A stretch of DNA of 64,000 bases, taken from assembly GCA_018057455.1 (NCBI GenBank), contig JAGPDT010000007.1, positions 1 through 64,000 of the forward strand, written 5' to 3'. The position numbers and the translations under genes are program-made. Source of the DNA: Flavobacteriales bacterium. Its GTDB lineage: Bacteria; Bacteroidota; Bacteroidia; Flavobacteriales_F; PHOS-HE28. The notes under the pieces are model-generated. The model worked only from the letters and a program-made list of their open reading frames with translations. It was not told the origin of the DNA and did no database searches. Positions 1 to 64,000 of the stretch are shown one piece after another (position 1 is the stretch's first letter; each line of letters begins with the position of its first letter).

Positions 1-29
1 TCCATAGGCTAACAACAGCACTAGCGCCG

Positions 30-2045
30 CTACCGCCCATACAACCCCTCCACCGCCCGCATCCCCGGCTTCCAGTTCCCTTCATAGTCGATCAAGCTCC
101 AGCTCGGCCCCGGCCAGCAGTCGTTCAGCTGCCAGAAGAGCGTGCCCATGCACCAAGGCTGTTTCGCCGTGTGCGCTTTGATCGCCATTTCATAAGCCAG
201 GGCCTGCACCTGTTGGCTTGCCTCAATGAACGCATTCAAGGTCTTCGGGTGCTCGTCCAGTTCCTGTGCGATCGCCTCCCAGATCGGACCGTCCGTCTTA
301 TAGCTCCGCTGGCGCCAGCGCAGTGCATCACTGCCCAAGTGAAGCTGCTCCGGGTCCATGTACTTCACCAGCAACGCGCTGTCCGGCCAGCTTTGGAAAC
401 CATACTCGCTCACGAAGCGCCCCACGTTGTCGGCGAAGGAAGCGAAGTCCGCATCGCCATGCCACACGCCCCAATAGTGCAGGTCGCCGTTGCGCAGCCC
501 GGCGGCATTGCCCCAGTTGCTTAGTGCGCTGGTCCACGAGTAGGGCACCCCGGCATCCGCGGCGATGGTGCCCAACACGTCCTTCCATAAGTGGCGGTTG
601 TTGTCGATCACCCGTGCCGAATCCGCACCGTGCAAGTTGTACTTCTGCTGCCAGCCCCAATTGCCCCACGCCACCTCCAGTTCGTTGTTTCCGCAGAGCA
701 ATGCGGCGCAGGGGTGAATGGCAAAACGTTCCGCCTGCTCTTTTGCTTCGCGCGTGAAGTTTTCCAGAAAAGCACCTTCCGCAGGCACCAAGATCGCCAA
801 CATGAAATCCTGCCAAACCAGGATGCCCGCCGTGTCGCACGCGGTGTAGAAAGCATCCGGCGGATAAATGCCACCGGCCCACACGCGCACCATGTTCATG
901 TTGGCGCGTTGCATGGCGGCCACCAGCGCCACCCACGCGGAGTCTCCGGCACGACTGGGGAACAGGTCCGGCGGAACGATGTTGCAGCCTTTCATGAAGA
1001 CCGGCTCGCCGTTGATCACGAAGGTGAATGAACGGCCGATGCTGTCCGGCTCCTGGCGTAGTTGCACCGTGCGCAAGCCGATGCGGCGTCCGGTGGAATC
1101 CAACAGCTTGCCGTGGGGGTTGCGCAGTTCGATGTTGAGGTTGTGCAGGGGTTGTTCTCCGGAGCCGCTGGGCCACCATAGGGCTTTGCGGGGCAAGGTG
1201 GAATGGACGGTGATGGACGCTGGCGAACCAGCGCCCATTGCTTGCGTTCCGATCCGGACTCCGTCCAAGGAAAAATGGACGGTGGCGTTGGCGCTGCCGG
1301 TCGTACTCACTTGTAATTCAAGTTGAATGCTGTCCGCTGTGAAGTGTTGATCCACTTGGACGCCGTTGATGCGCCCTTCATTCCAACAGCGCAGCTCCAC
1401 CGGTTGCCAGATGCCGCAGCCCACCAAGCGCGGCGCAAAGTCCCAGCCGAACTGGTAGGCCGCCTTGCGCACGAAAGGGCTTACGCCGCTGGGGTCGCTG
1501 TCGTGCGGCAGGTTGAAGCCGTATGCATCGCGCAGCTTTCCGCCTTCACGAACGGCACTGTGGAAAACCACCTTCAAGGTGTTCGCACCCTCATGCAATA
1601 GCTCCTTGATCGGCCATTCCCAGGTGCGGAACATGTTGTCCGCCTTGCCGAGCAACGAGTCGTTCAACCACACTTCCGCGAAGGTGTCCAGGCCCTTGAA
1701 CACGAGGTCAACGTGTTCGTTCCCCAACAGTGCCTCATCCGCCGTGAACGTGCGCCTGTACTCCCAATCCTTTTCCTCCACCCATTGCACGCTGTCCGCG
1801 TTGAAGTTGCGGTACGGGTCGGGGATCAGGCCATTGCGCAGCAGGTCGGTGTGGACTTCGCCGGGTACCACGGCCCGGTGCCAAGCCGCGGTTCCTGCTT
1901 GGCGGAAGGACCAACTCCCGTTCAAAGTGATCGGCCGCACCTGCGCCAAGGTCATCATGGGCGCCAGCCAGGCAAAGCCGAGGAAACCCAACAACACTGC
2001 TGAACTGCGGCACAGCTGCTGGGGTTGTGTATAGGACCCGGTCAT
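30..2045 (-). CDS. Beta-mannosidase-like glycoside hydrolase (GH2), short C-terminus
   Basis: A secreted glycoside hydrolase family 2 enzyme, most like beta-mannosidase, which removes terminal beta-mannose from glycans. The start at 2045 places a signal peptide ending near LAPMMTLAQ directly at the N-terminus; the frame is open further upstream, but that stretch looks nothing like a leader. Next come a jelly-roll sugar-binding domain, an Ig-like domain and a TIM barrel with the acid/base motif CGNNELEVAW and the nucleophile motif SEYGFQSWPD. The 671 residues end just after the barrel (FWQLNDCWPGPSW...), whereas family members usually continue for 150-200 residues of Ig-like domains. Only 29 bases remain beyond the stop, so true shortening and a frameshift cannot be told apart. 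It is divergent from pepP. Confidence 0.85.
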   Translation of the reverse strand: MTGSYTQPQQLCRSSAVLLGFLGFAWLAPMMTLAQVRPITLNGSWSFRQAGTAAWHRAVVPGEVHTDLLRNGLIPDPYRNFNADSVQWVEEKDWEYRRTFTADEALLGNEHVDLVFKGLDTFAEVWLNDSLLGKADNMFRTWEWPIKELLHEGANTLKVVFHSAVREGGKLRDAYGFNLPHDSDPSGVSPFVRKAAYQFGWDFAPRLVGCGIWQPVELRCWNEGRINGVQVDQHFTADSIQLELQVSTTGSANATVHFSLDGVRIGTQAMGAGSPASITVHSTLPRKALWWPSGSGEQPLHNLNIELRNPHGKLLDSTGRRIGLRTVQLRQEPDSIGRSFTFVINGEPVFMKGCNIVPPDLFPSRAGDSAWVALVAAMQRANMNMVRVWAGGIYPPDAFYTACDTAGILVWQDFMLAILVPAEGAFLENFTREAKEQAERFAIHPCAALLCGNNELEVAWGNWGWQQKYNLHGADSARVIDNNRHLWKDVLGTIAADAGVPYSWTSALSNWGNAAGLRNGDLHYWGVWHGDADFASFADNVGRFVSEYGFQSWPDSALLVKYMDPEQLHLGSDALRWRQRSYKTDGPIWEAIAQELDEHPKTLNAFIEASQQVQALAYEMAIKAHTAKQPWCMGTLFWQLNDCWPGPSWSLIDYEGNWKPGMRAVEGLYGR

Positions 2046-2113
2046 CGCGGGCAAGGTAACCACGCCCCATCCCTTGCTGCCGCCAGGACAGGGGTCCACC
2101 GGCCCCTGCTTCT

Positions 2114-2121
2114 TACCTTCG
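2114..2121 (+). promoter_or_regulatory. Promoter -7 element upstream of pepP
   Basis: TACCTTCG matches the Bacteroidota sigma factor -7 pattern TAnnTTTG with one pyrimidine change. Only four bases separate it from the ATG at 2126, so the transcript is probably leaderless or nearly so. No clear -33 TTG is seen at the usual spacing. Confidence 0.55.
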
Positions 2122-2125
2122 CCTC

Positions 2126-3433
2126 ATGCGATACGAACCCCTGACCGCTGCCACCTACCGCGAGCACCGCGCACGTTTCCGCCAGCAAATGGAGAAAGGC
2201 GGCCTGGCCGTTTTCCACAGCAACGACATCATGCCCAGCAGCGCGGACGGCACCATGCCGTTCAAACAGGCCGCGGACCTCCTGCACCTCAGCGGGGTCG
2301 ACCAGGAAGAGACCATCCTCCTGCTCTTCCCCGATGCCTTCGACCCCAAGGACCGCGAGATCCTCTTCGTGCGCGAGACCAGCCCCACCATCGCCATCTG
2401 GGAAGGCGCCAAGCTCTCCCAGGAACAAGCGCGGAACATGAGCGGGGTGGCCACGGTGCTGTGGACCAGCAGCTATGAGGCCACCATCAAGCGCCTGTTG
2501 CCACAGGCCGGGCTGTTGTACCTGAACAGCAATGAACACCTGCGCCAGAGCAACGAAGTTGAAACGCGCGAGGAACGCAAGAACAAGGAGCTCCGAGCAC
2601 AGTACCCCCTGCACGGGGTGAGGCGCAGCGCGCCGATCATGCACCGCGTCCGCTCGCGCAAGACCCGGGAGGAGGTGGAGCAGATCAAACGCGCCATCGC
2701 CATCACCGCCAAGGCCTTCCAACGGGTGCTGCACTTCCTGGAACCGGGTGTGAAGGAATATGAGGTGGAGGCCGAGATCACCCATGAGTTCATCCGCAAC
2801 GGCTCCCGTGGCCATGCCTACACCCCCATCATCGGCGGCGGCTTCAACGCCTGCGTGCTGCACTACATCACCAATGAGGATACCTGCCGCGACGGCGAGG
2901 TGGTGCTGATGGACTTCGGTTGCGAATATGGCAACTACGCCAGCGACCTCACCCGCAGCGTGCCCGTGAACGGCACCTTCACGCCCCGCCAGCGCGCGGT
3001 GTACAACGCGGTGCTGCATGTGCAGAAGGAGGCCACCAAGCTCCTGGTGCCCGGCGTGTTCCTGGCCGACTACCACAGGCAGGTGGGCACCCTCATGGAG
3101 GAACAATTGATCGCGTTGGGCCTGCTGGACAAGAAGGCCGTGGCCGTGCAGGACCCGGAAAAGCCCCTCTACAAAAAGTATTTCATGCACGGCACCAGCC
3201 ATTTCCTGGGCTTGGACGTCCACGATGTGGGCCTGTGGCATGAACCCATCGCCGAGGACATGGTCTTCACCGTGGAACCCGGCATCTACATCCCCGAGGA
3301 GAGGCTCGGCATCCGCATCGAGAACAACATCCTGGTGACCAAGGACGGCCCGATCGACCTCTTTGCGGACATCCCCCGCGAGGTGGAGGAGATCGAAGCG
3401 CTGATGGCCCGCGGAAAAAAGACGGTGGCGTGA
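2126..3433 (+). CDS. pepP: Xaa-Pro aminopeptidase (M24B)
   Basis: A cytoplasmic metallo-aminopeptidase that removes an N-terminal residue preceding proline. At 435 residues it has the normal two-domain size: an N-terminal creatinase-like domain (to about 175) and a C-terminal pita-bread domain. The metal ligands are visible in order: Asp in MDFGCEYGNY, Asp in ASDLTRSV, His in HGTSHFLGLDVHD, Glu in TVEPGIYIP and Glu in IRIENN. There is no signal peptide. The ATG is fixed by a -7 box four bases upstream. It is divergent from the mannosidase and followed by an unrelated lipoprotein with its own promoter, so probably monocistronic. Confidence 0.95.
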   Translation: MRYEPLTAATYREHRARFRQQMEKGGLAVFHSNDIMPSSADGTMPFKQAADLLHLSGVDQEETILLLFPDAFDPKDREILFVRETSPTIAIWEGAKLSQEQARNMSGVATVLWTSSYEATIKRLLPQAGLLYLNSNEHLRQSNEVETREERKNKELRAQYPLHGVRRSAPIMHRVRSRKTREEVEQIKRAIAITAKAFQRVLHFLEPGVKEYEVEAEITHEFIRNGSRGHAYTPIIGGGFNACVLHYITNEDTCRDGEVVLMDFGCEYGNYASDLTRSVPVNGTFTPRQRAVYNAVLHVQKEATKLLVPGVFLADYHRQVGTLMEEQLIALGLLDKKAVAVQDPEKPLYKKYFMHGTSHFLGLDVHDVGLWHEPIAEDMVFTVEPGIYIPEERLGIRIENNILVTKDGPIDLFADIPREVEEIEALMARGKKTVA

Positions 3434-3494
3434 ACGCACCACCCGCGCCCGGCGCCTTTCCAACGGACCATTCCGCCATCGGCGGGCTGTGAAA

Positions 3495-3502
3495 TATCTT
3501 CG
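3495..3502 (+). promoter_or_regulatory. Promoter -7 element upstream of TPR lipoprotein
   Basis: TATCTTCG fits TAnnTTYG. It ends 29 bases before the ATG at 3532, a distance seen repeatedly in this window (25-30 bases). This favours that ATG over the upstream TTG at 3508. Confidence 0.5.
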
Positions 3503-3531
3503 CCCGCTTGCTGTTCTTACAGCACGCCGCC

Positions 3532-6147
3532 ATGCCCCGCCCTTCTGCCCGATACCTCCTGCCCGCCGCGGTGATCCTGCTGGTGGCGGCCTGCTCCACC
3601 CACAAGGACGCCTTCCTCAACCGCACCTTCCACCGGTTGGTCTCGCGGGACAACGGCTGGTTCAATGCCAACGAACGGCTCAAGGAAACCGTGGACGCCA
3701 TGCAAAAGGCCCACGTGGATGACTACGACCTGGTGCTGCCCATCTTCATCAACGGCACCGAGGAAGGCGCCCGGGCCATGACCCCCGAACTGGAGGTGTG
3801 CATTGAAAAATGCGCCACCGTGATCGACCGCCACAGCATGGAGATCGGCGGCAAGGAGAAGAACACCTGGATCGATGATGCCTGGTTCGTCATCGGCAAA
3901 AGCCACTTCTACAAGCGCACCTACCTCGATGCCCTGCGCACCTTCGAATTCATCGGGCGGCGGTACAAGGGCCAGGACCGGCAGATGGAAGCCAAGCTAT
4001 GGCTGGCCCGCAGCGCCATTGAACTGGAGCAGTACGCCAAGGCCCAAAGCACCCTGGACGAGATCAAGGGGCAGAAGGAACTGCCCAAGGGCTTCCAGCA
4101 CGACCAGCTCAGCGCCGTTCAGGCCGACCTGGACCTGCACCGCGGCAAGGTGGACGAGGCCATCACCGCCCTGGAACACGCCGTGTCCATCACCAAGGTG
4201 AAAAAGGACCGCATCCGCTGGACCTTCATCCTGGCCCAGCTCCACCAGCTGAAGGGCCAACAAGAAAAGGCCATCGCCGGTTACAACAAGGTGGCCCGCA
4301 TGGGCCCACCCTATGAAATGGGCTTCCACGCCCGCATCTTCCAGGCATTGGCCCTCAGCCAAGGCAACACCAAGGCCATCCGCCAGCGCCTGGCCCGCAT
4401 GCTGCGCGATGAAAAGAACAAGGACCACTTCGACATGATCCACTATGCGCTGGCCGAATTGGACCTGCGCGAGAACCTCCGCGGCGATGCCATCGCCCAA
4501 CTGATGCTCAGCACCCGCACCAGTACGGTGGACACCCGGCAGAAGGCCAAGAGCTTCCTGAAGCTCGCCGACCTCTACTTCGATGACAAGGCTTACCCCG
4601 CCGCCCAGCAGTATTACGACAGTACAGGCACGGTGCTGGCCGAGGACCATGCCCGCCACAACGAGGTGTTGACGCGCGCCGACGTGCTCGGGGACCTGGT
4701 GGTGCAGCTCGGCATCATTGCCCGCGAGGACAGCCTGCAGGCCTTTGCCAAACTTGATCCCGAGGAACGCGAGCGGCGCATCCGCCAACTGATCCGCGAA
4801 CGGGAACGCCAGGAAGAAGAAGAGGAACAGGCCGCCAACGACGCCCGCGAACTGCTCGCCGCCAACCCGGCCACCCCGGAGAAACCCCCTGCGCCCGGAA
4901 GCGGCGGAGCCTGGTACTTCTACAACCCCGCACAGATCTCGCGCGGCCTGGCCGACTTCCGCAAGAAATGGGGCAACCGCTCCAATGAGGATGACTGGCG
5001 CCGCGCCGACAAGAGCGGCTCCGCCCTGGTGGACATCGTTGAGGACGCTGGCCTGGAACCCGAACCCGAAACACCGGTGAACACCACGGGCGAACCCGAA
5101 TGGAAAAAACCCGGGAGCTACCTCAAGGACGTGCCCACCGACCAGGCCTCCCTGGATTCCAGCAACACCCGCATCTGCAAGGCCCTCTACCTCTCGGGCA
5201 TGATCTACAAGGAAAAACTCAAGGACGTGGACAACGCCATTGAAAGCTTCCAAGTGCTCAATGACCGGTTCGACAATTGCAGCTACACCCCCGAATCCTA
5301 TTACCAGCTCTACCGGATTTACCTGGCCAAGGAACAGGCGGGCAACTTCATGGACTTCGGCGGCTCCAGTTCCAAACATTATGCGGACATCATCCTGGAG
5401 CGCTGGCCCGGTTCGGAATTCGCCCGCCTGGTGCGCAACCCCGGCCAATTGCAGGCCGATGAGGCCGCCCGCATCGCCGAAGCCCAAGCCTACCAAGCGC
5501 TGTACGAAAAGTTCAAGATGGGCGCCTACAACGGGGTAATCGCCACCTGCGACGGCGTGTTGGCCAACGAGCCCCGCAACCACCTGCTGCCCAAATACGG
5601 CCTGTTGAAGGCCATGGCCATCGGCAGCCTGCATCTCATCGGCCCCTTCCGCGATGCCTTGGTGCATGTACGCGACCAATTCCCCGGCAGCGATGAAGCC
5701 AAGGCGGCCGTCGCCCTGCTGGCCAATTTGGACAAGACCGCAGCGGGTGGACCGGGCTCCACCACTGAAGGTTCCGCCTACGGAGAAGCCAAAGGAGAGC
5801 ACTTTGTGATCATCCTCATGCCGGACAGTGCCGGGCCCATGAGCAAGGTCACCGCGGCCATCAGCAACTTCAACCAGCGCTTCTTCCGCAACAAGGGCAT
5901 CGAAGTGAGGACCAGCGTGTGGAGCCCGGGCAGCCAGGTGGTGCTGGTGCGCTTGTTCCAAAGCAAGGAACTCGCCATGACCTATTACGACCTTTTCAAG
6001 GGCAACAAAGGCGACCTTTCGGGCATCAACGACCAAGGCTTCCCCTTGTTCGCCATCAGCAGCGGCAACTACCCGCAGTTCTACACCAAAAAGGACACCA
6101 CCGGGTATGCCAGCTACTTCGACCGCAATTATTTGGGCGGCAAGTAG
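3532..6147 (+). CDS. Large tetratricopeptide-repeat lipoprotein
   Basis: An 871-residue lipoprotein of the tetratricopeptide-repeat class common in Bacteroidota envelopes. The leader ends in the lipobox VAAC (LLVAACSTHKD), so the mature protein should be lipidated. Helical repeats fill about residues 60-400 (for example YLDALRTFEFIGRRYKGQ and AKAQSTLDEIKGQ). A charged coiled coil near 420 (RERERQEEEEEQ) follows, then more TPR-like helices around 545-720. The C-terminal 110 residues (HFVIILMPDSAGPMSKV onward) form a separate globular domain of a kind found at the end of similar Bacteroidota proteins. It resembles gliding or T9SS-associated lipoproteins in architecture, but I cannot assign it to a named component. 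The precise role is unknown. Confidence 0.8.
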   Translation: MPRPSARYLLPAAVILLVAACSTHKDAFLNRTFHRLVSRDNGWFNANERLKETVDAMQKAHVDDYDLVLPIFINGTEEGARAMTPELEVCIEKCATVIDRHSMEIGGKEKNTWIDDAWFVIGKSHFYKRTYLDALRTFEFIGRRYKGQDRQMEAKLWLARSAIELEQYAKAQSTLDEIKGQKELPKGFQHDQLSAVQADLDLHRGKVDEAITALEHAVSITKVKKDRIRWTFILAQLHQLKGQQEKAIAGYNKVARMGPPYEMGFHARIFQALALSQGNTKAIRQRLARMLRDEKNKDHFDMIHYALAELDLRENLRGDAIAQLMLSTRTSTVDTRQKAKSFLKLADLYFDDKAYPAAQQYYDSTGTVLAEDHARHNEVLTRADVLGDLVVQLGIIAREDSLQAFAKLDPEERERRIRQLIRERERQEEEEEQAANDARELLAANPATPEKPPAPGSGGAWYFYNPAQISRGLADFRKKWGNRSNEDDWRRADKSGSALVDIVEDAGLEPEPETPVNTTGEPEWKKPGSYLKDVPTDQASLDSSNTRICKALYLSGMIYKEKLKDVDNAIESFQVLNDRFDNCSYTPESYYQLYRIYLAKEQAGNFMDFGGSSSKHYADIILERWPGSEFARLVRNPGQLQADEAARIAEAQAYQALYEKFKMGAYNGVIATCDGVLANEPRNHLLPKYGLLKAMAIGSLHLIGPFRDALVHVRDQFPGSDEAKAAVALLANLDKTAAGGPGSTTEGSAYGEAKGEHFVIILMPDSAGPMSKVTAAISNFNQRFFRNKGIEVRTSVWSPGSQVVLVRLFQSKELAMTYYDLFKGNKGDLSGINDQGFPLFAISSGNYPQFYTKKDTTGYASYFDRNYLGGK

Positions 6148-6262
6148 CGTTCGTCCCCGCAATCGCGCAATTGATCCGTTGCAAGGGCTGTTCCGTCGGC
6201 CATAGGCTGTTTATTGGCGGGCCGAAGTGCTTGGACCGCAAGGAAATGCCGAACAGCAGCCA

Positions 6263-6270
6263 TACCTTCG
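6263..6270 (+). promoter_or_regulatory. Promoter -7 element upstream of bactofilin/ATP synthase cluster
   Basis: TACCTTCG, 28 bases before the bactofilin ATG at 6299. It is a reasonable start point for a transcript that could run into the ATP synthase genes. It also argues against the in-frame upstream start at 6227. Confidence 0.5.
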
Positions 6271-6298
6271 CCACGTAACCGATCCATCGCCCTGTTCC

Positions 6299-6781
6299 AT
6301 GTTCCGCAACGACAAGTCCCACGACACCATGAACAAACCCAGCGAACCTGTAAGCCCCGGGAAGATCAACAGCATCATGGAGGGCACCTCCATTGAGGGG
6401 GAGATCCGCTCCGACAGCAATATCCGCATCGATGGCCGGGTGAAAGGCACGCTGCATGTACGTGGCCGCCTGATCGTGGGCGCAACCGGCCTGGTGGAGG
6501 GTGAAGTGCACTGCCAGAGCAGCGACATCGAGGGTACCGTGAACGGCAAGGTCATGTGCCAGGACCTGCTTTCGCTCAAGGCCACCGCCAAGCTCTCCGG
6601 CGATATCCGCACCAAACAGCTGGCCATAGAGCCCGGGGCGGTCTTCAGCGGGAATTGCGACATGGGCGGCGGCAACGCGGCCAAGGAGGCCGCACCCGTG
6701 CGCCTGAGCACCACCTTGGGCGGCGCAACCGCTCCAGCGGGCACCGCAGCCCGGCCTGAACCGGTGAAGGCCGTGCAGTGA
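6299..6781 (+). CDS. Bactofilin family cytoskeletal protein
   Basis: A bactofilin (polymer-forming beta-helix protein) of 160 residues. The core from about residue 20 to 115 shows the expected short beta-helix repeats with regularly spaced Gly, Val and Ile (TSIEGEIRSDSNIRIDGRV, then VEGEVHCQSSDIEGTVNG). It is flanked by disordered tails; the C-terminal tail is rich in Ala, Pro and Thr. Bactofilins assemble without nucleotide into filaments that scaffold envelope or shape functions. It sits just before small membrane proteins and the atp genes. A run of nine C follows the stop codon (6782-6790). The start was chosen from the promoter position. Confidence 0.9.
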   Translation: MFRNDKSHDTMNKPSEPVSPGKINSIMEGTSIEGEIRSDSNIRIDGRVKGTLHVRGRLIVGATGLVEGEVHCQSSDIEGTVNGKVMCQDLLSLKATAKLSGDIRTKQLAIEPGAVFSGNCDMGGGNAAKEAAPVRLSTTLGGATAPAGTAARPEPVKAVQ

Positions 6782-6821
6782 CCCCCCCCCTTCCACCGGT
6801 ACGATAGCTCAGCACACACCC

Positions 6822-7223
6822 ATGGCCCAGGCTACCCGTAGGCCCCTGCCCAGTATTCCTGCCGTGGCCCTCTTCACCGTGGCCGCCGGCGGGGCCACCT
6901 ATGCCGTTTATGCTTTGGCCCATTGGGCCTTCGGCACCCGTGAACTGGGTGTGCTCCTGTTCCTCGGCGGGCTTACCACCCTGCTGCTCTCCTGGCAGGA
7001 ACGGGCCATGGCCCATGATCCCCGGGGCTTCATGCTGCGCTTCATGACCGGCCTGGTGATCAAGCTCATCGCCGGGCTGTTCGCCATTGCGGCCATCCTG
7101 TTCCTCCTGCCCCGCGGACAAGGGGTCCGCTTGGCCCTCACTTTCGCGGTGCTCTACCTGGCTTACTTGGCATTCAGCACCATGCGCCTCACGCTGCGCT
7201 CGCGCAACCTGCCCCGCGCATGA
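6822..7223 (+). CDS. Four-helix membrane protein preceding AtpZ
   Basis: An uncharacterised 133-residue inner-membrane protein. Four hydrophobic segments are clear, at about residues 13-34, 42-58, 69-93 and 97-117, with positive charges at both ends. Its stop overlaps the start of the AtpZ gene by four bases (ATGA), so the two are probably translationally coupled. The position between bactofilin and AtpZ suggests a link with F0 assembly or with the bactofilin, but no recognised domain is visible. I do not assign a function. Confidence 0.75.
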   Translation: MAQATRRPLPSIPAVALFTVAAGGATYAVYALAHWAFGTRELGVLLFLGGLTTLLLSWQERAMAHDPRGFMLRFMTGLVIKLIAGLFAIAAILFLLPRGQGVRLALTFAVLYLAYLAFSTMRLTLRSRNLPRA

Positions 7224-7447
7224 ACGGCCCGGAAAAGGGCCCTGAACTGCGCAAGGCGGCCAACGCTTGGATGCGCCTGAGCGGCATCGGTTTCCAAATG
7301 GCCGCGATCATCGGCCTGGGCACCTACGGCGGTTGGTGGGCCGATCAGCGCTTGGCGTGGAAATTCCCCGCTTTCACACTGGTGGGCTCCTTGGGCGGCG
7401 TGGCCATGGCCCTGTACCTGCTGTTCAAGGAAACCCGCAGCCGTTAG
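7220..7447 (+). CDS. AtpZ/AtpI-type F0F1 ATPase assembly protein
   Basis: A 75-residue protein with two membrane helices (about 21-40 and 48-68) joined by the loop GGWWADQRLAWKFP. This pattern is typical of the AtpZ/AtpI family encoded at the head of ATP synthase operons. Members are thought to help build the c-ring or supply Mg2+/Ca2+. It overlaps the preceding gene by ATGA and lies 66 bases before atpB. Confidence 0.8.
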   Translation: MNGPEKGPELRKAANAWMRLSGIGFQMAAIIGLGTYGGWWADQRLAWKFPAFTLVGSLGGVAMALYLLFKETRSR

Positions 7448-7513
7448 GCCTCGGCTACCCTTTCCCACGCTCGCTTCCCCCTTTTCATCCTCCATGTGCG
7501 GCATTCCCCTCCA

Positions 7514-8927
<1,414 letters not shown>

Positions 8928-8979
8928 TCCCCAGCGGCACCGCCGCAGGGTAAGTTCCGTTCAATCCAACCCTTGTCCC

Positions 8980-9489
8980 ATGCTTCTCGCAAGCCTCGTA
9001 GAACCCGCATTCGGGCTCATCTTCTGGATGACCCTGTCCTTCGGGATCGCCTTCTTCCTGCTCACCAAGTTCGCCTGGAAGCCCATCCTCAGCGCCCTGC
9101 GCGAGCGGGAACGCTCCATTGAGGACGCCATCGGCGAGGCCAAGAAAGCCCGCGAGGAAGTGGCCGCCATGAAGGCCGGCAACGAGGAACTCCTCCAGCA
9201 GGCCCGCGCCGAGCGGGACCTGATGCTCAAGGAGGCACGCGACATCCGCGACCGTGAGATCGCCCAGGCCAAGGACAAGGCCAAGGCCGAGGCCGAGGCC
9301 TTGCTGCTGCGTGCCCGCGAGGACATCCGCAACGAGAAGAACGCCGCCATCACCGAGATGAAGAACCAGCTCGGTGAGCTCAGCATCCAAGTGGCCGAGC
9401 GCATCCTGCGCGAAAAGCTCGGCGACAAGTCCGCACAGGATGCCCTGCTGGACAAGGTGTTGAAGGAAAGCGACCTGCGCCGCTCATGA
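8980..9489 (+). CDS. atpF: ATP synthase F0 subunit b
   Basis: The peripheral-stalk b subunit, 169 residues. A single N-terminal membrane helix (about 9-29, [18 protein letters not shown]) carries the usual FAWKPI motif. It is followed by a long Ala/Glu/Arg-rich helix that dimerises and reaches up to delta. The stop overlaps the start of atpH (ATGA). Confidence 0.97.
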
Positions 9490-10046
9490 TCGTGTCGCCC
9501 GTTGCATACCGCTATGCACGCTCCCTGATGCAGCTCGCCCAAGAACACGGCGAGGTGGATGCCGTGCGCGAGGACCTGCACCTGGTCTCGTCCACTTGCG
9601 GGGAGAACCATGCGCTTCGCGTGATGCTGCGCAGCCCCGTGATCAAGGCCGACTTGAAACGCAAGGTGCTCGGCCGCCTCTTCGGAGGCCAGATCGGCCG
9701 CATCACCGACCGGTTCATCAACATCCTGGTGCGCAAAGGCCGGGAAAACCTGCTGCAGGAGATCGCCCAGGCGTTCCTCAACATCTACCGCGAGGCCCAC
9801 GATATCCTCGTGGCCGAAGTACGCAGTGCCGTACCCTTGGGCGACAGCGCCCGCAACCAGGTGAAACAATTGGTGGAGCAACGCTTCCCCGGAAAGTCCG
9901 TCACCTTGCAGGAACAGGTGGAACCCGCGCTGATCGGCGGCGTGGTGGTGCGCGTGGGCGACGAGCAGATCGACGCCAGCGTGATGCGCCGCCTCAACGA
10001 CCTGCGCCGAAAATTCTCAGAGAACCCGTACATCCCCGAGATCTAA
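9486..10046 (+). CDS. atpH: ATP synthase F1 subunit delta
   Basis: The 186-residue delta (OSCP) subunit joining the b stalk to the top of F1. The N-terminal helical domain begins [15 protein letters not shown], and the C-terminal region contains the conserved [20 protein letters not shown] motif. It overlaps atpF by four bases and is 11 bases before atpA. Confidence 0.96.
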
Positions 10047-10057
10047 AACAGATCCCC

Positions 10058-11638
10058 ATGGCACAGATCAAACCCGCCGAAGTATCGGCGATCCTCCAAG
10101 AAGAACTCGCAGGCCTGCGCACCACGGCCGAGCTCGAGGAAGTAGGTACCGTCCTGCAGATCGGCGACGGCATCGCCCGCATCTACGGCCTCAACAGCGT
10201 GCAAAGCGGTGAACTCGTGGAGTTCGCCAACGGCCTGCGCGGCATCGTGCTCAACTTGGAGGAGGACAACGTGGGCGTGGTGCTCCTGGGCCCCGGCGTG
10301 GGCATCAAGGAGGGCGATACCGTGAAGCGCACCAAACGCATCGCCAGCGTGAACGTGGGTGAAGGCATGGTGGGCCGCGTGGTGGACACCCTGGGCCAGC
10401 CCATCGATGGCAAAGGGCCCATCCAGGGGAAGACGTACGAGATGCCGATCGAGCGCAAGGCTCCGGGCGTCATCTACCGCCAACCCGTGAAGGAACCCCT
10501 GCAGACCGGGATCAAGGCCATCGACGCCATGATCCCCGTAGGCCGCGGCCAGCGCGAACTCATCATCGGCGACCGCCAAACGGGCAAGAGCACCGTGGCC
10601 ATCGATACCATCATCAACCAAAAGGAATTCTACGACGCGGGCAAACCCGTGTACTGCATCTATGTGGCCGTGGGCCAGAAGGGATCCACCGTGGCCGGCA
10701 CCGTGAAGGTGTTGGAGGAGGCCGGCGCCATGGCCTACACCACCGTGGTGGCCGCCAACGCCAGCGACCCCGCCCCCATGCAATTCTACGCGCCCTTCAC
10801 CGGGGCCGCCATCGGCGAGTTCTTCCGCGACACCGGCCGACCGGCCTTGATCGTGTACGACGACCTCTCCAAGCAGGCCGTGGCCTACCGCGAAGTATCC
10901 CTGTTGCTGCGCCGCCCCCCCGGCCGCGAAGCCTACCCCGGTGACGTGTTCTACCTGCACAGCCGCCTGCTGGAACGCGCCGCCAAGGTGATCGAGGACG
11001 ACACCATCGCCGCCGGCATGAACGATCAGCCCGAAAGCCTCAAAGGCCTGGTGAAAGGCGGCGGTTCCCTCACGGCACTGCCCATCATTGAAACCCAGGC
11101 CGGCGACGTGTCCGCGTACATCCCCACCAACGTGATCTCCATCACCGACGGGCAGATCTTCCTGGAAAGCAACCTCTTCCTCAGCGGCGTGCGCCCCGCC
11201 ATCAACGTGGGCATCAGCGTGAGCCGCGTGGGTGGCAACGCCCAGATCAAGAGCATGAAGAAAGTGGCCGGTACCCTGAAGCTGGACCAAGCCCAGTACC
11301 GCGAACTGGAAGCCTTCAGCAAGTTCGGTTCCGACCTGGATGCCGCCACCAAAGCCGTGCTGGACAAGGGCGCACGCAACGTGGAGATCCTCAAACAGGG
11401 CCAGAACAGCCCCATGCGCGTGGAAGAGCAGATCGCCATCATCTACCTGGGCACCAAGGGCCTGTTGGGCAAGGTGCCCGTGGCCAAGGTGCGCCAGTTC
11501 GAGGAGCAGTTCCTCACCTTGATGCGCAATGCCCACGCCGATACACTCTCCGCCCTCAAGCGCGGTGAATTCAATGACCAGATCACCGGTGTGATCGAAA
11601 AGGTGGGCACCGACCTGGCCAAGAGCTTCTCCAACTAA
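10058..11638 (+). CDS. atpA: ATP synthase F1 subunit alpha
   Basis: The regulatory nucleotide-binding subunit of F1, 526 residues. It shows the P-loop GDRQTGKST (171-179), the segment [16 protein letters not shown] and the signature [14 protein letters not shown], which holds the arginine finger completing the catalytic site of a beta subunit. The ATG at 10058 is chosen because [10 protein letters not shown] is the usual N-terminus; the frame stays open through atpH upstream without meaning. No beta subunit gene follows, so atpD and atpC must be elsewhere, as is common in the phylum. Confidence 0.98.
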
Positions 11639-11651
11639 GCGACCGTCGCAC

Positions 11652-11684
11652 ATCGGCCGGTTGGGGCGGGCCCCAAGGACCGAT
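11652..11684 (+). repeat. Imperfect hairpin between atpA and atpG
   Basis: An inner stem TTGGGG/CCCCAA with a CGGG loop lies inside an outer pair ATCGG/CCGAT, in the 70-base atpA-atpG gap. There is no T-tract, so it is more likely an mRNA stability or processing element than a terminator. Confidence 0.4.
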
Positions 11685-11708
11685 ACCGACACCGACAACT
11701 GAATCCCC

Positions 11709-12590
11709 ATGGCCAGCTTGAAGGAAGTCCGCAGCCGGATCATCTCGGTGAACAGCACCAAGCAGATCACCGCCGCCATGAAAATGGTGAGCGCGGCCAA
11801 GTTGCGCCGTGCACAGGACGCCATTATCCGCATGCGGCCCTACGCGGAAAAACTGGGCACGCTGCTCAGCAACGTGAGCGCCTCCCTTGACAACAATGAG
11901 AACCGTTTTGCCGGCCAGCGCGAGGTGAAGAATGTGCTCTTTGTGGCCATCGTGAGCAACCGGGGGCTCGCAGGGGTGTTCAATACCCAGGTGATCCGCC
12001 AAGTCAACAAGTCCGCACGGGCTGCCGAGGCCCGCGGCGAAAAGGCACATGTGCTCCCCGTGGGCAAGAAAGCCGCCGATTTGTACCGGCGTTCGCCATG
12101 GCGTGCCACCGGCCTGCCGGAGAACCTGGCCAGCCTCTTCGACGCTCTCCATTTCGACGCGGCCGCGCCCGTGGCTCAGACCATCATGGACAAGTTCGCC
12201 GACGGCGGATTCGACCGGGTGGTGCTCGTGTATAACCGCTTCAAGAACGCCGCCACCCAGGTGGTCACCGAAGAGCAGTTCCTGCCCATTGAGCCATCCG
12301 GGGCTGCTGCCGGTGGCAACCAGGTCGCCACCGACCACATCATGGAGCCCGACCGGCGCACCATCGTGGAGGAGATCATCCCCAAGAGCCTGAAGATCCA
12401 GTTCTACAAGGCCCTGCTGGACAGCTTCGCCGCCGAACACGGCGCCCGCATGACCGCCATGCACAAGGCCACGGACAACGCCGATGCCCTGCTGAAGGAG
12501 CTCAAGCTCTCCTACAACAAGGCCCGCCAAGCGGCCATCACCAACGAGATCCTGGAGATCGTGGGCGGTGCCGAGGCCCTCAAGGGTTGA
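11709..12590 (+). CDS. atpG: ATP synthase F1 subunit gamma
   Basis: The central rotor shaft, 293 residues. The N-terminal coiled-coil strand carries the family motif ITAAMKMVSAAKLRRAQ, and the C-terminal strand ends SYNKARQAAITNEILEIVGG. The Rossmann-like middle domain has a longer insertion than enterobacterial gamma (SGAAAGGNQVATDH, about residues 198-211). It closes the atp cluster; the next gene has its own promoter. Confidence 0.97.
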   Translation: MASLKEVRSRIISVNSTKQITAAMKMVSAAKLRRAQDAIIRMRPYAEKLGTLLSNVSASLDNNENRFAGQREVKNVLFVAIVSNRGLAGVFNTQVIRQVNKSARAAEARGEKAHVLPVGKKAADLYRRSPWRATGLPENLASLFDALHFDAAAPVAQTIMDKFADGGFDRVVLVYNRFKNAATQVVTEEQFLPIEPSGAAAGGNQVATDHIMEPDRRTIVEEIIPKSLKIQFYKALLDSFAAEHGARMTAMHKATDNADALLKELKLSYNKARQAAITNEILEIVGGAEALKG

Positions 12591-12768
12591 TCGGCCCGGC
12601 CTGTACGGCCCATTGGGCTCCATCTTCCGGATGGGAACAGTGCCCGGCTTTCCCCAACTGCACGGCGGCCGAGGCCGGCCGCGGTGCTCCTCCCTGCGCA
12701 TGGGCATTGGCCTTCGTACTTCTTGCCCTGCCATGACCCGGCCCGCCCGAAAGCCCGCGACGGGCCGG

Positions 12769-12776
12769 TACCTTTG
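12769..12776 (+). promoter_or_regulatory. Promoter -7 element for M28 peptidase-gpsA
   Basis: TACCTTTG, an exact consensus match, ends 19 bases before the ATG at 12796. It separates this transcription unit from the atp operon and supports the ATG over the upstream open frame beginning at 12568. Confidence 0.55.
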
Positions 12777-12795
12777 CCGCCCGAACAGACCACCC

Positions 12796-14487
12796 ATGTC
12801 CTGCAAGAACACGCTACTCCACGCAGCAACATCAGCCTTGCTCGCGATGCCCATGGCCGTGTACGGCCAATCCCCGATGAGCGACAGCGCGGCCCTGCGC
12901 CAATTGCGCCTCGATGTGTTCACCTTGGCCGACGACAGCATGCAGGGCCGCGAAACCGGCACCAAGGGCGAACAAATGGCCGCGGACTATTTGGTCAAGC
13001 GCTTCGCACAAGCAGGCCTCACCCCGCGCGGCGACAGGGGCAGTTACCTCCACGCCTTCCAGTTCGCGGCCCTGCCACGCACCGGCCCGGACAACACCTT
13101 GCAACTGGGCCGCAACAAGCTTGGGCCCGGCGTGGATTTCTACCCATTGGGCTACACGGCCAATGCCCAAGTGCTCTCCCGCGTGGCCCGTTGCCGCTAC
13201 GGGATCGTTGCCCCGGAAAAAGGCCGCAACGACTTTGAGGGCGTGGCCGTGGAAGGAAGAGCGGCCTGCATGAGCATCAGCTCGCCGGACGGCATCCACC
13301 CGCACTCCGCCTGGTTGGCCCACAACGACCTGCGCACCCGGATCGACAACGCCGTGGCGCGTGGTGCCACCGCCGTGATCTTTTACAACGACGACCCCGA
13401 CAAGGCCAGTGACCCGCCCGCCGACTTCCACATGAAACTACAGCCCTGCGCCGTGCCGGTGGTGTTCCTCACCAAAAGCGGCCTGGCCAAATTGGGCCAG
13501 GACGGAGAGCCGGTGGTGGTGCACACCGACATCATCCGGGAAGAAATGACCGGCCACAACGTGGTGGGCTACCTGGGGAACGGAAAGCCGAACACCATTG
13601 TGGTCGGCGCACACTACGACCACCTTGGCTTGGGCGATGAGGGCTCGCTCCACCGCGGCGAACCCCAAGTGCACAACGGCGCCGATGACAACGCCAGCGG
13701 CGTGGCCACCCTGCTGCAACTGGCCGCCGACCTGCGCAACATGCCTGCCGCGGCCAACAACAACTACCTCTTCATCGCATTCAGCGGCGAGGAAAAAGGA
13801 CTCTTCGGTTCCAGCGCTTGGACCAAACACCCCACCCTGCCCATCGACAGCATCAGCTACATGGTCAATATGGACATGGTGGGCCGCTTGGACAGCTCAT
13901 CGCACCTGGCCATCAACGGCGTGGGCACTTCACCGGCATGGGTAGGCCTCGCTTCGATCAAGGCCGGCAACCTCAACATCAAGACCACCCAGGGCGGCAT
14001 CGGGCCCAGCGACCATACCAGTTTCTACCTGCAGAACGTGCCTGCCATCCATTTCTTCACCGGCACCCACGACAGCTACCACAAACCCGCGGATGATGCC
14101 GACAAACTCAACTATCCCGGCATGCTGCGCGTGGCACGCTATATCGAGGCGGTGATCACCGGCCTGAACGACAGCACCAAGCTCACCTTCACCAAGACCG
14201 CCGACAAGGACTCTACCGAAACGCCGCGGTTCACGGTGACACTGGGCGTGGTGCCTGACTACATGTATGATGGCACCGGCCTGCGCATCGATGGCGTCAC
14301 GGAGGGCAAGCCCGCCGCACTCGCCGGCCTGAAAGCCGGTGACGTGGTGGTCCGGCTGGGTGACCACCCCACTCCCGATATGATGGGCTACATGAAAGCC
14401 CTGGGCTTGTTCAAAAAAGGGGATTCCACCCAAGTGGTCTTCCTGCGTGAAGGCAAACAATTGGAAGCGCCCGTCCACTTCCAATGA
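12796..14487 (+). CDS. Secreted M28 zinc aminopeptidase with PDZ domain
   Basis: A 563-residue exported peptidase. After a signal peptide (ATSALLAMPMAVYGQ) the M28 fold is interrupted by a protease-associated domain (about 150-235). The zinc and catalytic residues are visible in order: GAHYDHLG, NGADDNASG, FSGEEKGLFG, VNMDMVGR and DHTSFY. The last 90 residues form a PDZ domain (VTEGKPAALAGLKAGDVVV) that may bind peptide termini or protein partners. It likely trims peptides in the periplasm or outside the cell. The stop overlaps gpsA by ATGA. A second M28 enzyme lies at 43519, without the PDZ domain. Confidence 0.92.
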   Translation: MSCKNTLLHAATSALLAMPMAVYGQSPMSDSAALRQLRLDVFTLADDSMQGRETGTKGEQMAADYLVKRFAQAGLTPRGDRGSYLHAFQFAALPRTGPDNTLQLGRNKLGPGVDFYPLGYTANAQVLSRVARCRYGIVAPEKGRNDFEGVAVEGRAACMSISSPDGIHPHSAWLAHNDLRTRIDNAVARGATAVIFYNDDPDKASDPPADFHMKLQPCAVPVVFLTKSGLAKLGQDGEPVVVHTDIIREEMTGHNVVGYLGNGKPNTIVVGAHYDHLGLGDEGSLHRGEPQVHNGADDNASGVATLLQLAADLRNMPAAANNNYLFIAFSGEEKGLFGSSAWTKHPTLPIDSISYMVNMDMVGRLDSSSHLAINGVGTSPAWVGLASIKAGNLNIKTTQGGIGPSDHTSFYLQNVPAIHFFTGTHDSYHKPADDADKLNYPGMLRVARYIEAVITGLNDSTKLTFTKTADKDSTETPRFTVTLGVVPDYMYDGTGLRIDGVTEGKPAALAGLKAGDVVVRLGDHPTPDMMGYMKALGLFKKGDSTQVVFLREGKQLEAPVHFQ

Positions 14488-15479
14488 ACGCCCCGCGCAT
14501 TGCCGTTGTGGGGGCCGGTTCCTGGGGTACGGCCTTGGTGAAGCTGCTTTCCGGCACCCAGCAGAAAGTGGGTTGGTGGCTGCGCCGCCAGGACACGATC
14601 GACCACATCCGCCGATACGGCCACAACCCGGATTACACCTCGGGGGCCGAGCTGGATGCAGACCGTTTGGCCATGGACACGGACCTGATAAGCGTGGTGC
14701 AACAGGCCGACGTGTTGGTGATCGCCGTTCCCAGCGCCTTCTTGGACACCACGCTCAGCCAATTGCCACATGGTGCATTGCGGGGCAAGACCTGCTTCAG
14801 CGCCGTGAAGGGCATCGTGCCGGAGACCAACCAGGTGATGGGCGAATACCTCCGCCAGCGTTGGGGTGTGGCCACTACCGACCTGGGCGTCATCTGCGGG
14901 CCTTGTCATGCCGAGGAGGTCGCCTTGGAGCGCCTGAGCTACCTGACCATTGCCAGCGAAGACCCCGCCAAGGCCGCCCGCATGGGCGAAGCGCTCAGCG
15001 GCCGCTTCCTGAAGACCACCTTGAGCGACGACATCCACGGCACGGAATACGCGGCCATCCTCAAGAACGTCATTGCCATCTGCTCGGGCATCAGTGTGGG
15101 CTTGGGGTATGGTGACAACTTCCGGGCGGTACTGGTGAGCCGGGCCATCCAGGAGATCGCCCGGTTCGTGGCCGCCGTGCATCCCATCACCCGCGACATC
15201 AACGAACCGGCCTACTTGGGCGACCTCTTGGTCACGGCCTATTCCACCTTCAGCCGCAACCGCGAATTCGGCGTGATGGTGGGCAAGGGCTACAGCGTGC
15301 GTGCCGCACAACTGGAAATGAACATGGTGGCCGAAGGATTCCATGCCGTGAAGTGCGTACATGCCATCAATGCCGGGATCGGGGCGGACATGCCCATCAC
15401 CGAAGCCACCTACCGCATGTTGTATGAGCGCATCGCACCGGTCATTGAAATGCGTTTGCTGAGCGAGAAATTGGCCTGA
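14484..15479 (+). CDS. gpsA: Glycerol-3-phosphate dehydrogenase [NAD(P)+]
   Basis: The cytoplasmic enzyme that reduces dihydroxyacetone phosphate to sn-glycerol 3-phosphate for phospholipid synthesis. At 331 residues it is standard. It has the nucleotide-binding motif VVGAGSWGTAL (near residue 8), the substrate-loop segment GPCHAEEVALE and the catalytic lysine region YAAILKNVIAI. It is translationally coupled to the upstream peptidase by an ATGA overlap, although the two functions are unrelated. Confidence 0.95.
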   Translation: MNAPRIAVVGAGSWGTALVKLLSGTQQKVGWWLRRQDTIDHIRRYGHNPDYTSGAELDADRLAMDTDLISVVQQADVLVIAVPSAFLDTTLSQLPHGALRGKTCFSAVKGIVPETNQVMGEYLRQRWGVATTDLGVICGPCHAEEVALERLSYLTIASEDPAKAARMGEALSGRFLKTTLSDDIHGTEYAAILKNVIAICSGISVGLGYGDNFRAVLVSRAIQEIARFVAAVHPITRDINEPAYLGDLLVTAYSTFSRNREFGVMVGKGYSVRAAQLEMNMVAEGFHAVKCVHAINAGIGADMPITEATYRMLYERIAPVIEMRLLSEKLA

Positions 15480-15489
15480 CCCTTCCGCC

Positions 15490-16188
15490 TCACGCACAAG
15501 CGCAGGCCAGCACGCTGATCCGGATGTCCGGCACCCCGGACAGGGCCGTTGCACAGCTTTCCAACGTGGCCCCGGTGGTCACCACGTCATCCACCAGCAG
15601 CACGTGCGCACCGCGCAATGCCTCGGGATCGGCCAACCGGAACGCGGCTTTCACATTGCCCCAGCGCGCCAAGCGGCCCCGTTTGGTCTGGCTGGAGGTA
15701 TGCTCCACGCGCAGCAGGCCCGTGCCCACCTGCTGCACTGGCCACACTTCGCCCATGCCCTCCACCAGCACTTGGGCCTGGTTGTAGCCCCGTTGCCTGA
15801 GCTTCTTGCGGTGCAGCGGTACCGCCAGCAGCATGTCCACGTCGGCAAATCGACGGCTCTGCCGCACTTCGGCCCCCATCAACCGGCCCAGATGCCGGCC
15901 CGTTTCAACATCACCGCGATACTTCAGATTGTGCAGCATGTGTTGGACCATGCCCTCCTTGTTGAACTGCAGAAAGGCACTGGCCGCATGGAGCCGTACC
16001 CGTCCGCGGAAGACCTGTTCCACGCGGTTGTCCGGATCATCATGTCCGTACAACCGGGGAAGATCGTCCACACAATCACCACAGATGCCCTGCTCGTTGC
16101 GCATCAAGCCCTGATCGCATCCACCGCAGCGCCGGGGCAGGAAAAGCCCGGCCAGGTCGTGCCAAATGCTGCTCTTCCACGGGGCCAT
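15490..16188 (-). CDS. ComF family phosphoribosyltransferase-like protein
   Basis: A 232-residue ComF-type protein. The N-terminus has a zinc-binding pair (CGGCD and CGDCVDD, residues 20-40), and the C-terminus holds the phosphoribosyl-pyrophosphate loop VLLVDDVVTTGATLES. ComF proteins are linked to DNA uptake during natural transformation, though the biochemical role is not settled. It converges on gpsA with only ten bases between stops, and no other competence gene is nearby except the SSB 10 kb away. Confidence 0.9.
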   Translation of the reverse strand: MAPWKSSIWHDLAGLFLPRRCGGCDQGLMRNEQGICGDCVDDLPRLYGHDDPDNRVEQVFRGRVRLHAASAFLQFNKEGMVQHMLHNLKYRGDVETGRHLGRLMGAEVRQSRRFADVDMLLAVPLHRKKLRQRGYNQAQVLVEGMGEVWPVQQVGTGLLRVEHTSSQTKRGRLARWGNVKAAFRLADPEALRGAHVLLVDDVVTTGATLESCATALSGVPDIRISVLACACA

Positions 16189-16247
16189 CGTTCACGGATC
16201 TGTTAACAACTACTGCTTGGCATGGGGCATGCCTTGCACCCCGAAGA

Positions 16248-16255
16248 TAGTTTCG
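16248..16255 (+). promoter_or_regulatory. Promoter -7 element for coiled-coil membrane protein
   Basis: TAGTTTCG fits TAnnTTYG and ends 26 bases before the ATG at 16282. It lies downstream of the earlier in-frame start at 16222, which therefore looks wrong. Confidence 0.5.
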
Positions 16256-16281
16256 CACCTACGCCCAACAACAAGCCGCAC

Positions 16282-17199
16282 ATGACGGATCCCCGGCCAA
16301 TTTCCACCCCGCCCGCCAAGAACCGCAGCAACACCCTTCTCCTTGCATTGGTGGTGCTGCTCCTGATCAGCAATGTGATCCTGTTGATCCTGTGGTTCCA
16401 GAAGAAAGACCAGGTGGCCTCCACCGAACAACAGGTCACCTCCATCACCAGTGAAAAAGAGAACGTGACCAAGCTGCTGGAGGACATGCTGGTACAGTAC
16501 GACACCCTGAGCACCACCAATGACCAGATGCGCACCCGGATGGATTCGCTGCAGAAGGAAGTGGTGACCTTGATGGACAAGGTGAAGCGCGGAACCTACG
16601 ATGTGCACAAGGCACGCAAGGAGGCCGAAACACTGCGCAAGATCATGAAGGGTTATGTGGCCACCATTGACTCGCTCAACCAAGTGAATCAGGCCTTGAT
16701 GGCGGAAAACATCAGCACCAAGCAACAACTTGGCGAGGTGACCGGCCAAAAGCAGGCCTTGGAAACCCGCTCGGCCGAGCAGCAGGCCCTCATCGCAAAG
16801 GGATCGGCGCTAACGGCCACCGGCATGACGGCAAACGCGATGTTCGTGCGCAACAACGGCAAGCAAGTGGATACCGACCGCAGCAGCAAGGCCCAAATGA
16901 TCAAATGCTGCTTCAATCTGGGCGAGAACCGCATCGCCACGGCAGGCAAGAAAACGCTCTACGCGCGCATCATCAGCCCGGACGGGTCGGTGCTACCGGC
17001 CGCGGAACAAGCCAACCGTTTCTTCTATGAAGGCGTGGAGGGTGAATTCAGCGTGAAACGGGACGTGGATTACCAGAACACCCCGGTGGACGTTTGCATC
17101 TACTGGACCGCGGCACAACCGATCTCCGGTGGGGAGTACAAGGTGGACGTGTACGAGAGCGGGATCCTGGTGGGCCACACCACGTTCAGCCTCAAGTAA
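16282..17199 (+). CDS. Single-span membrane protein with long coiled coil
   Basis: A 305-residue protein of unknown function. A short cytoplasmic tail is followed by one membrane helix (about 19-41, LLLALVVLLLISNVILLILW). A coiled coil runs from about residue 45 to 180, rich in Gln, Glu, Lys and Thr with heptad spacing, and a C-terminal beta-rich domain covers about 195-305 (TLYARIISPDGSVLP, GEYKVDVYESGILVG). The end looks like an Ig or transthyretin-like fold. Similar architectures occur widely in Bacteroidota without a known role. It converges with the large barrel gene, with four bases between stops. Confidence 0.7.
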   Translation: MTDPRPISTPPAKNRSNTLLLALVVLLLISNVILLILWFQKKDQVASTEQQVTSITSEKENVTKLLEDMLVQYDTLSTTNDQMRTRMDSLQKEVVTLMDKVKRGTYDVHKARKEAETLRKIMKGYVATIDSLNQVNQALMAENISTKQQLGEVTGQKQALETRSAEQQALIAKGSALTATGMTANAMFVRNNGKQVDTDRSSKAQMIKCCFNLGENRIATAGKKTLYARIISPDGSVLPAAEQANRFFYEGVEGEFSVKRDVDYQNTPVDVCIYWTAAQPISGGEYKVDVYESGILVGHTTFSLK

Positions 17200-17203
17200 G
17201 CGA

Positions 17204-20200
17204 TCAGAAAAAAGCCCGTACTTGGGCACCGCCCACGTGCACCGTGGGCGTGCCCGGGCTGGTACGGCCGTTGTACGTGAGGTCCACTTGCAAGTGGTCG
17301 CTGATCCTGCGTTGCAAGGCCACGCTCCACGTGATGTTGGTACCCGGCTTGAGGCCGCCCAGCATCTCCGTGCCCAGGGATGATTCCACCGTGCCATCAT
17401 AGGTGATCTCCACCAGGTTGCCGTTGAACTGCATGGAGCCTTTGTCCGGCACGTTCAACCGGTACTCCAATCCCAGGTCCCGCAACAAGGCACCTTCTCC
17501 GCCAAGCTCGGCCTGGTTCTGCTTGTCGGTGTATTTGAAGCGCACGGCCCCGCGCATGCGCGTTCCGGGCTGCCAGGTAAGCTTGGGGGCCGCACTGCTT
17601 TCCGAAATGGCATAGTTGCGCCCGCTCAACAGGTCACTGGTGCTGGTGCTGCGGCCCGTGGACCCCTCCGCTTCGAGGGTCCAGCGGGACCATGCGTTCC
17701 AGCGTACATGCACCAACTGGCTTTCCCGTACTCGCGTGTCAAACCCATTGAGCAGCAAGCTTTTGCCGCGATCGCTTTGAATGGTGTGGTCCATGCTCCA
17801 GCTGCGGCTGCTCCGGTCATAGTACACCGTGTTGCGCAGGGAGCTGTTCAGCGCGATCAACAGGCTGTCGGCGGGGTCCAATAGGAAGGGGTTCATGGCC
17901 GCTCCGGGCTCGTCGCTGGCGGTCTTGCGGTCGCTGCGAAAGCTGAACAGGTTGTTCCACTTGGCCAGAAAACCGCGCAACCCTTGTGCCTCGCGCCACA
18001 TTGCGGCCGGGCGCAGCTCTCCCGATGCGCTGAACTGGTTGTTGTACACCCGCACCATTTCGTTGCTCTGGACGAACACACGGATGTAATCCGCTTCATA
18101 GCTGAAGGGCGCAGCCTCGAACTCGTTGAGGTCCTTGACCCCGTCACCATTGTAATCCAGCCATACATAGGCTCCTTGGCCGGCAGGCACCTGCACATAG
18201 AGGTACTCCTGCCGCTGCTCCAGCCCGCTGCCGAATTCGTAGAACAGGTCCCAGCTGAGCACGCCTTTCCACGCCGTGTGGCCGTGGTCCACGCGGGCCA
18301 AGTAGGTGTCTTCAGCGCGTTGCGCCGTGAGCGTACTGTCCAAAATGCGGAGTCGCCGGTACGTGAACGCGGTGGCCAGCTTGCGCACATTGCGACCGCC
18401 CAGGTCCATGGTAGCGGTATAGTTGGTGGCTTCGGTACTGGCCGCCAATGTTCCCTCCCTGTAAGCCTGGTCCGTGCGTTGGCCGCCCGCCACACGGAAC
18501 TTGGCCCGGGCGGAATCCGGGCTTTGCAGAAAGGCCTCCCATTGGTGGTAGGCATAGCTGCCCGGCAGCAACCGGTCCAAGCTGTCACTGCGGAAACGAT
18601 TGGCCTCCAGCTCGTCGGATAAGCCCAGGGCAAATCCCTTGAACCGGCGCGAAAGCATGGCCTTGTTGCGCAGAAAGCCACTGCCTTCACCCTCGGTGTC
18701 CGTGCGTAGTAGGCTTCCATCAAGGGCTGCATCAAACCGCCCGAAGCGCATCTTGCCAGCCAAGGCCTCACGGATCCCACGGAAGCGCTGATCAATTTGG
18801 AAGATGGATCCCGTGAGGTCCAACCGTCCCCGATCCCCGTTCACAAAACCAATGCTGGCGCTGGCCAGTCCCTGGCTTCCGTCCTGCACCACCCCGGCCA
18901 GGTTCCAATCCCGGTCGAATTCCACCGGCCTGTACCGCTCCACCACGGTCAGGTGCGTGGAACGCCATTCGTTCTCCGAGCCCAACACCAGCTTCTTGGC
19001 CGTGTCAACCGCGGACAAGGGGATGGCATGCACCCCGCCGATGCGTACGGCCAAGCCCGTGTTGTCCGCATCATCCAGCGTGCTGAAGGTGTTCTGGTCC
19101 TCATTGCTCACGGCCACCTCGCCCCAGACCTTGGACCGTGGCGTGAACAGGTGTTCCGCACCAAGCGTGGCCATTCGCTGATGCCTTGGCGGCACCAGGA
19201 CCCGTACCGGTGATTGATCGCCCCGGTGCGAAATGCCCCCCCCCACCGTATCGGGCGCCAACCAACGGAACACGCGCCCGTTGGGGGTGAATTCCTGCAG
19301 CACATAATCGCCGTTGCCCGCACCCACCGCGCTGAAGACCACCCGGTAGCGCGCACTGTCCGCGTGGGTGCTGTACCGGTATACCGGGGACCAGCCCAGG
19401 GAATCAACCTTGGCGTAGAGCACCTCATCGGCCGAGAAGGCCACACTGTCCACGCCGGGCACTACCGCCTGCAACGGGTCATCACCGGCCCCGGCCAAAG
19501 CCAGTTTCTCGGGGTCGGTCAAGGCTTGCTGCAAGCTTTGCCCCCTGTGGTCCTGCTCGCTGTACAGGTGCAGGCGCAAGAGGGTGCCCCCCAAGGCCAG
19601 TTCTTGGCCCGCTTGCAGCAATGAGCGGGCGTAGTTCTTGTCCGAATACTGGAATTCCACGGTGATGCGGCTGTCCTTGGTAATGGGGCGCTTTGCAGTG
19701 AAGGTGAGCGTGCCGGCATTGTAGTCGATCACATAGTCATGGTCCATGCCGCGGGAGAGCAGCAGTCCGTCCACGTACACCTGTTCGGTGCCCGAAAGCA
19801 CGATGATGAAGGTGCCGCCACCCGGAGCGGTGAGGCGGTATGGCCCCTGTACGCCTTCGATGCCCTGCAACTGGTTGCGTGCGAAACTGCCTTTGCTGAT
19901 GGCGGCGCTCAGGCCAAACCTGCCGTGCACACCGTCCAGGGGCCCCATGCGCGTGCCATAGCTCAGGCCCTTGGTCTTCTTGTGGTAGTTGAGGAAATGG
20001 CTGCTGGGGCGCTGCAGCACCAGGTCGCCAGCCACCAGCTCCTGCCGGTCATCGAACAGCCGGATGAATACACGGTCGAAATCCTGCAGCTCCAAGGTGT
20101 TGCCACCGGCCTGTATGGGTATGTTGTTGTCGGTCACCGACGCCTGTACCTGGATCTTGTCGGTAAGGTGCCCGTTCAATTCCAGGTTCATGGTGCTGTT

Positions 20201-20773
20201 CACCGAAAGGTCCTGGTTGTTGCCGAAGAGGATGCCCCGCGAAATGCTGCCGCTTTTGTCCAGTCCGCCCATGCCGAAAAGGTCTTCCGACTGTTTGGGC
20301 GGTACGTACTTGAAGGGGTCGTACCTGTCTCCGGAGGGGCGCAACAGCTGTTCAGGGTCCTTGTGGCGCAACTGCCCTCCAAGCATCAGGGGCATCCGGC
20401 GGTAAGTGGCCGTGAGGGTGTCCTGCGGACTTTGTGCCGTTCGCAGCAACAAGCCCTGGAAGGGGTCCAGGCGGTACCGGTCGGGCGGTATTTCCGCACC
20501 GCCGGACCACAGGCTGAATGAACCCGGGACGATGCTCAACGAATCCAGCACCACGGTATCCCGGTCCAGCACAATGCGGCGCACCACCCGATTGTCCTGG
20601 GCTTGCGCAGGTGCCATGGTTCCAGCCGCAACAAGCAGCAGCAGGACCCTGCAACCAAAGGGCGACGATGTGGGGACGGGCAACACGACCAGCGGCGGGG
20701 ATAATACGCGCCAATGGCCTGAAAAGTATTGCCCCGCCCTGCTGGAACGGCGGCCACCCCCACCAAACGGCAA
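17204..20773 (-). CDS. Large outer-membrane beta-barrel protein of unknown function
   Basis: An 1189-residue surface protein. A signal peptide (VLLLLVAAGTMAPAQAQ) is preceded by about 35 residues that may not be translated, so the true start is uncertain; no ATG lies closer to the leader. Residues about 60-400 hold a plug-like or Ig-like region with LFGNNQDLSVNSTMNLELNG and GGTFIIVLSGTEQVYVDG. From about 440 onwards alternating hydrophobic and polar strands ending in aromatic residues indicate a large barrel, finishing in Phe-Phe. A calcium-type loop DYNGDGVKDLNEF is visible. Its layout recalls SprA-like Bacteroidota barrels but is much shorter. A run of nine G in the coding strand (19236-19244) could allow phase variation. 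Confidence 0.75.
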   Translation of the reverse strand: MPFGGGGRRSSRAGQYFSGHWRVLSPPLVVLPVPTSSPFGCRVLLLLVAAGTMAPAQAQDNRVVRRIVLDRDTVVLDSLSIVPGSFSLWSGGAEIPPDRYRLDPFQGLLLRTAQSPQDTLTATYRRMPLMLGGQLRHKDPEQLLRPSGDRYDPFKYVPPKQSEDLFGMGGLDKSGSISRGILFGNNQDLSVNSTMNLELNGHLTDKIQVQASVTDNNIPIQAGGNTLELQDFDRVFIRLFDDRQELVAGDLVLQRPSSHFLNYHKKTKGLSYGTRMGPLDGVHGRFGLSAAISKGSFARNQLQGIEGVQGPYRLTAPGGGTFIIVLSGTEQVYVDGLLLSRGMDHDYVIDYNAGTLTFTAKRPITKDSRITVEFQYSDKNYARSLLQAGQELALGGTLLRLHLYSEQDHRGQSLQQALTDPEKLALAGAGDDPLQAVVPGVDSVAFSADEVLYAKVDSLGWSPVYRYSTHADSARYRVVFSAVGAGNGDYVLQEFTPNGRVFRWLAPDTVGGGISHRGDQSPVRVLVPPRHQRMATLGAEHLFTPRSKVWGEVAVSNEDQNTFSTLDDADNTGLAVRIGGVHAIPLSAVDTAKKLVLGSENEWRSTHLTVVERYRPVEFDRDWNLAGVVQDGSQGLASASIGFVNGDRGRLDLTGSIFQIDQRFRGIREALAGKMRFGRFDAALDGSLLRTDTEGEGSGFLRNKAMLSRRFKGFALGLSDELEANRFRSDSLDRLLPGSYAYHQWEAFLQSPDSARAKFRVAGGQRTDQAYREGTLAASTEATNYTATMDLGGRNVRKLATAFTYRRLRILDSTLTAQRAEDTYLARVDHGHTAWKGVLSWDLFYEFGSGLEQRQEYLYVQVPAGQGAYVWLDYNGDGVKDLNEFEAAPFSYEADYIRVFVQSNEMVRVYNNQFSASGELRPAAMWREAQGLRGFLAKWNNLFSFRSDRKTASDEPGAAMNPFLLDPADSLLIALNSSLRNTVYYDRSSRSWSMDHTIQSDRGKSLLLNGFDTRVRESQLVHVRWNAWSRWTLEAEGSTGRSTSTSDLLSGRNYAISESSAAPKLTWQPGTRMRGAVRFKYTDKQNQAELGGEGALLRDLGLEYRLNVPDKGSMQFNGNLVEITYDGTVESSLGTEMLGGLKPGTNITWSVALQRRISDHLQVDLTYNGRTSPGTPTVHVGGAQVRAFF
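17208..17227 (-). terminator. Weak intrinsic terminator at the end of the barrel gene
   Basis: On the reverse strand GCCC-AAGTAC-GGGC is followed directly by TTTTTT. The T-tract encodes the last Phe codons of the barrel gene. The stem has only four pairs. Confidence 0.35.
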
Positions 20774-20853
20774 CCCGCAATACGTTTACCGGTATGAGCC
20801 TTGGCCTGTTGGAAACATGGTCGATCAGTCCATCCGGCACGAAACCGCCCGGA

Positions 20854-20861
20854 TAGATTTG
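20854..20861 (+). promoter_or_regulatory. Promoter -7 element for peptide-binding lipoprotein
   Basis: TAGATTTG, an exact consensus match, ends nine bases before the ATG at 20871, giving a very short leader. Confidence 0.55.
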
Positions 20862-20870
20862 GCCTGATAC

Positions 20871-22595
20871 ATGCGCCAGTTGCCTCTTTTAGCGATGTTG
20901 GCCGTCCTGATGGCCGGCTGTGGTCCTTCCAAAGGCCGGGTGCACGGCCTTGGCAGCGTGTACGGCGGCGTTTTCAATTTCAACCAAACGCAATTGGTGC
21001 GCAGCCTCTTTCCGCTCTCCATCACCTTGGTGTCCGAACAGCACATTGCCATGCAGGTCTATGAGGGCCTGGTGAGGTTCAACTCCAAAAACCTCCAGGT
21101 GGAACCTGCGTTGGCCGAATCCTGGGAGGTGGACCCCACCCATACCATCTACACCTTCCACCTGCGCGAGGGCGTGCGGTTCCATGATGACCCCGCCTTC
21201 CCCGATGGCATCGGGCGGGAGTTGACGGCTGGGGACGTGGTGCATTGCTTCACTGCACTCTGTGAGCAAGGAGTCGGCGATGCCATGTTCTGGATCCTGC
21301 AGGAAAAGGTGGCGGGTGCCGATGCCTACCACAACGCCGGCAAGAAGGGTGGCCCGGTCAGCGGTATCCAAGCGTTGGATGAACGCACCGTGCAGATCAC
21401 CTTGGTACGCCCTTTCCCTAATTTCCTGCAAAGCCTGGCGGTGGCCGGTTGCACCATCTGGCCGCGCGAATTGCCCGGAACCTATGGTACCGACCTCATC
21501 CAACATGCCATCGGCACAGGCCCTTTCCGCCTGGCGGCGGCGCGTCCCGGGGAGGCCATCGTACTGGAACGGAACCCCAACTATTGGGGGCGCGATGCCC
21601 AAGGACGCCAGTTGCCTTACCTGGATGCAGTGCGCATCACCTTGGACCCCGACAAGGAAAAGGAAGTCGCTGCATTCCTCGCAGGGCGCTTGAGCATGGT
21701 CAATGAACTCTCACCGGAAAGCGTGGAAGTGCTGGCCGATTCGTTGGACCCCGTGACCGGCCGGCGGCGGTTCAATCTACTGGCCACTCCGGCGCTGGCC
21801 GTACAGTATTACTGCTTCAACCTTTCCAAGCCGCCCTTCAGCGATGCACGCGTGCGCCGTGCTTTCGCCATGGCCTTGGACCGCCGGGCCTTGGTGGACA
21901 GCATTATGCAAGGTCTCGCCACCCCCGCTGAACATGGCTTGGTGGCCCCTGGCCTGGATGGCTATCCCTACCACCTTGTGGCCGGCATCCCGTACGATCC
22001 AGAGGGTGCCAGGCGACTTTTGGCAGAAGCAGGCTACCCCGGAGGCAAGGGATTCCCCCGGGTACAGCTTCAAGTGGACAACAACGGCTTCGGCTATCGC
22101 AGCATGGCCACCATGGCCCAGGACATGCTGGTGAAGGAGCTCCGTGTTGCGGTCACCGTGAGCACCGTTCCCACCAACGTGTACTACGAACGCATTGAAC
22201 ATGGCGAGGCCCTCTTCTGGCGCGAGGGGTGGGTGGCCGACCTGCCCGATGCGGAAAATATCCTGGCCTTGCTCTATGGAAAAAACGCCGTGGCCGATAC
22301 CTCCATGACCTCGGTGTTCAATACCACCCGCTATGCCAGTCCCCGTTATGACGAACAATTTTCCAAGGCACGGGCCGTGGATGACAGCGCCAAACGCATG
22401 CACCACCTTGCCCAAGCCGACCATTTCGCCATGCAGGACGTACCCGTGGTTCCGCTCTACCATGAACGGTACACCATGCTTGTGGCGCCCAAGGTGGTCG
22501 GCCTCCACATCAACGCCATGGAATTGCTGGACTTGCGCGAAGTGCGGCTCCGCCCGGAAGCGGCTCACACCAGTGCCGCCGACACCACCTCGTAA
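20871..22595 (+). CDS. Oligopeptide ABC transporter substrate-binding lipoprotein (family 5)
   Basis: A 574-residue extracytoplasmic solute-binding protein of the OppA/DppA type. The lipobox is LMAGC (residues 12-16). The family is clear from the N-lobe (YEGLVRFNSKNLQVEPALAES), the segment YTFHLREGVRFHDD, and the later ALDRRALVD and ARRLLAEAGYPGGKG motifs. It should capture peptides or a similar ligand for import. No permease or ATPase gene is adjacent, so it either works with a transporter encoded elsewhere or has a sensing role. Its 3' end overlaps the 3' end of the next gene on the other strand by 31 bases. Confidence 0.9.
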   Translation: MRQLPLLAMLAVLMAGCGPSKGRVHGLGSVYGGVFNFNQTQLVRSLFPLSITLVSEQHIAMQVYEGLVRFNSKNLQVEPALAESWEVDPTHTIYTFHLREGVRFHDDPAFPDGIGRELTAGDVVHCFTALCEQGVGDAMFWILQEKVAGADAYHNAGKKGGPVSGIQALDERTVQITLVRPFPNFLQSLAVAGCTIWPRELPGTYGTDLIQHAIGTGPFRLAAARPGEAIVLERNPNYWGRDAQGRQLPYLDAVRITLDPDKEKEVAAFLAGRLSMVNELSPESVEVLADSLDPVTGRRRFNLLATPALAVQYYCFNLSKPPFSDARVRRAFAMALDRRALVDSIMQGLATPAEHGLVAPGLDGYPYHLVAGIPYDPEGARRLLAEAGYPGGKGFPRVQLQVDNNGFGYRSMATMAQDMLVKELRVAVTVSTVPTNVYYERIEHGEALFWREGWVADLPDAENILALLYGKNAVADTSMTSVFNTTRYASPRYDEQFSKARAVDDSAKRMHHLAQADHFAMQDVPVVPLYHERYTMLVAPKVVGLHINAMELLDLREVRLRPEAAHTSAADTTS

Positions 22596-23293
22596 GTGAT
22601 CCGCTTGGCCAAGGGAAGGAAGGTCTCAATCCGCGGCAGGGTGATATCCGCCTCGAATACGAACAAGGCCGGATTGGGCAACGGGCCCGCGCGGGCCAAC
22701 TCGGCCTTCATGTGTGCATAGGTCCGCCCCAGGCTCAAGCCCCATGCATCAAAGAACCTTGTACGTACATGGCGATGATGGCCTGCGGGCTGAACCTCGC
22801 GCACCAAGGGTAGTGAGTACGCATAGATCAACGCCTCGTTGCGCTGCCGCAACAGCAACCATCCTTCGCGGACATCCAAGGGGATCAGCCCCACAGGCTC
22901 CATGCGAATATGCCCGTTGAGCTCATCCCGCAGCCCTTCTCCCCGGTCGCGGAGCTGGATCAAGGGCGGTATCGTTTTCTCCAGCGCAAACCGTACCTGG
23001 TCCCAAACTGCCGGAAGCGGAAGGGGCCTGCGCAGCAGGGTCTGCTGGGCAAGGTCCAATCCCACTACATCAGTGGGCAGTCCGGCGGCCAATGTCCCCG
23101 CCCGATCCACCAATTCGCGCAGTTGGCCGATCCGGTTGTCCAGCTCATCCAGCCAAGGATATAGCTTGCCTTCACGGTAGCTGGCATCAACGCGTTGCAC
23201 GTAGGCCAGCAGCCGGTAGTCCTCCAATTCCGGGTCCAATGTGGCGGTCACGATCCTGTCCTCATTCGGGCCCGTCCAGCTCAGCGGTTCCAT
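22565..23293 (-). CDS. Conserved Bacteroidota protein of unknown function
   Basis: A 242-residue soluble protein without signal peptide or membrane helix. The N-terminal half is helical (LDPELEDYRLLAYVQRV, KLYPWLDELDNRIGQL), with a middle segment MEPVGLIPLDVREGWLLL. The C-terminal end has PNPALFVFEADITLPRIET followed by FLPLAKR. From memory this matches an uncharacterised family widespread in Bacteroidota, with the same KLYP, EPVG-PL and PNPA...ET-LP-AKR landmarks, but I cannot verify it. It converges on, and overlaps, the peptide-binding protein gene. Confidence 0.7.
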   Translation of the reverse strand: MEPLSWTGPNEDRIVTATLDPELEDYRLLAYVQRVDASYREGKLYPWLDELDNRIGQLRELVDRAGTLAAGLPTDVVGLDLAQQTLLRRPLPLPAVWDQVRFALEKTIPPLIQLRDRGEGLRDELNGHIRMEPVGLIPLDVREGWLLLRQRNEALIYAYSLPLVREVQPAGHHRHVRTRFFDAWGLSLGRTYAHMKAELARAGPLPNPALFVFEADITLPRIETFLPLAKRITYEVVSAALV

Positions 23294-23393
23294 GGTTCTA
23301 TGGCAAACGCGCTGTTCATAAAAAGGTTGCGCCCAAGCCGGGTGGTCCCCCGCGTTGGGGCAACTTTGATGCGCTTACCGGTAAAGATAGACC

Positions 23394-24347
23394 ATGGCCC
23401 GTACCCGCATCCTTGTTCTTCCCCTGTGCACCCTTGCCCTGCTGGCCGCATGCGTGCCCGCCCGCAAATACGAGGAGCTCAACGAACGCTACAAGGCCAT
23501 GCAGGCCAGTGAAAGCGCCGCTTTGGCCAAAGCGCAGCAGGCGGAGGCCAGCCTGAAGGACCAACAGGTCACCTTGGAAGACTTGCGCCGCCGGAAGGAG
23601 ATGCTCGAGCGTGATACCCTCACCTTGGGCACCAGCCTGCGCAGCATGACCATGCAGTATGACAAGATCAACCAGCTCAATAACGAACTGCTCAGCAAGT
23701 ACAATGCGCTGGTCTCAGGTGGAAATACCGAGAACCGCAAGCTCCTCTCCGACCTTGAGGCCAACCGCCTGAAGCTGCAGAACAAAGAGGACTCCTTGGC
23801 CGTGCTCGCCGGTTCGCTCCAAGACCGCGAGGCCAAATTGGCCACGCTACAGGCCGAACTGGAGAAAAAGGACCAGGCCATGAAGGCCTTGAAGGACCGT
23901 GTGAGCCAAGCGCTTACCGGCTTTGAGGGCAAAGGCCTCACCGTGACCCAAAGAAACGGCCAGATCTATGTGAGCTTGGAGAATCAATTGCTCTTCCCCA
24001 GTGGCAGCATCGTGGTGGACAAGAAAGGCCGGGAGGCCCTCGCCAACTTGGCCAAGGCCGTGGAGAACGAACAGGACATCAACATCATGGTGGAAGGCCA
24101 CACCGATACCGACAAGGTGCTCGGCGGCGCAGCCTACAAGGACAACTGGGACCTGAGCGTGCTGCGGGCAACAAGCGTGGTGCGCATCCTGCTGGAAAGC
24201 GCCAAGATCAACCCCTTGCGCATCACTGCCGCGGGCAAGGGCGAATACCAGCCCGCCGATCCGAACGACAAGGCCAAGAACCGCCGCATCGAGGTCATCC
24301 TCGCACCCGACCTCAAACAGCTGTATGAGCTGGTGAAGGAACATTGA
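23394..24347 (+). CDS. OmpA-family lipoprotein with coiled coil
   Basis: A 317-residue lipoprotein. The leader ends in the lipobox LLAAC (residues 17-21). A coiled coil follows from about 25 to 165, and then an OmpA/MotB-type peptidoglycan-binding domain (about 205-305, with VEGHTDTDK and RRIEVILAP). The usual role is to tie the outer membrane to peptidoglycan. A weak -7 match, CAACTTTG, lies at 23361-23368, 25 bases upstream. The last codons overlap an open start for the next frame by ATGA, but the better start of that gene is further on. Confidence 0.88.
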   Translation: MARTRILVLPLCTLALLAACVPARKYEELNERYKAMQASESAALAKAQQAEASLKDQQVTLEDLRRRKEMLERDTLTLGTSLRSMTMQYDKINQLNNELLSKYNALVSGGNTENRKLLSDLEANRLKLQNKEDSLAVLAGSLQDREAKLATLQAELEKKDQAMKALKDRVSQALTGFEGKGLTVTQRNGQIYVSLENQLLFPSGSIVVDKKGREALANLAKAVENEQDINIMVEGHTDTDKVLGGAAYKDNWDLSVLRATSVVRILLESAKINPLRITAAGKGEYQPADPNDKAKNRRIEVILAPDLKQLYELVKEH

Positions 24348-24418
24348 CCGGACCTGCATGTCCCGGGCGTTGTTGCAGGCACGGGCCCCGTCCACAAGTC
24401 CGTCCCATTGTTCGCAGC

Positions 24419-24982
24419 ATGGAACTGGTCCGCAAAACCATCGGCCGCTACGTGGAGCCCACAGGACCGGAATGGGCGCAGATCCTTCCCTGCTGGCGTG
24501 CCTTTGCCTTCAACCGGGGCGCCACCATCACGGCAGCCCGCCGGGTGGAGCAGTACTTCTACATCGTGGACCAGGGTGTTCAGCGTCTTTCCTTCCCGCA
24601 TGACGGTACTGACGTGTGTGTGGGCTTTTCCTACAACGGAAGCTGGACCGGAGATTACACATCCTTCGTTTCTCGCTCCGCGGCCCGCTTCGATGTGGTG
24701 GCCCTCACCGATAGCGTCCTGGTGGGCATCTCCTACAGCGATCTCCAGCGTCTCTTCCAAGCGCTCAAGGTGATGGAACGCTTCGGCCGCCTGATCTTGG
24801 AAGAACTCCTTGCGGGCCGTGCGACCCGTGAAGTGGAGCAGCTCAGCCTAAGTGCCGGGGAACGCTACGACCGATTGGTCCAACGCAGCCCGCAACTGCT
24901 CCGGATCGTGCCCCAAAAGGACATCGCCAGCTACCTGCGGATGACCCCCGAAACCTTCAGCCGCTTGCGGTGCAGGCAGTAA
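24419..24982 (+). CDS. Crp/Fnr-family transcriptional regulator
   Basis: A 187-residue regulator. The N-terminal cyclic-nucleotide-binding-like barrel runs to about 115 (RRVEQYFYIVDQGVQRL). A linker helix and a short winged-helix DNA-binding end follow, with the recognition region VPQKDIASYLRMTPETFSRLR typical of small Bacteroidota Crp-like proteins. The ATG at 24419 is preferred because the extra 25 residues from an upstream start (24344) are Cys/Pro/Arg-rich and unlike the family. The effector is unknown. It may regulate neighbouring genes, such as the DinB-fold gene downstream. Confidence 0.85.
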   Translation: MELVRKTIGRYVEPTGPEWAQILPCWRAFAFNRGATITAARRVEQYFYIVDQGVQRLSFPHDGTDVCVGFSYNGSWTGDYTSFVSRSAARFDVVALTDSVLVGISYSDLQRLFQALKVMERFGRLILEELLAGRATREVEQLSLSAGERYDRLVQRSPQLLRIVPQKDIASYLRMTPETFSRLRCRQ

Positions 24983-25037
24983 CGGTTCTTGATGCAGATC
25001 AAGGGCCCGTGCTTCAAGCGGTCCTTCCTTTGCCCAC

Positions 25038-25595
25038 ATGAACACCGGTCCGATGATCGACGCACTGGCAGCCCAAGTAAGCCTCCAACGCGAACGGGCT
25101 TCCGAAATCGCCCTGTTTCCCCCGGAACAACTCCTGAAGCGGCCTTCCCCGGTAGCCTGGAACACCTTGGAGATCCTGGAGCACCTCAACCTCAGCAGCG
25201 GTATTTATATGCGCGGCTTGCAGAAGGCCTTTGACCAGACGGACGCCCGGTACGCACCCAACCCCGTCTTTGCTCCCGGATGGCTGGGCAACTGGTTCAC
25301 CAACTCCCTTGAACCCGGTCCAAGCGGCACCATCCACTGGAAAATGCGCACGATCAAGCTCTTCAATCCCGCCCGCCAACAGGGTGCCTCCCGGGAGAGC
25401 ATCAACCGGTTCCTGTCGTTGTGCGACCAGCTTTTAGCGCTGTTGGACCGGGCCCGTGGCACCGACCTCAACAAAATCAGGGTGCCCAGCAGCCTCGGGC
25501 CCATGGTGCGGTTCAAGGCCGGTGATGCCCTGCGGTTTCCCGTTGCCCACCAGGCCCGGCACTTCCTGCAGATCGAAAAAGCACTGCGCACGTAG
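25038..25595 (+). CDS. DinB-fold (DinB_2) protein
   Basis: A 185-residue four-helix-bundle protein of the DinB/YfiT superfamily. The metal-binding histidines lie in WNTLEILEHLNLSS and in VAHQARHFLQIEKAL near the C-terminus. Family members include thiol-dependent transferases and many unassigned proteins. It follows the Crp-like gene after 55 bases on the same strand and may be co-transcribed. Confidence 0.8.
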   Translation: MNTGPMIDALAAQVSLQRERASEIALFPPEQLLKRPSPVAWNTLEILEHLNLSSGIYMRGLQKAFDQTDARYAPNPVFAPGWLGNWFTNSLEPGPSGTIHWKMRTIKLFNPARQQGASRESINRFLSLCDQLLALLDRARGTDLNKIRVPSSLGPMVRFKAGDALRFPVAHQARHFLQIEKALRT

Positions 25596-25806
25596 GTCCC
25601 GCTCTGGTCCCATGTCCCCGCTGAACGCTCCACGGACCTGCTGCCGCATGGGCCGTGGCCGGAAACGTACTGGACGTTGAAGCGACTGTGGATCGGCCGG
25701 CCCGGCCTCATGAATGTGTGCAGTACGGCACCATTCCCCGGCCCGCTCCCCATGGATCAGGACGTTCTGACCGTGCTCGTCCAGCAGGTCGCACTGCCCG
25801 GAATGG

Positions 25807-25842
25807 GCGAAGGGCCGCAGCATCAGTGCCGCAGCCCTTCGC
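25807..25842. terminator. Bidirectional hairpin between DinB-fold gene and ssb
   Basis: Arms GCGAAGGGC and GCCCTTCGC (nine perfect pairs, extendable by two G-T pairs) enclose a partly paired loop. It lies between two converging genes, 19 bases past the ssb stop. There is no strong T-tract on either side. The rest of 25596-25806 shows no supported gene. Confidence 0.45.
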
Positions 25843-25860
25843 TTTGCGTGCCTACCTGCA

Positions 25861-26253
25861 CTAGGCCGCAGCCTCTACGGTGCTTTCGGTGATCTGGAAG
25901 CTGTGCATCACCACCTCGGTGACGTAGCGCTTCTGCCCATCCTTGGCCTCATAGGTCCGGTGCACCAAGCGGCCCTCCATCGAAATGCGGCTACCCTTGT
26001 GCAGCTGTTCGGAAGCCTGCCCCGCCAAATTGCCCCAGGCCACAATGTTGTGCCATTGGGTATCTTCCTTGAACTGGCCATCGCCGAAATTGAAGCGTTC
26101 ATTGGTGGCCAGGCTGAAGCGTACCTGTTTCTTCCCGCCGTCGAATACACGCAGGTCGGGGTCCTTGCCCAGGTTGCCCATCAATTGCACGCGGTTGCGG
26201 ATCGGTTTGTTGCTGGTTTCCATGTTTCGGGTGTGTTGGGTTATGCTGTTCAT
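25861..26253 (-). CDS. ssb: Single-stranded DNA-binding protein without acidic tail
   Basis: An SSB of about 130 residues consisting of one OB fold (RNRVQLMGNLGKDPDLRVF, then TQWHNIVAWGNLAGQ and GSRISMEGRLVHR). It ends ...FQITESTVEAAA directly after the fold. The glycine-rich linker and acidic DDD(I/L)PF tip that recruit partner proteins in housekeeping SSBs are missing. It may therefore be a second SSB paralogue, possibly for DNA uptake or repair. Two starts are possible: 26253, favoured by a near-match -7 box AAAGTTTG at 26288-26281 that lies 27 bases upstream, or 26223 (120 residues). Confidence 0.9.
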   Translation of the reverse strand: MNSITQHTRNMETSNKPIRNRVQLMGNLGKDPDLRVFDGGKKQVRFSLATNERFNFGDGQFKEDTQWHNIVAWGNLAGQASEQLHKGSRISMEGRLVHRTYEAKDGQKRYVTEVVMHSFQITESTVEAAA

Positions 26254-26442
26254 GTGCCAATTGGTCTTAATTGGCTGCTGCAAACTTTCACCCATCGCCA
26301 TGCAGTATTCGGCCAGTAGGCGTTTACAGGCGTTCATAAGCGTTGACTTTCGTTTGTTCAACGGGTACACCCCCCTCACCATCGTGGTGGCGGCGGGGTG
26401 CTCGCTGCCTATCTTAGCAGCCGTACACCAGCAGGCTACCCC

Positions 26443-27276
26443 ATGAGCGAAAAGAAGATCCTGGTTCCCACGGATTTCACCAAGGTGGCGGATTGCGCCA
26501 TGAACCACGCAGCGACCATGGCCGAACGCATGGGTGCCGAAGTGAATATCCTGCACATCGTCTCCCGCCAATCCGAGCTGGAAGAGGCCCGGCTCAAGGT
26601 GAAGCTTGAGGCCGAAAGGGCCAGGCGCTGGAGCGGCCGCGTGGCGGTGAAGCCCCAAGTACGGGTGGGTTCGGTGTATGAAGAGATCGGCAATACCGCT
26701 TCGGAGATCGGGGCGGAATTGATCATCATGGGCACCCATGGCATGCGCGGCATGCAATTCATCACCGGCAGCCGCGCCTTGCGGGTGATCACCAATGGAC
26801 AGGTGCCTTTCATCGTGGTGCAGGAGCGGAACATCCGGGCCAACGGCTACCGCAACATTGTGGTGCCCATGGACCTGCAGCGCGAAACCCGGCAGAAAGT
26901 GGCCTTGGTAGCCGAGATCGCCCAGTACTTCGACAGCAAGGTGCATGTGATCACACCGCGGGAAAGCGATGAATTCCTCCACCGGCAATTGGAGAACAAC
27001 ATCCGGTTCGCGGAGCAATACTTCGGTGAGCGGAATGTGGAGCTGGAGGCCACCATAGCAGCGGTGGACAGCAACAATTTCGTGGATGCGGTGATCCGCT
27101 ACGCCATGCAGGTGGATGCCGACCTGATCACGATCATGAATTTGGCGCGGGGCAACATCTTTGGCGTATTGGGGGTTCCTTATGAGCAGGAGATCCTCAC
27201 CAATGAGGCCATGATCCCGGTGATGCTGCTCAACCCGCGCGAGGCCCCGGCAGGCGGTAGCTGGAGCTTCCAATAG
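26443..27276 (+). CDS. Tandem-domain universal stress protein
   Basis: A 277-residue protein with two UspA-type Rossmann-like domains. The first runs to about 130 and has the nucleotide-binding style motif GTHGMRGMQFITGSRALRV. The second (about 140-270) is more diverged and lacks a clear G-x9-G(S/T) motif, as is usual for the second domain. These cytosolic proteins bind ATP or metabolites and are induced by stress or stationary phase. A near-match -7 element TATCTTAG (26410-26417) is 25 bases upstream. The gene converges on the SpoIIE phosphatase gene. Confidence 0.9.
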   Translation: MSEKKILVPTDFTKVADCAMNHAATMAERMGAEVNILHIVSRQSELEEARLKVKLEAERARRWSGRVAVKPQVRVGSVYEEIGNTASEIGAELIIMGTHGMRGMQFITGSRALRVITNGQVPFIVVQERNIRANGYRNIVVPMDLQRETRQKVALVAEIAQYFDSKVHVITPRESDEFLHRQLENNIRFAEQYFGERNVELEATIAAVDSNNFVDAVIRYAMQVDADLITIMNLARGNIFGVLGVPYEQEILTNEAMIPVMLLNPREAPAGGSWSFQ

Positions 27277-27458
27277 GGAATCCCGGGCACCGGTACAGCC
27301 TTGGGCTGCAATACGGGGCAATACCCTTGGGTGGTTGGATCATGATCGATCCACGGGCCATGCCATGGCGGCCCTTACTGCACTGGAATGCCCCAAAATG
27401 AGGGGACGCCACCGTCGCATTGGCCAGTTGCTTGGCCCTGTCCCGGCGGCTTCAGGAC

Positions 27459-29243
27459 TCATACCCGCATGCCCATCACCAGAATATCGTCCACTTGCTC
27501 GCGCATGCCCTTCCATTCGCTGAATGCCTCGTTGAGCAGTGCTTTTTTCCTTTCAGGCGTTTCTGTTGAGATGCGCACCAATACCTCCCGGAATTGCCGA
27601 TACAGGAATTTCTTGCCTTTGGGCCCACCAAACTGGTCCGCATAGCCGTCCGAGAAAACGTACACCGCATCTCCCTGCTGCAATTGCACGGTGTGGCTCT
27701 TGAACGGGCCCTGCTGTTGGGTGACCCCCCCGATGGGCATCTTGTTCGCCGCATATTGGACCAGTTCGCCGCCTCGCACCACATACAAGGGGCAGTTGGC
27801 ACCGGCATATTCCAGCCGCAGGGTGTTGGGGTCAAAGGCGCACAAGGCCATGTCCATGCCATCGCGCACGAACTGGTCCCGGTCCTTGTGCAGGGTGTCG
27901 ATACCGATCCGGTTCAACAGGTCCAGCACCTCCCCCGGCCTTGTTCGCCCTCCCTCCTTCACCACGCGGTTGAGCCCATTGTGGCCCACCAAGCTCATGA
28001 AGGCGCCAGGCACGCCATGGCCTGTGCAGTCCACCGCGGCAAAGACGATCTGGTCCCCAATGGCTTCCACCCAGTAAAAATCACCGCTGACAATGTCCTT
28101 GGGGCGGTACAGCACGAAACTCCCGGGCAGCAGTTCGCGGATCCGCTGTTCCGGAGGAAGGATCGATTCCTGCAACCGCTTGGCATAGCGGATGCTGTCC
28201 GTGACGTTCTTGTACAGCTCCACCACCCGCTTGCTCTGGCGTTCGACCTCCTCCTTTTGGCGGACCATCTCCTCGGTGCGCTCCCGAACCTTCTCCTCCA
28301 GGATGCGTTCCCGCTCGCCAAGCTCCTTACGCATCATCAGCAGGGCGTGGCCCAGCACGTCATCGTTGCTCAGCGGCTGGTATTCCGCCTTGAAGTTGCC
28401 GGCCGCCACGGCATGGGAGAAATCCGTGGTGCGTTTCAGGCCGTCCACCAGGCCGTCCAGGGCTTTGGACATATCACCGATCTCGTCACTGGTGGCCGCA
28501 ATGCGCACCCGGGGGAAGATCCCCTTGCCCAATTGCAGCAGAATGGCCCGCAACTGCCGTAAGGGCTTCACAATGCCCCGCACCAGCAGGATGGCCAGGA
28601 TGGTGCCGATCACCACCAAGGCACTGCCCAGGTACAGCACGAAGAAGCGCAAGGAGTCCAGGCTCTCGATCATGCCGCCCCGCAGGGCCTCCCGCTTGAG
28701 GCTTTGTTTGGCGATCAGGCCGTCCAGGTCTTCCAGTACGCGTTCGGTCTGCCGGTCCAGGGAACCACCTTCCTCAGCTAGGTCGCGTGCGTTGAAATAG
28801 GCTACCGGGTCCTTGTAGCTCTCAAAGCCGGGCAGCATACGCTGCACGCTGTCCTGCAAGGCGAACAGCAGGCTCATGTCCTGGAAGGTGCGGCTCATGG
28901 CGGCCACCTCGTCCTTGTCCCACCAGCTCTGCAGCGTGTCGATCCGGTCGATCAACAGGGGCAGGTCATGGCCGGTGAGCCTGATCAAGGCCGTTTTCTC
29001 CGGCGCATCCGGTATGCTCTCCACCAATGCCCAATGTTTGGCCAACGTCCGGGCATTGACCACCAGGTTGCGCAAACGCACCAAGGCATCCACGGAAGGA
29101 CCGTACACATTGTTGATCTGCTGGTTGATCGTGCGGCTCCGCTCAATGGTGCCATTGGTGAGCACCACCACCACCAAGGCGAAGAAGATGAATAGACCGA
29201 AGCCCAGACCGATCCGGCGCCCGATGGTCATCCGCACCCGCAT
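27459..29243 (-). CDS. Membrane sensor with HAMP and SpoIIE-type phosphatase domain
   Basis: A 594-residue sensor. Two membrane helices (about 11-31 and 208-230) flank a helical extracytoplasmic domain rich in Leu and Asp. A HAMP domain (about 231-285), a coiled coil (about 310-365) and a C-terminal PP2C/SpoIIE Ser/Thr phosphatase follow. The metal-binding motifs are VSGDFYW, AAVDCTGHGVPGAFMSL and the end VDDILVMGM. Such proteins usually dephosphorylate anti-anti-sigma factors or other phosphoproteins in response to a signal. It is the last gene of a reverse cluster with a TPR protein and a YfiR-like protein, nine bases downstream of the TPR gene. No anti-sigma partner is seen. Confidence 0.9.
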   Translation of the reverse strand: MRVRMTIGRRIGLGFGLFIFFALVVVVLTNGTIERSRTINQQINNVYGPSVDALVRLRNLVVNARTLAKHWALVESIPDAPEKTALIRLTGHDLPLLIDRIDTLQSWWDKDEVAAMSRTFQDMSLLFALQDSVQRMLPGFESYKDPVAYFNARDLAEEGGSLDRQTERVLEDLDGLIAKQSLKREALRGGMIESLDSLRFFVLYLGSALVVIGTILAILLVRGIVKPLRQLRAILLQLGKGIFPRVRIAATSDEIGDMSKALDGLVDGLKRTTDFSHAVAAGNFKAEYQPLSNDDVLGHALLMMRKELGERERILEEKVRERTEEMVRQKEEVERQSKRVVELYKNVTDSIRYAKRLQESILPPEQRIRELLPGSFVLYRPKDIVSGDFYWVEAIGDQIVFAAVDCTGHGVPGAFMSLVGHNGLNRVVKEGGRTRPGEVLDLLNRIGIDTLHKDRDQFVRDGMDMALCAFDPNTLRLEYAGANCPLYVVRGGELVQYAANKMPIGGVTQQQGPFKSHTVQLQQGDAVYVFSDGYADQFGGPKGKKFLYRQFREVLVRISTETPERKKALLNEAFSEWKGMREQVDDILVMGMRV

Positions 29244-29252
29244 GCCGCTGGA

Positions 29253-30149
29253 TCACTGGTCCTTTTCGCGTTGTTCATCGTGCTGGAGCTCTTCGAACAG
29301 GTGCCGGTAGTGTTTGCTCTGCTCCTCGTCCTGCAGGCTGTAATGGATGCCCTCCAGGCCCAGGATCGTCTCCGGCCTGTTCGGCCGCATGTGGTGGGCC
29401 TTCAGCATATAGGGCAAGGCCTCGGAGAAGAATTCACGGCTCACCTCCTGGATCTCCTGCAGGCCCGGTATGTCGTTTTCCGCCGTGATGCGCTGGATGT
29501 TGTACACACCCCGGTTGTAGTACAGGGTGGCCAGGTTGTAGTTGGCCCCGTAGTTCGTGCTTTCCAAGGACAGCACCTGCCTGTAGGTCTCCACCGCCTT
29601 GTCGTACCAGCTCAATTGTTCCCGGTTCTCATTGAAGAGCTTCACGTAAACGGTGCCCAGGGCGTTCTTGAAATCCACATCACGGCGCATGGTCGACGTG
29701 TCCGGCACCAAGCGCCGCAGGTTTTCTCCATACTTGGTGTACAAGGAGATGGCGCGATCCGGTTGCAGGCTGTTCAATGCGTGGGCGGCGTCGTTGTACA
29801 GGGTCTTCACCAAGTAATTGTAGGCCGCCACGCTGCTCTCCTTGTACTGCTTGGCCTGGTCCTTGATGGTGGCGGTGTACAAGCTGGCCAATGCCTCATC
29901 CCGCAGGATGTCGGCTTCCCGCCCGGTGGCTTGCTTGTACAGGTCTTTGTAAATGAAGCCCCTGAGCACCCATATTTCGGCACCTGCGGTCAAGGCTGGA
30001 TCCTTCACGGCCTGGTCAACCAAGGTGTGGGCACCGCGGAGGTCGCCGCCCCGGTAGTGCTCGTTCACCTCGGTCAGCAAATTGCCCTGGGCCTTGCCCT
30101 GGACCGTGGGCAGTAAGGCCACAACGACGATGGAAAGCAGCTTGTTCAT
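29253..30149 (-). CDS. Secreted tetratricopeptide-repeat protein
   Basis: A 298-residue exported protein. The signal peptide is MNKLLSIVVVALLPTVQGKAQ, then helical repeats run to the end (YRGGDLRGAHTLVDQAV, WYDKAVETYRQVLSLES). The ATG at 30149 is one base after the stop of the YfiR-like gene, so the two are almost certainly co-translated. It probably acts in the periplasm as a protein-binding scaffold for the neighbouring sensor, but no direct evidence is visible. Confidence 0.8.
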   Translation of the reverse strand: MNKLLSIVVVALLPTVQGKAQGNLLTEVNEHYRGGDLRGAHTLVDQAVKDPALTAGAEIWVLRGFIYKDLYKQATGREADILRDEALASLYTATIKDQAKQYKESSVAAYNYLVKTLYNDAAHALNSLQPDRAISLYTKYGENLRRLVPDTSTMRRDVDFKNALGTVYVKLFNENREQLSWYDKAVETYRQVLSLESTNYGANYNLATLYYNRGVYNIQRITAENDIPGLQEIQEVSREFFSEALPYMLKAHHMRPNRPETILGLEGIHYSLQDEEQSKHYRHLFEELQHDEQREKDQ

Positions 30150-30150
30150 G

Positions 30151-30705
30151 TCATTCCACCACTTTATCGGCAAGTTGCCTTAACGTAAGGCCCACCTCGA
30201 TACGTTGCTTTTCCGCGTTGGCCATGCTGATCTCGTACTTCAACGTGTTCCGCGCCGCCACGAAGTTCACCACTGCTCCCTGGGCCAAAGCTCCTGGGTA
30301 ATCGGAAATGATAAGCGTTGAACGCACGTTGGGCTGCCTCAGTATCCCGGGCAGCAGGTGGCTGTTTGATGCTGGAATGAACAGGATGTGGCAACGGTCC
30401 ACTTCGGCCATTTCAGGCAGTTTCCTTACCTCAATTGGTTGATGTCCGATGGAGCGGGTGGCATATTTCTTCACCAGCTCCTGGTACAGGTTGCTGCTGC
30501 CCATCACCCCGATGATGAAGGCGCCTTTCCGCATGGCCGGATCTTGCCACTGGACCAATTTGGCAATGTTGTAGATGTAACTGGCCTCAATGATGGCCGT
30601 AGTGTCCTTTTCCGGCTCACGCTGGGCCCAACTGCCCAATAGGAACACCGAGACCAGCAGCAGCAGCCCCCCCCCGGCACGGTACAAGGCGGACATCCGT
30701 GGCAT
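30151..30705 (-). CDS. YfiR family (DUF4154) periplasmic protein
   Basis: A protein of about 184 residues with a signal peptide and a YfiR/DUF4154 domain. Recognisable parts are IIEASYIYNIAKLVQW at the start, FIIGVMGSSNLYQELVKKYA in the middle and VVNFVAARNTLKYEISMANAEK near the end. YfiR represses a membrane diguanylate cyclase in Pseudomonas; in Bacteroidota the domain is often linked with kinases or phosphatases, as here. A run of nine G (30667-30675) next to four CTG codons lies in the signal-peptide region, so expression could be sensitive to slippage. Two starts are possible, 30705 and 30696. Confidence 0.8.
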   Translation of the reverse strand: MPRMSALYRAGGGLLLLVSVFLLGSWAQREPEKDTTAIIEASYIYNIAKLVQWQDPAMRKGAFIIGVMGSSNLYQELVKKYATRSIGHQPIEVRKLPEMAEVDRCHILFIPASNSHLLPGILRQPNVRSTLIISDYPGALAQGAVVNFVAARNTLKYEISMANAEKQRIEVGLTLRQLADKVVE

Positions 30706-31046
30706 GGCGCGGCCATGGCACAATGAACAGCCGGAGGATAAATACATCGTTCGTAGGGGCCGGGCCAAGGTAGGGAGGCCTCCTCCGGCCTACGGTGTAT
30801 CACGTAGCAGGCTTTGCACACCATGATGTGCATGGATCACACCGGCCTGGACGTGGCGGTCCAATGGTTGGTGCGGAGGGGGGGCTCCTACACGTACTCG
30901 TTCACCACATCGCGGCCAAGCCCGAAGGGGGTCCGCTGCTTTGACCAGCACGGCATCTTTCCCCTTCCCATAGTCAGCCTATTGTGGGCGAACGGGGGTC
31001 CTAACCATGGACAGCATGCGCAACGGGTTCTTTGGAGGGGGAGGGT
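30706..31046. other. Intergenic region with no supported gene
   Basis: 341 bases between the YfiR-like gene and ferritin. Small open frames here have no domain, signal peptide or promoter support. A short palindrome GGAGGCCTCC and a run of seven G are the only notable items. The YfiR promoter should lie here, but I see no consensus -7 element. Confidence 0.5.
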
Positions 31047-31556
31047 TCAGAAGGGCGAGTCAGTCCCCTTCCTGTCCACCTTCAGGTCACGATCGAACAA
31101 ATACAGCCCTCCCTTGTCGTCGCCGATCATGTTCAGTTTGTCCAGCATCGTGCGCGCCAAGCGCTCCTCCTCGATCTGTTCGGCCACATACCACTGCATG
31201 AAGTTGTGCGTGGTGTAATCCTTCTCCTTCAAACACAGGTCCACGATGGCGTTGATGTCCTGGCTGACCTCCACTTCCTGCTGAAGGATGCTCTTGAACA
31301 CGTCCATCACGTTCTTCATCTTCCGGGCCGGGGCGGGAAGTGCAGGAACAACGGCGTGCCCGCCACGCTCATTGATGTAGTGCATCAGTTTCAAGGTGTG
31401 CATCCGTTCCTCATCGCTGTGCCGGTACAGGAACTGTGCGACGCCCTCCAGTCCTTGTACTTCGGCCCAAGAGGCCATGGCCAAATACACTTGGCTGCTC
31501 ATTGCCTCCTTTTCCACTTGGGCGTTCAGTGCGTTCTCCACTTTCTTCGATACCAT
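31047..31556 (-). CDS. Ferritin
   Basis: A 169-residue ferritin (non-haem, FtnA type) that oxidises and stores iron in a 24-subunit shell. The ferroxidase ligands are present: Glu17 in QVEKEAMSSQVY, Glu and His in SDEERMHTLK, Glu in LQQEVEVSQDI and Gln/Glu in AEQIEEERLA. The haem-binding Met of bacterioferritin is not evident. A near-match -7 element TACCTTCA sits at 31591-31584, 27 bases upstream. No Fur box was found. Confidence 0.95.
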   Translation of the reverse strand: MVSKKVENALNAQVEKEAMSSQVYLAMASWAEVQGLEGVAQFLYRHSDEERMHTLKLMHYINERGGHAVVPALPAPARKMKNVMDVFKSILQQEVEVSQDINAIVDLCLKEKDYTTHNFMQWYVAEQIEEERLARTMLDKLNMIGDDKGGLYLFDRDLKVDRKGTDSPF

Positions 31557-31632
31557 GGTGCGTACGGGTTGGTTGTGCAGGTGTGAAGGTAACCCAATGG
31601 GGCGGTCTCCGGTCCGGCCCGGGTTCCACCGT

Positions 31633-32196
31633 TCACTTTTTATTGAAGTTGTTCATGGCTTGGTCCATGCCCAGCAAACCGAACTGAAGCACGGCTTTAC
31701 CCCCGGTTTCCACCAGCGCTTCCAATTGCTCTCCTTCCTGTCCGGTCCATTCACCCAGGACAAACTCACTCTGTCGGCCCCTTGCAAAATCACTGCCGAT
31801 ACCGAAGCGCAGGCGTGGGAAGGACTCAGTGCCCAGCTGGTCAATAATGCTCGTAAGGCCGTTGTGCCCTCCGGCCCCGCCGCTTGCGCGCAGGCGGACC
31901 TTGCCGAAAGGCAGGGCCAGGTCGTCGGTGACCACCAACAAGCGCTCCGGGGAAAGATCCTCTTGGCCCAACCAGTAGCGCACCGCTTTGCCGCTGAGGT
32001 TCATGAACGTCTGCGGCTTGATCAGTACAAAGGTCCGGCCCTTGTGCTTGAACCGGGCCACATCCGCATAGCGTGCAGGTGCAAATCCGCATTCAAAGGT
32101 GTTGGCCAAGGCATCCAGCACGGTAAACCCGATGTTGTGCCGGGTGCGGACATAGTCCGGTCCGGGATTGCCCAGGCCGGCGATCAGGTATTTCAT
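31633..32196 (-). CDS. pth: Peptidyl-tRNA hydrolase
   Basis: A 187-residue enzyme that releases peptides from prematurely dropped peptidyl-tRNA. The N-terminal AGLGNPGPDY, the catalytic His in TRHNIGF, KPQTFMNLSG, and the Asp in VVTDDLALPFGKVRLRASGGAGGHNG are all intact. It is the third gene of a prs-rplY-pth arrangement seen in many bacteria, separated from rplY by 134 bases that contain a perfect palindrome. Confidence 0.96.
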   Translation of the reverse strand: MKYLIAGLGNPGPDYVRTRHNIGFTVLDALANTFECGFAPARYADVARFKHKGRTFVLIKPQTFMNLSGKAVRYWLGQEDLSPERLLVVTDDLALPFGKVRLRASGGAGGHNGLTSIIDQLGTESFPRLRFGIGSDFARGRQSEFVLGEWTGQEGEQLEALVETGGKAVLQFGLLGMDQAMNNFNKK

Positions 32197-32253
32197 ACGG
32201 TGGGCCGTTCACGGGTGGCCATTGGCGCAGCCCGGCAAGCTGGGGTAAAAGTA

Positions 32254-32279
32254 CAAGCCCTGCCGATCGGCAGGGCTTG
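32254..32279. terminator. Perfect 26-bp palindrome between rplY and pth
   Basis: Arms CAAGCCCTGCCGA and its exact complement meet without a spacer. On the reverse strand it follows the rplY stop by 51 bases and is followed by a weak T-rich stretch (TACTTTTACC). Probably a terminator or attenuator that lowers pth expression relative to prs and rplY. Confidence 0.5.
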
Positions 32280-32330
32280 ATTGGTGTTGTACGTACCGCG
32301 GGCAACGCAAGCCTGCCCAACCAGGTCCAA

Positions 32331-32951
32331 CTACTTCTTGGCCGGTTCGGCTTTCTTCTCTGCGGGTGCGGCTGCGCCGGCAGCGGGGGTCACAGCGGCC
32401 TCTGCTGCTTTCTTCACCGCCTTCACGGCAAGGATCACCTCATTCGGCTTGTCCAACATGGTCAGGCCGGGCAGTTTGATGTCCTGCACACGGATGCTGT
32501 CGCCCATGTCCATCCCGGTCACATCCAGTTCCAATACTTCCGGCACCGCGGCGGGCATGCCCTTTACCCGCACCTTCCGCATGGCTTGGTTGAGTTTTCC
32601 ACCCTTGCGCACACCGGCGCTTTGCCCGGTGGCACGCACGATCAACCCCATGCGCACCTCCTGGTCGGGAGCGGCCACCATGAAATCCACGTGGATCAGG
32701 GCATCGGTCACGGGTTGGAACTGCTTGTCCTGGAGCACGGCCGGGTGTTTTTCCCCGTCGATGACCAGTTCCACATGGTGGGCCAGGGGGGAGTTCACGA
32801 TCTTGCCCAGTGCGCGTTCCTCCACGCTGAAATGGACCACTTCCTTACCACCGTAAAGGACGCAGGGAACAAGCTTGCTCCGGCGGAGCTGCTGTGCGCC
32901 AGTGGTTCCCTTCAACTCGCGCTTGGTGCCGATGAGTTCGACGTTCTTCAT
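32331..32951 (-). CDS. rplY: 50S ribosomal protein L25 (Ctc/TL5 form)
   Basis: A 206-residue L25 of the long type. The N-terminal 5S rRNA-binding domain (to about 92) includes VPCVLYGGKEVVHF; the C-terminal Ctc domain (about 95-180) includes PVTDALIHVDFMVAAPDQEVRM. An Ala/Lys-rich tail closes the protein, as is typical for Bacteroidota. It follows prs after 14 bases and is clearly in the same operon. Confidence 0.95.
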   Translation of the reverse strand: MKNVELIGTKRELKGTTGAQQLRRSKLVPCVLYGGKEVVHFSVEERALGKIVNSPLAHHVELVIDGEKHPAVLQDKQFQPVTDALIHVDFMVAAPDQEVRMGLIVRATGQSAGVRKGGKLNQAMRKVRVKGMPAAVPEVLELDVTGMDMGDSIRVQDIKLPGLTMLDKPNEVILAVKAVKKAAEAAVTPAAGAAAPAEKKAEPAKK

Positions 32952-32965
32952 TTGACCTCGAGGTA

Positions 32966-33925
32966 TTATGCAATGATGAAGTGGCTGCTGATGCTTTCGT
33001 GGTGCCGTACGCGCTGGATGACGTCGGCGAACAACTGCGCCACGGACAGTTGTTTGATCTTGGGTGCCGCCTCCAACTTCGAAGCGGGCACCGGAATGGT
33101 GTCGGTCACTACAAGTTCAAGGAGCTTGCTCTCCTGGATGCGCTGGCACGCTTCACCGCTGAGCACGGCGTGGGTGCACATGGCCCGCACGCTGCTGGCG
33201 CCCTGCTCCACCATCATGGCGGCCGCCTTGGTCAGTGTGCCTGCCGTATCCACCATGTCGTCCACCAGGATCACGTTCTTCCCCGCCACATCACCGATCA
33301 CGGTCATGCTCTCCACTTTGTTGGCCACCTTGCGCTGCTTGTAGCAGATGGCCATGTCCACCCCCAAATGTTTGGCGTAGGCGTTGGCGCGCTTGGTCCC
33401 CCCGGTATCGGGTGCGGCCATCACCAACTCGGGCAGGTTCATTCCTTGGATGTGCGGGAGGAAGATGCTGCTGGCGAACAGGTGGTCCACAGGCACCTCG
33501 AAAAATCCTTGGATCTGGTCGGCGTGCAGGTCCATGGTCATGATCCGGTCCACACCTGCCGCCGTAAGCATGTTGGCCACTAGTTTGGCCCCGATGCTCA
33601 CCCGGGGCTTGTCCTTGCGGTCCTGCCGTGCAAAGCCGAAATAGGGGATCACCGCAACGATCCGCTTGGCGCTGGCGCGCTTGGCGGCATCCACCATCAG
33701 CAACAGCTCGAAGAGGTTGTCGCTGGGTGGCATGGTGCTTTGCACGATGAAGACCACATTGCCCCGGACGGTCTCCTCAAAACTCGGCTGGAACTCCCCG
33801 TCGCTGAACCGGCTCACGGAGACTTCACCCAGCTTTTGCCCGCCCACCATGGCCATGTGCTTGGCCAGTTGCAGGGTGGCGGTGCCGCCGAAGATCTTGG
33901 CGCTGTCGTAGTGGCCTTGGTCCAT
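32966..33925 (-). CDS. prs: Ribose-phosphate pyrophosphokinase
   Basis: Makes PRPP from ribose 5-phosphate and ATP for nucleotide, His and Trp synthesis. At 319 residues it is standard. It has SVSRFSDGEFQPSF near the N-terminus, the ATP-site segment FGFARQDRK, the flexible-loop region and the PRPP signature NVILVDDMVDTAGTLTKAA. The ATG at 33925 gives the normal N-terminus (DSAKIFGGTATLQLA) and lies 30 bases after a strong promoter. The longer open frame upstream crosses that promoter and the divergent rnr leader, so it is not used. Confidence 0.96.
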   Translation of the reverse strand: MDQGHYDSAKIFGGTATLQLAKHMAMVGGQKLGEVSVSRFSDGEFQPSFEETVRGNVVFIVQSTMPPSDNLFELLLMVDAAKRASAKRIVAVIPYFGFARQDRKDKPRVSIGAKLVANMLTAAGVDRIMTMDLHADQIQGFFEVPVDHLFASSIFLPHIQGMNLPELVMAAPDTGGTKRANAYAKHLGVDMAICYKQRKVANKVESMTVIGDVAGKNVILVDDMVDTAGTLTKAAAMMVEQGASSVRAMCTHAVLSGEACQRIQESKLLELVVTDTIPVPASKLEAAPKIKQLSVAQLFADVIQRVRHHESISSHFIIA

Positions 33926-33955
33926 CTTGAGGGAGGTGATGCCCAAAAAGGGCTG

Positions 33956-33985
33956 CAAATGTAATGCGGAATGGCCGGTTATCAA
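33956..33985 (-). promoter_or_regulatory. Full promoter for the prs operon
   Basis: On the reverse strand TTG (33985-33983) and TACATTTG (33963-33956) are separated by exactly 19 bases. This matches the Bacteroidota primary sigma factor consensus TTTG-N19-TAnnTTTG, and it is one of the two best promoters in the window. The -33 TTG lies inside a 16-bp palindrome. Confidence 0.75.
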
Positions 33986-33996
33986 CGATCGTTGAT
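33981..33996. promoter_or_regulatory. Perfect 16-bp palindrome in the prs/rnr divergent promoter
   Basis: ATCAACGATCGTTGAT is its own reverse complement. It covers the -33 region of the prs promoter and lies 66 bases before the rnr start. The position suits a dimeric regulator that could control one or both genes. The protein is unknown. Confidence 0.5.
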
Positions 33997-34047
33997 GGAA
34001 CTTCACGGCCCGCCTCAATTTAACCCGATGGCCCCACATTTCTTTTC

Positions 34048-34055
34048 CACCTTCG
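34048..34055 (+). promoter_or_regulatory. Near-match -7 element for rnr
   Basis: CACCTTCG differs from TAnnTTYG at the first base. It ends six bases before the ATG at 34062, which would give a very short leader. Confidence 0.35.
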
Positions 34056-34061
34056 CCTCCC

Positions 34062-36383
34062 ATGAAGAAAAAGCGCCTACAGCAAACTGATGTACTCTCC
34101 CAGCAGGCCGTACTGGCCTTGTTGTTGAATGCCGGACCTGCCGGGATCACAGCGCAGCAGCTCATGCTGAAGCTCGGGTTGGAAAAGCGGGAACGCGGCG
34201 CCCTGCAGGCCACCCTGGCCGGTCTGATCTCCAAAGGGAAAGCCGTGAGCAGCCCCCAGGGACGCTTTGCGGCGGTGACCCCGGCAGAAAAGGGTATGGA
34301 CAAGAAGTTGGCCGGGGAGGAGGCTACCCTGGAACTGATCGCCAGCGGGGCGGGTTTTGCCCGAATGGCCGATGGTGGGGAGGATGTCTTCATTCCCGAC
34401 CACGCCTTGGGCACGGCGTTGCACGGAGACCGGGTCCTCATCCGCGTCCAAAGCGGGCGTGGCCGTCCTGAAGGCAAGGTCCTCCAGGTGTTGGAGCGCC
34501 GCCGTACCCGCTTTGTGGGCAAAGTGGAGAAAAAGGGCCATCAATTCGTGCTCAACGCCGACGACCCGAAAATGAACCGCCCCTTGCTGATCGCGCCTGC
34601 CGATCTGCTGGGGGCCAACATGGGCGAGAAGGTGATCGCCGTAATGTCCCCATGGACCAACCCCGCGGAGATGCCCCGTTGCGCCGTGTTGCGCGTGCTG
34701 GGCAAGGCCGGTGTACATGAAGTGGAAATCCACGCCATCCTCGCGGAATTCGACCTGCCGGCAGAATTTCCCGCTGGTGTGGAAGAGGCTGCCGAGGCCA
34801 TCCCTTCCGGGATCAACAAGGCCGAGATCGCACAGCGGCGCGACCTAAGGGCCATCACCACCCTCACCATCGACCCGGAGGACGCCAAAGACCTGGACGA
34901 TGCCCTTAGTATTCGCAGGCTCGACAATGGAAACTGGGAAGTGGGCGTCCATATAGCCGATGTCAGCCACTATGTGCGCCCCGGAACCGTGGTGGACAAC
35001 GAGGCGGCTGCACGGGCCACCAGTGTGTACTTGGTTGACCGTGTGGTGCCCATGCTGCCCGAACGCCTCAGCAACAACCTGTGTTCGCTGAACCCCGACG
35101 AGGATAAACTCAGCTTCAGCGCAATCTTTGAAATGGACGCCCACGCCCGGATACGGGCCGAATGGTTCGGGCGCACCATCATGCGCAGCAACCGGCGTTT
35201 CGCGTATGCCCAGGCGCAATCCATCATCGACGGTGGTGAAGGTGAATACAAGACGGAAGTGCTCGCCCTGTATGAACTCTCGAAGGTCCTACGCAAGGAA
35301 CGCATGGAGAACGGGGCGCTCGAAGTAGGGGGCAACGAAGTGAAGTTCCGCCTCGATGATAAAGGCCGTCCGGTGGAGGTCTATGAAAAGGTGATGGGCC
35401 CTGCCAACTGGCTCATTGAGGAGTTCATGCTGCTGGCCAACAAGCAGGTGGCGGCGGCCATCAGCCGGCGGAAGAATGGCGCCCCCCCCTTTGTATACCG
35501 CATCCACGACCTGCCCGACCCCGAAAAGGTGCAGCAGTTGCGCATGCTCGCCAAAAGCTTCGGCCACGAACTGAAGACCGATGGGCGCCCGGAAGAGCTG
35601 CCCAAGGCCATCAATGCGTTGATGCGCCGGATCAAGGGCAGCGAGGAGGAGAACATCCTCAAGCAGCTCACCATACGGGCCATGAGCAAAGCCATCTACA
35701 GCACCGACAACATCGGCCATTATGGCCTGGCCTTCCGCGACTACACCCACTTCACCAGTCCCATACGCCGCTACCCTGACCTATTGGTGCATCGTGCCAT
35801 GGCGCACTACCTCGCCGGCGGAAAACCGCTGGACAAAAAGAAGCTCGAACTGAGCTGTGTGCATAGCTCACAAATGGAAAAACGCGCTGCCGATGCCGAG
35901 CGGGCCAGCATCAAGTTCAAACAGGCCGAATACCTGCTTGAACGGGTGGGGCGCACCTACACAGGCATCGTCAGCGGCCTTACCACCTGGGGGTTGTACG
36001 TGGAGCTGTCGGAGAACAAATGCGAAGGCATGATCGCCCTGCGCGACCTGCCCGGCGACCACTTCTCCTTCATCCAGGAGCTCTACACGGTGAAAGGCCA
36101 GCGCACCGGGCGCCGTTTCCGTTTGGGAGACGAACTGATTGTGATGGTACGGAGCGTGGACATGGAAAAGCGTACCGCGGACTTCTCCTTGGTTGAAGAA
36201 GACCGGCCGAATACGCCCGGTCCGCGACCATCGAAGGGGTTGTGGGATGAGGTGCGCCCCACCCCCGCCACCAATGGCCAGCACCATCGCAAGGGCTTCC
36301 GCAGCACGGCCAAGACCTCAACCCAAGGGGCTGGCATGAAGAAGAGCAGGAAGCAAAAGGGAGCCAAGGGGAAGAAGCGCTAG
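34062..36383 (+). CDS. rnr: Ribonuclease R
   Basis: A 773-residue RNB-family 3'-5' exoribonuclease that degrades structured RNA. A winged-helix-like N-terminus (about 10-70) is followed by cold-shock domains and the RNB catalytic domain. The catalytic aspartates sit in TIDPEDAKDLDDALSIR, and the tyrosine and later motifs include HFTSPIRRYPDLLVHR. An S1 domain (about 635-715) and a basic Lys/Arg-rich tail close the protein; this tail helps unwind RNA in known RNase R. It is divergent from prs. A run of eight C occurs at 35482-35489 inside the gene. Confidence 0.95.
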   Translation: MKKKRLQQTDVLSQQAVLALLLNAGPAGITAQQLMLKLGLEKRERGALQATLAGLISKGKAVSSPQGRFAAVTPAEKGMDKKLAGEEATLELIASGAGFARMADGGEDVFIPDHALGTALHGDRVLIRVQSGRGRPEGKVLQVLERRRTRFVGKVEKKGHQFVLNADDPKMNRPLLIAPADLLGANMGEKVIAVMSPWTNPAEMPRCAVLRVLGKAGVHEVEIHAILAEFDLPAEFPAGVEEAAEAIPSGINKAEIAQRRDLRAITTLTIDPEDAKDLDDALSIRRLDNGNWEVGVHIADVSHYVRPGTVVDNEAAARATSVYLVDRVVPMLPERLSNNLCSLNPDEDKLSFSAIFEMDAHARIRAEWFGRTIMRSNRRFAYAQAQSIIDGGEGEYKTEVLALYELSKVLRKERMENGALEVGGNEVKFRLDDKGRPVEVYEKVMGPANWLIEEFMLLANKQVAAAISRRKNGAPPFVYRIHDLPDPEKVQQLRMLAKSFGHELKTDGRPEELPKAINALMRRIKGSEEENILKQLTIRAMSKAIYSTDNIGHYGLAFRDYTHFTSPIRRYPDLLVHRAMAHYLAGGKPLDKKKLELSCVHSSQMEKRAADAERASIKFKQAEYLLERVGRTYTGIVSGLTTWGLYVELSENKCEGMIALRDLPGDHFSFIQELYTVKGQRTGRRFRLGDELIVMVRSVDMEKRTADFSLVEEDRPNTPGPRPSKGLWDEVRPTPATNGQHHRKGFRSTAKTSTQGAGMKKSRKQKGAKGKKR

Positions 36384-36449
36384 TTACAGAACACGGCCAC
36401 CGGGTTAGCGGGCATGGAAGAATGTAAACTTGCGTTCCAACTCCACACC

Positions 36450-37253
36450 ATGCGCCTCGCGTTGTTCACCTTGTTGTTTTCCCTGGCAGGCCATGTATCC
36501 GGGCAGCATCCGTTGTGCATGGGCGAGGTGCACGCACTGCATTCCGCCATCCTTGCCGAGGAACGCATCCTGAACATTGTCCTGCCACCCGGATATGCCG
36601 CGAACGATACCGCACGGTATCCGGTGATCTTCCTCTTGGACGGCTCTGCGGACGAGGATTTCATGCACGTGGCCGGGGCGCTGCAATTCGCCACCATGGA
36701 TTGGATCGCATGGCAACAGCCCAGCATACTGGTGGGCATTGCCAACACGGACCGCAAACGCGACCTCACCTTCCCTACCAGCATCGCCAAAGACAAGGAA
36801 CAATTTCCCACAACGGGGGGATCGGCCGATTTCAGGCGTTTCCTGGGCCAAGAATTGATCCCCTTTGTGGACGATCACTTTCGCACCCGCCCCGACAGGT
36901 TGTTGATCGGCCAATCACTTGGCGGCTTGCTGGCTGCAGAAGTGCTGCTGGTGCAACCCGCCCTGTTCCAACGTTACCTCATCGTCAGTCCCAGCCTGTG
37001 GTGGGACAACGGTTCCTTGCTGGAGCGGAGCGCCGGGTCCCTGTGGAAACCAGGCACGGCTCCCGCGCAAGTGTTCATTGCCGTGGGGCGGGAGGGGCGC
37101 GAAATGGTGCGTTATGCCAAGCAGCTTCATGCGTTGGTGGCGCGTAGCAAGGCCACACGCACCAAGTTCCAATACCTGCACGACTTCAACCACGCCAACA
37201 TCCTGCACCAAGCCGTAATGGACGGCTTCCGATGGATGGGAACAAGCCCATGA
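36450..37253 (+). CDS. Secreted alpha/beta-hydrolase, putative esterase
   Basis: A 267-residue exported hydrolase of the esterase D/IroE-like type (PF00756 style). The signal peptide is LALFTLLFSLAGHVSGQ. The nucleophile elbow is GQSLGG, followed by the strand YLIVSPSLWWDN, and the catalytic His is probably in HDFNHANILHQ. Relatives cleave siderophore esters, S-formylglutathione or polyol esters, and the substrate here is unknown. The start at 36450 is preferred; a near-match -7 TAAACTTG lies at 36425-36432. Confidence 0.82.
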   Translation: MRLALFTLLFSLAGHVSGQHPLCMGEVHALHSAILAEERILNIVLPPGYAANDTARYPVIFLLDGSADEDFMHVAGALQFATMDWIAWQQPSILVGIANTDRKRDLTFPTSIAKDKEQFPTTGGSADFRRFLGQELIPFVDDHFRTRPDRLLIGQSLGGLLAAEVLLVQPALFQRYLIVSPSLWWDNGSLLERSAGSLWKPGTAPAQVFIAVGREGREMVRYAKQLHALVARSKATRTKFQYLHDFNHANILHQAVMDGFRWMGTSP

Positions 37254-37317
37254 AGCCGCATCGGCATGAAGAAAAGCGCTCAAACGCGCCTTCCTCCGGA
37301 GGTCCACCGTGGTGGGG

Positions 37318-38073
37318 TCACACTAAATTCAAACGCTTGGCAAGGTCGTCCTTGTAACTGCCACCAACAGGGATGATCTTCTTGTCGTTCTCCAAGATCA
37401 GGTTGGTCTGTTCTATCGCGGTGATCTTGTCGATCCGGACGATGAACGACCGGTGCACCCGCATGAAGTCGCTCTCGGGAAGTTTGGCCTCAATGTCCTT
37501 CATGGTGCTGTGGATGGTATAACGCGTGTTCAACGTATTGATCACCACGTAATCCTTCAACGCCTCGATGTAGTAGATGTCGCTGGTGCGCAGCTTCACC
37601 ATGCGGCTGTTGCTCTTCACGAAAAGAATCTCCTTGTTGTTGCCCTGTCCTTCCACCAAGTTGAACAACAGGTCTCGTTCCTTCAACACCTCGGCCTCCT
37701 TCTTGTGCTTGTAAAGGGCCATTTCAATGGTGGTATGGATGTCGATCTCCTTGAAAGGCTTGATGATGTAGCCGTAGGGCTGGGTTACTTTGGCTTTGTT
37801 CAAGGTGCTCTCATCGGCATAGGCCGTGAGGAAGATCACCGGGATGTTGGCCTCGGCACGGATCCTGGTGGCTGCTTCAATCCCGCTCATCTCCCCCTTG
37901 AGCATGATGTCCATCAGGATGATGTCCGGCTTGTGCTCCAAGGCCAAGGTCACAGCGTTTTCGCCCGTGGCCGCTGCGCCCACCACATGGTAGCCCAACT
38001 TCTTCAGACTCTGCTGGATGTCCTTGCTGACGATGCTCTCGTCCTCTACCACCAATACGTTGGTCTGCGCCAT
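37318..38073 (-). CDS. LytTR-type response regulator
   Basis: A 251-residue regulator. The receiver domain (about 4-118) has acidic residues at 10-12, the phosphoryl-acceptor Asp55 (IILMDIML) and the conserved Lys in YIIKPF. The LytTR DNA-binding domain (about 150-248) contains DIYYIEALKDYVVI and MRVHRSFIV. It begins ten bases after the stop of the six-PAS kinase gene, with the same direction, so the pair should form one two-component system. Confidence 0.93.
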   Translation of the reverse strand: MAQTNVLVVEDESIVSKDIQQSLKKLGYHVVGAAATGENAVTLALEHKPDIILMDIMLKGEMSGIEAATRIRAEANIPVIFLTAYADESTLNKAKVTQPYGYIIKPFKEIDIHTTIEMALYKHKKEAEVLKERDLLFNLVEGQGNNKEILFVKSNSRMVKLRTSDIYYIEALKDYVVINTLNTRYTIHSTMKDIEAKLPESDFMRVHRSFIVRIDKITAIEQTNLILENDKKIIPVGGSYKDDLAKRLNLV

Positions 38074-38082
38074 GGTCGGTTC

Positions 38083-41000
38083 TCAACTACGTTCAAAAGT
38101 AATCAAATATGAGGTACCCGGTTCGCCATTCCCACTAAGCCTTGTGGCGCTTCCGTCCAGTTGTTGGATAAGCAGTTCCACCAGCTCCATGCCCAGTCCC
38201 CGGTCCTGTTCCTCCCGGTATACGGCAGGGAATCCGGTTCCGTTGTCCTCCAAGGTGATGCGCACGGTGTTCCGCTCGCTGCGCATGGTAATGCCCACCA
38301 CGCCTTCCTTGTCACCAGGGAACGCATGTTTCAGGGCATTGCTGATCAGTTCATTGAGCACCAGACCGCAGGGTATCGCCTTGTCCAGGTCCAACATCAA
38401 CGGCTCCAGGTCGGTGTTCAGCTGCACCCGCCCATACAAGGAGTAGCTCATCACCAGGTTGCTGCACAGCCCTTTGATGTACTGGGCCAAGTCCACTTGT
38501 GCGAAGTTCTTGCTCTGATAGAGGCTTTCATGGATGAAGGCCATGCTGCGGATCCGGTTCTGCGATTCCTGCAACAGCGCGAAGATGCGCGGGTCTTCAG
38601 CCATATGCGCGCGTTGCAGGCTGAAGATGCTGCTGATGATCTGCAAATTGTTCTTTACACGGTGGTGCACCTCCTTGAGCAGGACCTCTTTTTCCCTGAG
38701 GTTGTCCACCATTTCCCGTTCGGCGTTCTTCTTCCCGGTGATGTCATGGGCCATGCACGTCACCTCGTTGATCCCGCCATTGGCCTGGATCGGCCCCATG
38801 AACAGCTCCAGCCACATGCTTGCCCCGGTGGGCGAAACCAGAAGCTTCTCTATGCGCTGTGGCTTGCCGTCAAAACAATCCCGGTACATCCGGAACCACT
38901 CTTGGTCCTCTTCCTGTGTGACCATGTGTTTGAAGGTATCCTGGATGTTGTCGCCCACACCCAGGTCCCCACCGTAGAGCAGCTTTGCAACTTGGCTGAA
39001 AAACCGGTTGCAGGAAGTGATCCGCAGGTCCTTGTCCACACTCCACAACAGCACATCCACACTGTTGTCGAAGATGGCGTTGAGCTTGGCCGATTGCTCT
39101 CTTGCGAGCGCTTCCGCTGCACGCTCTGCCGTGATCTCATGCCCGATGCCGAAGACTTCTTGTACGCCGCCATGCGAGTCCATTACCGGGCTGAGGTAGA
39201 TCTCATTGCACACCCGGTTCCCCTCCAAGTCGGTCAAATCCGTCTCAAACCGTACCACCTTGCCTGAAAATGCCTCGTCATACTTTTCCTTCCAAAAATC
39301 GTGGTAATGGGCAGTCGCAAAGAGTTCACGTGGTTTGCCCGGATCGGTATTGATATGGGGTACCTTGCCATGCAACCGCAGGATCATGTCCTGGTAGCCC
39401 TTGTTGAAACTCGTCAGCGCGATGCGCCTGTCCACCGTCCAGAACATATGGGCGCTGCTATCGAACAGGGCTTTCTCCTTGGCGGCGTGCTTGAGTAATT
39501 TCTCCTGGGCGGCATGGCTCTCGGTAATATCCCTGAAGATGCTGCGGGCCAAGATCATTCGGCCATTTTCCTCCCGCACCGTGGAGGACCCTTCGAAAAG
39601 CCTGATCTGGCCGTCGCGGGTCAGAAAGGTGCTTCTCCAGGGGGTATTGACCGTACCGCTTCGCTCCCCGGCCAGCCACTTACGTGCGGTTTGCCGGGTA
39701 CTTTCCTCGGCCAGTATATCCGTTACGCTTAGTTGTTGGATCTCTTGCTCCGTATAGCCCAATACCCGCTTCCATGCATTGTTGGTGAACAGGAACTTGC
39801 CGTCGCCATCCACGCTATGGATCAAGTCATTGGCATTGTCCACCAAGTCCCGGTAGCGTTCTTCGCTTTCGCGCATGGCCTCCCGGTCCCGTTTGGCTTG
39901 GGTCACATCCCGGCTTACGCCCATGCTGCCCAGTAGTGTGCCTTCTTCGTCCATCAACCGGGATGCCGCCAAGAAACTGGTAAATACCCTGCCCTCCTTG
40001 GTGATGTTGCGCACTTCGCCGGCAAAGGCGCCGTAACGTGTCAACTCTTGCTGCACCCGGTCGAATTCTCCCTCATCGGCATAGAGGAGCTTTGCACACC
40101 TGCCCAGGACCTCTTCCGTCTCAAAACCGAACTTGATCGTGGCCGCAGGGTTGAACTCGGTGATGTTGTTCTTCCTGTCCACGGCCACGATCATATCCAA
40201 CGAACTATCGATCAGGCTCTTGGCCAACCGCCTGCTTTGCATCAATGCCTCGTGGGTGCGCCGGTTTTCATCGATCACGGCACGCAGTTTGGCGTTCCCT
40301 TCTTCCGCCATGGTGGCCCGCATGCGCTCCTCCATCAGGCTGCGCTCGGCCTCCACGTCCTGCAGGGTCAACTGAATGGCCGGGCGGTTCATATGGCGCG
40401 TGGCGCCACCATGCACCAGCAAGTGCCGGGGCTCCATCCCTGGCCAGCACGTCAAGGTTCGTATTGCTACGGGCTTTTCTCCTTGTTCCACCTGCCGCAG
40501 CCATGTCATGAAAGGTCCGGGACCTCTTCCTCCAACGGCATCCAGGAATTCCGCTCCTGGTTTCAAACCGATCCCCACCAACATTTCCGCGGCAGGGTTG
40601 GCATACACTACCCTCCCGTTCTGCAATACGACCATGCCATCTCGAAGCTGCTCGGCCAATTGCCGGTAGTTGTTCGCCAATGCGCGTTGTTCCAGTTCCG
40701 ATTGGCGCAAGGAGGTGATATCGAAGATGGCTCCTTCAATGATCGAGGCGCGGCCCGCTGTCTCCCGCAGGATCACCTTCTCCAGCACATGCAGGGGGCG
40801 GCCACTGCGGTGCTTCAGCAAGATCTCGTAGTCATTCAGTTGCTTTTTCTGCAACAGGTCTTCCAAGTATTGCTGCCTTTCATGCAGGTCGAAATACAAC
40901 TTTTCCACCGGCACCGCCATCAGTTCCTCGCGTGAAGCGTAGCCTAATAGACGCGCCAAGGCCAGGTTGCAATCCAACATCCGCCCGGTCACGCTGGTCC

Positions 41001-41118
41001 GGAACAGGCCCAACAGGCCGCTGCTGAACAGGTCATCATATTGGTCCATTCCACCGCTCACCATCGGGTCCTTTTCAAGGCCTGGTTGGTCATTTGTGCG
41101 GTTTACAGCTTCCGGCAT
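38083..41118 (-). CDS. Soluble six-PAS histidine kinase (HisKA_2 type)
   Basis: A 1011-residue kinase with no membrane helix. Six PAS-like modules follow each other from about residue 25 to 790, with recurring ends such as GAIFDITSLRQ, GVSRDVTQAKRD, SIFRDITESHAAQ and GIGHEITAERAAE. The phosphoacceptor is in VHHRVKNNLQ (near 817), the HisKA_2 signature, and the ATPase domain has NELISNALKHAF, DNGTGF and RGLGMELVELL. Several PAS modules could bind haem, flavin or small ligands; none can be assigned. It is paired with the LytTR regulator downstream. The start could be 41118 or an ATG up to 23 codons further on. Confidence 0.92.
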   Translation of the reverse strand: MPEAVNRTNDQPGLEKDPMVSGGMDQYDDLFSSGLLGLFRTSVTGRMLDCNLALARLLGYASREELMAVPVEKLYFDLHERQQYLEDLLQKKQLNDYEILLKHRSGRPLHVLEKVILRETAGRASIIEGAIFDITSLRQSELEQRALANNYRQLAEQLRDGMVVLQNGRVVYANPAAEMLVGIGLKPGAEFLDAVGGRGPGPFMTWLRQVEQGEKPVAIRTLTCWPGMEPRHLLVHGGATRHMNRPAIQLTLQDVEAERSLMEERMRATMAEEGNAKLRAVIDENRRTHEALMQSRRLAKSLIDSSLDMIVAVDRKNNITEFNPAATIKFGFETEEVLGRCAKLLYADEGEFDRVQQELTRYGAFAGEVRNITKEGRVFTSFLAASRLMDEEGTLLGSMGVSRDVTQAKRDREAMRESEERYRDLVDNANDLIHSVDGDGKFLFTNNAWKRVLGYTEQEIQQLSVTDILAEESTRQTARKWLAGERSGTVNTPWRSTFLTRDGQIRLFEGSSTVREENGRMILARSIFRDITESHAAQEKLLKHAAKEKALFDSSAHMFWTVDRRIALTSFNKGYQDMILRLHGKVPHINTDPGKPRELFATAHYHDFWKEKYDEAFSGKVVRFETDLTDLEGNRVCNEIYLSPVMDSHGGVQEVFGIGHEITAERAAEALAREQSAKLNAIFDNSVDVLLWSVDKDLRITSCNRFFSQVAKLLYGGDLGVGDNIQDTFKHMVTQEEDQEWFRMYRDCFDGKPQRIEKLLVSPTGASMWLELFMGPIQANGGINEVTCMAHDITGKKNAEREMVDNLREKEVLLKEVHHRVKNNLQIISSIFSLQRAHMAEDPRIFALLQESQNRIRSMAFIHESLYQSKNFAQVDLAQYIKGLCSNLVMSYSLYGRVQLNTDLEPLMLDLDKAIPCGLVLNELISNALKHAFPGDKEGVVGITMRSERNTVRITLEDNGTGFPAVYREEQDRGLGMELVELLIQQLDGSATRLSGNGEPGTSYLITFERS

Positions 41119-41140
41119 ATGGTGTGGGATGACTATCGGT

Positions 41141-42649
41141 TCAAGGGGTGAAGCTGGTCGGCAAGTAAGGTGGCGGCAACCTCTCTTCGTTCAATTTCAT
41201 TTCGCTGCCATCCTTGTAACGGATCGTTAGCTGGAGCGTTCCATTCTCATCGAAATGGTTGAAATCCCCTTGTTCCAAACCCGCGGTGTACTTCCCTTCC
41301 AACTTCAGCCTCCCATTGGGCCAGTACCATTTGTGCCGCCCGTTCCGCTCACCGGCCACATAGGTTCCGCTGAAGTACTTCCGGCCGTTGTCATAGGTGC
41401 TGGTCCATGGACCATCCCGCAGACCATCCTTATAAGCGCCCTTGTCCGTGTGGCCACCTATGTGGTAGGTCCAAGCGCCATCCTTCAAGCCATCGATGTA
41501 TTTGCCCTCCACGATCACGGACCCATCCGGTTCCAATTCCACTGAGGCCCCATCCTCCTTGCCTTTGCGGTAATATTCTTCCCGGTGCAGTTCTCCGGTG
41601 GTGTAGTACCATTTCCACTCCCCTTGGGGCAATCCGTCGCGGTAGGTTCCTTTCTGTTCCACCTCTCCCATGCGGTGGTAAAAAGTCCATGGGCCGTCCT
41701 TCTTGCCATTCAGGTAAGTGCCTTCCGCCCGTTTCTCACCCGTACCATAGTACTCCGTCCAAGAGCCGTTCATGGCTCCGGCCTCGCTGAGCGGGCCTGA
41801 ACCCACCAGGATCGATCCCCGGTAGATGGCCGCGTCCATAGGAATACCTCCTTCACTGAAATTGCGGAACAATCCCTCCTTGCGCCCATCCCGTGCGTAA
41901 CTCCCAATACTGGCCACCCCCCCATTGGCATGGTAGGTGTTCCTGATGTCCAGCAGCATGGTCTCCTGGGCATCGGCGAGCAAGGAATCCCCATCATACT
42001 TGTTCAATTCCAACAGGTTGCCTTGTTTGTCATAGTACTTGAACAAGCCTTGCCTACGGTCGTCCACATACCGGCCCTCCCATTGTAGCCTTCCCGATGG
42101 ATAGTACCCTTGCCATGGCCCTTGGCGAAGGCCATTTCCGTCATACCGGTTGATTTCTTGCCGCCGCTGCAACACACCGGCCCGCCATTCCGTAATGGTG
42201 ATCGGGCGGCCATCCTCGGCATACCCATAAGCCTTCCCTTCCTCCCTGCCCTCCTTGAAGGAGACCTGGCTCTCTACTTTCCCATTCGCGTGGAATGTCC
42301 GGCTTAAGCCATCCCTCATGTCATTCTCATACTGCTCCTCGCCTACTAATGCACCATCCGCTCCAAACTTCCGGGAAGGCCCGTTCTTTTTACCCATGGC
42401 ATACGCAATGGTGTTGGTCAACGCACCAGCCGGATCATAAAAGGACCAAGTACCGGTGAGCTCGAAATGCAGGCGGTCACCTTCGCTCTTCAAGGTACCG
42501 TCCGGGTAATAGGTCCTCCAGCGGCCCTCGGGCTTGCCGTCCACCAGGTATCCCTCACTGCTGACCTGTCCATCGGGATAAAGGTACTGTTTCAGCATGC
42601 CTTCGCTCTGTGCCCAAGCATGGCCAACACACACGATGCATAGTATCAT
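41141..42649 (-). CDS. Secreted MORN-repeat protein
   Basis: A 502-residue exported protein made almost wholly of about 20 MORN-type repeats of 20-24 residues, each like DGLRQGPWQGYYPSGRLQWEG. The signal peptide is MILCIVCVGHAWAQ. The tandem repeats should form an elongated beta-hairpin ribbon. Related Bacteroidota proteins are labelled YwqK-like, but that link to antitoxins is weak and I do not accept it. It lies 22 bases upstream of the six-PAS kinase gene in the same direction, so it may be its input or partner. Confidence 0.85.
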   Translation of the reverse strand: MILCIVCVGHAWAQSEGMLKQYLYPDGQVSSEGYLVDGKPEGRWRTYYPDGTLKSEGDRLHFELTGTWSFYDPAGALTNTIAYAMGKKNGPSRKFGADGALVGEEQYENDMRDGLSRTFHANGKVESQVSFKEGREEGKAYGYAEDGRPITITEWRAGVLQRRQEINRYDGNGLRQGPWQGYYPSGRLQWEGRYVDDRRQGLFKYYDKQGNLLELNKYDGDSLLADAQETMLLDIRNTYHANGGVASIGSYARDGRKEGLFRNFSEGGIPMDAAIYRGSILVGSGPLSEAGAMNGSWTEYYGTGEKRAEGTYLNGKKDGPWTFYHRMGEVEQKGTYRDGLPQGEWKWYYTTGELHREEYYRKGKEDGASVELEPDGSVIVEGKYIDGLKDGAWTYHIGGHTDKGAYKDGLRDGPWTSTYDNGRKYFSGTYVAGERNGRHKWYWPNGRLKLEGKYTAGLEQGDFNHFDENGTLQLTIRYKDGSEMKLNEERLPPPYLPTSFTP

Positions 42650-43019
42650 CAATACTTCTTTTAAAAGATGATGATATAGTATAGGGTGTTGATGGTGTTG
42701 ATCAACGGTGCGGGGCGAAGGGGCCATGCGGGGTTCCGAAAATTCTTCAACAGGGTTTCAACGGGAGGGTTGAACGGCTGGTATCCAAGCCTGCGTGAAG
42801 ATACGGGCCATTCGCGGGTGTCGGGCCAACGATCGTGCAAAAGGCGCGCCACGGCTCTTGTGGATGGAATGTGCGGATCGGGAAGCGGTCCGGGATCGTT
42901 GGTTGGCTGTGGGTAACATGTGATGGGCGATTCTTGCTTTCCACCAAGATCCGTATATGCGGAGTTGGGTGCCAAAGTCCTTGAAATAGTGATGGAAAGT
43001 TGTACACGGGATAACTCGG

Positions 43020-43028
43020 TTATCCACA
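43020..43028 (+). promoter_or_regulatory. DnaA box
   Basis: TTATCCACA, an exact match to the high-affinity DnaA consensus, in an intergenic region and paired with an inverted half (TTATCCCGT on the other strand at 43014-43006). Confidence 0.5.
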
Positions 43029-43059
43029 CTTTCGATGTTCGATCCCGCTTCCTGCCGTG

Positions 43060-43067
43060 TATCTTTG
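43060..43067 (+). promoter_or_regulatory. Promoter -7 element for rpiB
   Basis: TATCTTTG, exact consensus. A TTC in place of TTG lies 19 bases upstream (43038-43040). Only four bases separate it from the ATG at 43072, suggesting a leaderless mRNA. Confidence 0.6.
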
Positions 43068-43071
43068 GAGC

Positions 43072-43500
43072 ATGCGCATCGCCATAGGTAGTGACCACGC
43101 GGGTTTCCGGTTGAAGGAACAAGTGATCGGGCACTTGACTGCCAAAGGGATTCAAGTGGAGGACAAGGGCACCCTTAGTGAAGAAAGCACGGACTACCCC
43201 GGGTATGCGCACGCCGTGGCCCGTTCCGTGCTTGGAGGGGACGCTGATCTGGGAATTGTGGTGTGTGGCAGCGGTAACGGAGTGAACATTACCGCCAACA
43301 AGCATGCCGGTATCCGTTCAGCCTTGGCTTGGTTGCCTGAGGTGGCGGCTCTGGCGCGGCAGCACAATGATGCCAATGTGCTTGCCTTGCCTGCCAGGTA
43401 CCTCAATGAGCAGGCAGCCAAGGCCATCGTGGATGCCTTTTTGGAGGCCGGCTTCGAAGGGGGCAGGCACCAACGCAGGGTGTCAGCCATCGAATGTTGA
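43072..43500 (+). CDS. rpiB: Ribose-5-phosphate isomerase B
   Basis: Interconverts ribulose 5-phosphate and ribose 5-phosphate, 142 residues. RpiB landmarks are intact: GSDHAGFRLKE at the N-terminus, the anion-binding and catalytic-Cys loop VVCGSGNGVNITANK, and RQHNDANVLALPARY. The start is fixed by the -7 box four bases upstream. It may be co-transcribed with the M28 peptidase that begins 18 bases later. RpiB supplies substrate for Prs, encoded 9 kb away. Confidence 0.96.
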   Translation: MRIAIGSDHAGFRLKEQVIGHLTAKGIQVEDKGTLSEESTDYPGYAHAVARSVLGGDADLGIVVCGSGNGVNITANKHAGIRSALAWLPEVAALARQHNDANVLALPARYLNEQAAKAIVDAFLEAGFEGGRHQRRVSAIEC

Positions 43501-43518
43501 GTTAAGCATACCCCCACC

Positions 43519-45054
43519 ATGATGCGTACTGCACTGGCCTACCTGTCGGGTTTATTGCTCAGTTCCTTGTCCGCACAGGTAGACAGCGTGGAAATGAGGT
43601 TTGCGGCTACCATCACCCAAGCGGACTTGTACAAGCACTTGGAAGTGTTGGCCAACGATTCGCTTGAAGGCAGAGAGACCGGGGAAATCGGTCAGCGAAA
43701 GGCAGCGGACTACATTGTAGCGCAGTTCAGGGGCTTTGGAATTCAGCCGATCAAGCACCCGGAAGCACAGGGCTTGCTGGCCGATGGATACCAGCAGCAA
43801 TTTCCCTTGGAAGTTTCCCGCCTTGGCGGCTTGACGATGGAGGTGGACGGTAGGACGTATGACTTTCTTAAGGACTATTTCTATTTCAGCGAGCACCTGT
43901 TGACTAATCTGGATCTGGCCGAGGTCATGGTCCTCACGCCCCTGTCACTGGGTGGGGTACGCTTGGGCGGAGCTGCGGATGCGGTCATGTTGTTGGGTGA
44001 TCAGGCATCGGGGCGCATGCCCAAGGTACAAACCGAACAGGTCATGGATGTGCTTGAAAAAGCAGGCACCAAGGTACTGTTGTTGGTGAATGACAGTACG
44101 AAGAGCATGATGCGGCAGTACGGCCCGTACTTGGCCCAAGGGCGCATGCGCTTGGCCCTGGAAGGGGAACAGGCCACGGCTACAGCCAGCAAGCAGAAGA
44201 TGCAGGTCCTGATGGTCACACCACAGCTTGCGCAGGTCATACTGGACCAAGGCCATCTCTCCATGAAAAAGGCCTACAAGACAGCGGCCAGGAAGCGGGT
44301 GGTCATCAAGGTGCCTTTGAAATTCTCCTATGCACCGCGCATCGAAAAGACCCGTTCCGAGAATGTGCTGGGTTATGTGGAAGGCACGGACAAGAAAGGC
44401 GAAGTAGTGGTGGTGACCGCACATTACGACCACATTGGCGTGATCGATGGCGAAGTGCACAACGGGGCCGATGATGATGGTTCCGGAACGGTGGCGGTTC
44501 TTGAGATGGCGCAAGCCTTTGCCTTGGCCAAGGCAGGCGGCCACGGCCCACGCCGGAGTCTTTTGTTCATGACCGTGAGTGGAGAGGAAAAGGGCTTGCT
44601 GGGATCAGCCTGGTATGCCGACCATCCGGTCTTTCCAATGGACAGCACCGTCGCCAACCTCAACATGGACATGATCGGACGGACCGACAGCGTTCATGGG
44701 GACAGTTCGAAGTACGTGTACGTGATCGGCAGCAGGCGCATCAGCAATGAGCTGGGGGCCATCGTGGAACAGGGCAATGCCAAGTGGACCCACCTGGAGT
44801 TGGACTACACCTTTGATGCGGACAGCGACCCCAACCGGTTCTATTACCGCAGCGACCACTACAATTTTGCCAAATACGGGGTGCCCATCGCTTTTTTCTT
44901 CAACGGCGTTCATGCGGACTACCACGGCCCCTATGACGAATTGGACAAGATCCGTTTCGACCTGTTGCAGCAACGTACGCTGCTGGTGTTCCACACGGCA
45001 TGGGAGCTGGCCAACCGTGAGGCAAGGATCGTGAAGAACAGTCTTGGGCAGTAA
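43519..45054 (+). CDS. Secreted M28 zinc peptidase
   Basis: A 511-residue exported peptidase. The signal peptide is followed by an N-terminal segment shared with the gene at 12796 (VLANDSLEGRETGEIGQRKAADYI), an inserted protease-associated domain, and the catalytic domain. The zinc ligands are in VTAHYDHIG, NGADDDGSG, VSGEEKGLLG, LNMDMIGR and YRSDHYNF. There is no PDZ domain, unlike the paralogue. It probably acts in the periplasm on peptides. Two adjacent ATG codons at the start make the first residue ambiguous. Confidence 0.92.
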   Translation: MMRTALAYLSGLLLSSLSAQVDSVEMRFAATITQADLYKHLEVLANDSLEGRETGEIGQRKAADYIVAQFRGFGIQPIKHPEAQGLLADGYQQQFPLEVSRLGGLTMEVDGRTYDFLKDYFYFSEHLLTNLDLAEVMVLTPLSLGGVRLGGAADAVMLLGDQASGRMPKVQTEQVMDVLEKAGTKVLLLVNDSTKSMMRQYGPYLAQGRMRLALEGEQATATASKQKMQVLMVTPQLAQVILDQGHLSMKKAYKTAARKRVVIKVPLKFSYAPRIEKTRSENVLGYVEGTDKKGEVVVVTAHYDHIGVIDGEVHNGADDDGSGTVAVLEMAQAFALAKAGGHGPRRSLLFMTVSGEEKGLLGSAWYADHPVFPMDSTVANLNMDMIGRTDSVHGDSSKYVYVIGSRRISNELGAIVEQGNAKWTHLELDYTFDADSDPNRFYYRSDHYNFAKYGVPIAFFFNGVHADYHGPYDELDKIRFDLLQQRTLLVFHTAWELANREARIVKNSLGQ

Positions 45055-45072
45055 GGGAAACACCGCGTCCGG

Positions 45073-46335
45073 TCAACCTGCCCCGGGTTCCTTCAGCAGT
45101 TCCACAATGGCGCTTTCCATGCGTTCCCTGAAACGTATGTAGCGCGCGCCTGTGCCAGGCCCATGGATTCCCGTGTAGATGTGCCTTACGGTGCCGTCCC
45201 GACCGATGAGCAGGGTAGTGGGATAGCTCATCAGTTCGCGGATGAACGGAAGGTTCTTGGCGACGGTGTCGCGTTTGGCCATTCCACCGTACAACAGGTC
45301 ATATTGAATGCCCAGTTGGGCCTTGAAGTGCCGCATGGCCGCCAAGGCGCGCATGGGATCCGGATACCGCTCAAATGCCACGGCAACGGCCTCCAAACCG
45401 TCCTTGTGGTATTTGTGGTAAAGTTCATCCAGCATTCTGCTTTGGTCCATGCAATTTGGGCACCAGGTTCCCATGATCTCCACCACTACGGCCTTTCCAC
45501 GGTAGCGTTCATCACTGAGTGCGTGGAGCTCTCCGTCCAACCCCGGGAATGAAAATGCCACCGGATGTGCGGGATCCAATGTGGTCAACGTTTCGTCGTT
45601 GGCCAACCGGAAGGCAGGGTTGCGCACGGCGTACCAGGCTTGGGTCCATCGATGACCATTGCGGAACTCGCCCACCATGCTATCATTCCTGAGCGCAGCA
45701 CGGAACAGGTAGGCCTGGAACCCGTTGAACGTGGAAAGGAAGAGCGAGTCATGGGTCGTGATGCCTTCCAGGTACCGTAGATCGCCTGATTGGGTTGCAA
45801 AGCTGCCTTTCACACGGCTGTCCTGTACGGTGAATATGCCAATGGCCGGTTCGTTGTTGTCGCCGTCCAGGAAATGAACCTCCCAATCACCGCTGATGTC
45901 CATGGGGGCTTGTGCAGCAGGACCCGGGAACCGGGGCCGACGGCCCAGGGACGCATGGAATGGAATCGCATAGCCGGGGCCTTTGTAGTAGTTGTACCAA
46001 AGCCCGTGGAAGTGTGATGAGTCTTGGATAAGGCCCCTGAATTCCGAGTCGAAGAACGGCATCCGCACAAGCACGCTGTCCCCATGGATGGAGACCGAAT
46101 CAACTACAATGGTCTCATCTTGGTTATGGATGGACAGGCTCCAATGACCATCTTGGTGGGCCAGGTCGAACTGGAACGGTAGGATCACTTGGGCTTCCGT
46201 GCTGTCAAGGTCCAATTCCATGTGCCAAGCGCCGGTGGTCGGCATTTGGAGGGCTTCCACCGCTGGCGGATCGATCTCTTGGCAGGCGGTGAGCCCAATT
46301 CCAGCGAGCAGGATGGGAACGTGGAAATACCTCAT
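45073..46335 (-). CDS. TlpA-like thioredoxin lipoprotein
   Basis: A 420-residue lipoprotein with lipobox LTAC. The first 260 residues are a beta-rich region of unknown role with two similar halves (TGAWHMELDLDSTEAQV and SGDWEVHFLDGDNNEP). The C-terminal 160 residues are a thioredoxin-fold domain of the TlpA/ResA type with the redox motif WCPNC (VVEIMGTWCPNCMD) and a cis-Pro loop (SYPTTLLIG). It should be an envelope thiol-disulfide oxidoreductase. It converges on the M28 gene. Confidence 0.88.
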   Translation of the reverse strand: MRYFHVPILLAGIGLTACQEIDPPAVEALQMPTTGAWHMELDLDSTEAQVILPFQFDLAHQDGHWSLSIHNQDETIVVDSVSIHGDSVLVRMPFFDSEFRGLIQDSSHFHGLWYNYYKGPGYAIPFHASLGRRPRFPGPAAQAPMDISGDWEVHFLDGDNNEPAIGIFTVQDSRVKGSFATQSGDLRYLEGITTHDSLFLSTFNGFQAYLFRAALRNDSMVGEFRNGHRWTQAWYAVRNPAFRLANDETLTTLDPAHPVAFSFPGLDGELHALSDERYRGKAVVVEIMGTWCPNCMDQSRMLDELYHKYHKDGLEAVAVAFERYPDPMRALAAMRHFKAQLGIQYDLLYGGMAKRDTVAKNLPFIRELMSYPTTLLIGRDGTVRHIYTGIHGPGTGARYIRFRERMESAIVELLKEPGAG

Positions 46336-46444
46336 GAGTCCGTTGCGGGCTGCGAACATAATGAGATCAGGAAGCACGGAGCTGCAATATCTGTGGGAAC
46401 TACACGATTCCCGATCCCGGCCCTAGGCCCCGGAATTTGAAGCC

Positions 46445-48004
46445 TCAGAGGTCGAACTTGATCCCTTGGGCCAACGGTACCGTGGTGCCGTAATTGATCG
46501 TGGTGGTTTGCCGGCGCATGTAGATCTTCCAAGCGTCTGAGCCGCTCTCACGTCCTCCTCCGGTTTCTTTCTCACCACCGAAAGCACCGCCGATCTCAGC
46601 ACCGCTGGTGCCGATGTTCACATTGGCAATGCCACAGTCGCTTCCGGCCGCACCCAAGAAGCGTTCCATCTCCCGCAGGTCTGTTGTCATGATGGATGAC
46701 GAAAGGCCTTGTTTCACGTTGTTCTGAATGGCGATCGCCTCTGTGACGTCACCCTTGTATCGCATCACATAGAGGATGGGCGCGAAGGTTTCCTCTTTTA
46801 CAATGTCCATATCGGGGGTGGCCTCCACAATGGCCGGCTTCACATAGCAACCGCTCGCATACTGTTCCCCGGTCAGCACGCCACCATCCACCAGCATCTT
46901 TCCGCCTTGCTTTTTGGCGGCATCCAATGCAGCTGAATACATGGTGACAGCTGCTGTGTCGATCAAGGGGCCCACGTGGTTTTGCTCGTTCAAGGGATCG
47001 CCGATGCGCAACTGGCCATAAGCCTTGGCAAGCTTGGATGTGAAGGCATCATAGATGGCCTCGTGGATGATCAGGCGGCGCGTGGTGGTGCATCGTTGAC
47101 CGGCCGTTCCCACTGCACCGAACAACGAAGCGTGCATGGCCATGTCCAGATCGGCTTGCTCCGTGATGATGATGGCGTTGTTCCCACCCAGCTCCAACAG
47201 GGCCTTTCCGAAGCGTTGCGCCAAAGCGGTGCCCACCACACGGCCCATGTTGGTGCTTCCGGTGGCGCTTACCAAAGGGATTCGTTCGTCATGGGAGATC
47301 CATTCGCCGATTTCGCGTCCCCCGTTGAGCAGCACGCTCACGCCTTCTGGCACGTTGTTCCGTTTGAAGACCTCCGCGGCAATCACTTGGCAGGCCACGC
47401 TGCACAACGGGGTCTTGCCACTGGGCTTCCATACCGTGGTATTGCCGCATACCCAGGCCAATGCGGTATTCCAGCTCCATACCGCAACAGGGAAATTGAA
47501 GGCCGTGATGACTCCCACAACCCCGAGCGGATGCCACTGTTCATACATGCGGTGGTCCGGTCGTTCGCTATGCATGGTGAGGCCGTGCAACTGGCGGCTG
47601 AGGCCTACGGCAAAGTCGCAGATGTCAATCATCTCCTGTACTTCACCAAGTCCTTCCTGATAGCTTTTGCCCATTTCATAGCTCACCAATTTGCCTAACG
47701 CGGCCTTGTGTTTGCGCAGTTCCTCACCGAATTGGCGGACCACCTCGCCGCGCTTCGGGGCCGGCCAGGTTCGCCATTCCAGGAACGCGCTCTGGGCCGA
47801 TATCAAGGCTTTTTCATATTCTGCCCGGTTGGCCCCGCGGACCGTGGCAAGTTGCGCCCCATCCACGGGTGAGGAAGAAACCAATTGTTTGCCTTCCCCC
47901 TTCAACCAAGTGCTGCCGGTGGATACGCCGGAATGCACCTCGTTGATGTTCCATTGCTTAAGAAGATCGGCAATGCGGGAAGGGGCGGCGGTGAGCGTGC
48001 TCAT
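46445..48004 (-). CDS. ALDH7-type aldehyde dehydrogenase
   Basis: A 519-residue NAD(P)-dependent aldehyde dehydrogenase most like the antiquitin/ALDH7 group, which oxidises alpha-aminoadipic semialdehyde in lysine breakdown. The catalytic Cys is in AGQRCTTTRRL and the general-base Glu in LELGGNNAIII. The ending NIGTSGAEIGGAFGGEKETGGG, then RESGSDAWKIYMRRQT, is the ALDH7 signature. It has its own promoter and no lysine-pathway neighbours in the window. Confidence 0.92.
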   Translation of the reverse strand: MSTLTAAPSRIADLLKQWNINEVHSGVSTGSTWLKGEGKQLVSSSPVDGAQLATVRGANRAEYEKALISAQSAFLEWRTWPAPKRGEVVRQFGEELRKHKAALGKLVSYEMGKSYQEGLGEVQEMIDICDFAVGLSRQLHGLTMHSERPDHRMYEQWHPLGVVGVITAFNFPVAVWSWNTALAWVCGNTTVWKPSGKTPLCSVACQVIAAEVFKRNNVPEGVSVLLNGGREIGEWISHDERIPLVSATGSTNMGRVVGTALAQRFGKALLELGGNNAIIITEQADLDMAMHASLFGAVGTAGQRCTTTRRLIIHEAIYDAFTSKLAKAYGQLRIGDPLNEQNHVGPLIDTAAVTMYSAALDAAKKQGGKMLVDGGVLTGEQYASGCYVKPAIVEATPDMDIVKEETFAPILYVMRYKGDVTEAIAIQNNVKQGLSSSIMTTDLREMERFLGAAGSDCGIANVNIGTSGAEIGGAFGGEKETGGGRESGSDAWKIYMRRQTTTINYGTTVPLAQGIKFDL

Positions 48005-48331
48005 GTGGATAGGGGTATTGTAAGGGGCTGCAAAGGTACAGCGCTTTATACGGCCGGGGTCGGATCATTGATGGCCGTTTCCCCTGGGATGCCATGGTCA
48101 GGCGGCCTTAAGCGGTGTGCGAAGGCCACCAGGGGATGGGTGGTGCAATCAGCACCTGCCAGGTGTTCTTTTAGCTCCTAGGGGAGATATTTGTCGCTGG
48201 GTTAATGTAAGCGACTGGGGATCAGCATGATGTGCTTGCTTGCATAAATGGGGCGTAACGACCCAACTCACATCGAGTAGAGCCTGGATGCCAAAAAAGT
48301 ATCAAAACCCCGCAAATCGAGGATAATGGGC
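48005..48331. other. Intergenic region upstream of the aldehyde dehydrogenase
   Basis: 327 bases of lower GC than the flanks. It holds the aldehyde dehydrogenase promoter and a one-mismatch DnaA box (TGTGGATAG, 48004-48012) beside that gene's start. A weak stem CACCT/AGGTG followed by TTCTTTT is at 48153-48172. No gene is supported. Confidence 0.5.
48031..48038 (-). promoter_or_regulatory. Promoter -7 element for aldehyde dehydrogenase
   Basis: TACCTTTG on the reverse strand, exact consensus, 26 bases before the start codon at 48004. No -33 TTG at the expected distance. Confidence 0.55.
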
Positions 48332-49228
48332 CTAATGCGGCCTGGCAGGTTTTTTGGCCAAGAAGAGGGAGCTTGAAGTGGGTTTGGTGGAAAGCCATGC
48401 TACAAGGTTCGACCATAAACCCACCAGAGCTCCCTGTAGAAAGGAGATCGCTTTTCCATGACCTTGATGCTGTTCGCTGAGCATGGCCACGTAAGGAGCA
48501 TCAAACCACATTTTCCGAATTGCGACCATTTCAAATCCTGATTCAATGAGCAATCGCTTTAGGTCAGACCGGCGGAAGTGGAAGAGGTGTCGGGGTACAT
48601 CCCATGCGGCCCAGTTTGCGCGGTAGTAACCGGCGTCCCAACTTTCATGATCGGGTACGGCAATTACAAGGTGCCCTCCGTGGGCCAAGTGCTGGTGCAG
48701 GGTGGTAAGGGTAACTCGAGGATCAGCTACATGTTCCAAAACGTGCCAGAGTGTGATAACATCGAAAACTTGCCCGGCGGGAAGGTGGCGTAGTTCGGCT
48801 TGCACGTGAAGGCCTTTTTGTTGTGCGAGCTTCCGTGCAGAAGGACTTATTTCTATGCCTTGGACGGAGTAGCCCTGTGACCCGAGGTATGCGAGGAAGT
48901 CTCCTGTGCCGCAACCGACATCAAGTGCGCGTTTACCGTTTTGGTGAGCGGCAATAAGCCGTTGTTTCTCGCGGATTGTGCGTCTGCGTATAGCATGGTA
49001 AACCCGGTCTTTCAGACCAGAGGCCTTTTCGGCGTGGGAAATGTAGGCATCGGAAAGGTAGAATGCCCCGATCTGGTCAGGGTCCGGTCTCGGGGAAGTG
49101 AACCTGAAGCCACAAGATGAACACTCCCGGATGGTGAAGTCTTCCTTGCTTACGGTGTGGTCCGTTGTTGTGAAGGCCTCCAGGGATTTGGTGCCTCGGC
49201 AAATGAGGCAAGATGAAACGTTTTCCAT
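48332..49228 (-). CDS. SAM-dependent methyltransferase with N-terminal zinc motif
   Basis: A 298-residue class I methyltransferase. An N-terminal pair of CxxC motifs (CLICRG and CSSCGF) forms a zinc-ribbon-like head. The Rossmann fold has the SAM-binding motif ALDVGCGTGDFLAYLG, then DVITLWHVLEHVADP and HLVIAVPDHESW. Proteins with this layout methylate sugars, lipids or other small substrates; the target is unknown. Base composition is visibly more AT-rich than the neighbours. An in-frame GTG (49240) would add four residues, and this start region overlaps a parS site. The gene is 28 bases downstream of mnmG and probably shares its transcript. Confidence 0.85.
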   Translation of the reverse strand: MENVSSCLICRGTKSLEAFTTTDHTVSKEDFTIRECSSCGFRFTSPRPDPDQIGAFYLSDAYISHAEKASGLKDRVYHAIRRRTIREKQRLIAAHQNGKRALDVGCGTGDFLAYLGSQGYSVQGIEISPSARKLAQQKGLHVQAELRHLPAGQVFDVITLWHVLEHVADPRVTLTTLHQHLAHGGHLVIAVPDHESWDAGYYRANWAAWDVPRHLFHFRRSDLKRLLIESGFEMVAIRKMWFDAPYVAMLSEQHQGHGKAISFLQGALVGLWSNLVAWLSTKPTSSSLFLAKKPARPH

Positions 49229-49232
49229 GTTG

Positions 49233-49248
49233 TGTTCCACGTGGAACG
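49233..49248. promoter_or_regulatory. parS site (ParB binding), copy 1
   Basis: TGTTCCACGTGGAACG matches the parS palindrome (TGTTNCACGTGNAACA) at 15 of 16 positions. It lies between the methyltransferase start and the mnmG stop. Confidence 0.8.
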
Positions 49249-49256
49249 ATTGTTCG

Positions 49257-51146
49257 TTAGCGCCCTAGATAGATCATCAACACGCTGATATCCGCTGGTG
49301 AAATGCCACTTATGCGGGCAGCGTGACCCAGGGTTAGGGGTTGGACCTGAATCAGCTTTTGACGGGCTTCGATGGAAAGTGAGGTGAGCCTTTCGTACGG
49401 CATGTCGCTGGCAAGTGGTACATGCTCCAAACGGGCCAGACGTTCAGCCATCTCTCGTTCCTTTTGGATGTATCCCTCGTATTTGAGTTGGATCTCCACC
49501 TGTTCAGCGACTTCTTCGTGCAATGGGCCGATTGATCGGGCCAGTTCCATTACAGCGGGTGAAAGGCTTGCGATGTCTTGGAAGGATAGCTGGGGGCGAA
49601 GGAGCAGACCATGGAGCTTTACCTTCTGTTTGATGGCCTCTGTTCCACGTGGAACAATCACCGGATTGGCGTTCTCTGGGGCAACACTTTCGGTACGCAA
49701 GGCATTGGATAGTTGGGCGGCGTAGGTGATTTTCTGTTCCGTCCTGCGTATGCGATCAGCCCCGGCAAGACCGATGGCATACGAAAGTGGAGTGAGCCTT
49801 TGGTCCGCATTGTCTTGGCGCAGCAGAATGCGATATTCCGCACGACTGGTGAACATGCGGTAGGGTTCTTCCGTACCCTTGGTGATCAGGTCATCAATCA
49901 GCACACCGATGTAAGCCTGGTCCCTACCGAGTACGAAGGGATCCTTGCCGGCTACTTTCAAGTGGGCGTTGATACCGGCCATCAGGCCTTGGCAGGCGGC
50001 CTCTTCATACCCGGTTGTTCCGTTGATCTGTCCAGCGAAATACAGGCCATCCACTAGCTTGGTCTCCAGCGTTGGCTTAACCTGGGTAGGCGGGAAGTAG
50101 TCGTATTCCACGGCATAGCCTGGGCGGAAGATGCGAGCATTTGCAAATCCGGGCAACTTGCGCAGCGCCGCGGTTTGTACCTCTTCAGGAAGGCTGGTGC
50201 TGAATCCATTGATATAGGTTTCCACGGTGTTCCAGCCCTCCGGTTCAACAAAGATCTGATGGCTATCCTTATCGGCGAACCGGTTGATCTTGTCCTCAAT
50301 ACTGGGGCAATACCTTGGGCCCTGCCCTTGGATACGACCGCTGAACATGGGGCTTCGGTCAAATCCGCTGCGCAGAATGTCGTGCACCTCAGCATGGGTG
50401 TGTGTGATCCAGCAGCTTAATTGTTTGGCCGGAGGGCGTGTTTCATCAGCGAAGCTGAATTTTGCTGGGTGCTCATCACCTTTTTGCTCTTCCAAGAGTC
50501 CGTAGTCAATGCTGCGGCCATCCACGCGAGGAGGGGTGCCGGTCTTCATCCGGCCTGAGACGAATCCGAACTGCGCCAATTGCTCGGTTATCCCATGCGC
50601 GGCCTTTTCGCCTGCACGGCCCCCGCCAAATTGTTTCTCGCCGATATGCATTACCGCACTGAGGAAAGTGCCATTGGTGAGGACTACCGTCCGGCAGTCA
50701 ATCCGTCCTCCGGTTCCGGTGCGTACTCCGGTAATGCGGTGTATTCCATCCGCTCCGGACTTTACTTCAATGCCCACAACCGTATCCTGGCGAAAGTGGA
50801 GGTTGGGAACAGATTCCAGTTTCTCACGCCACGTTTGAGCAAAAAGGTGCCGATCATTTTGGCTGCGAGGGCTCCACATGGCGGGGCCTTTGCTCTTGTT
50901 CAGCATGCGGAACTGCACCGTACTAACGTCGCTGACAATACCGGAGTACCCACCGAGTGCATCAATTTCACGGACGATCTGGCCTTTACCCACGCCGCCC
51001 ATGGCGGGATTGCAGCTCATTTGGGCGATAACGCCCATGTTCATGGTGACAAGCAGTACGGAGCTGCCCATGTTCGCCGCTGCTGCCGCCGCTTCGCAAC
51101 CGGCATGGCCTGCGCCGACGATCACCACATCATACGATTCGCTCAT
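49257..51146 (-). CDS. mnmG: tRNA uridine-34 5-carboxymethylaminomethyl modification enzyme MnmG (GidA)
   Basis: An FAD-dependent enzyme that, with MnmE, modifies the wobble uridine of several tRNAs. It has 629 residues, the standard length. The FAD motif VIVGAGHAGCEAA, the MnmG motif MSCNPAMGGVGKGQIVREID, GLYFAGQINGTTGYEEAA and the C-terminal LTLGHAARISGISPADI are all present. The start at 51146 gives the usual MSESYDVVIVG; the 64-residue upstream extension crosses the promoter and a parS site and is not real. A parS site inside the gene is read as Val-Pro-Arg-Gly-Thr. In many bacteria gidA sits next to the replication origin. Confidence 0.97.
   Translation of the reverse strand: MSESYDVVIVGAGHAGCEAAAAAANMGSSVLLVTMNMGVIAQMSCNPAMGGVGKGQIVREIDALGGYSGIVSDVSTVQFRMLNKSKGPAMWSPRSQNDRHLFAQTWREKLESVPNLHFRQDTVVGIEVKSGADGIHRITGVRTGTGGRIDCRTVVLTNGTFLSAVMHIGEKQFGGGRAGEKAAHGITEQLAQFGFVSGRMKTGTPPRVDGRSIDYGLLEEQKGDEHPAKFSFADETRPPAKQLSCWITHTHAEVHDILRSGFDRSPMFSGRIQGQGPRYCPSIEDKINRFADKDSHQIFVEPEGWNTVETYINGFSTSLPEEVQTAALRKLPGFANARIFRPGYAVEYDYFPPTQVKPTLETKLVDGLYFAGQINGTTGYEEAACQGLMAGINAHLKVAGKDPFVLGRDQAYIGVLIDDLITKGTEEPYRMFTSRAEYRILLRQDNADQRLTPLSYAIGLAGADRIRRTEQKITYAAQLSNALRTESVAPENANPVIVPRGTEAIKQKVKLHGLLLRPQLSFQDIASLSPAVMELARSIGPLHEEVAEQVEIQLKYEGYIQKEREMAERLARLEHVPLASDMPYERLTSLSIEARQKLIQVQPLTLGHAARISGISPADISVLMIYLGR
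49641..49656. promoter_or_regulatory. parS site, copy 2 (inside mnmG)
   Basis: TGTTCCACGTGGAACA, a perfect 16-bp palindrome and exact parS consensus, located within the mnmG coding sequence. Confidence 0.88.
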
Positions 51147-51152
51147 GTCGGA

Positions 51153-51168
51153 TGTTCCACGTGGAACG
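51153..51168. promoter_or_regulatory. parS site, copy 3 (mnmG leader)
   Basis: TGTTCCACGTGGAACG, 15 of 16 matches, six bases upstream of the mnmG start codon. Confidence 0.8.
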
Positions 51169-51273
51169 ACAGTGTTAAGGCGTTGTGTTTTAGCTTGTTG
51201 GGTATAAAATGATGCCTGAAGTCCCAATCTCAGTACCCACCTGTGCTTTGCGTCTAGCGCAACCTGCAACCCG

Positions 51274-51281
51274 CAAAGGTA
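51274..51281 (-). promoter_or_regulatory. Promoter -7 element for mnmG
   Basis: TACCTTTG on the reverse strand, exact consensus. It would give a leader of about 120 bases carrying parS copy 3, unusually long for this window. Confidence 0.45.
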
Positions 51282-51573
51282 TGCACACCCCGAAGGTGCT
51301 TGCCGAATGTCCAGAACAATCGGAACCGCCACGCACACGTGTGCTCAATCCGCTGCCTGGAATCCGTAAGGCATGCCCGCAGTGGTTTGTGGCAGGCGCC
51401 CACCCCAACCGAGGAAGTAATTGCCCAATTCCCGGCGGCACCACCACAATTCCGCATCGTCGGCGATACCGAAGCGCACAGGCCCGTAATTTGCGGTGTT
51501 CATCGCCCAAGAGGCAACTTTTGCCGAACTTGAAGGTGCAATGGTCCGTATGGCAGTTCCTGAGCGAGCGGAA

Positions 51574-51927
51574 ATGAGCGTCTTGGTGATTGACGACGAG
51601 CCCGAGATTTGCTTCTTGGTGAAGAATATGTTGAATAGGGCAGGTATAGAATGTGAGTTGGCCCACTCCATTGCCCAAGGCCGTGAACAATTGAGGTCCG
51701 GCCGGTTTCAGGCCGTCCTGTTGGACATCCACCTGCCCGACGGCTTGGGTTACCAAATGATTCCCGAGATTCGGGCCTTTCAACCAGAGGCCTCCGTGAT
51801 CGCCATCAGTGCCGTGGACCAGGAACAGGAAAACGCCACCAACAAGGGCGCCGATCTTTTCATCGCTAAACCATTTGACGGGAGCAGTATCTTAGGCGGA
51901 CTTCGGGCGCTGGGGATTACCGCCTGA
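51574..51927 (+). CDS. Single-domain response regulator (CheY-like)
   Basis: A 117-residue stand-alone receiver domain. Acidic residues 7-9 (VIDDEP), phosphoryl-acceptor Asp51 (AVLLDIHLPDG), Ser79 (AISAVD) and Lys98 (IAKPF) are all present. With no output domain it probably works by protein contact or as a phosphate shuttle. It lies 18 bases before the NtrC-type gene, followed by a kinase, so the three likely form a phosphorelay. The start at 51574 gives a normal receiver N-terminus; earlier in-frame ATGs exist at 51541 and 51550. Confidence 0.88.
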   Translation: MSVLVIDDEPEICFLVKNMLNRAGIECELAHSIAQGREQLRSGRFQAVLLDIHLPDGLGYQMIPEIRAFQPEASVIAISAVDQEQENATNKGADLFIAKPFDGSSILGGLRALGITA

Positions 51928-51945
51928 CCAGCGCCGAAGACCACC

Positions 51946-53325
51946 ATGGCCAGTACACACCTGCTCGTCATCGACGACGATCCGGACATCTGTACCCTGC
52001 TCGTCCGTTTCCTGGGCAAGCAGGGCTACCAAGTGGATTCCGCCCAGCGGGGGGCCACTGCCAAAGAACTGCTGAAGAAGAACCACTATCAGTTGGTCCT
52101 GTGCGATCATCGCCTCCCGGACACGGACAGCGAGGAAATGTTGCTGCACATCAAATCAGTCTCGCGTGATACCGCAGTCATCATCATTACCGGTTACTCC
52201 GATGTACGAACAGCGGTGAACCTGATGCGTAAGGGCGCCTTTGACTATGTGGGAAAACCCCTTTATCCGGATGAGATCCTGATGAGGGTCAAGGAGGCGC
52301 TTTCATCCGTTACCGGTCAGCCCAAAGCCCAAGCTGCGCCCCCTCACAGCAAGCCGGTTCCGATGGACTATGTCCGCGGGAGCGGCCCGCACGCGGAAGT
52401 TTTGGCCGATCACCTCACCTTGGTGGCGCCCACGGACATGACCGTGCTGATCACGGGTGAAACCGGGACAGGCAAGGAGTTTGTCGCCCGGGAGATCCAC
52501 AGGCAAAGCAGGCGGGCCCAAGCGGTATTTGTGGCCGTGGATTGCGGCGCCTTGCCCAAGGAGCTGGCCGGCAGTGAGCTGTTCGGCCACGTCAAAGGTG
52601 CGTTTACCGGTGCCTTGGCAGACAAGCGCGGGAGCTTTGAGCAAGCGCAAGGGGGGACGCTCTTTCTCGATGAGGTGGGCAACCTCACCTATGAGAACCA
52701 GGTGAAACTGCTGCGCGTGTTGCAGGAACGCCGGATCAAGCGGGTGGGGGATGAAAAGGACATTGCCGTTGATGTGCGCGTGTTGGCGGCCACGAATGAG
52801 GACTTGCACTTGGCTGTGGCGGAGGGAAGGTTCCGGGAAGACCTGTTGCACCGAATCAACGAGTTCGGGTTGAACCTGCTGCCCTTGCGCGAACGCACTG
52901 GGGACATCATGGTCTTCGCGCGCCACTTCCTGGAACAGGCCAACCACAAGTTGGGCCGCCGGGTGGAGCAATTTGATCAGGCCGCGGAAACCCGCCTGAA
53001 GGCGCACGCCTGGCCGGGCAACTTGCGCGAACTGGGCAACGTGGTGAAGCGGGCCGTGCTCCTCACCACCGGAACCACGGTACAGCTCAGTGCGTTGCCC
53101 GCCGAAGTGATCAGCGGCACCGCACCGGCACGCCAGCACCTGCAAGCCGTGCAGGAAGCCGCTACATTCGACGGATTGAAGAGCGTATCCCATACCGCGG
53201 AAAAGCAGGCCATCCTCAAAGCGCTCGAACGCAACGGATTCAACAAATCCCGCACGGCGGAAATGCTCAACATCGACCGGAAAACGCTGTACAACAAGCT
53301 GAAATCCTTCGGTATTGAGATCTGA
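51946..53325 (+). CDS. Sigma-54-dependent response regulator (NtrC family)
   Basis: A 459-residue three-domain activator. The receiver domain has acidic residues 10-12, Asp54 (LCDHRLPD) and Lys104. The AAA+ domain (about 140-375) has Walker A GETGTGKE (171-178), the sigma-54 contact loop GAFTGA (218-223), Walker B GGTLFLDEVG and the segment AWPGNLRELGN. The Fis-type helix-turn-helix is at the end (NGFNKSRTAEMLNIDRKTLYNKLK). It should drive promoters read by RpoN. None with a clear GG-N10-GC motif was recognised nearby. Confidence 0.95.
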   Translation: MASTHLLVIDDDPDICTLLVRFLGKQGYQVDSAQRGATAKELLKKNHYQLVLCDHRLPDTDSEEMLLHIKSVSRDTAVIIITGYSDVRTAVNLMRKGAFDYVGKPLYPDEILMRVKEALSSVTGQPKAQAAPPHSKPVPMDYVRGSGPHAEVLADHLTLVAPTDMTVLITGETGTGKEFVAREIHRQSRRAQAVFVAVDCGALPKELAGSELFGHVKGAFTGALADKRGSFEQAQGGTLFLDEVGNLTYENQVKLLRVLQERRIKRVGDEKDIAVDVRVLAATNEDLHLAVAEGRFREDLLHRINEFGLNLLPLRERTGDIMVFARHFLEQANHKLGRRVEQFDQAAETRLKAHAWPGNLRELGNVVKRAVLLTTGTTVQLSALPAEVISGTAPARQHLQAVQEAATFDGLKSVSHTAEKQAILKALERNGFNKSRTAEMLNIDRKTLYNKLKSFGIEI

Positions 53326-53413
53326 AAAGGACCTGGCGCAAGGCACCCCGCCGGACAGGGACCCGCAGGGTGGGCACCCAATTGCAACCAAGCCTGTTGC
53401 CACCCCCAACCCC

Positions 53414-55189
53414 ATGTACTCCACTGGTGACCCCGTGCGGACCAACCGGAAGGAGCGGCAACTATTGCGGGCCCTCTATGCTGGTGCAGTCGCTTTGTTA
53501 GTCGTCCTTTTGTTGGTTACCATACGCACCTTTGAACGCTATTCCTCGGCGAACAAGAGCATTCGGGAAAGCAACGCCGTGCTCCAGTCCTTGGAAACCA
53601 TGGTCTCCGGGCTCAAGGATGCCCAGATCGGGGTGCAGGGCTTTATGCTCACCCACGACACGGCTTTTGTCCAACCGTTCCGCTTGGCACAGCCCACCGT
53701 GGAGAACAGCATCCGGCAGTTGGATTCACTGGAACGTGCGGGGGCTACGCGCAATGATCTTGGCGACATCCAGGAGCTTTCCCGCAAGCTGCTCAAGCTC
53801 ATCCAGGACCAGTTCATCATGGAACGTGGCTCCGCGACCGGGGTGCAAGGGGTGGAGGAAGACCTGTTGCGTCGCTCTCGCGAGCTGATGGAACGGATCC
53901 GCACCGAGCACCTGCGCTTGACAACTCGGGTGGAGCGCTTCCGCAATCGTAACCTCAACACGGAACGAAGCCTCAAGCCGGATACCCCGCTGATGTTGTT
54001 GGTGTTCTCCGTCATGGCCATTCTGGCTTCCGGCGCGCTCTTCTGGCGCCTGTTCAGGGCGTTGGGCAAAGCCGAGCAAGCCGAGGCAGAGATCCAACGG
54101 AAAGTGGAGCAACTAAACAAGGAAGTGCGCACCCGTGAGTTTGCTGAGCGTTCGTTGAAACGGGTATTGGACAGCTCACCAAGTGCCATCATGGCTTTCC
54201 GCAGCATGCGCGACAACACGGGGCAAGTGACCGACTTCGAATGGGTGCTGGCCAACAAGGAAAGCGAGCGTATCTACGCCACGGAGCAGGGGTCGCTGAT
54301 CGGAAAGCAGCTCCTGGAGCACTTGCCATGGATGGCCGGTTCGGGGCTCCACGAGGCTTTCCTGGACGTGGTGGAGACAGGCACGCCCTACGAGGATGAT
54401 CTGCCGTCCATCTTCCGGCCGGAAGTGTGGTTGCACGTGCACGCCTTGCGCTTGCTTGACGGTTTCGTGGTCACCATCACCGATATTTCCGAAACCCGCC
54501 GGGCCAGGGAACTGCTTGCCGAAGGAGACCGATTGGCCATTACCGGCGGCATTGCACGCACCGTGGCCCATGAAGTGCGCAACCCGCTCACCAACCTGCA
54601 CATGGCACTGGAGCAAATGCTGGATGAACTGGAACCCCACGTGCGCGAGGAATTGGAGACGTACACGGATATCCTGCAACGAAACCTGCATCGCATCAGC
54701 AAGCTCATCACCGATTTGCTGGAAACATCAAAGCCCAAGGAGCTGGACAAGCATCCTTGCGACCCTGCGGAGCTGCTGAACACGGCCGTGACCACGGTTA
54801 AGGACCGCTTGGACTTGTTGGCCATGCAAGTGGACCTACAGGTTGCGCCGGAAATAGGCAAGGTGTTGGCGGACCCCGAGCAATTGGGCGTTGCGCTCAC
54901 CAACCTCTGCGTCAACGCCATCGAGGCCATGGAAGAGGGAAAGGGGCGTTTGTCCCTGCGGGCCTCCTTGTACCATGGACATGTGCGCATCAGCGTGGCC
55001 GACAACGGCAAGGGCATTCCCGAGGAGAACATTCAACGCCTGTTCCAGGCGTTCTACTCCGGGCGCACCGGCGGCATGGGGCTTGGGCTCACCAACGCAC
55101 GTACCATCCTCAATGCCCATGGCGTGCACATGGATGTGAAGAGCACCGTGGGCGAAGGCACCACTTTCCTGCTGACCTTTCCGGAATGA
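53414..55189 (+). CDS. CHASE3-PAS sensor histidine kinase
   Basis: A 591-residue membrane kinase. Two membrane helices (about 18-38 and 193-213) flank a CHASE3-type helical periplasmic domain (GLKDAQIGVQGFMLTHDTAF). A PAS domain, a HisKA domain with the phosphoacceptor in ARTVAHEVRNPLTNL (near 386), and an ATPase domain with NLCVNAIEAM, DNGKGIPEE and GGMGLGLTNA follow. The ATG at 53414 is preferred to the TTG at 53315, which overlaps the previous stop. It is the last of a CheY-NtrC-kinase cluster and is the likely phosphodonor. Confidence 0.92.
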   Translation: MYSTGDPVRTNRKERQLLRALYAGAVALLVVLLLVTIRTFERYSSANKSIRESNAVLQSLETMVSGLKDAQIGVQGFMLTHDTAFVQPFRLAQPTVENSIRQLDSLERAGATRNDLGDIQELSRKLLKLIQDQFIMERGSATGVQGVEEDLLRRSRELMERIRTEHLRLTTRVERFRNRNLNTERSLKPDTPLMLLVFSVMAILASGALFWRLFRALGKAEQAEAEIQRKVEQLNKEVRTREFAERSLKRVLDSSPSAIMAFRSMRDNTGQVTDFEWVLANKESERIYATEQGSLIGKQLLEHLPWMAGSGLHEAFLDVVETGTPYEDDLPSIFRPEVWLHVHALRLLDGFVVTITDISETRRARELLAEGDRLAITGGIARTVAHEVRNPLTNLHMALEQMLDELEPHVREELETYTDILQRNLHRISKLITDLLETSKPKELDKHPCDPAELLNTAVTTVKDRLDLLAMQVDLQVAPEIGKVLADPEQLGVALTNLCVNAIEAMEEGKGRLSLRASLYHGHVRISVADNGKGIPEENIQRLFQAFYSGRTGGMGLGLTNARTILNAHGVHMDVKSTVGEGTTFLLTFPE

Positions 55190-55738
55190 CGGTGGTACAA
55201 GTCAGCTATGTAAACAGCGTTCCCTTGGTGAAAAACCGATGTGGTAACGTAGCGTGGCACCATCGTCCAGAGCATGCCACAGCCCGTGGAAGGCGTTGCC
55301 ACGGCGTGGGTGCCCCGTTTTCCGCGATTGGGGGTGGATCGCCCCGACGCGTTGAAAGACCGGATGAAGCGGAGTATTGCGTTCAGATCGGGTGAGCCGG
55401 TGTTCAATACGCGGTTGGCTGGAGCACCCAGTTTATCGAATTCGTCTTCTGGATCGAGGGAAGCATCGTTGATCCGTTGGTTTTTCAGGGTGGTATTCGG
55501 GTCTATTTCACCTGAGAGTCCCCCTACTCGCTCGCGTGTCCCACCGTGATCACTTGCCCGGGTTCTTCGCGAGGGAGTGTGTGCCAAGGCTTCCGGCGCG
55601 CCTATACGCCGCGCTCGCAGGTGGTGCATTCGGCGGATTGGACACACAGGCCGACTTCTGCCAACCCAAGGCCGTGGTATCCCTTTTGGAGCACGGACCT
55701 GTACGGCGGGGCGTCCTCCGTGCGCTCGCTGGTAGTGC
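55190..55738. other. Gene-free stretch between the kinase and a TPR gene
   Basis: 549 bases at the 3' ends of converging genes, unusually long for such a gap here. No frame has a convincing start, promoter or domain. On the reverse strand a stretch around 55330-55510 has gene-like codon use (reading NQRINDASLDPEDEFDKLG) but no proper start or stop context, so it may be the decayed remains of a gene. Confidence 0.4.
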
Positions 55739-57340
55739 TCAGGCGGCCTTATTCCTGCCACAGTTCTTTGGCAGCGTTCCACCAGCGGCGGTGGCGGCCA
55801 GCCATCGCTCCCGCAACAGCACATGGAATGCACGTCCTTCGGTGTTGGCCCGGCACCAAGCTACCAGGTCGATTTGGTCCAAGAGGGCAGCTTCCTTGGG
55901 ATCAGTGGCAGCCTGCTCCAGTTCGGCCAGGAGGGTGGGCCAGGATCCCGGTTTGCGAGGTTGACCGGTGCAGGCTGCAAGGGCGTGGGCGTGTGCCAGC
56001 AGGATCCGTTCCATGGCGTAGGGGCTGCCATGTTGTTTCAAGGCCCGTTGGGCGTTCCGTACGAGATAGGCCAGGAGGTCATGCTTGCCCAATTCCACCA
56101 GGCACATCACGTTCACCATGCGTCCCAAGGCATGAAGCTCCACATGGGCAGCGATTCCTTTTTCGTTCAGCAGGCGGTTGCACCAGCGTAAGGCCTGGTC
56201 CGCCTGGCCTGCACCCAAGGCGACGTAGGCAGCTTGCAGGGCAAGTTCGGCCCGGCGTACGGGGCTGAGGCGTTCGCCAAATCGCGCCATGCCCGCCTCC
56301 AGGCATTGTACTTCCTCCATGGCCCGGATATGCTCGCCCTGCACGGTGTACACGGCCAACTGAAGGCTTCCGGCCATCACGAACAGCTTCATCTCCAGGT
56401 CAGGGTCAGGTGCCTTGGCCATCATCAGCGGGACCTTGCGGAACGCGCGAAAGCCGTCCAAGGCTTCTTGGTGGCGGCCCAAGCGAAGGCGTACCTGGGC
56501 CAGATTGCCCAGCACGCCCAACATGAGCCCGGGCTCGCCCTTGAAGGCATCAGCTTCGGTACGAACATGTTGTGCACAAGCTTCTAGATGGGCCTCACAA
56601 GCTTGGAGGTCATTCCGGGCATAGGCCAGTGCACTGCGCACATGGTGCTGGAGGAAGTGCGCATAGGCGCTGCGCGCATGGGTGCCTTGGGCCAACAGCG
56701 GGCTGCATGCCAACGCGTTCAGTTCCTCCAGCTCGCGCATGCCCGGTGCCTGCCCGCAGCGGTATAGCACCAGGAAGACTTCGCTCTTGAGTTGCCAAAG
56801 CTGGTCCACCTCCACCCATGCGGCTGCCAATTCCCCGGTTCCCTTGGCGCGTTCCTCCAGGTCCAAGGGGGAAATGTCCGTGTAGTTGGCACGTTCCCAG
56901 ATGCGCCGTTCCCACTCGGCCACCTGCAGGAGAAGGGCATGTTTCCCATACTGGCTGGCGTGGGTGCGCACGGATCGCAACATCTTCGCGGCATCGGCAT
57001 GGAGGGCCTTGTTATGGAGGACTTCGACGTGGTGCAATTGGCGGCGTAGCTGGTCATCCACGGAATTGTTGGCGTGGTAGGCATCCAGGCTTTCAAGCAC
57101 GGCTTCGTACAACCGCCTTTTGGTGACGGCGAACCGGCGCATGAACGGCTGACCGTGGAATTGCCGCTCCAGCGCGGCCTGGTCATATGCCGGCAGGGCT
57201 GCAATGGCATCGAAGAGGGCCTGTTGCACACTGGTTCCAGGCAATGGATGGCGCGAGGTATAGAGCTTGAAGTAGCGCTTTTCGGCACGCGTCATGGCGT
57301 GCACCAAGCGGTGCAGGTGGTCTGAGCCGGTGTGTGACAT
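55739..57340 (-). CDS. Cytoplasmic TPR-like helical-repeat protein
   Basis: A 533-residue soluble, almost fully helical protein. The N-terminus LHRLVHAMTRAEKRYFKLY is characteristic of a Bacteroidota group whose members open with 'sxxEKRYFK' and then carry degenerate tetratricopeptide repeats (ALDGFRAFRKVPL, QALRWCNRLLNEK). No enzyme domain is visible. It may act as an adaptor; function unknown. Near-match -7 TAGTTTAA lies on the reverse strand at 57367-57360. Confidence 0.75.
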   Translation of the reverse strand: MSHTGSDHLHRLVHAMTRAEKRYFKLYTSRHPLPGTSVQQALFDAIAALPAYDQAALERQFHGQPFMRRFAVTKRRLYEAVLESLDAYHANNSVDDQLRRQLHHVEVLHNKALHADAAKMLRSVRTHASQYGKHALLLQVAEWERRIWERANYTDISPLDLEERAKGTGELAAAWVEVDQLWQLKSEVFLVLYRCGQAPGMRELEELNALACSPLLAQGTHARSAYAHFLQHHVRSALAYARNDLQACEAHLEACAQHVRTEADAFKGEPGLMLGVLGNLAQVRLRLGRHQEALDGFRAFRKVPLMMAKAPDPDLEMKLFVMAGSLQLAVYTVQGEHIRAMEEVQCLEAGMARFGERLSPVRRAELALQAAYVALGAGQADQALRWCNRLLNEKGIAAHVELHALGRMVNVMCLVELGKHDLLAYLVRNAQRALKQHGSPYAMERILLAHAHALAACTGQPRKPGSWPTLLAELEQAATDPKEAALLDQIDLVAWCRANTEGRAFHVLLRERWLAATAAGGTLPKNCGRNKAA

Positions 57341-57440
57341 GGCGAGGAGGGGATGGTGTTAAACTAGCATGTCCTCCTCACTGTTCCTGTGCTCAAGCGG
57401 GGAACGGCCACATCGGTTCCGGCAACGGCGGTGGGGCCAT

Positions 57441-57465
57441 GAAAAAGCCCGGACGAAGCCGGGCT
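57441..57465 (-). terminator. Intrinsic terminator for the small lipoprotein gene
   Basis: On the reverse strand stem AGCCCGG/CCGGGCT with loop CTTCGT is followed by TTTTT. It lies 18 bases after the stop codon of the lipoprotein gene. The clearest intrinsic terminator in the window. Confidence 0.8.
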
Positions 57466-57483
57466 CTACAGGGTGTTGCGGGA

Positions 57484-57741
57484 TCAGTTCTTCGGGCGCT
57501 TGGGGCGTTCGCCATCGCCGAGGTCATCACCATCGTCCGAAATGGGGGACGAAGTTCCGGAGGTGGTGCCCGGTGGGGGCGGTGCGACCGTGCCAGGTGC
57601 CGATTTGGTGGAAACCCCTGCTGTGTTCTCAATCACCTTCGGTTCCAGCAGTTCCTCCTTGGTGCATCCCGTGGAGACGAACAGGTACATGACCAAGGAC
57701 AGCGCACTTGGCCACACGAATTTATTGCCGACACACTTCAT
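57484..57741 (-). CDS. Small Pro/Thr-rich lipoprotein
   Basis: An 85-residue predicted lipoprotein. The leader ends in the lipobox VSTGC (residues 22-26), and the mature part is low-complexity: Pro/Thr/Ser-rich with an Asp-rich stretch and a basic end (ERPKRPKN). It has a strong promoter and terminator of its own, so it is a well-supported monocistronic gene despite its size. Function unknown. Confidence 0.75.
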   Translation of the reverse strand: MKCVGNKFVWPSALSLVMYLFVSTGCTKEELLEPKVIENTAGVSTKSAPGTVAPPPPGTTSGTSSPISDDGDDLGDGERPKRPKN

Positions 57742-57748
57742 GGAGTAC

Positions 57749-57780
57749 CAAAGGTAGTCATTCCGGGGGTCAGATGCAAA
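57749..57780 (-). promoter_or_regulatory. Full promoter for the small lipoprotein gene
   Basis: On the reverse strand TTTG (57780-57777) and TACCTTTG (57756-57749) are separated by 20 bases, an excellent match to the Bacteroidota consensus. Only seven bases separate the -7 box from the start codon. Confidence 0.75.
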
Positions 57781-57823
57781 TCGTGCCTCTCAGGGGGCCG
57801 GCAGAGGCTTCGGCCGAGGGGGG

Positions 57824-60800
57824 TCATGGCAGTTCAACGACCACTTGAGTGCCGGTGTTGCCATTGTTGTCGCGCATTTGCTCCGGGCCTTGGATGCGGA
57901 TGTCGGTCATATGCAACTTTCGCAGGATGTCCGCGCGCCCTTTGGTGATCTCGATGCCGCGTGAGATATGGTCCGCGTTTTCGGCCCCCTTGTTTTCCCG
58001 GCTGGTATCGATGCCCACGCCGTTGTCGGTGATGCGGATCCGGGTGCGCCCTTGTTCGGTGCGTTCCACGTGGATATCCACGCGGCCCGCATGGGCCATG
58101 GGCAGTATGCCGTGCCAAATGCTGTTCTCCACATACGGCTGTAACATCATGGCGGGGATATGCACCGCTTCGGGGTCCACCGCCGGGTCCACGGCGATGG
58201 CGTAGACGAATTTGTCCTTGAAGCGCATGTGCTCCAAGACGAGATACAGCTCCAGGCGCTGGAGTTCCTCGGCCAGGCTTGTGGTGTCTTTCTGGCTGGC
58301 GTCCAAATTTTTTCGGATCAGTTTGGCGAAGCTGGTGAGGTACTTGTTGGCCACGGTCCGGTCTTGCCGGTTGATGCTGTATTGAATGCTGTTGAGTGCG
58401 TTGAAGATGAAGTGGCGGTTCATGTTGGCATTAAGGGCCTGTTGTTCCAGCTGAAGCATGCGCGACCGCAGGATGAGGCCGCGGGTCTTTTCCTGTCTGG
58501 CGCGCCGGATGCTGCGGAACCTGGCCACGCCCAAGAGGATGCCCAATAGACCCAGTGAACAGAGGGTGAAGAACCACCAGCTAAGCCAAAAGGGCGGTGT
58601 TACCGTAAAGGCCACTGTAGCCGCTGGTCCCCATTTGCCTCCTCCCATGGCCTGGCGGTCTGCTGCGCGTACTTCAAACACATAGTGGCCTTGCGGCAGG
58701 TTGGAATAGCTGGCGAAGCGGGCCTCGGTGGGGGGCATCCATTCCTGGTCGAAGCCGGAGAGGCGGTACTGGAACCGCACATGTCGGCCATAGGCCAAGG
58801 CGATCGCCGTGTAGTCGAAGGTGAGGTGGTTCTTGCGGTAGGCCACCTCCAAGGCAGGTTCCAGGCCCAGGACCAAGCTGTCCGCTCCCGGGATGGGAGC
58901 GGAAGAACTGCCGATGCCCGTGATGATCGCATGGGGGACTGTGGCGCGGGAGTACCTCGATGGTTTGCGCGGATCATGCATCACCAAACCCGCGTTGGTG
59001 CCGAAGAACAGCCTGCCTCCGGCATCCTTGAAAGCGGCATTGAGGTTGAATTCCAAACCGCGTAGACCATCTTCTTCGAGGATGTGCTCCTTGGCCGCCG
59101 GGTTGGACAAAAGGCTGTCCGGGTGGAAATGGAACAATCCGTTGTTCGTGCCGGCCCAGATGGTGCCGGCATCGTCCGCGATCAGCAGGTCCACATAGTT
59201 GGATCCAAAATCGGTGCCGAGGTCGACGCGGAGGAAGCGGCCTTGATCGTGGCAGGACAAACCATCGGACGTGCCCATCCACAGGCGCCCTTTGGCATCA
59301 TACGCCATGCAGAACACGGTATTGTGGCTCAGGCCGTCCACCGTGGTGAAGCGAGTGGCCTTCCCACCGTCGATGCGTACGGCTCCGAGGTCCGTGGCCA
59401 ACCAGATGGCTCCATGGGCACCGCCTTGAATGCTGCGCACACCGCGCAGGGCGAAATTGGGTTGCAGGGCCAGGCGGTCCATTTGACCGTTGAGTTGCAC
59501 AATGACCACGCCGTCGCGGGTGCCGCACCAGAGTTCACCGGTAGGGGAAAGGAACAAGGAAAGCACCCGCTGACCGGTGAGCAAATTCGGTATCGGCAGG
59601 GGTGCCACCTTGCCCTTCACGATCCGGCAGACCCCATCGCTGGTACCGAACCAAAGGGCACCATCGGTACTGCGGGCACTGCACCAGACGGTGTTGTTGG
59701 GCAGGCCATCCAACGTGGAGACCTGTGCCATGGCATCCATGCGGCATACGCCGCTCCCATACGTGCCCAGCCAGATGTCCCCCGCGTGGTCGTTGATGGC
59801 GGTCATCACCAGGTCGCTGCAAAGTCCTTCGGTAACGGTATAGGTCACATAGGCATCGCCGGCATAACGCAGCACTCCGGCCCCATCGGTGCCGATCCAA
59901 AGGCTTCCGTTGCGGTCCTCCAGCAGGCTCCACACGTTGTCGTTGGGCATGCCTTGGTGCACCGTGAATGCGCGCAAGCGGCCATGTTCGAGCCAATTGA
60001 TGCCAAACTTGGTTCCCGCCCAGGTTCGCCCGGACCGATCGTGCACCACGGCCCGCACGTTGTTCTGGAGCAGTCCATTGGATTCATCATGAATGAACGT
60101 GGAGCCGTTGGGCAACAGTTCAAACATGCCATCTCCGTAGGTGCCGGCCCAGATCGCGCCGTTGGCCCCCATAGAGAGCGAGCTGATGGATGCGGGGTAT
60201 GGAAGGGGCATGTAGGTCCAGCGGCCCCCGTGCCCTCGCAACAGACCATTGCGCAGGCCCACCAAAAGGCCGCCCTCAGGCAAGGCCAGCAGTGAGCGCA
60301 CTTGCAGGGCGCTGTCCATCGGCCAACCTTCTGCTACGCTCACTTGGCCACCCTGCACCTGCAATAAACCGGCGCCCTCGGTGCCAGCGTAAATCGTGCC
60401 GTCGGCGCCTTCGGCCAAGGCCAGCACACGCAACTCCCCGGCTGCTGCGGGCAGCGGTACATTGTGCATGGCCAGGCCGTCAAAGTGCACCAAGTAGCCG
60501 CCACAGCCCAGCCAAACCGTGCCGTCGGTGGCGGCTAACAAGGTGTTTACCTGCGGGTCGGGCAGTCCATCCCGAAGACCAAAATTGGTGAAATCCAAGC
60601 CGTCGAACCGGCTGACCCCGCCCAATGTCCCGAACCAAAGGTAACCAGCCTTGTCCTGGGCCATGCACCGCACTTGGCTCTGCGCCAGCCCGTCGCGCGG
60701 GGTGAATTGTGTGAAGCCGTATTGCTGTGCCTGAAGTGCTGTGGACAGGAGGAGCCACCACCCCAAGATGAAGAACGGCCACGGGGGCCGCCACTTCCAT

Positions 60801-60838
60801 CCAGTGCTGCGGGTTGCCTCGGCGGGAGTCACTTTCAA
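57824..60838 (-). CDS. Reg_prop/Y_Y_Y LytS-type sensor histidine kinase
   Basis: A 1004-residue membrane sensor. After a signal peptide (about 20-38), some 12-14 beta-propeller repeats of the Reg_prop type fill residues 45-620 (YLWFGTLGGVSRFDG, LWIGTDGAGVLRY). A Y_Y_Y domain (about 665-745) and one membrane helix (about 757-777) follow. A LytS-type kinase has His in NRHFIFNALNSIQYSI (near 806), and the ATPase domain has MMLQPYVENSIWHG and ITDNGVGID. The start is a TTG that overlaps the stop of the LytTR regulator gene (TTGA), indicating translational coupling; a GTG two codons later is the alternative. It probably senses an extracytoplasmic ligand, perhaps a sugar. Confidence 0.92.
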   Translation of the reverse strand: MKVTPAEATRSTGWKWRPPWPFFILGWWLLLSTALQAQQYGFTQFTPRDGLAQSQVRCMAQDKAGYLWFGTLGGVSRFDGLDFTNFGLRDGLPDPQVNTLLAATDGTVWLGCGGYLVHFDGLAMHNVPLPAAAGELRVLALAEGADGTIYAGTEGAGLLQVQGGQVSVAEGWPMDSALQVRSLLALPEGGLLVGLRNGLLRGHGGRWTYMPLPYPASISSLSMGANGAIWAGTYGDGMFELLPNGSTFIHDESNGLLQNNVRAVVHDRSGRTWAGTKFGINWLEHGRLRAFTVHQGMPNDNVWSLLEDRNGSLWIGTDGAGVLRYAGDAYVTYTVTEGLCSDLVMTAINDHAGDIWLGTYGSGVCRMDAMAQVSTLDGLPNNTVWCSARSTDGALWFGTSDGVCRIVKGKVAPLPIPNLLTGQRVLSLFLSPTGELWCGTRDGVVIVQLNGQMDRLALQPNFALRGVRSIQGGAHGAIWLATDLGAVRIDGGKATRFTTVDGLSHNTVFCMAYDAKGRLWMGTSDGLSCHDQGRFLRVDLGTDFGSNYVDLLIADDAGTIWAGTNNGLFHFHPDSLLSNPAAKEHILEEDGLRGLEFNLNAAFKDAGGRLFFGTNAGLVMHDPRKPSRYSRATVPHAIITGIGSSSAPIPGADSLVLGLEPALEVAYRKNHLTFDYTAIALAYGRHVRFQYRLSGFDQEWMPPTEARFASYSNLPQGHYVFEVRAADRQAMGGGKWGPAATVAFTVTPPFWLSWWFFTLCSLGLLGILLGVARFRSIRRARQEKTRGLILRSRMLQLEQQALNANMNRHFIFNALNSIQYSINRQDRTVANKYLTSFAKLIRKNLDASQKDTTSLAEELQRLELYLVLEHMRFKDKFVYAIAVDPAVDPEAVHIPAMMLQPYVENSIWHGILPMAHAGRVDIHVERTEQGRTRIRITDNGVGIDTSRENKGAENADHISRGIEITKGRADILRKLHMTDIRIQGPEQMRDNNGNTGTQVVVELP

Positions 60839-61593
60839 AACGTATTGAGCATGGCCAACAGCTCAGGCATGCGGCGGCGGCTCACGGGAACCAAGGACCC
60901 GTTGTCCAATACGGCCATATTGCCCTCGGTGCGGCTGAGGCTTACCAGATGCTCCAAATTGATGATGTATGATTTGTGCACCCGGAAGAACTTGTTCGGG
61001 TCCAAGTTGGTCTCAAACACCCGGATGTGCTTGCTGCTCACCGTACGCTTGCCGTCGCGTGCATGTACCACGGTGTAGCTGTCGGCGGCTTCGAGGTACA
61101 GGATGTCCTCGTGCCGCAGCAGCAGCAATCCGTCTTTCCCGGGTACGGCCAAGCGGCTGCTCAACGGCGAAGCCGGATTATTGATCAAGGCCTTGACTTG
61201 TTCGTCCTGGCGCAACACTTCGGCGGGGTCGCCCACGATATGAAGGAGTTTCCCCACGGCACGGTCCAGTTCATCTGGATCGATCGGTTTTTCCAGATAG
61301 TCCAAGGCGTTCTCCTTGAAGGCGCGGAGCGCAAACTCGTCATAAGCCGTGGTGAAGATCACCGGCAGATGTGGTTCGGGCAGGGAACGCAGCAGCGAGA
61401 AACCGTCCTCACCGGGCATTTTGATGTCCAGGAACAGGGCTTGCGGGTGTTCGGAAGCAATCAGTCGGCGGGCTTCCGCCGCGGTGCTGGCCATGCCCAC
61501 CACCTCCACTTGCGGGCACTGTTCTCCAAGCATTAGACGGAGATTGTGGCGGGCATCCGCCTCGTCATCCACGATCAGTGCGCGTATGGCCAT
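60835..61593 (-). CDS. LytTR-type response regulator
   Basis: A 252-residue regulator. The receiver domain has acidic residues 9-11, Asp56 (ALFLDIKMPG) and Lys in YLEKPID. A LytTR DNA-binding domain follows (DILYLEAADSYTVVHAR, FFRVHKSYIINL). It lies directly upstream of, and overlaps, the LytS-type kinase gene, a standard LytS/LytR pair. The start at 61593 (MAIRALIVDDE) is preferred to the longer frame. Near-match -7 TACCTTCC is at 61618-61611, 17 bases upstream. Confidence 0.94.
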   Translation of the reverse strand: MAIRALIVDDEADARHNLRLMLGEQCPQVEVVGMASTAAEARRLIASEHPQALFLDIKMPGEDGFSLLRSLPEPHLPVIFTTAYDEFALRAFKENALDYLEKPIDPDELDRAVGKLLHIVGDPAEVLRQDEQVKALINNPASPLSSRLAVPGKDGLLLLRHEDILYLEAADSYTVVHARDGKRTVSSKHIRVFETNLDPNKFFRVHKSYIINLEHLVSLSRTEGNMAVLDNGSLVPVSRRRMPELLAMLNTF

Positions 61594-61956
61594 GGTTACG
61601 GGTTTCGTCCGGAAGGTAGGAATAGCGGGATCACCGGAAGGAAGAAAGCCATGAACGGTATGCCCGGGGCGGGTTGCGGCCAACCAGAAGGGGGCAAGGG
61701 GCCGGCCGCTGGCCACCGTTCACCGGAACGATGTAACCGTTGCTCGTTCGTGGTGGTGAACCGGAGCCAGCGTGGCTAGTTTTGAGTGCACCAACGCCAT
61801 TCAGCGCGATGAGTAACGATTACAACATTCCGGCAGGTACTGGGCCCTACTGGCTTTTCAACGATCAGGGCAACTGATCCGATACCCCGGTAAGGGTGGC
61901 TGGCAACCTTTGTTGGGGGAGGTCCGTAACAAGACCTCCACCAACTGGGTTGTCTC
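61594..61956. other. Intergenic region with promoter and fragmentary coding signals
   Basis: 363 bases. It contains an exact -7 box and short overlapping reading frames, described separately. Nothing else is supported. Confidence 0.4.
61777..61784 (+). promoter_or_regulatory. Promoter -7 element upstream of short frames
   Basis: TAGTTTTG, exact consensus, ends 24 bases before an ATG at 61809, the usual distance in this window. No -33 TTG. Confidence 0.45.
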
Positions 61957-61987
61957 ATGGACGCAAGGCCGCCATTCACCGAATTAA
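61809..61987 (+). pseudogene. Possible frameshifted small gene
   Basis: An ATG behind a good -7 box opens a 22-codon frame (MSNDYNIPAGTGPYWLFNDQ) that stops at 61877. The -1 frame continues without a break as QLIRYPGKGGWQPLLGE onward to a TAA at 61985. Joined by one frameshift they give a protein-like sequence of about 58 residues. It could be a decayed gene, a sequence error or chance. Confidence 0.25.
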
Positions 61988-62220
61988 GGGTCCGGGTCAA
62001 CAGGGCAGAGCAGCTGCTGATGTTCGATTATGAACCAGGTACGGAGGACGCCCTGTTTGATTTGTGCACCCTGGATGGGCAGATCCTGAAAACCGGGGAC
62101 ATCCGGGGACCGGTCACACAGGTCCGCTTGACGGATGTTCAGGACCAGGATCTGGTGTTGATGGTACTGGACGGCGAGAATTCGGTGGTTCACCCCATTC
62201 TCTTGCGCCAAGCGGTTTGA
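61957..62220 (+). CDS. Small protein resembling a T9SS C-terminal sorting domain
   Basis: An 87-residue protein without signal peptide. Its pattern ALFDLCTLDGQILKTGDIRG, then VRLTDVQDQDLVLMVLDGEN, follows the strand arrangement of type A T9SS sorting domains (xLFDLxGxxxxxG...VxLxxxxxGxYxLxV), but the Gly-Val-Tyr core is altered. Either a stand-alone relative or a leftover tail of a larger secreted protein. An upstream in-frame stop at 61927 limits it to this size. Confidence 0.5.
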   Translation: MDARPPFTELRVRVNRAEQLLMFDYEPGTEDALFDLCTLDGQILKTGDIRGPVTQVRLTDVQDQDLVLMVLDGENSVVHPILLRQAV

Positions 62221-62429
62221 AGCAGATCCTCACGGGCCCGGTTCCGATCTTCAGCGGAATGACTGTCAGTGGCGGTGTCCTTTCAGGCACCGGCGACAGC
62301 GGGTTGAGCCCGATCTGGGTGGCCCAAACCACACATCGTGGAGCGGGTGGATGGCGGTTTCAACCACGCCCTGACCATGTTGCTGGCGAAACAGTTGAAA
62401 CAAGCAGGAAGCGCGCCAAACGCGCCGGT

Positions 62430-62813
62430 CTATAGCGCTACCTTGACCACCACGGTCTCCTCGTTGTTCTGCTCCTCCTCAATGCGGATGATGCCCTCGC
62501 CGGAGAGTGAATCCTTGGTTGCCAGAATGTCCAGCACGGCAAATCCGGCTTGGCCGCGCTTGTAGAATTCCGTGTAATCAAAGACCACCTTGCCGTCCGA
62601 GCCGGTGGTGCCCTCCTTGGTCAAGCGTGTGAAATCGGCTTCTTCGGGATCCACCGGGTTGGCGAAGAGCTTTACGTAGGCGCCACCGACGGCGACACCC
62701 GCGCTATCGAGCACGGTAACCGTGGCCTTGGTGTCTTCTTCCTTGTTGCACGCCCCAAGGCCGGTGCCGATCACGGTCAACAACACGGGAATAAGAAGGG
62801 CCTTGCGGAGCAT
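62430..62813 (-). CDS. Small lipoprotein with Ig-like domain
   Basis: A 127-residue lipoprotein. The lipobox is GLGAC (residues 18-22), and the mature part reads as one carboxypeptidase-regulatory-like or transthyretin-like beta sandwich (TVTVLDSAGVAVGGAYVKLF, TGSDGKVVFDY). The exported domain is probably surface or periplasmic, with unknown function. It is divergent from the cyclophilin gene, with an inverted repeat GCCTTG-GCG-CAAGGC between them (62841-62855). Confidence 0.75.
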   Translation of the reverse strand: MLRKALLIPVLLTVIGTGLGACNKEEDTKATVTVLDSAGVAVGGAYVKLFANPVDPEEADFTRLTKEGTTGSDGKVVFDYTEFYKRGQAGFAVLDILATKDSLSGEGIIRIEEEQNNEETVVVKVAL

Positions 62814-62896
62814 GGGAAGAGGTGTTGGTTATTTTTGACCGCCTTGGCGCAAGGCCAAGGCAGACGCGAAAGAAGCCAAAAATACGGATCAAAGCG

Positions 62897-63607
62897 ATGC
62901 GCAGGCAATTCCCGTTACGCCATCTTGCCATGGGCGTTATGCTGTTCACCGTGGTGCTGGCCGGCAGGGCACAAAGCCCGGCCATGGGCACAAGGCACTT
63001 GGTGGAGATCAACACAACCGCCGGGCGGATGGTGGTGGAGCTGTACAATGAAACGCCGGTCCACCGGGACAATTTCCTGAAACTGGCGCGGGAACAGTAC
63101 TTCGACAGTACGCTCTTCCACCGCGTGATCGCCGGGTTCATGATCCAGGGTGGAGACCCGGACAGCCGCAACGCAGAGGACCGTAGCAAGCCTTTGGGGA
63201 ACGGCGGGCCGTCCTATACCCTGCCGGCCGAGGTCCTCCCGGACCTGTTCCACCGCAAAGGGGCATTGGCCGCAGCGCGGGAGGGCGATGACGTGAACCC
63301 TGAAAAGCGTAGCAGCGGGAGCCAGTTCTACATTGTGCAGGGCCGCCCCTGGCCGGCGGCCGATCTTGCCCGCATGGAGGAACGGCTGAACAGCGCACGC
63401 CCGGACAGCGCGACGATACACTATTCATCCGAGCAGACCAAGGTCTATCAAACCATGGGAGGCGCACCGCACTTGGACGGCAACTACACCGTGTTCGGCC
63501 AATTGGTGGAAGGGATGGACGTATTGGACCGAATAGCGGGCCAGGCGTGTGATGAACAAGACCGGCCCAAGGGCGATGTGCGCATGTGGGTGCGCGTGAT
63601 CCAATGA
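62897..63607 (+). CDS. Exported cyclophilin-type peptidyl-prolyl isomerase
   Basis: A 236-residue prolyl isomerase. A signal peptide (MGVMLFTVVLAGRAQ) is followed by one cyclophilin domain: NTTAGRMVVELYNETPVHRDNF, then FHRVIAGFMIQGGDP with the catalytic Arg, and GSQFYIVQGRPW. An insertion of about 30 residues (ADLARMEERLNSARPDS) lies before the HLDGNYTVFGQLVEGMDVLDRI segment, typical of Bacteroidota members. It aids folding in the periplasm. The stop overlaps pheS (ATGA). Confidence 0.92.
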   Translation: MRRQFPLRHLAMGVMLFTVVLAGRAQSPAMGTRHLVEINTTAGRMVVELYNETPVHRDNFLKLAREQYFDSTLFHRVIAGFMIQGGDPDSRNAEDRSKPLGNGGPSYTLPAEVLPDLFHRKGALAAAREGDDVNPEKRSSGSQFYIVQGRPWPAADLARMEERLNSARPDSATIHYSSEQTKVYQTMGGAPHLDGNYTVFGQLVEGMDVLDRIAGQACDEQDRPKGDVRMWVRVIQ

Positions 63608-64000
63608 ACCTGAACGAACAAGTTGCGGCCGTGGAGGCCGAGATCACGGCGGCCACGGCCGTAGGTGCCGAGGCGGCGGAGGCTTTCCGTGTTGCCATGT
63701 TGGGCCGGAACGGCAAGGTGACCGCATTGCTGGAGGAGCTGAAGCAAGTGCCCGCTGACGAAAAGCGGCTGTGGGGGCAGCGATTGAACCAGGTGAAGAA
63801 CGCGGCCCGGGAGCGCTGGGAGGAAATGAAGGCCGCCGGGGCGAAGCAATTGGACCAGGCCAGCAGGGTCGCGGGAGACCTGACACGCCCCGCGCTGACT
63901 GTCTTCCCGGGCAGCCAGCACCCGATCAGTTTGGTGCGCCAGCGGATCACGGATGTCTTTGCGCGCATCGGCTATACGGTAAGCCAAGGACCTGAAGTTG
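63604..64000 (+). CDS. pheS: Phenylalanyl-tRNA synthetase alpha subunit (5' part)
   Basis: The first 132 residues of PheS; the gene runs off the window. The N-terminal helical coiled coil (VAAVEAEITAATAVGAEAAE, LGRNGKVTALLEELKQVP) is followed by the start of the catalytic domain (SQHPISLVRQRITDVFARIGY). With PheT it charges tRNA-Phe. It overlaps the cyclophilin stop by ATGA, so the two are co-transcribed. Confidence 0.93.
   Translation, partial: MNLNEQVAAVEAEITAATAVGAEAAEAFRVAMLGRNGKVTALLEELKQVPADEKRLWGQRLNQVKNAARERWEEMKAAGAKQLDQASRVAGDLTRPALTVFPGSQHPISLVRQRITDVFARIGYTVSQGPEV

Follow-up and report, generated by a model that had tools for sequence, protein, structure and literature searches.

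A conserved inverted pair of DnaA-box-like sequences overlaps the prs promoter in a genus of Flavobacteriales and may tie PRPP supply to replication initiation

The promoter of prs, the gene for PRPP synthase, carries an inverted dyad that is conserved throughout the genus to which the genome analysed here belongs. Laid over the -33 element of this promoter, it accompanies prs independently of the neighbouring gene rnr and closely resembles a dyad in the predicted replication origin. Since the same element lies in this predicted origin, about 9 kb away, we read the palindrome at its centre as part of a pair of DnaA sites. We propose, with a probability of roughly 0.6, that two inverted DnaA boxes spaced by 2 bp lie over the prs -33 element and lower expression of PRPP synthase around initiation; the identity of DnaA as the binder, its action on transcription and its repressive effect are all inferred from the sequence. 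The features are compiled in Table 1; the window denotes the whole stretch of 64 kb that was analysed.

Table 1. Features of the prs promoter, the predicted origin and a possible second target. Positions refer to the window unless a contig is given.
Feature	Position	Strand	Remarks
prs, ribose-phosphate pyrophosphokinase (PRPP synthase), 319 aa	32966..33925	-	Pfam PF13793/PF14572; ATG at 33925
prs -7 element TACATTTG	33956..33963	-	N19 from TTG (33985-33983)
Inverted dyad TTATCAAC-GATC-GTTGATGG	33979..33998	.	Two DnaA-like boxes 2 bp apart; encloses the 16-bp palindrome
Box 1 TTATCAACG	33979..33987	+	Strong half; exact TTWTCMACR 9-mer
prs -33 element TTG	33983..33985	-	Within box 1 (left arm of the palindrome); conserved spacing
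Box 2 CCATCAACG	33990..33998	-	Weaker half; first two bases off consensus
-7-like CACCTTCG beside rnr start	34048..34055	+	Proposed own promoter of rnr, inferred from sequence
rnr, ribonuclease R family	34062..36383	+	RNB domain PF00773; divergent neighbour of prs, independent of the dyad
Predicted oriC: AT-rich stretch (42636-42685) followed by a cluster of boxes as far as rpiB	42636..43071	.	Minimum of GC skew; density of boxes and GATC across 30 relatives
Origin copy of dyad GGGCCAACGATCGTGCAAAA	42823..42842	.	Contains box TTTTGCACG at 42834-42842 (-)
Origin boxes TTGTACACG (43000-43008) and TTATCCACA (43020-43028)	43000..43028	+	
rpiB, ribose-5-phosphate isomerase B homologue	43072..43494	+	Adjoins predicted origin
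76-aa ORF, genome of the window	G000:C86:12824-13048 (L293 1501-1725)		

The first-pass annotation of this DNA had pointed to a perfect palindrome between the divergent genes prs and rnr, overlapping the -33 TTG of a prs promoter of the form TTG-N19-TACATTTG. Both genes, their orientation and the promoter, which lies on the minus strand, were found as described. The 16-bp palindrome ATCAACGATCGTTGAT (33981-33996) has a single match in the window at up to three mismatches (0.08 expected) and a single match in the 3.3-Mb genome at up to two mismatches; this uniqueness, together with its conservation in the genus, rules out a chance palindrome. The conserved element is broader and comprises TTATCAACGATCGTTGATGG (33979-33998). 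The promoter matches the Bacteroidota primary-sigma form TTG-N19-TAnnTTTG. Where the prs transcript region begins (33940-33963), TAnnTTTGC precedes CCC and a T-rich sequence (TACATTTGCAGCCCTTTTT in the window); many other Bacteroidia show this pattern upstream of prs as well, and it perhaps serves start-site or initial-transcript control.

Other roles for the palindrome were considered and rejected. No intrinsic terminator was found at the dyad, its predicted fold is only modestly more stable than that of shuffled sequences (z -1.8), and its position upstream of the inferred prs transcript start also opposes an RNA hairpin; no known RNA family was detected near six loci examined. Nor does the spacing fit an IHF site (consensus WATCAANNNNTTR).

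For comparison, 42 prs upstream regions were available from the 45 genomes of the genus, many of which are metagenome-assembled, and 36 remained after removal of sequences more than 80% identical. As these genomes are related, the counts that follow are not independent events, and all shuffle controls are mononucleotide shuffles. The left half TTWTCMAC is present in 42/42 promoters and the right half GTKGRTRR in most of them, box 2 having been lost in a few genomes. All 42 genomes have the 9-mer TTWTCMACR no more than 150 bp upstream of prs, compared with 0.2% of shuffled sequences. The spacing between the -7 and -33 elements is 19 bp in 39 of the 42 promoters and 18 bp in the other three. In the set of 36 sequences, the left half-site carries nearly 2 bits per column and the right one 1.1-2.0 bits, and the information falls sharply to background (0-0.4 bits) in the rnr-side columns just past the edge of the dyad. 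The four central base pairs are GATC, ACCT, ACGT or AGGT, most commonly GATC; their self-complementarity is 0.88 compared with 0.52 when the halves are permuted, a difference whose p-value from permutation should not be read at face value because the sequences are related. In one genome (G025), the prs dyad TTTTCCACGATCGTGGATGG bears a matching change in both arms. The palindrome is thus retained in relatives that keep prs and rnr divergent, whose loss of it had been named beforehand as the outcome that would refute the first-pass proposal.

Outside the genus, the prs upstream regions of 60 genomes from other Bacteroidia families lack the full dyad, although the -7 box is often recognisable there. 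Single boxes of the lineage type nevertheless occur upstream of prs in 7 of these 60 genomes, against 1.2 expected, which weakly suggests that the presence of DnaA boxes at prs may extend beyond the genus. TTWTCAACR boxes, either one or two of them, were seen close to the prs -7 box in a few of the other families (L228, L232, L240 and L263).

The palindrome had originally been suggested to serve a regulator that controls prs and rnr together and thereby connects nucleotide supply with RNA recycling. The divergent order of the two genes is indeed kept in nearly all members of the genus, as joint control would favour, but the dyad is missing at rnr once the genes are apart. In G028, prs and rnr are separated by about 8 kb; the dyad TTTTCAACACCTGTTGGTGG is located at prs at the usual distance, and nothing dyad-like is found upstream of rnr. 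Similarly, the rnr gene of G035, which does not adjoin prs, has no dyad upstream. In most relatives, there is no -7 box 19-20 bp from the dyad on the rnr side, which is not conserved; rnr instead has its own -7-like box beside its ATG, at varying distance. As the dyad follows prs and is absent at the separated rnr genes, the association of prs with rnr reflects synteny and not shared control, and we regard joint regulation through this site as very unlikely. What stands of the original proposal is a two-fold-symmetric site on the prs -33 element and the plausibility of a link to another process; RNA recycling is not supported. Since the half-sites are the DnaA-box words of the origin, initiation of replication is the more likely partner process.

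The same lack of a rnr-side -7 box at 19-20 bp also bears on a regulator-free explanation, according to which the palindrome merely represents the back-to-back -33 elements of the two divergent promoters. Each arm does contain a TTG, and in the dyad at a CPBP-type gene in G008 and G026 the right TTG is situated 19 bp from TATCTTCG. The conserved letters, however, reach well past both TTGs, and the same 20-mer core is found in origins and in G004 and G032 without such promoters, so that we consider this explanation the least probable of all.

The origin came into view when a genus-wide pattern search returned further copies of the motif upstream of rpiB in G017 and G042. In the window, the cumulative GC skew reaches its minimum at 42658, inside the AT-rich stretch 42636-42685, and in 30 genomes the sequence upstream of rpiB is dense in DnaA-box-like 9-mers and GATC. 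With a box cluster, an AT-rich stretch and the skew minimum coinciding, we predict that 42.63-43.07 kb is the chromosomal oriC; dnaA itself is encoded on another contig of this genome (G000:C75). Across the 30 predicted origins, TTWTNAACR is as strongly enriched as TTWTNCACR, each about 100-fold relative to a control of 400 kb sampled from G010 (a genome whose skew samples are noisy), and at position 6 of the box G is rare and T absent. The DnaA box of the lineage is therefore probably TTWTNMACR, with which box 1, TTATCAACG, agrees, whereas the Escherichia coli consensus TTWTNCACA has C at position 6 (PMC7561715). Compared with the E. coli contact residues, DnaA of the genus retains R399, D433, H434, T436 and H439 and carries the changes P423A, R432K and T435A; of 26 readable Bacteroidia, 18 have the motif KDHAT, this genus among them, and seven have RDHST. 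In Epsilonproteobacteria, changes in the same DnaA helix accompany an altered box preference (PMC5043019), and by analogy the changes seen here may explain the A at position 6.

The likeness of the prs dyad to the origin was assessed in two ways. The words that make up the palindrome are those enriched in the origins: AACGATCG 221-fold, CAACGATC 138-fold and TATCAAC 99-fold. A word score trained on the origins of other genomes, with those of the window and of its nearest relative left out, places the prs dyad second among all 20-mers of the window, to which these ranks apply; rank 1 is an AT-rich stretch of the origin, ranks 1, 4 and 5 all fall within the predicted origin of the window, and none of five shuffles reaches the score of the prs dyad. 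In addition, the inverted dyad found at prs is present in 29 of the 30 predicted origins: the composite NNWTSMACGATCGTKSAWNN scores at least 14 out of 16 in 29/30 origins compared with 0.7% of shuffles, a score that is partly by construction because the composite was drawn up after these origins had been viewed. Its matches in the origins are nearly always positioned 245-275 bp before rpiB; within the window, the prs dyad scores highest (16), followed by the copy in the origin at 42823 (14). Of the two measures, the word score is the more independent test.

Half-sites shared with the origin might also be bound by a dimeric transcription factor other than DnaA that recognises TTATCAAC-N4-GTTGRTRR at prs and at the origin. 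Two-fold symmetry and a fixed 4-bp centre are typical of dimeric helix-turn-helix regulators, GATC is the commonest centre, and the origins are GATC-rich. The half-sites of the origins, on the other hand, vary as DnaA boxes do (TTTTGCACG, TTATGCACG and TTATCCACA), and at a 76-aa ORF described below 15 bp take the place of the 4-bp centre; we therefore judge a different dimer unlikely. Another explanation accepts the half-sites as DnaA boxes and assigns them to origin-proximal titration or nucleotide exchange of DnaA, as at datA or DARS, the location in the prs promoter being fortuitous. The distance of prs from the rpiB start, 8.1-9.3 kb in 24 of the 26 genomes that have both on one contig, would suit such a function, as would the accumulation of E. 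coli boxes near oriC, where they titrate DnaA (PMC12371093). However, there is a single pair of boxes at prs, titration has no need for a lock of 18-19 bp to the prs -7 box, and in G028 the dyad goes with prs; a titration site is thus improbable as well, to much the same degree. Like the prs pair, datA and DARS are DnaA boxes outside oriC, and datA is near it, but they are box clusters with IHF sites (PMC5742627), as opposed to a single pair fused to a promoter; the prs/rnr intergenic region contains just this one pair, where at least three clustered boxes characterise datA and DARS.

Control of prs by DnaA has closer parallels among promoters. In E. coli, DnaA recognises paired boxes, often with one weak member, that are separated by 2 or 3 bp, and its targets include the nucleotide-synthesis genes purH, nrdA and nrdD as well as the RNase gene rne (PMC11317965). 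The prs pair resembles the double boxes of purH, nrdA and nrdD in that a strong and a weak 9-mer, here 2 bp apart, lie upstream of a nucleotide-synthesis gene; it differs in being inverted and not tandem, in its target, prs, in belonging to a box type that prefers A or C at position 6 and in that its binding by DnaA is predicted (PMC11317965). For nrdAB and the gua operon of E. coli, the initiator has been proposed from experiments to limit nucleotide-precursor genes by promoter occlusion (PMC8203912), as we suggest for prs from sequence, although later ChIP-seq in E. coli did not find DnaA binding within guaB (PMC11317965). In Staphylococcus aureus, prs is likewise regulated together with replication initiation through control of dnaA and prs by WalR (PMC10746227), a two-component regulator, whereas the initiator itself is proposed to act here.

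Because the dyad covers the -33 element, a protein bound to it should hinder the polymerase. Before initiation, DnaA would occupy both half-sites, the ATP form most strongly, and block contact of the sigma factor with the -33 region, so that prs expression would be lowered when DnaA-ATP is high; upon inactivation of DnaA after initiation, prs would be released as the forks need nucleotides. Repression by DnaA-ATP before initiation, which parallels nrdAB (PMC8203912), is the simplest reading, but DnaA may instead activate prs. Several observations count against this reading: box 2 deviates from the consensus, the lineage box was not found at the dnaA promoter in the 10 genomes checked, the boxes are inverted and not tandem as in E. 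coli, the dyad is absent at prs of other Bacteroidia, and DnaA of the genus differs from the E. coli protein at three contact positions.

Further copies of the motif were sought as well: the 16-bp palindrome was not found elsewhere in the genome of the window at up to two mismatches, and in the genus exact TTATCAAC-N4-GTTG is almost confined to prs, the few other places being a 76-aa ORF, a CPBP gene, rpiB with the origin, and dnaX/rpsF. Downstream of an mltD-like gene, 41 of the 45 genomes contain the 76-aa ORF; in 23 of 26 cases, a lineage box precedes it by no more than 150 bp, compared with 1.2% in shuffles. Its inverted half-sites are spaced by 15 bp in 14 genomes, by 16 bp in the genome of the window and by 4 bp in G004 and G032, while a further group has the everted arrangement GTTGATAATTCAAC. 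The difference between spacers of 4 and 15 bp is close to one helical turn, in line with a requirement for two protomers on the same face of the DNA. The encoded protein is conserved and without a Pfam match; its structural model, of good confidence, shows weak likeness to small Sm/Hfq-like beta-barrels, with no match at E ≤0.001. This ORF is a possible second target of DnaA. In one relative, a dyad TATCAACAGCTGTTGATG lies between the divergent genes dnaX and rpsF (G010:C1:264484; L339 about 2000). In G008 and G026 (L155 and L158, about 3001), the dyad TTATCAAC-N4-GTTGACAA with its right TTG and TATCTTCG likely forms the promoter of the CPBP (Rce1-like) membrane-protease gene; it is not kept outside this small clade.

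The open-access literature, outside which many papers lie, yielded nothing direct on DnaA with prs or on DnaA boxes of Bacteroidota, and the parts of it that we searched describe no DnaA regulon for the phylum; judged against these papers, prs appears to be new as a DnaA target, as do the inverted arrangement and the clade. A more far-reaching version of our proposal, to which we give slightly less than even odds, is that the origin-signature dyad on the prs promoter allows the ATP/ADP cycle of DnaA to set directly the supply of PRPP, from which all nucleotides derive, and that inverted pairs, spaced by 2 bp or one helical turn longer, are the transcriptional DnaA sites of this lineage. For an uncultured clade, the analysis provides a predicted oriC together with a box consensus, and it puts forward helically phased inverted DnaA pairs as an arrangement for testing. 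It suggests that this bacterium couples the supply of nucleotide precursors to the start of replication. If so, control by DnaA would extend from ribonucleotide reductase, the last step of DNA-precursor synthesis and a target known in E. coli, to the entry point at PRPP, and prs would present a testable case of how growth metabolism is wired to replication timing.
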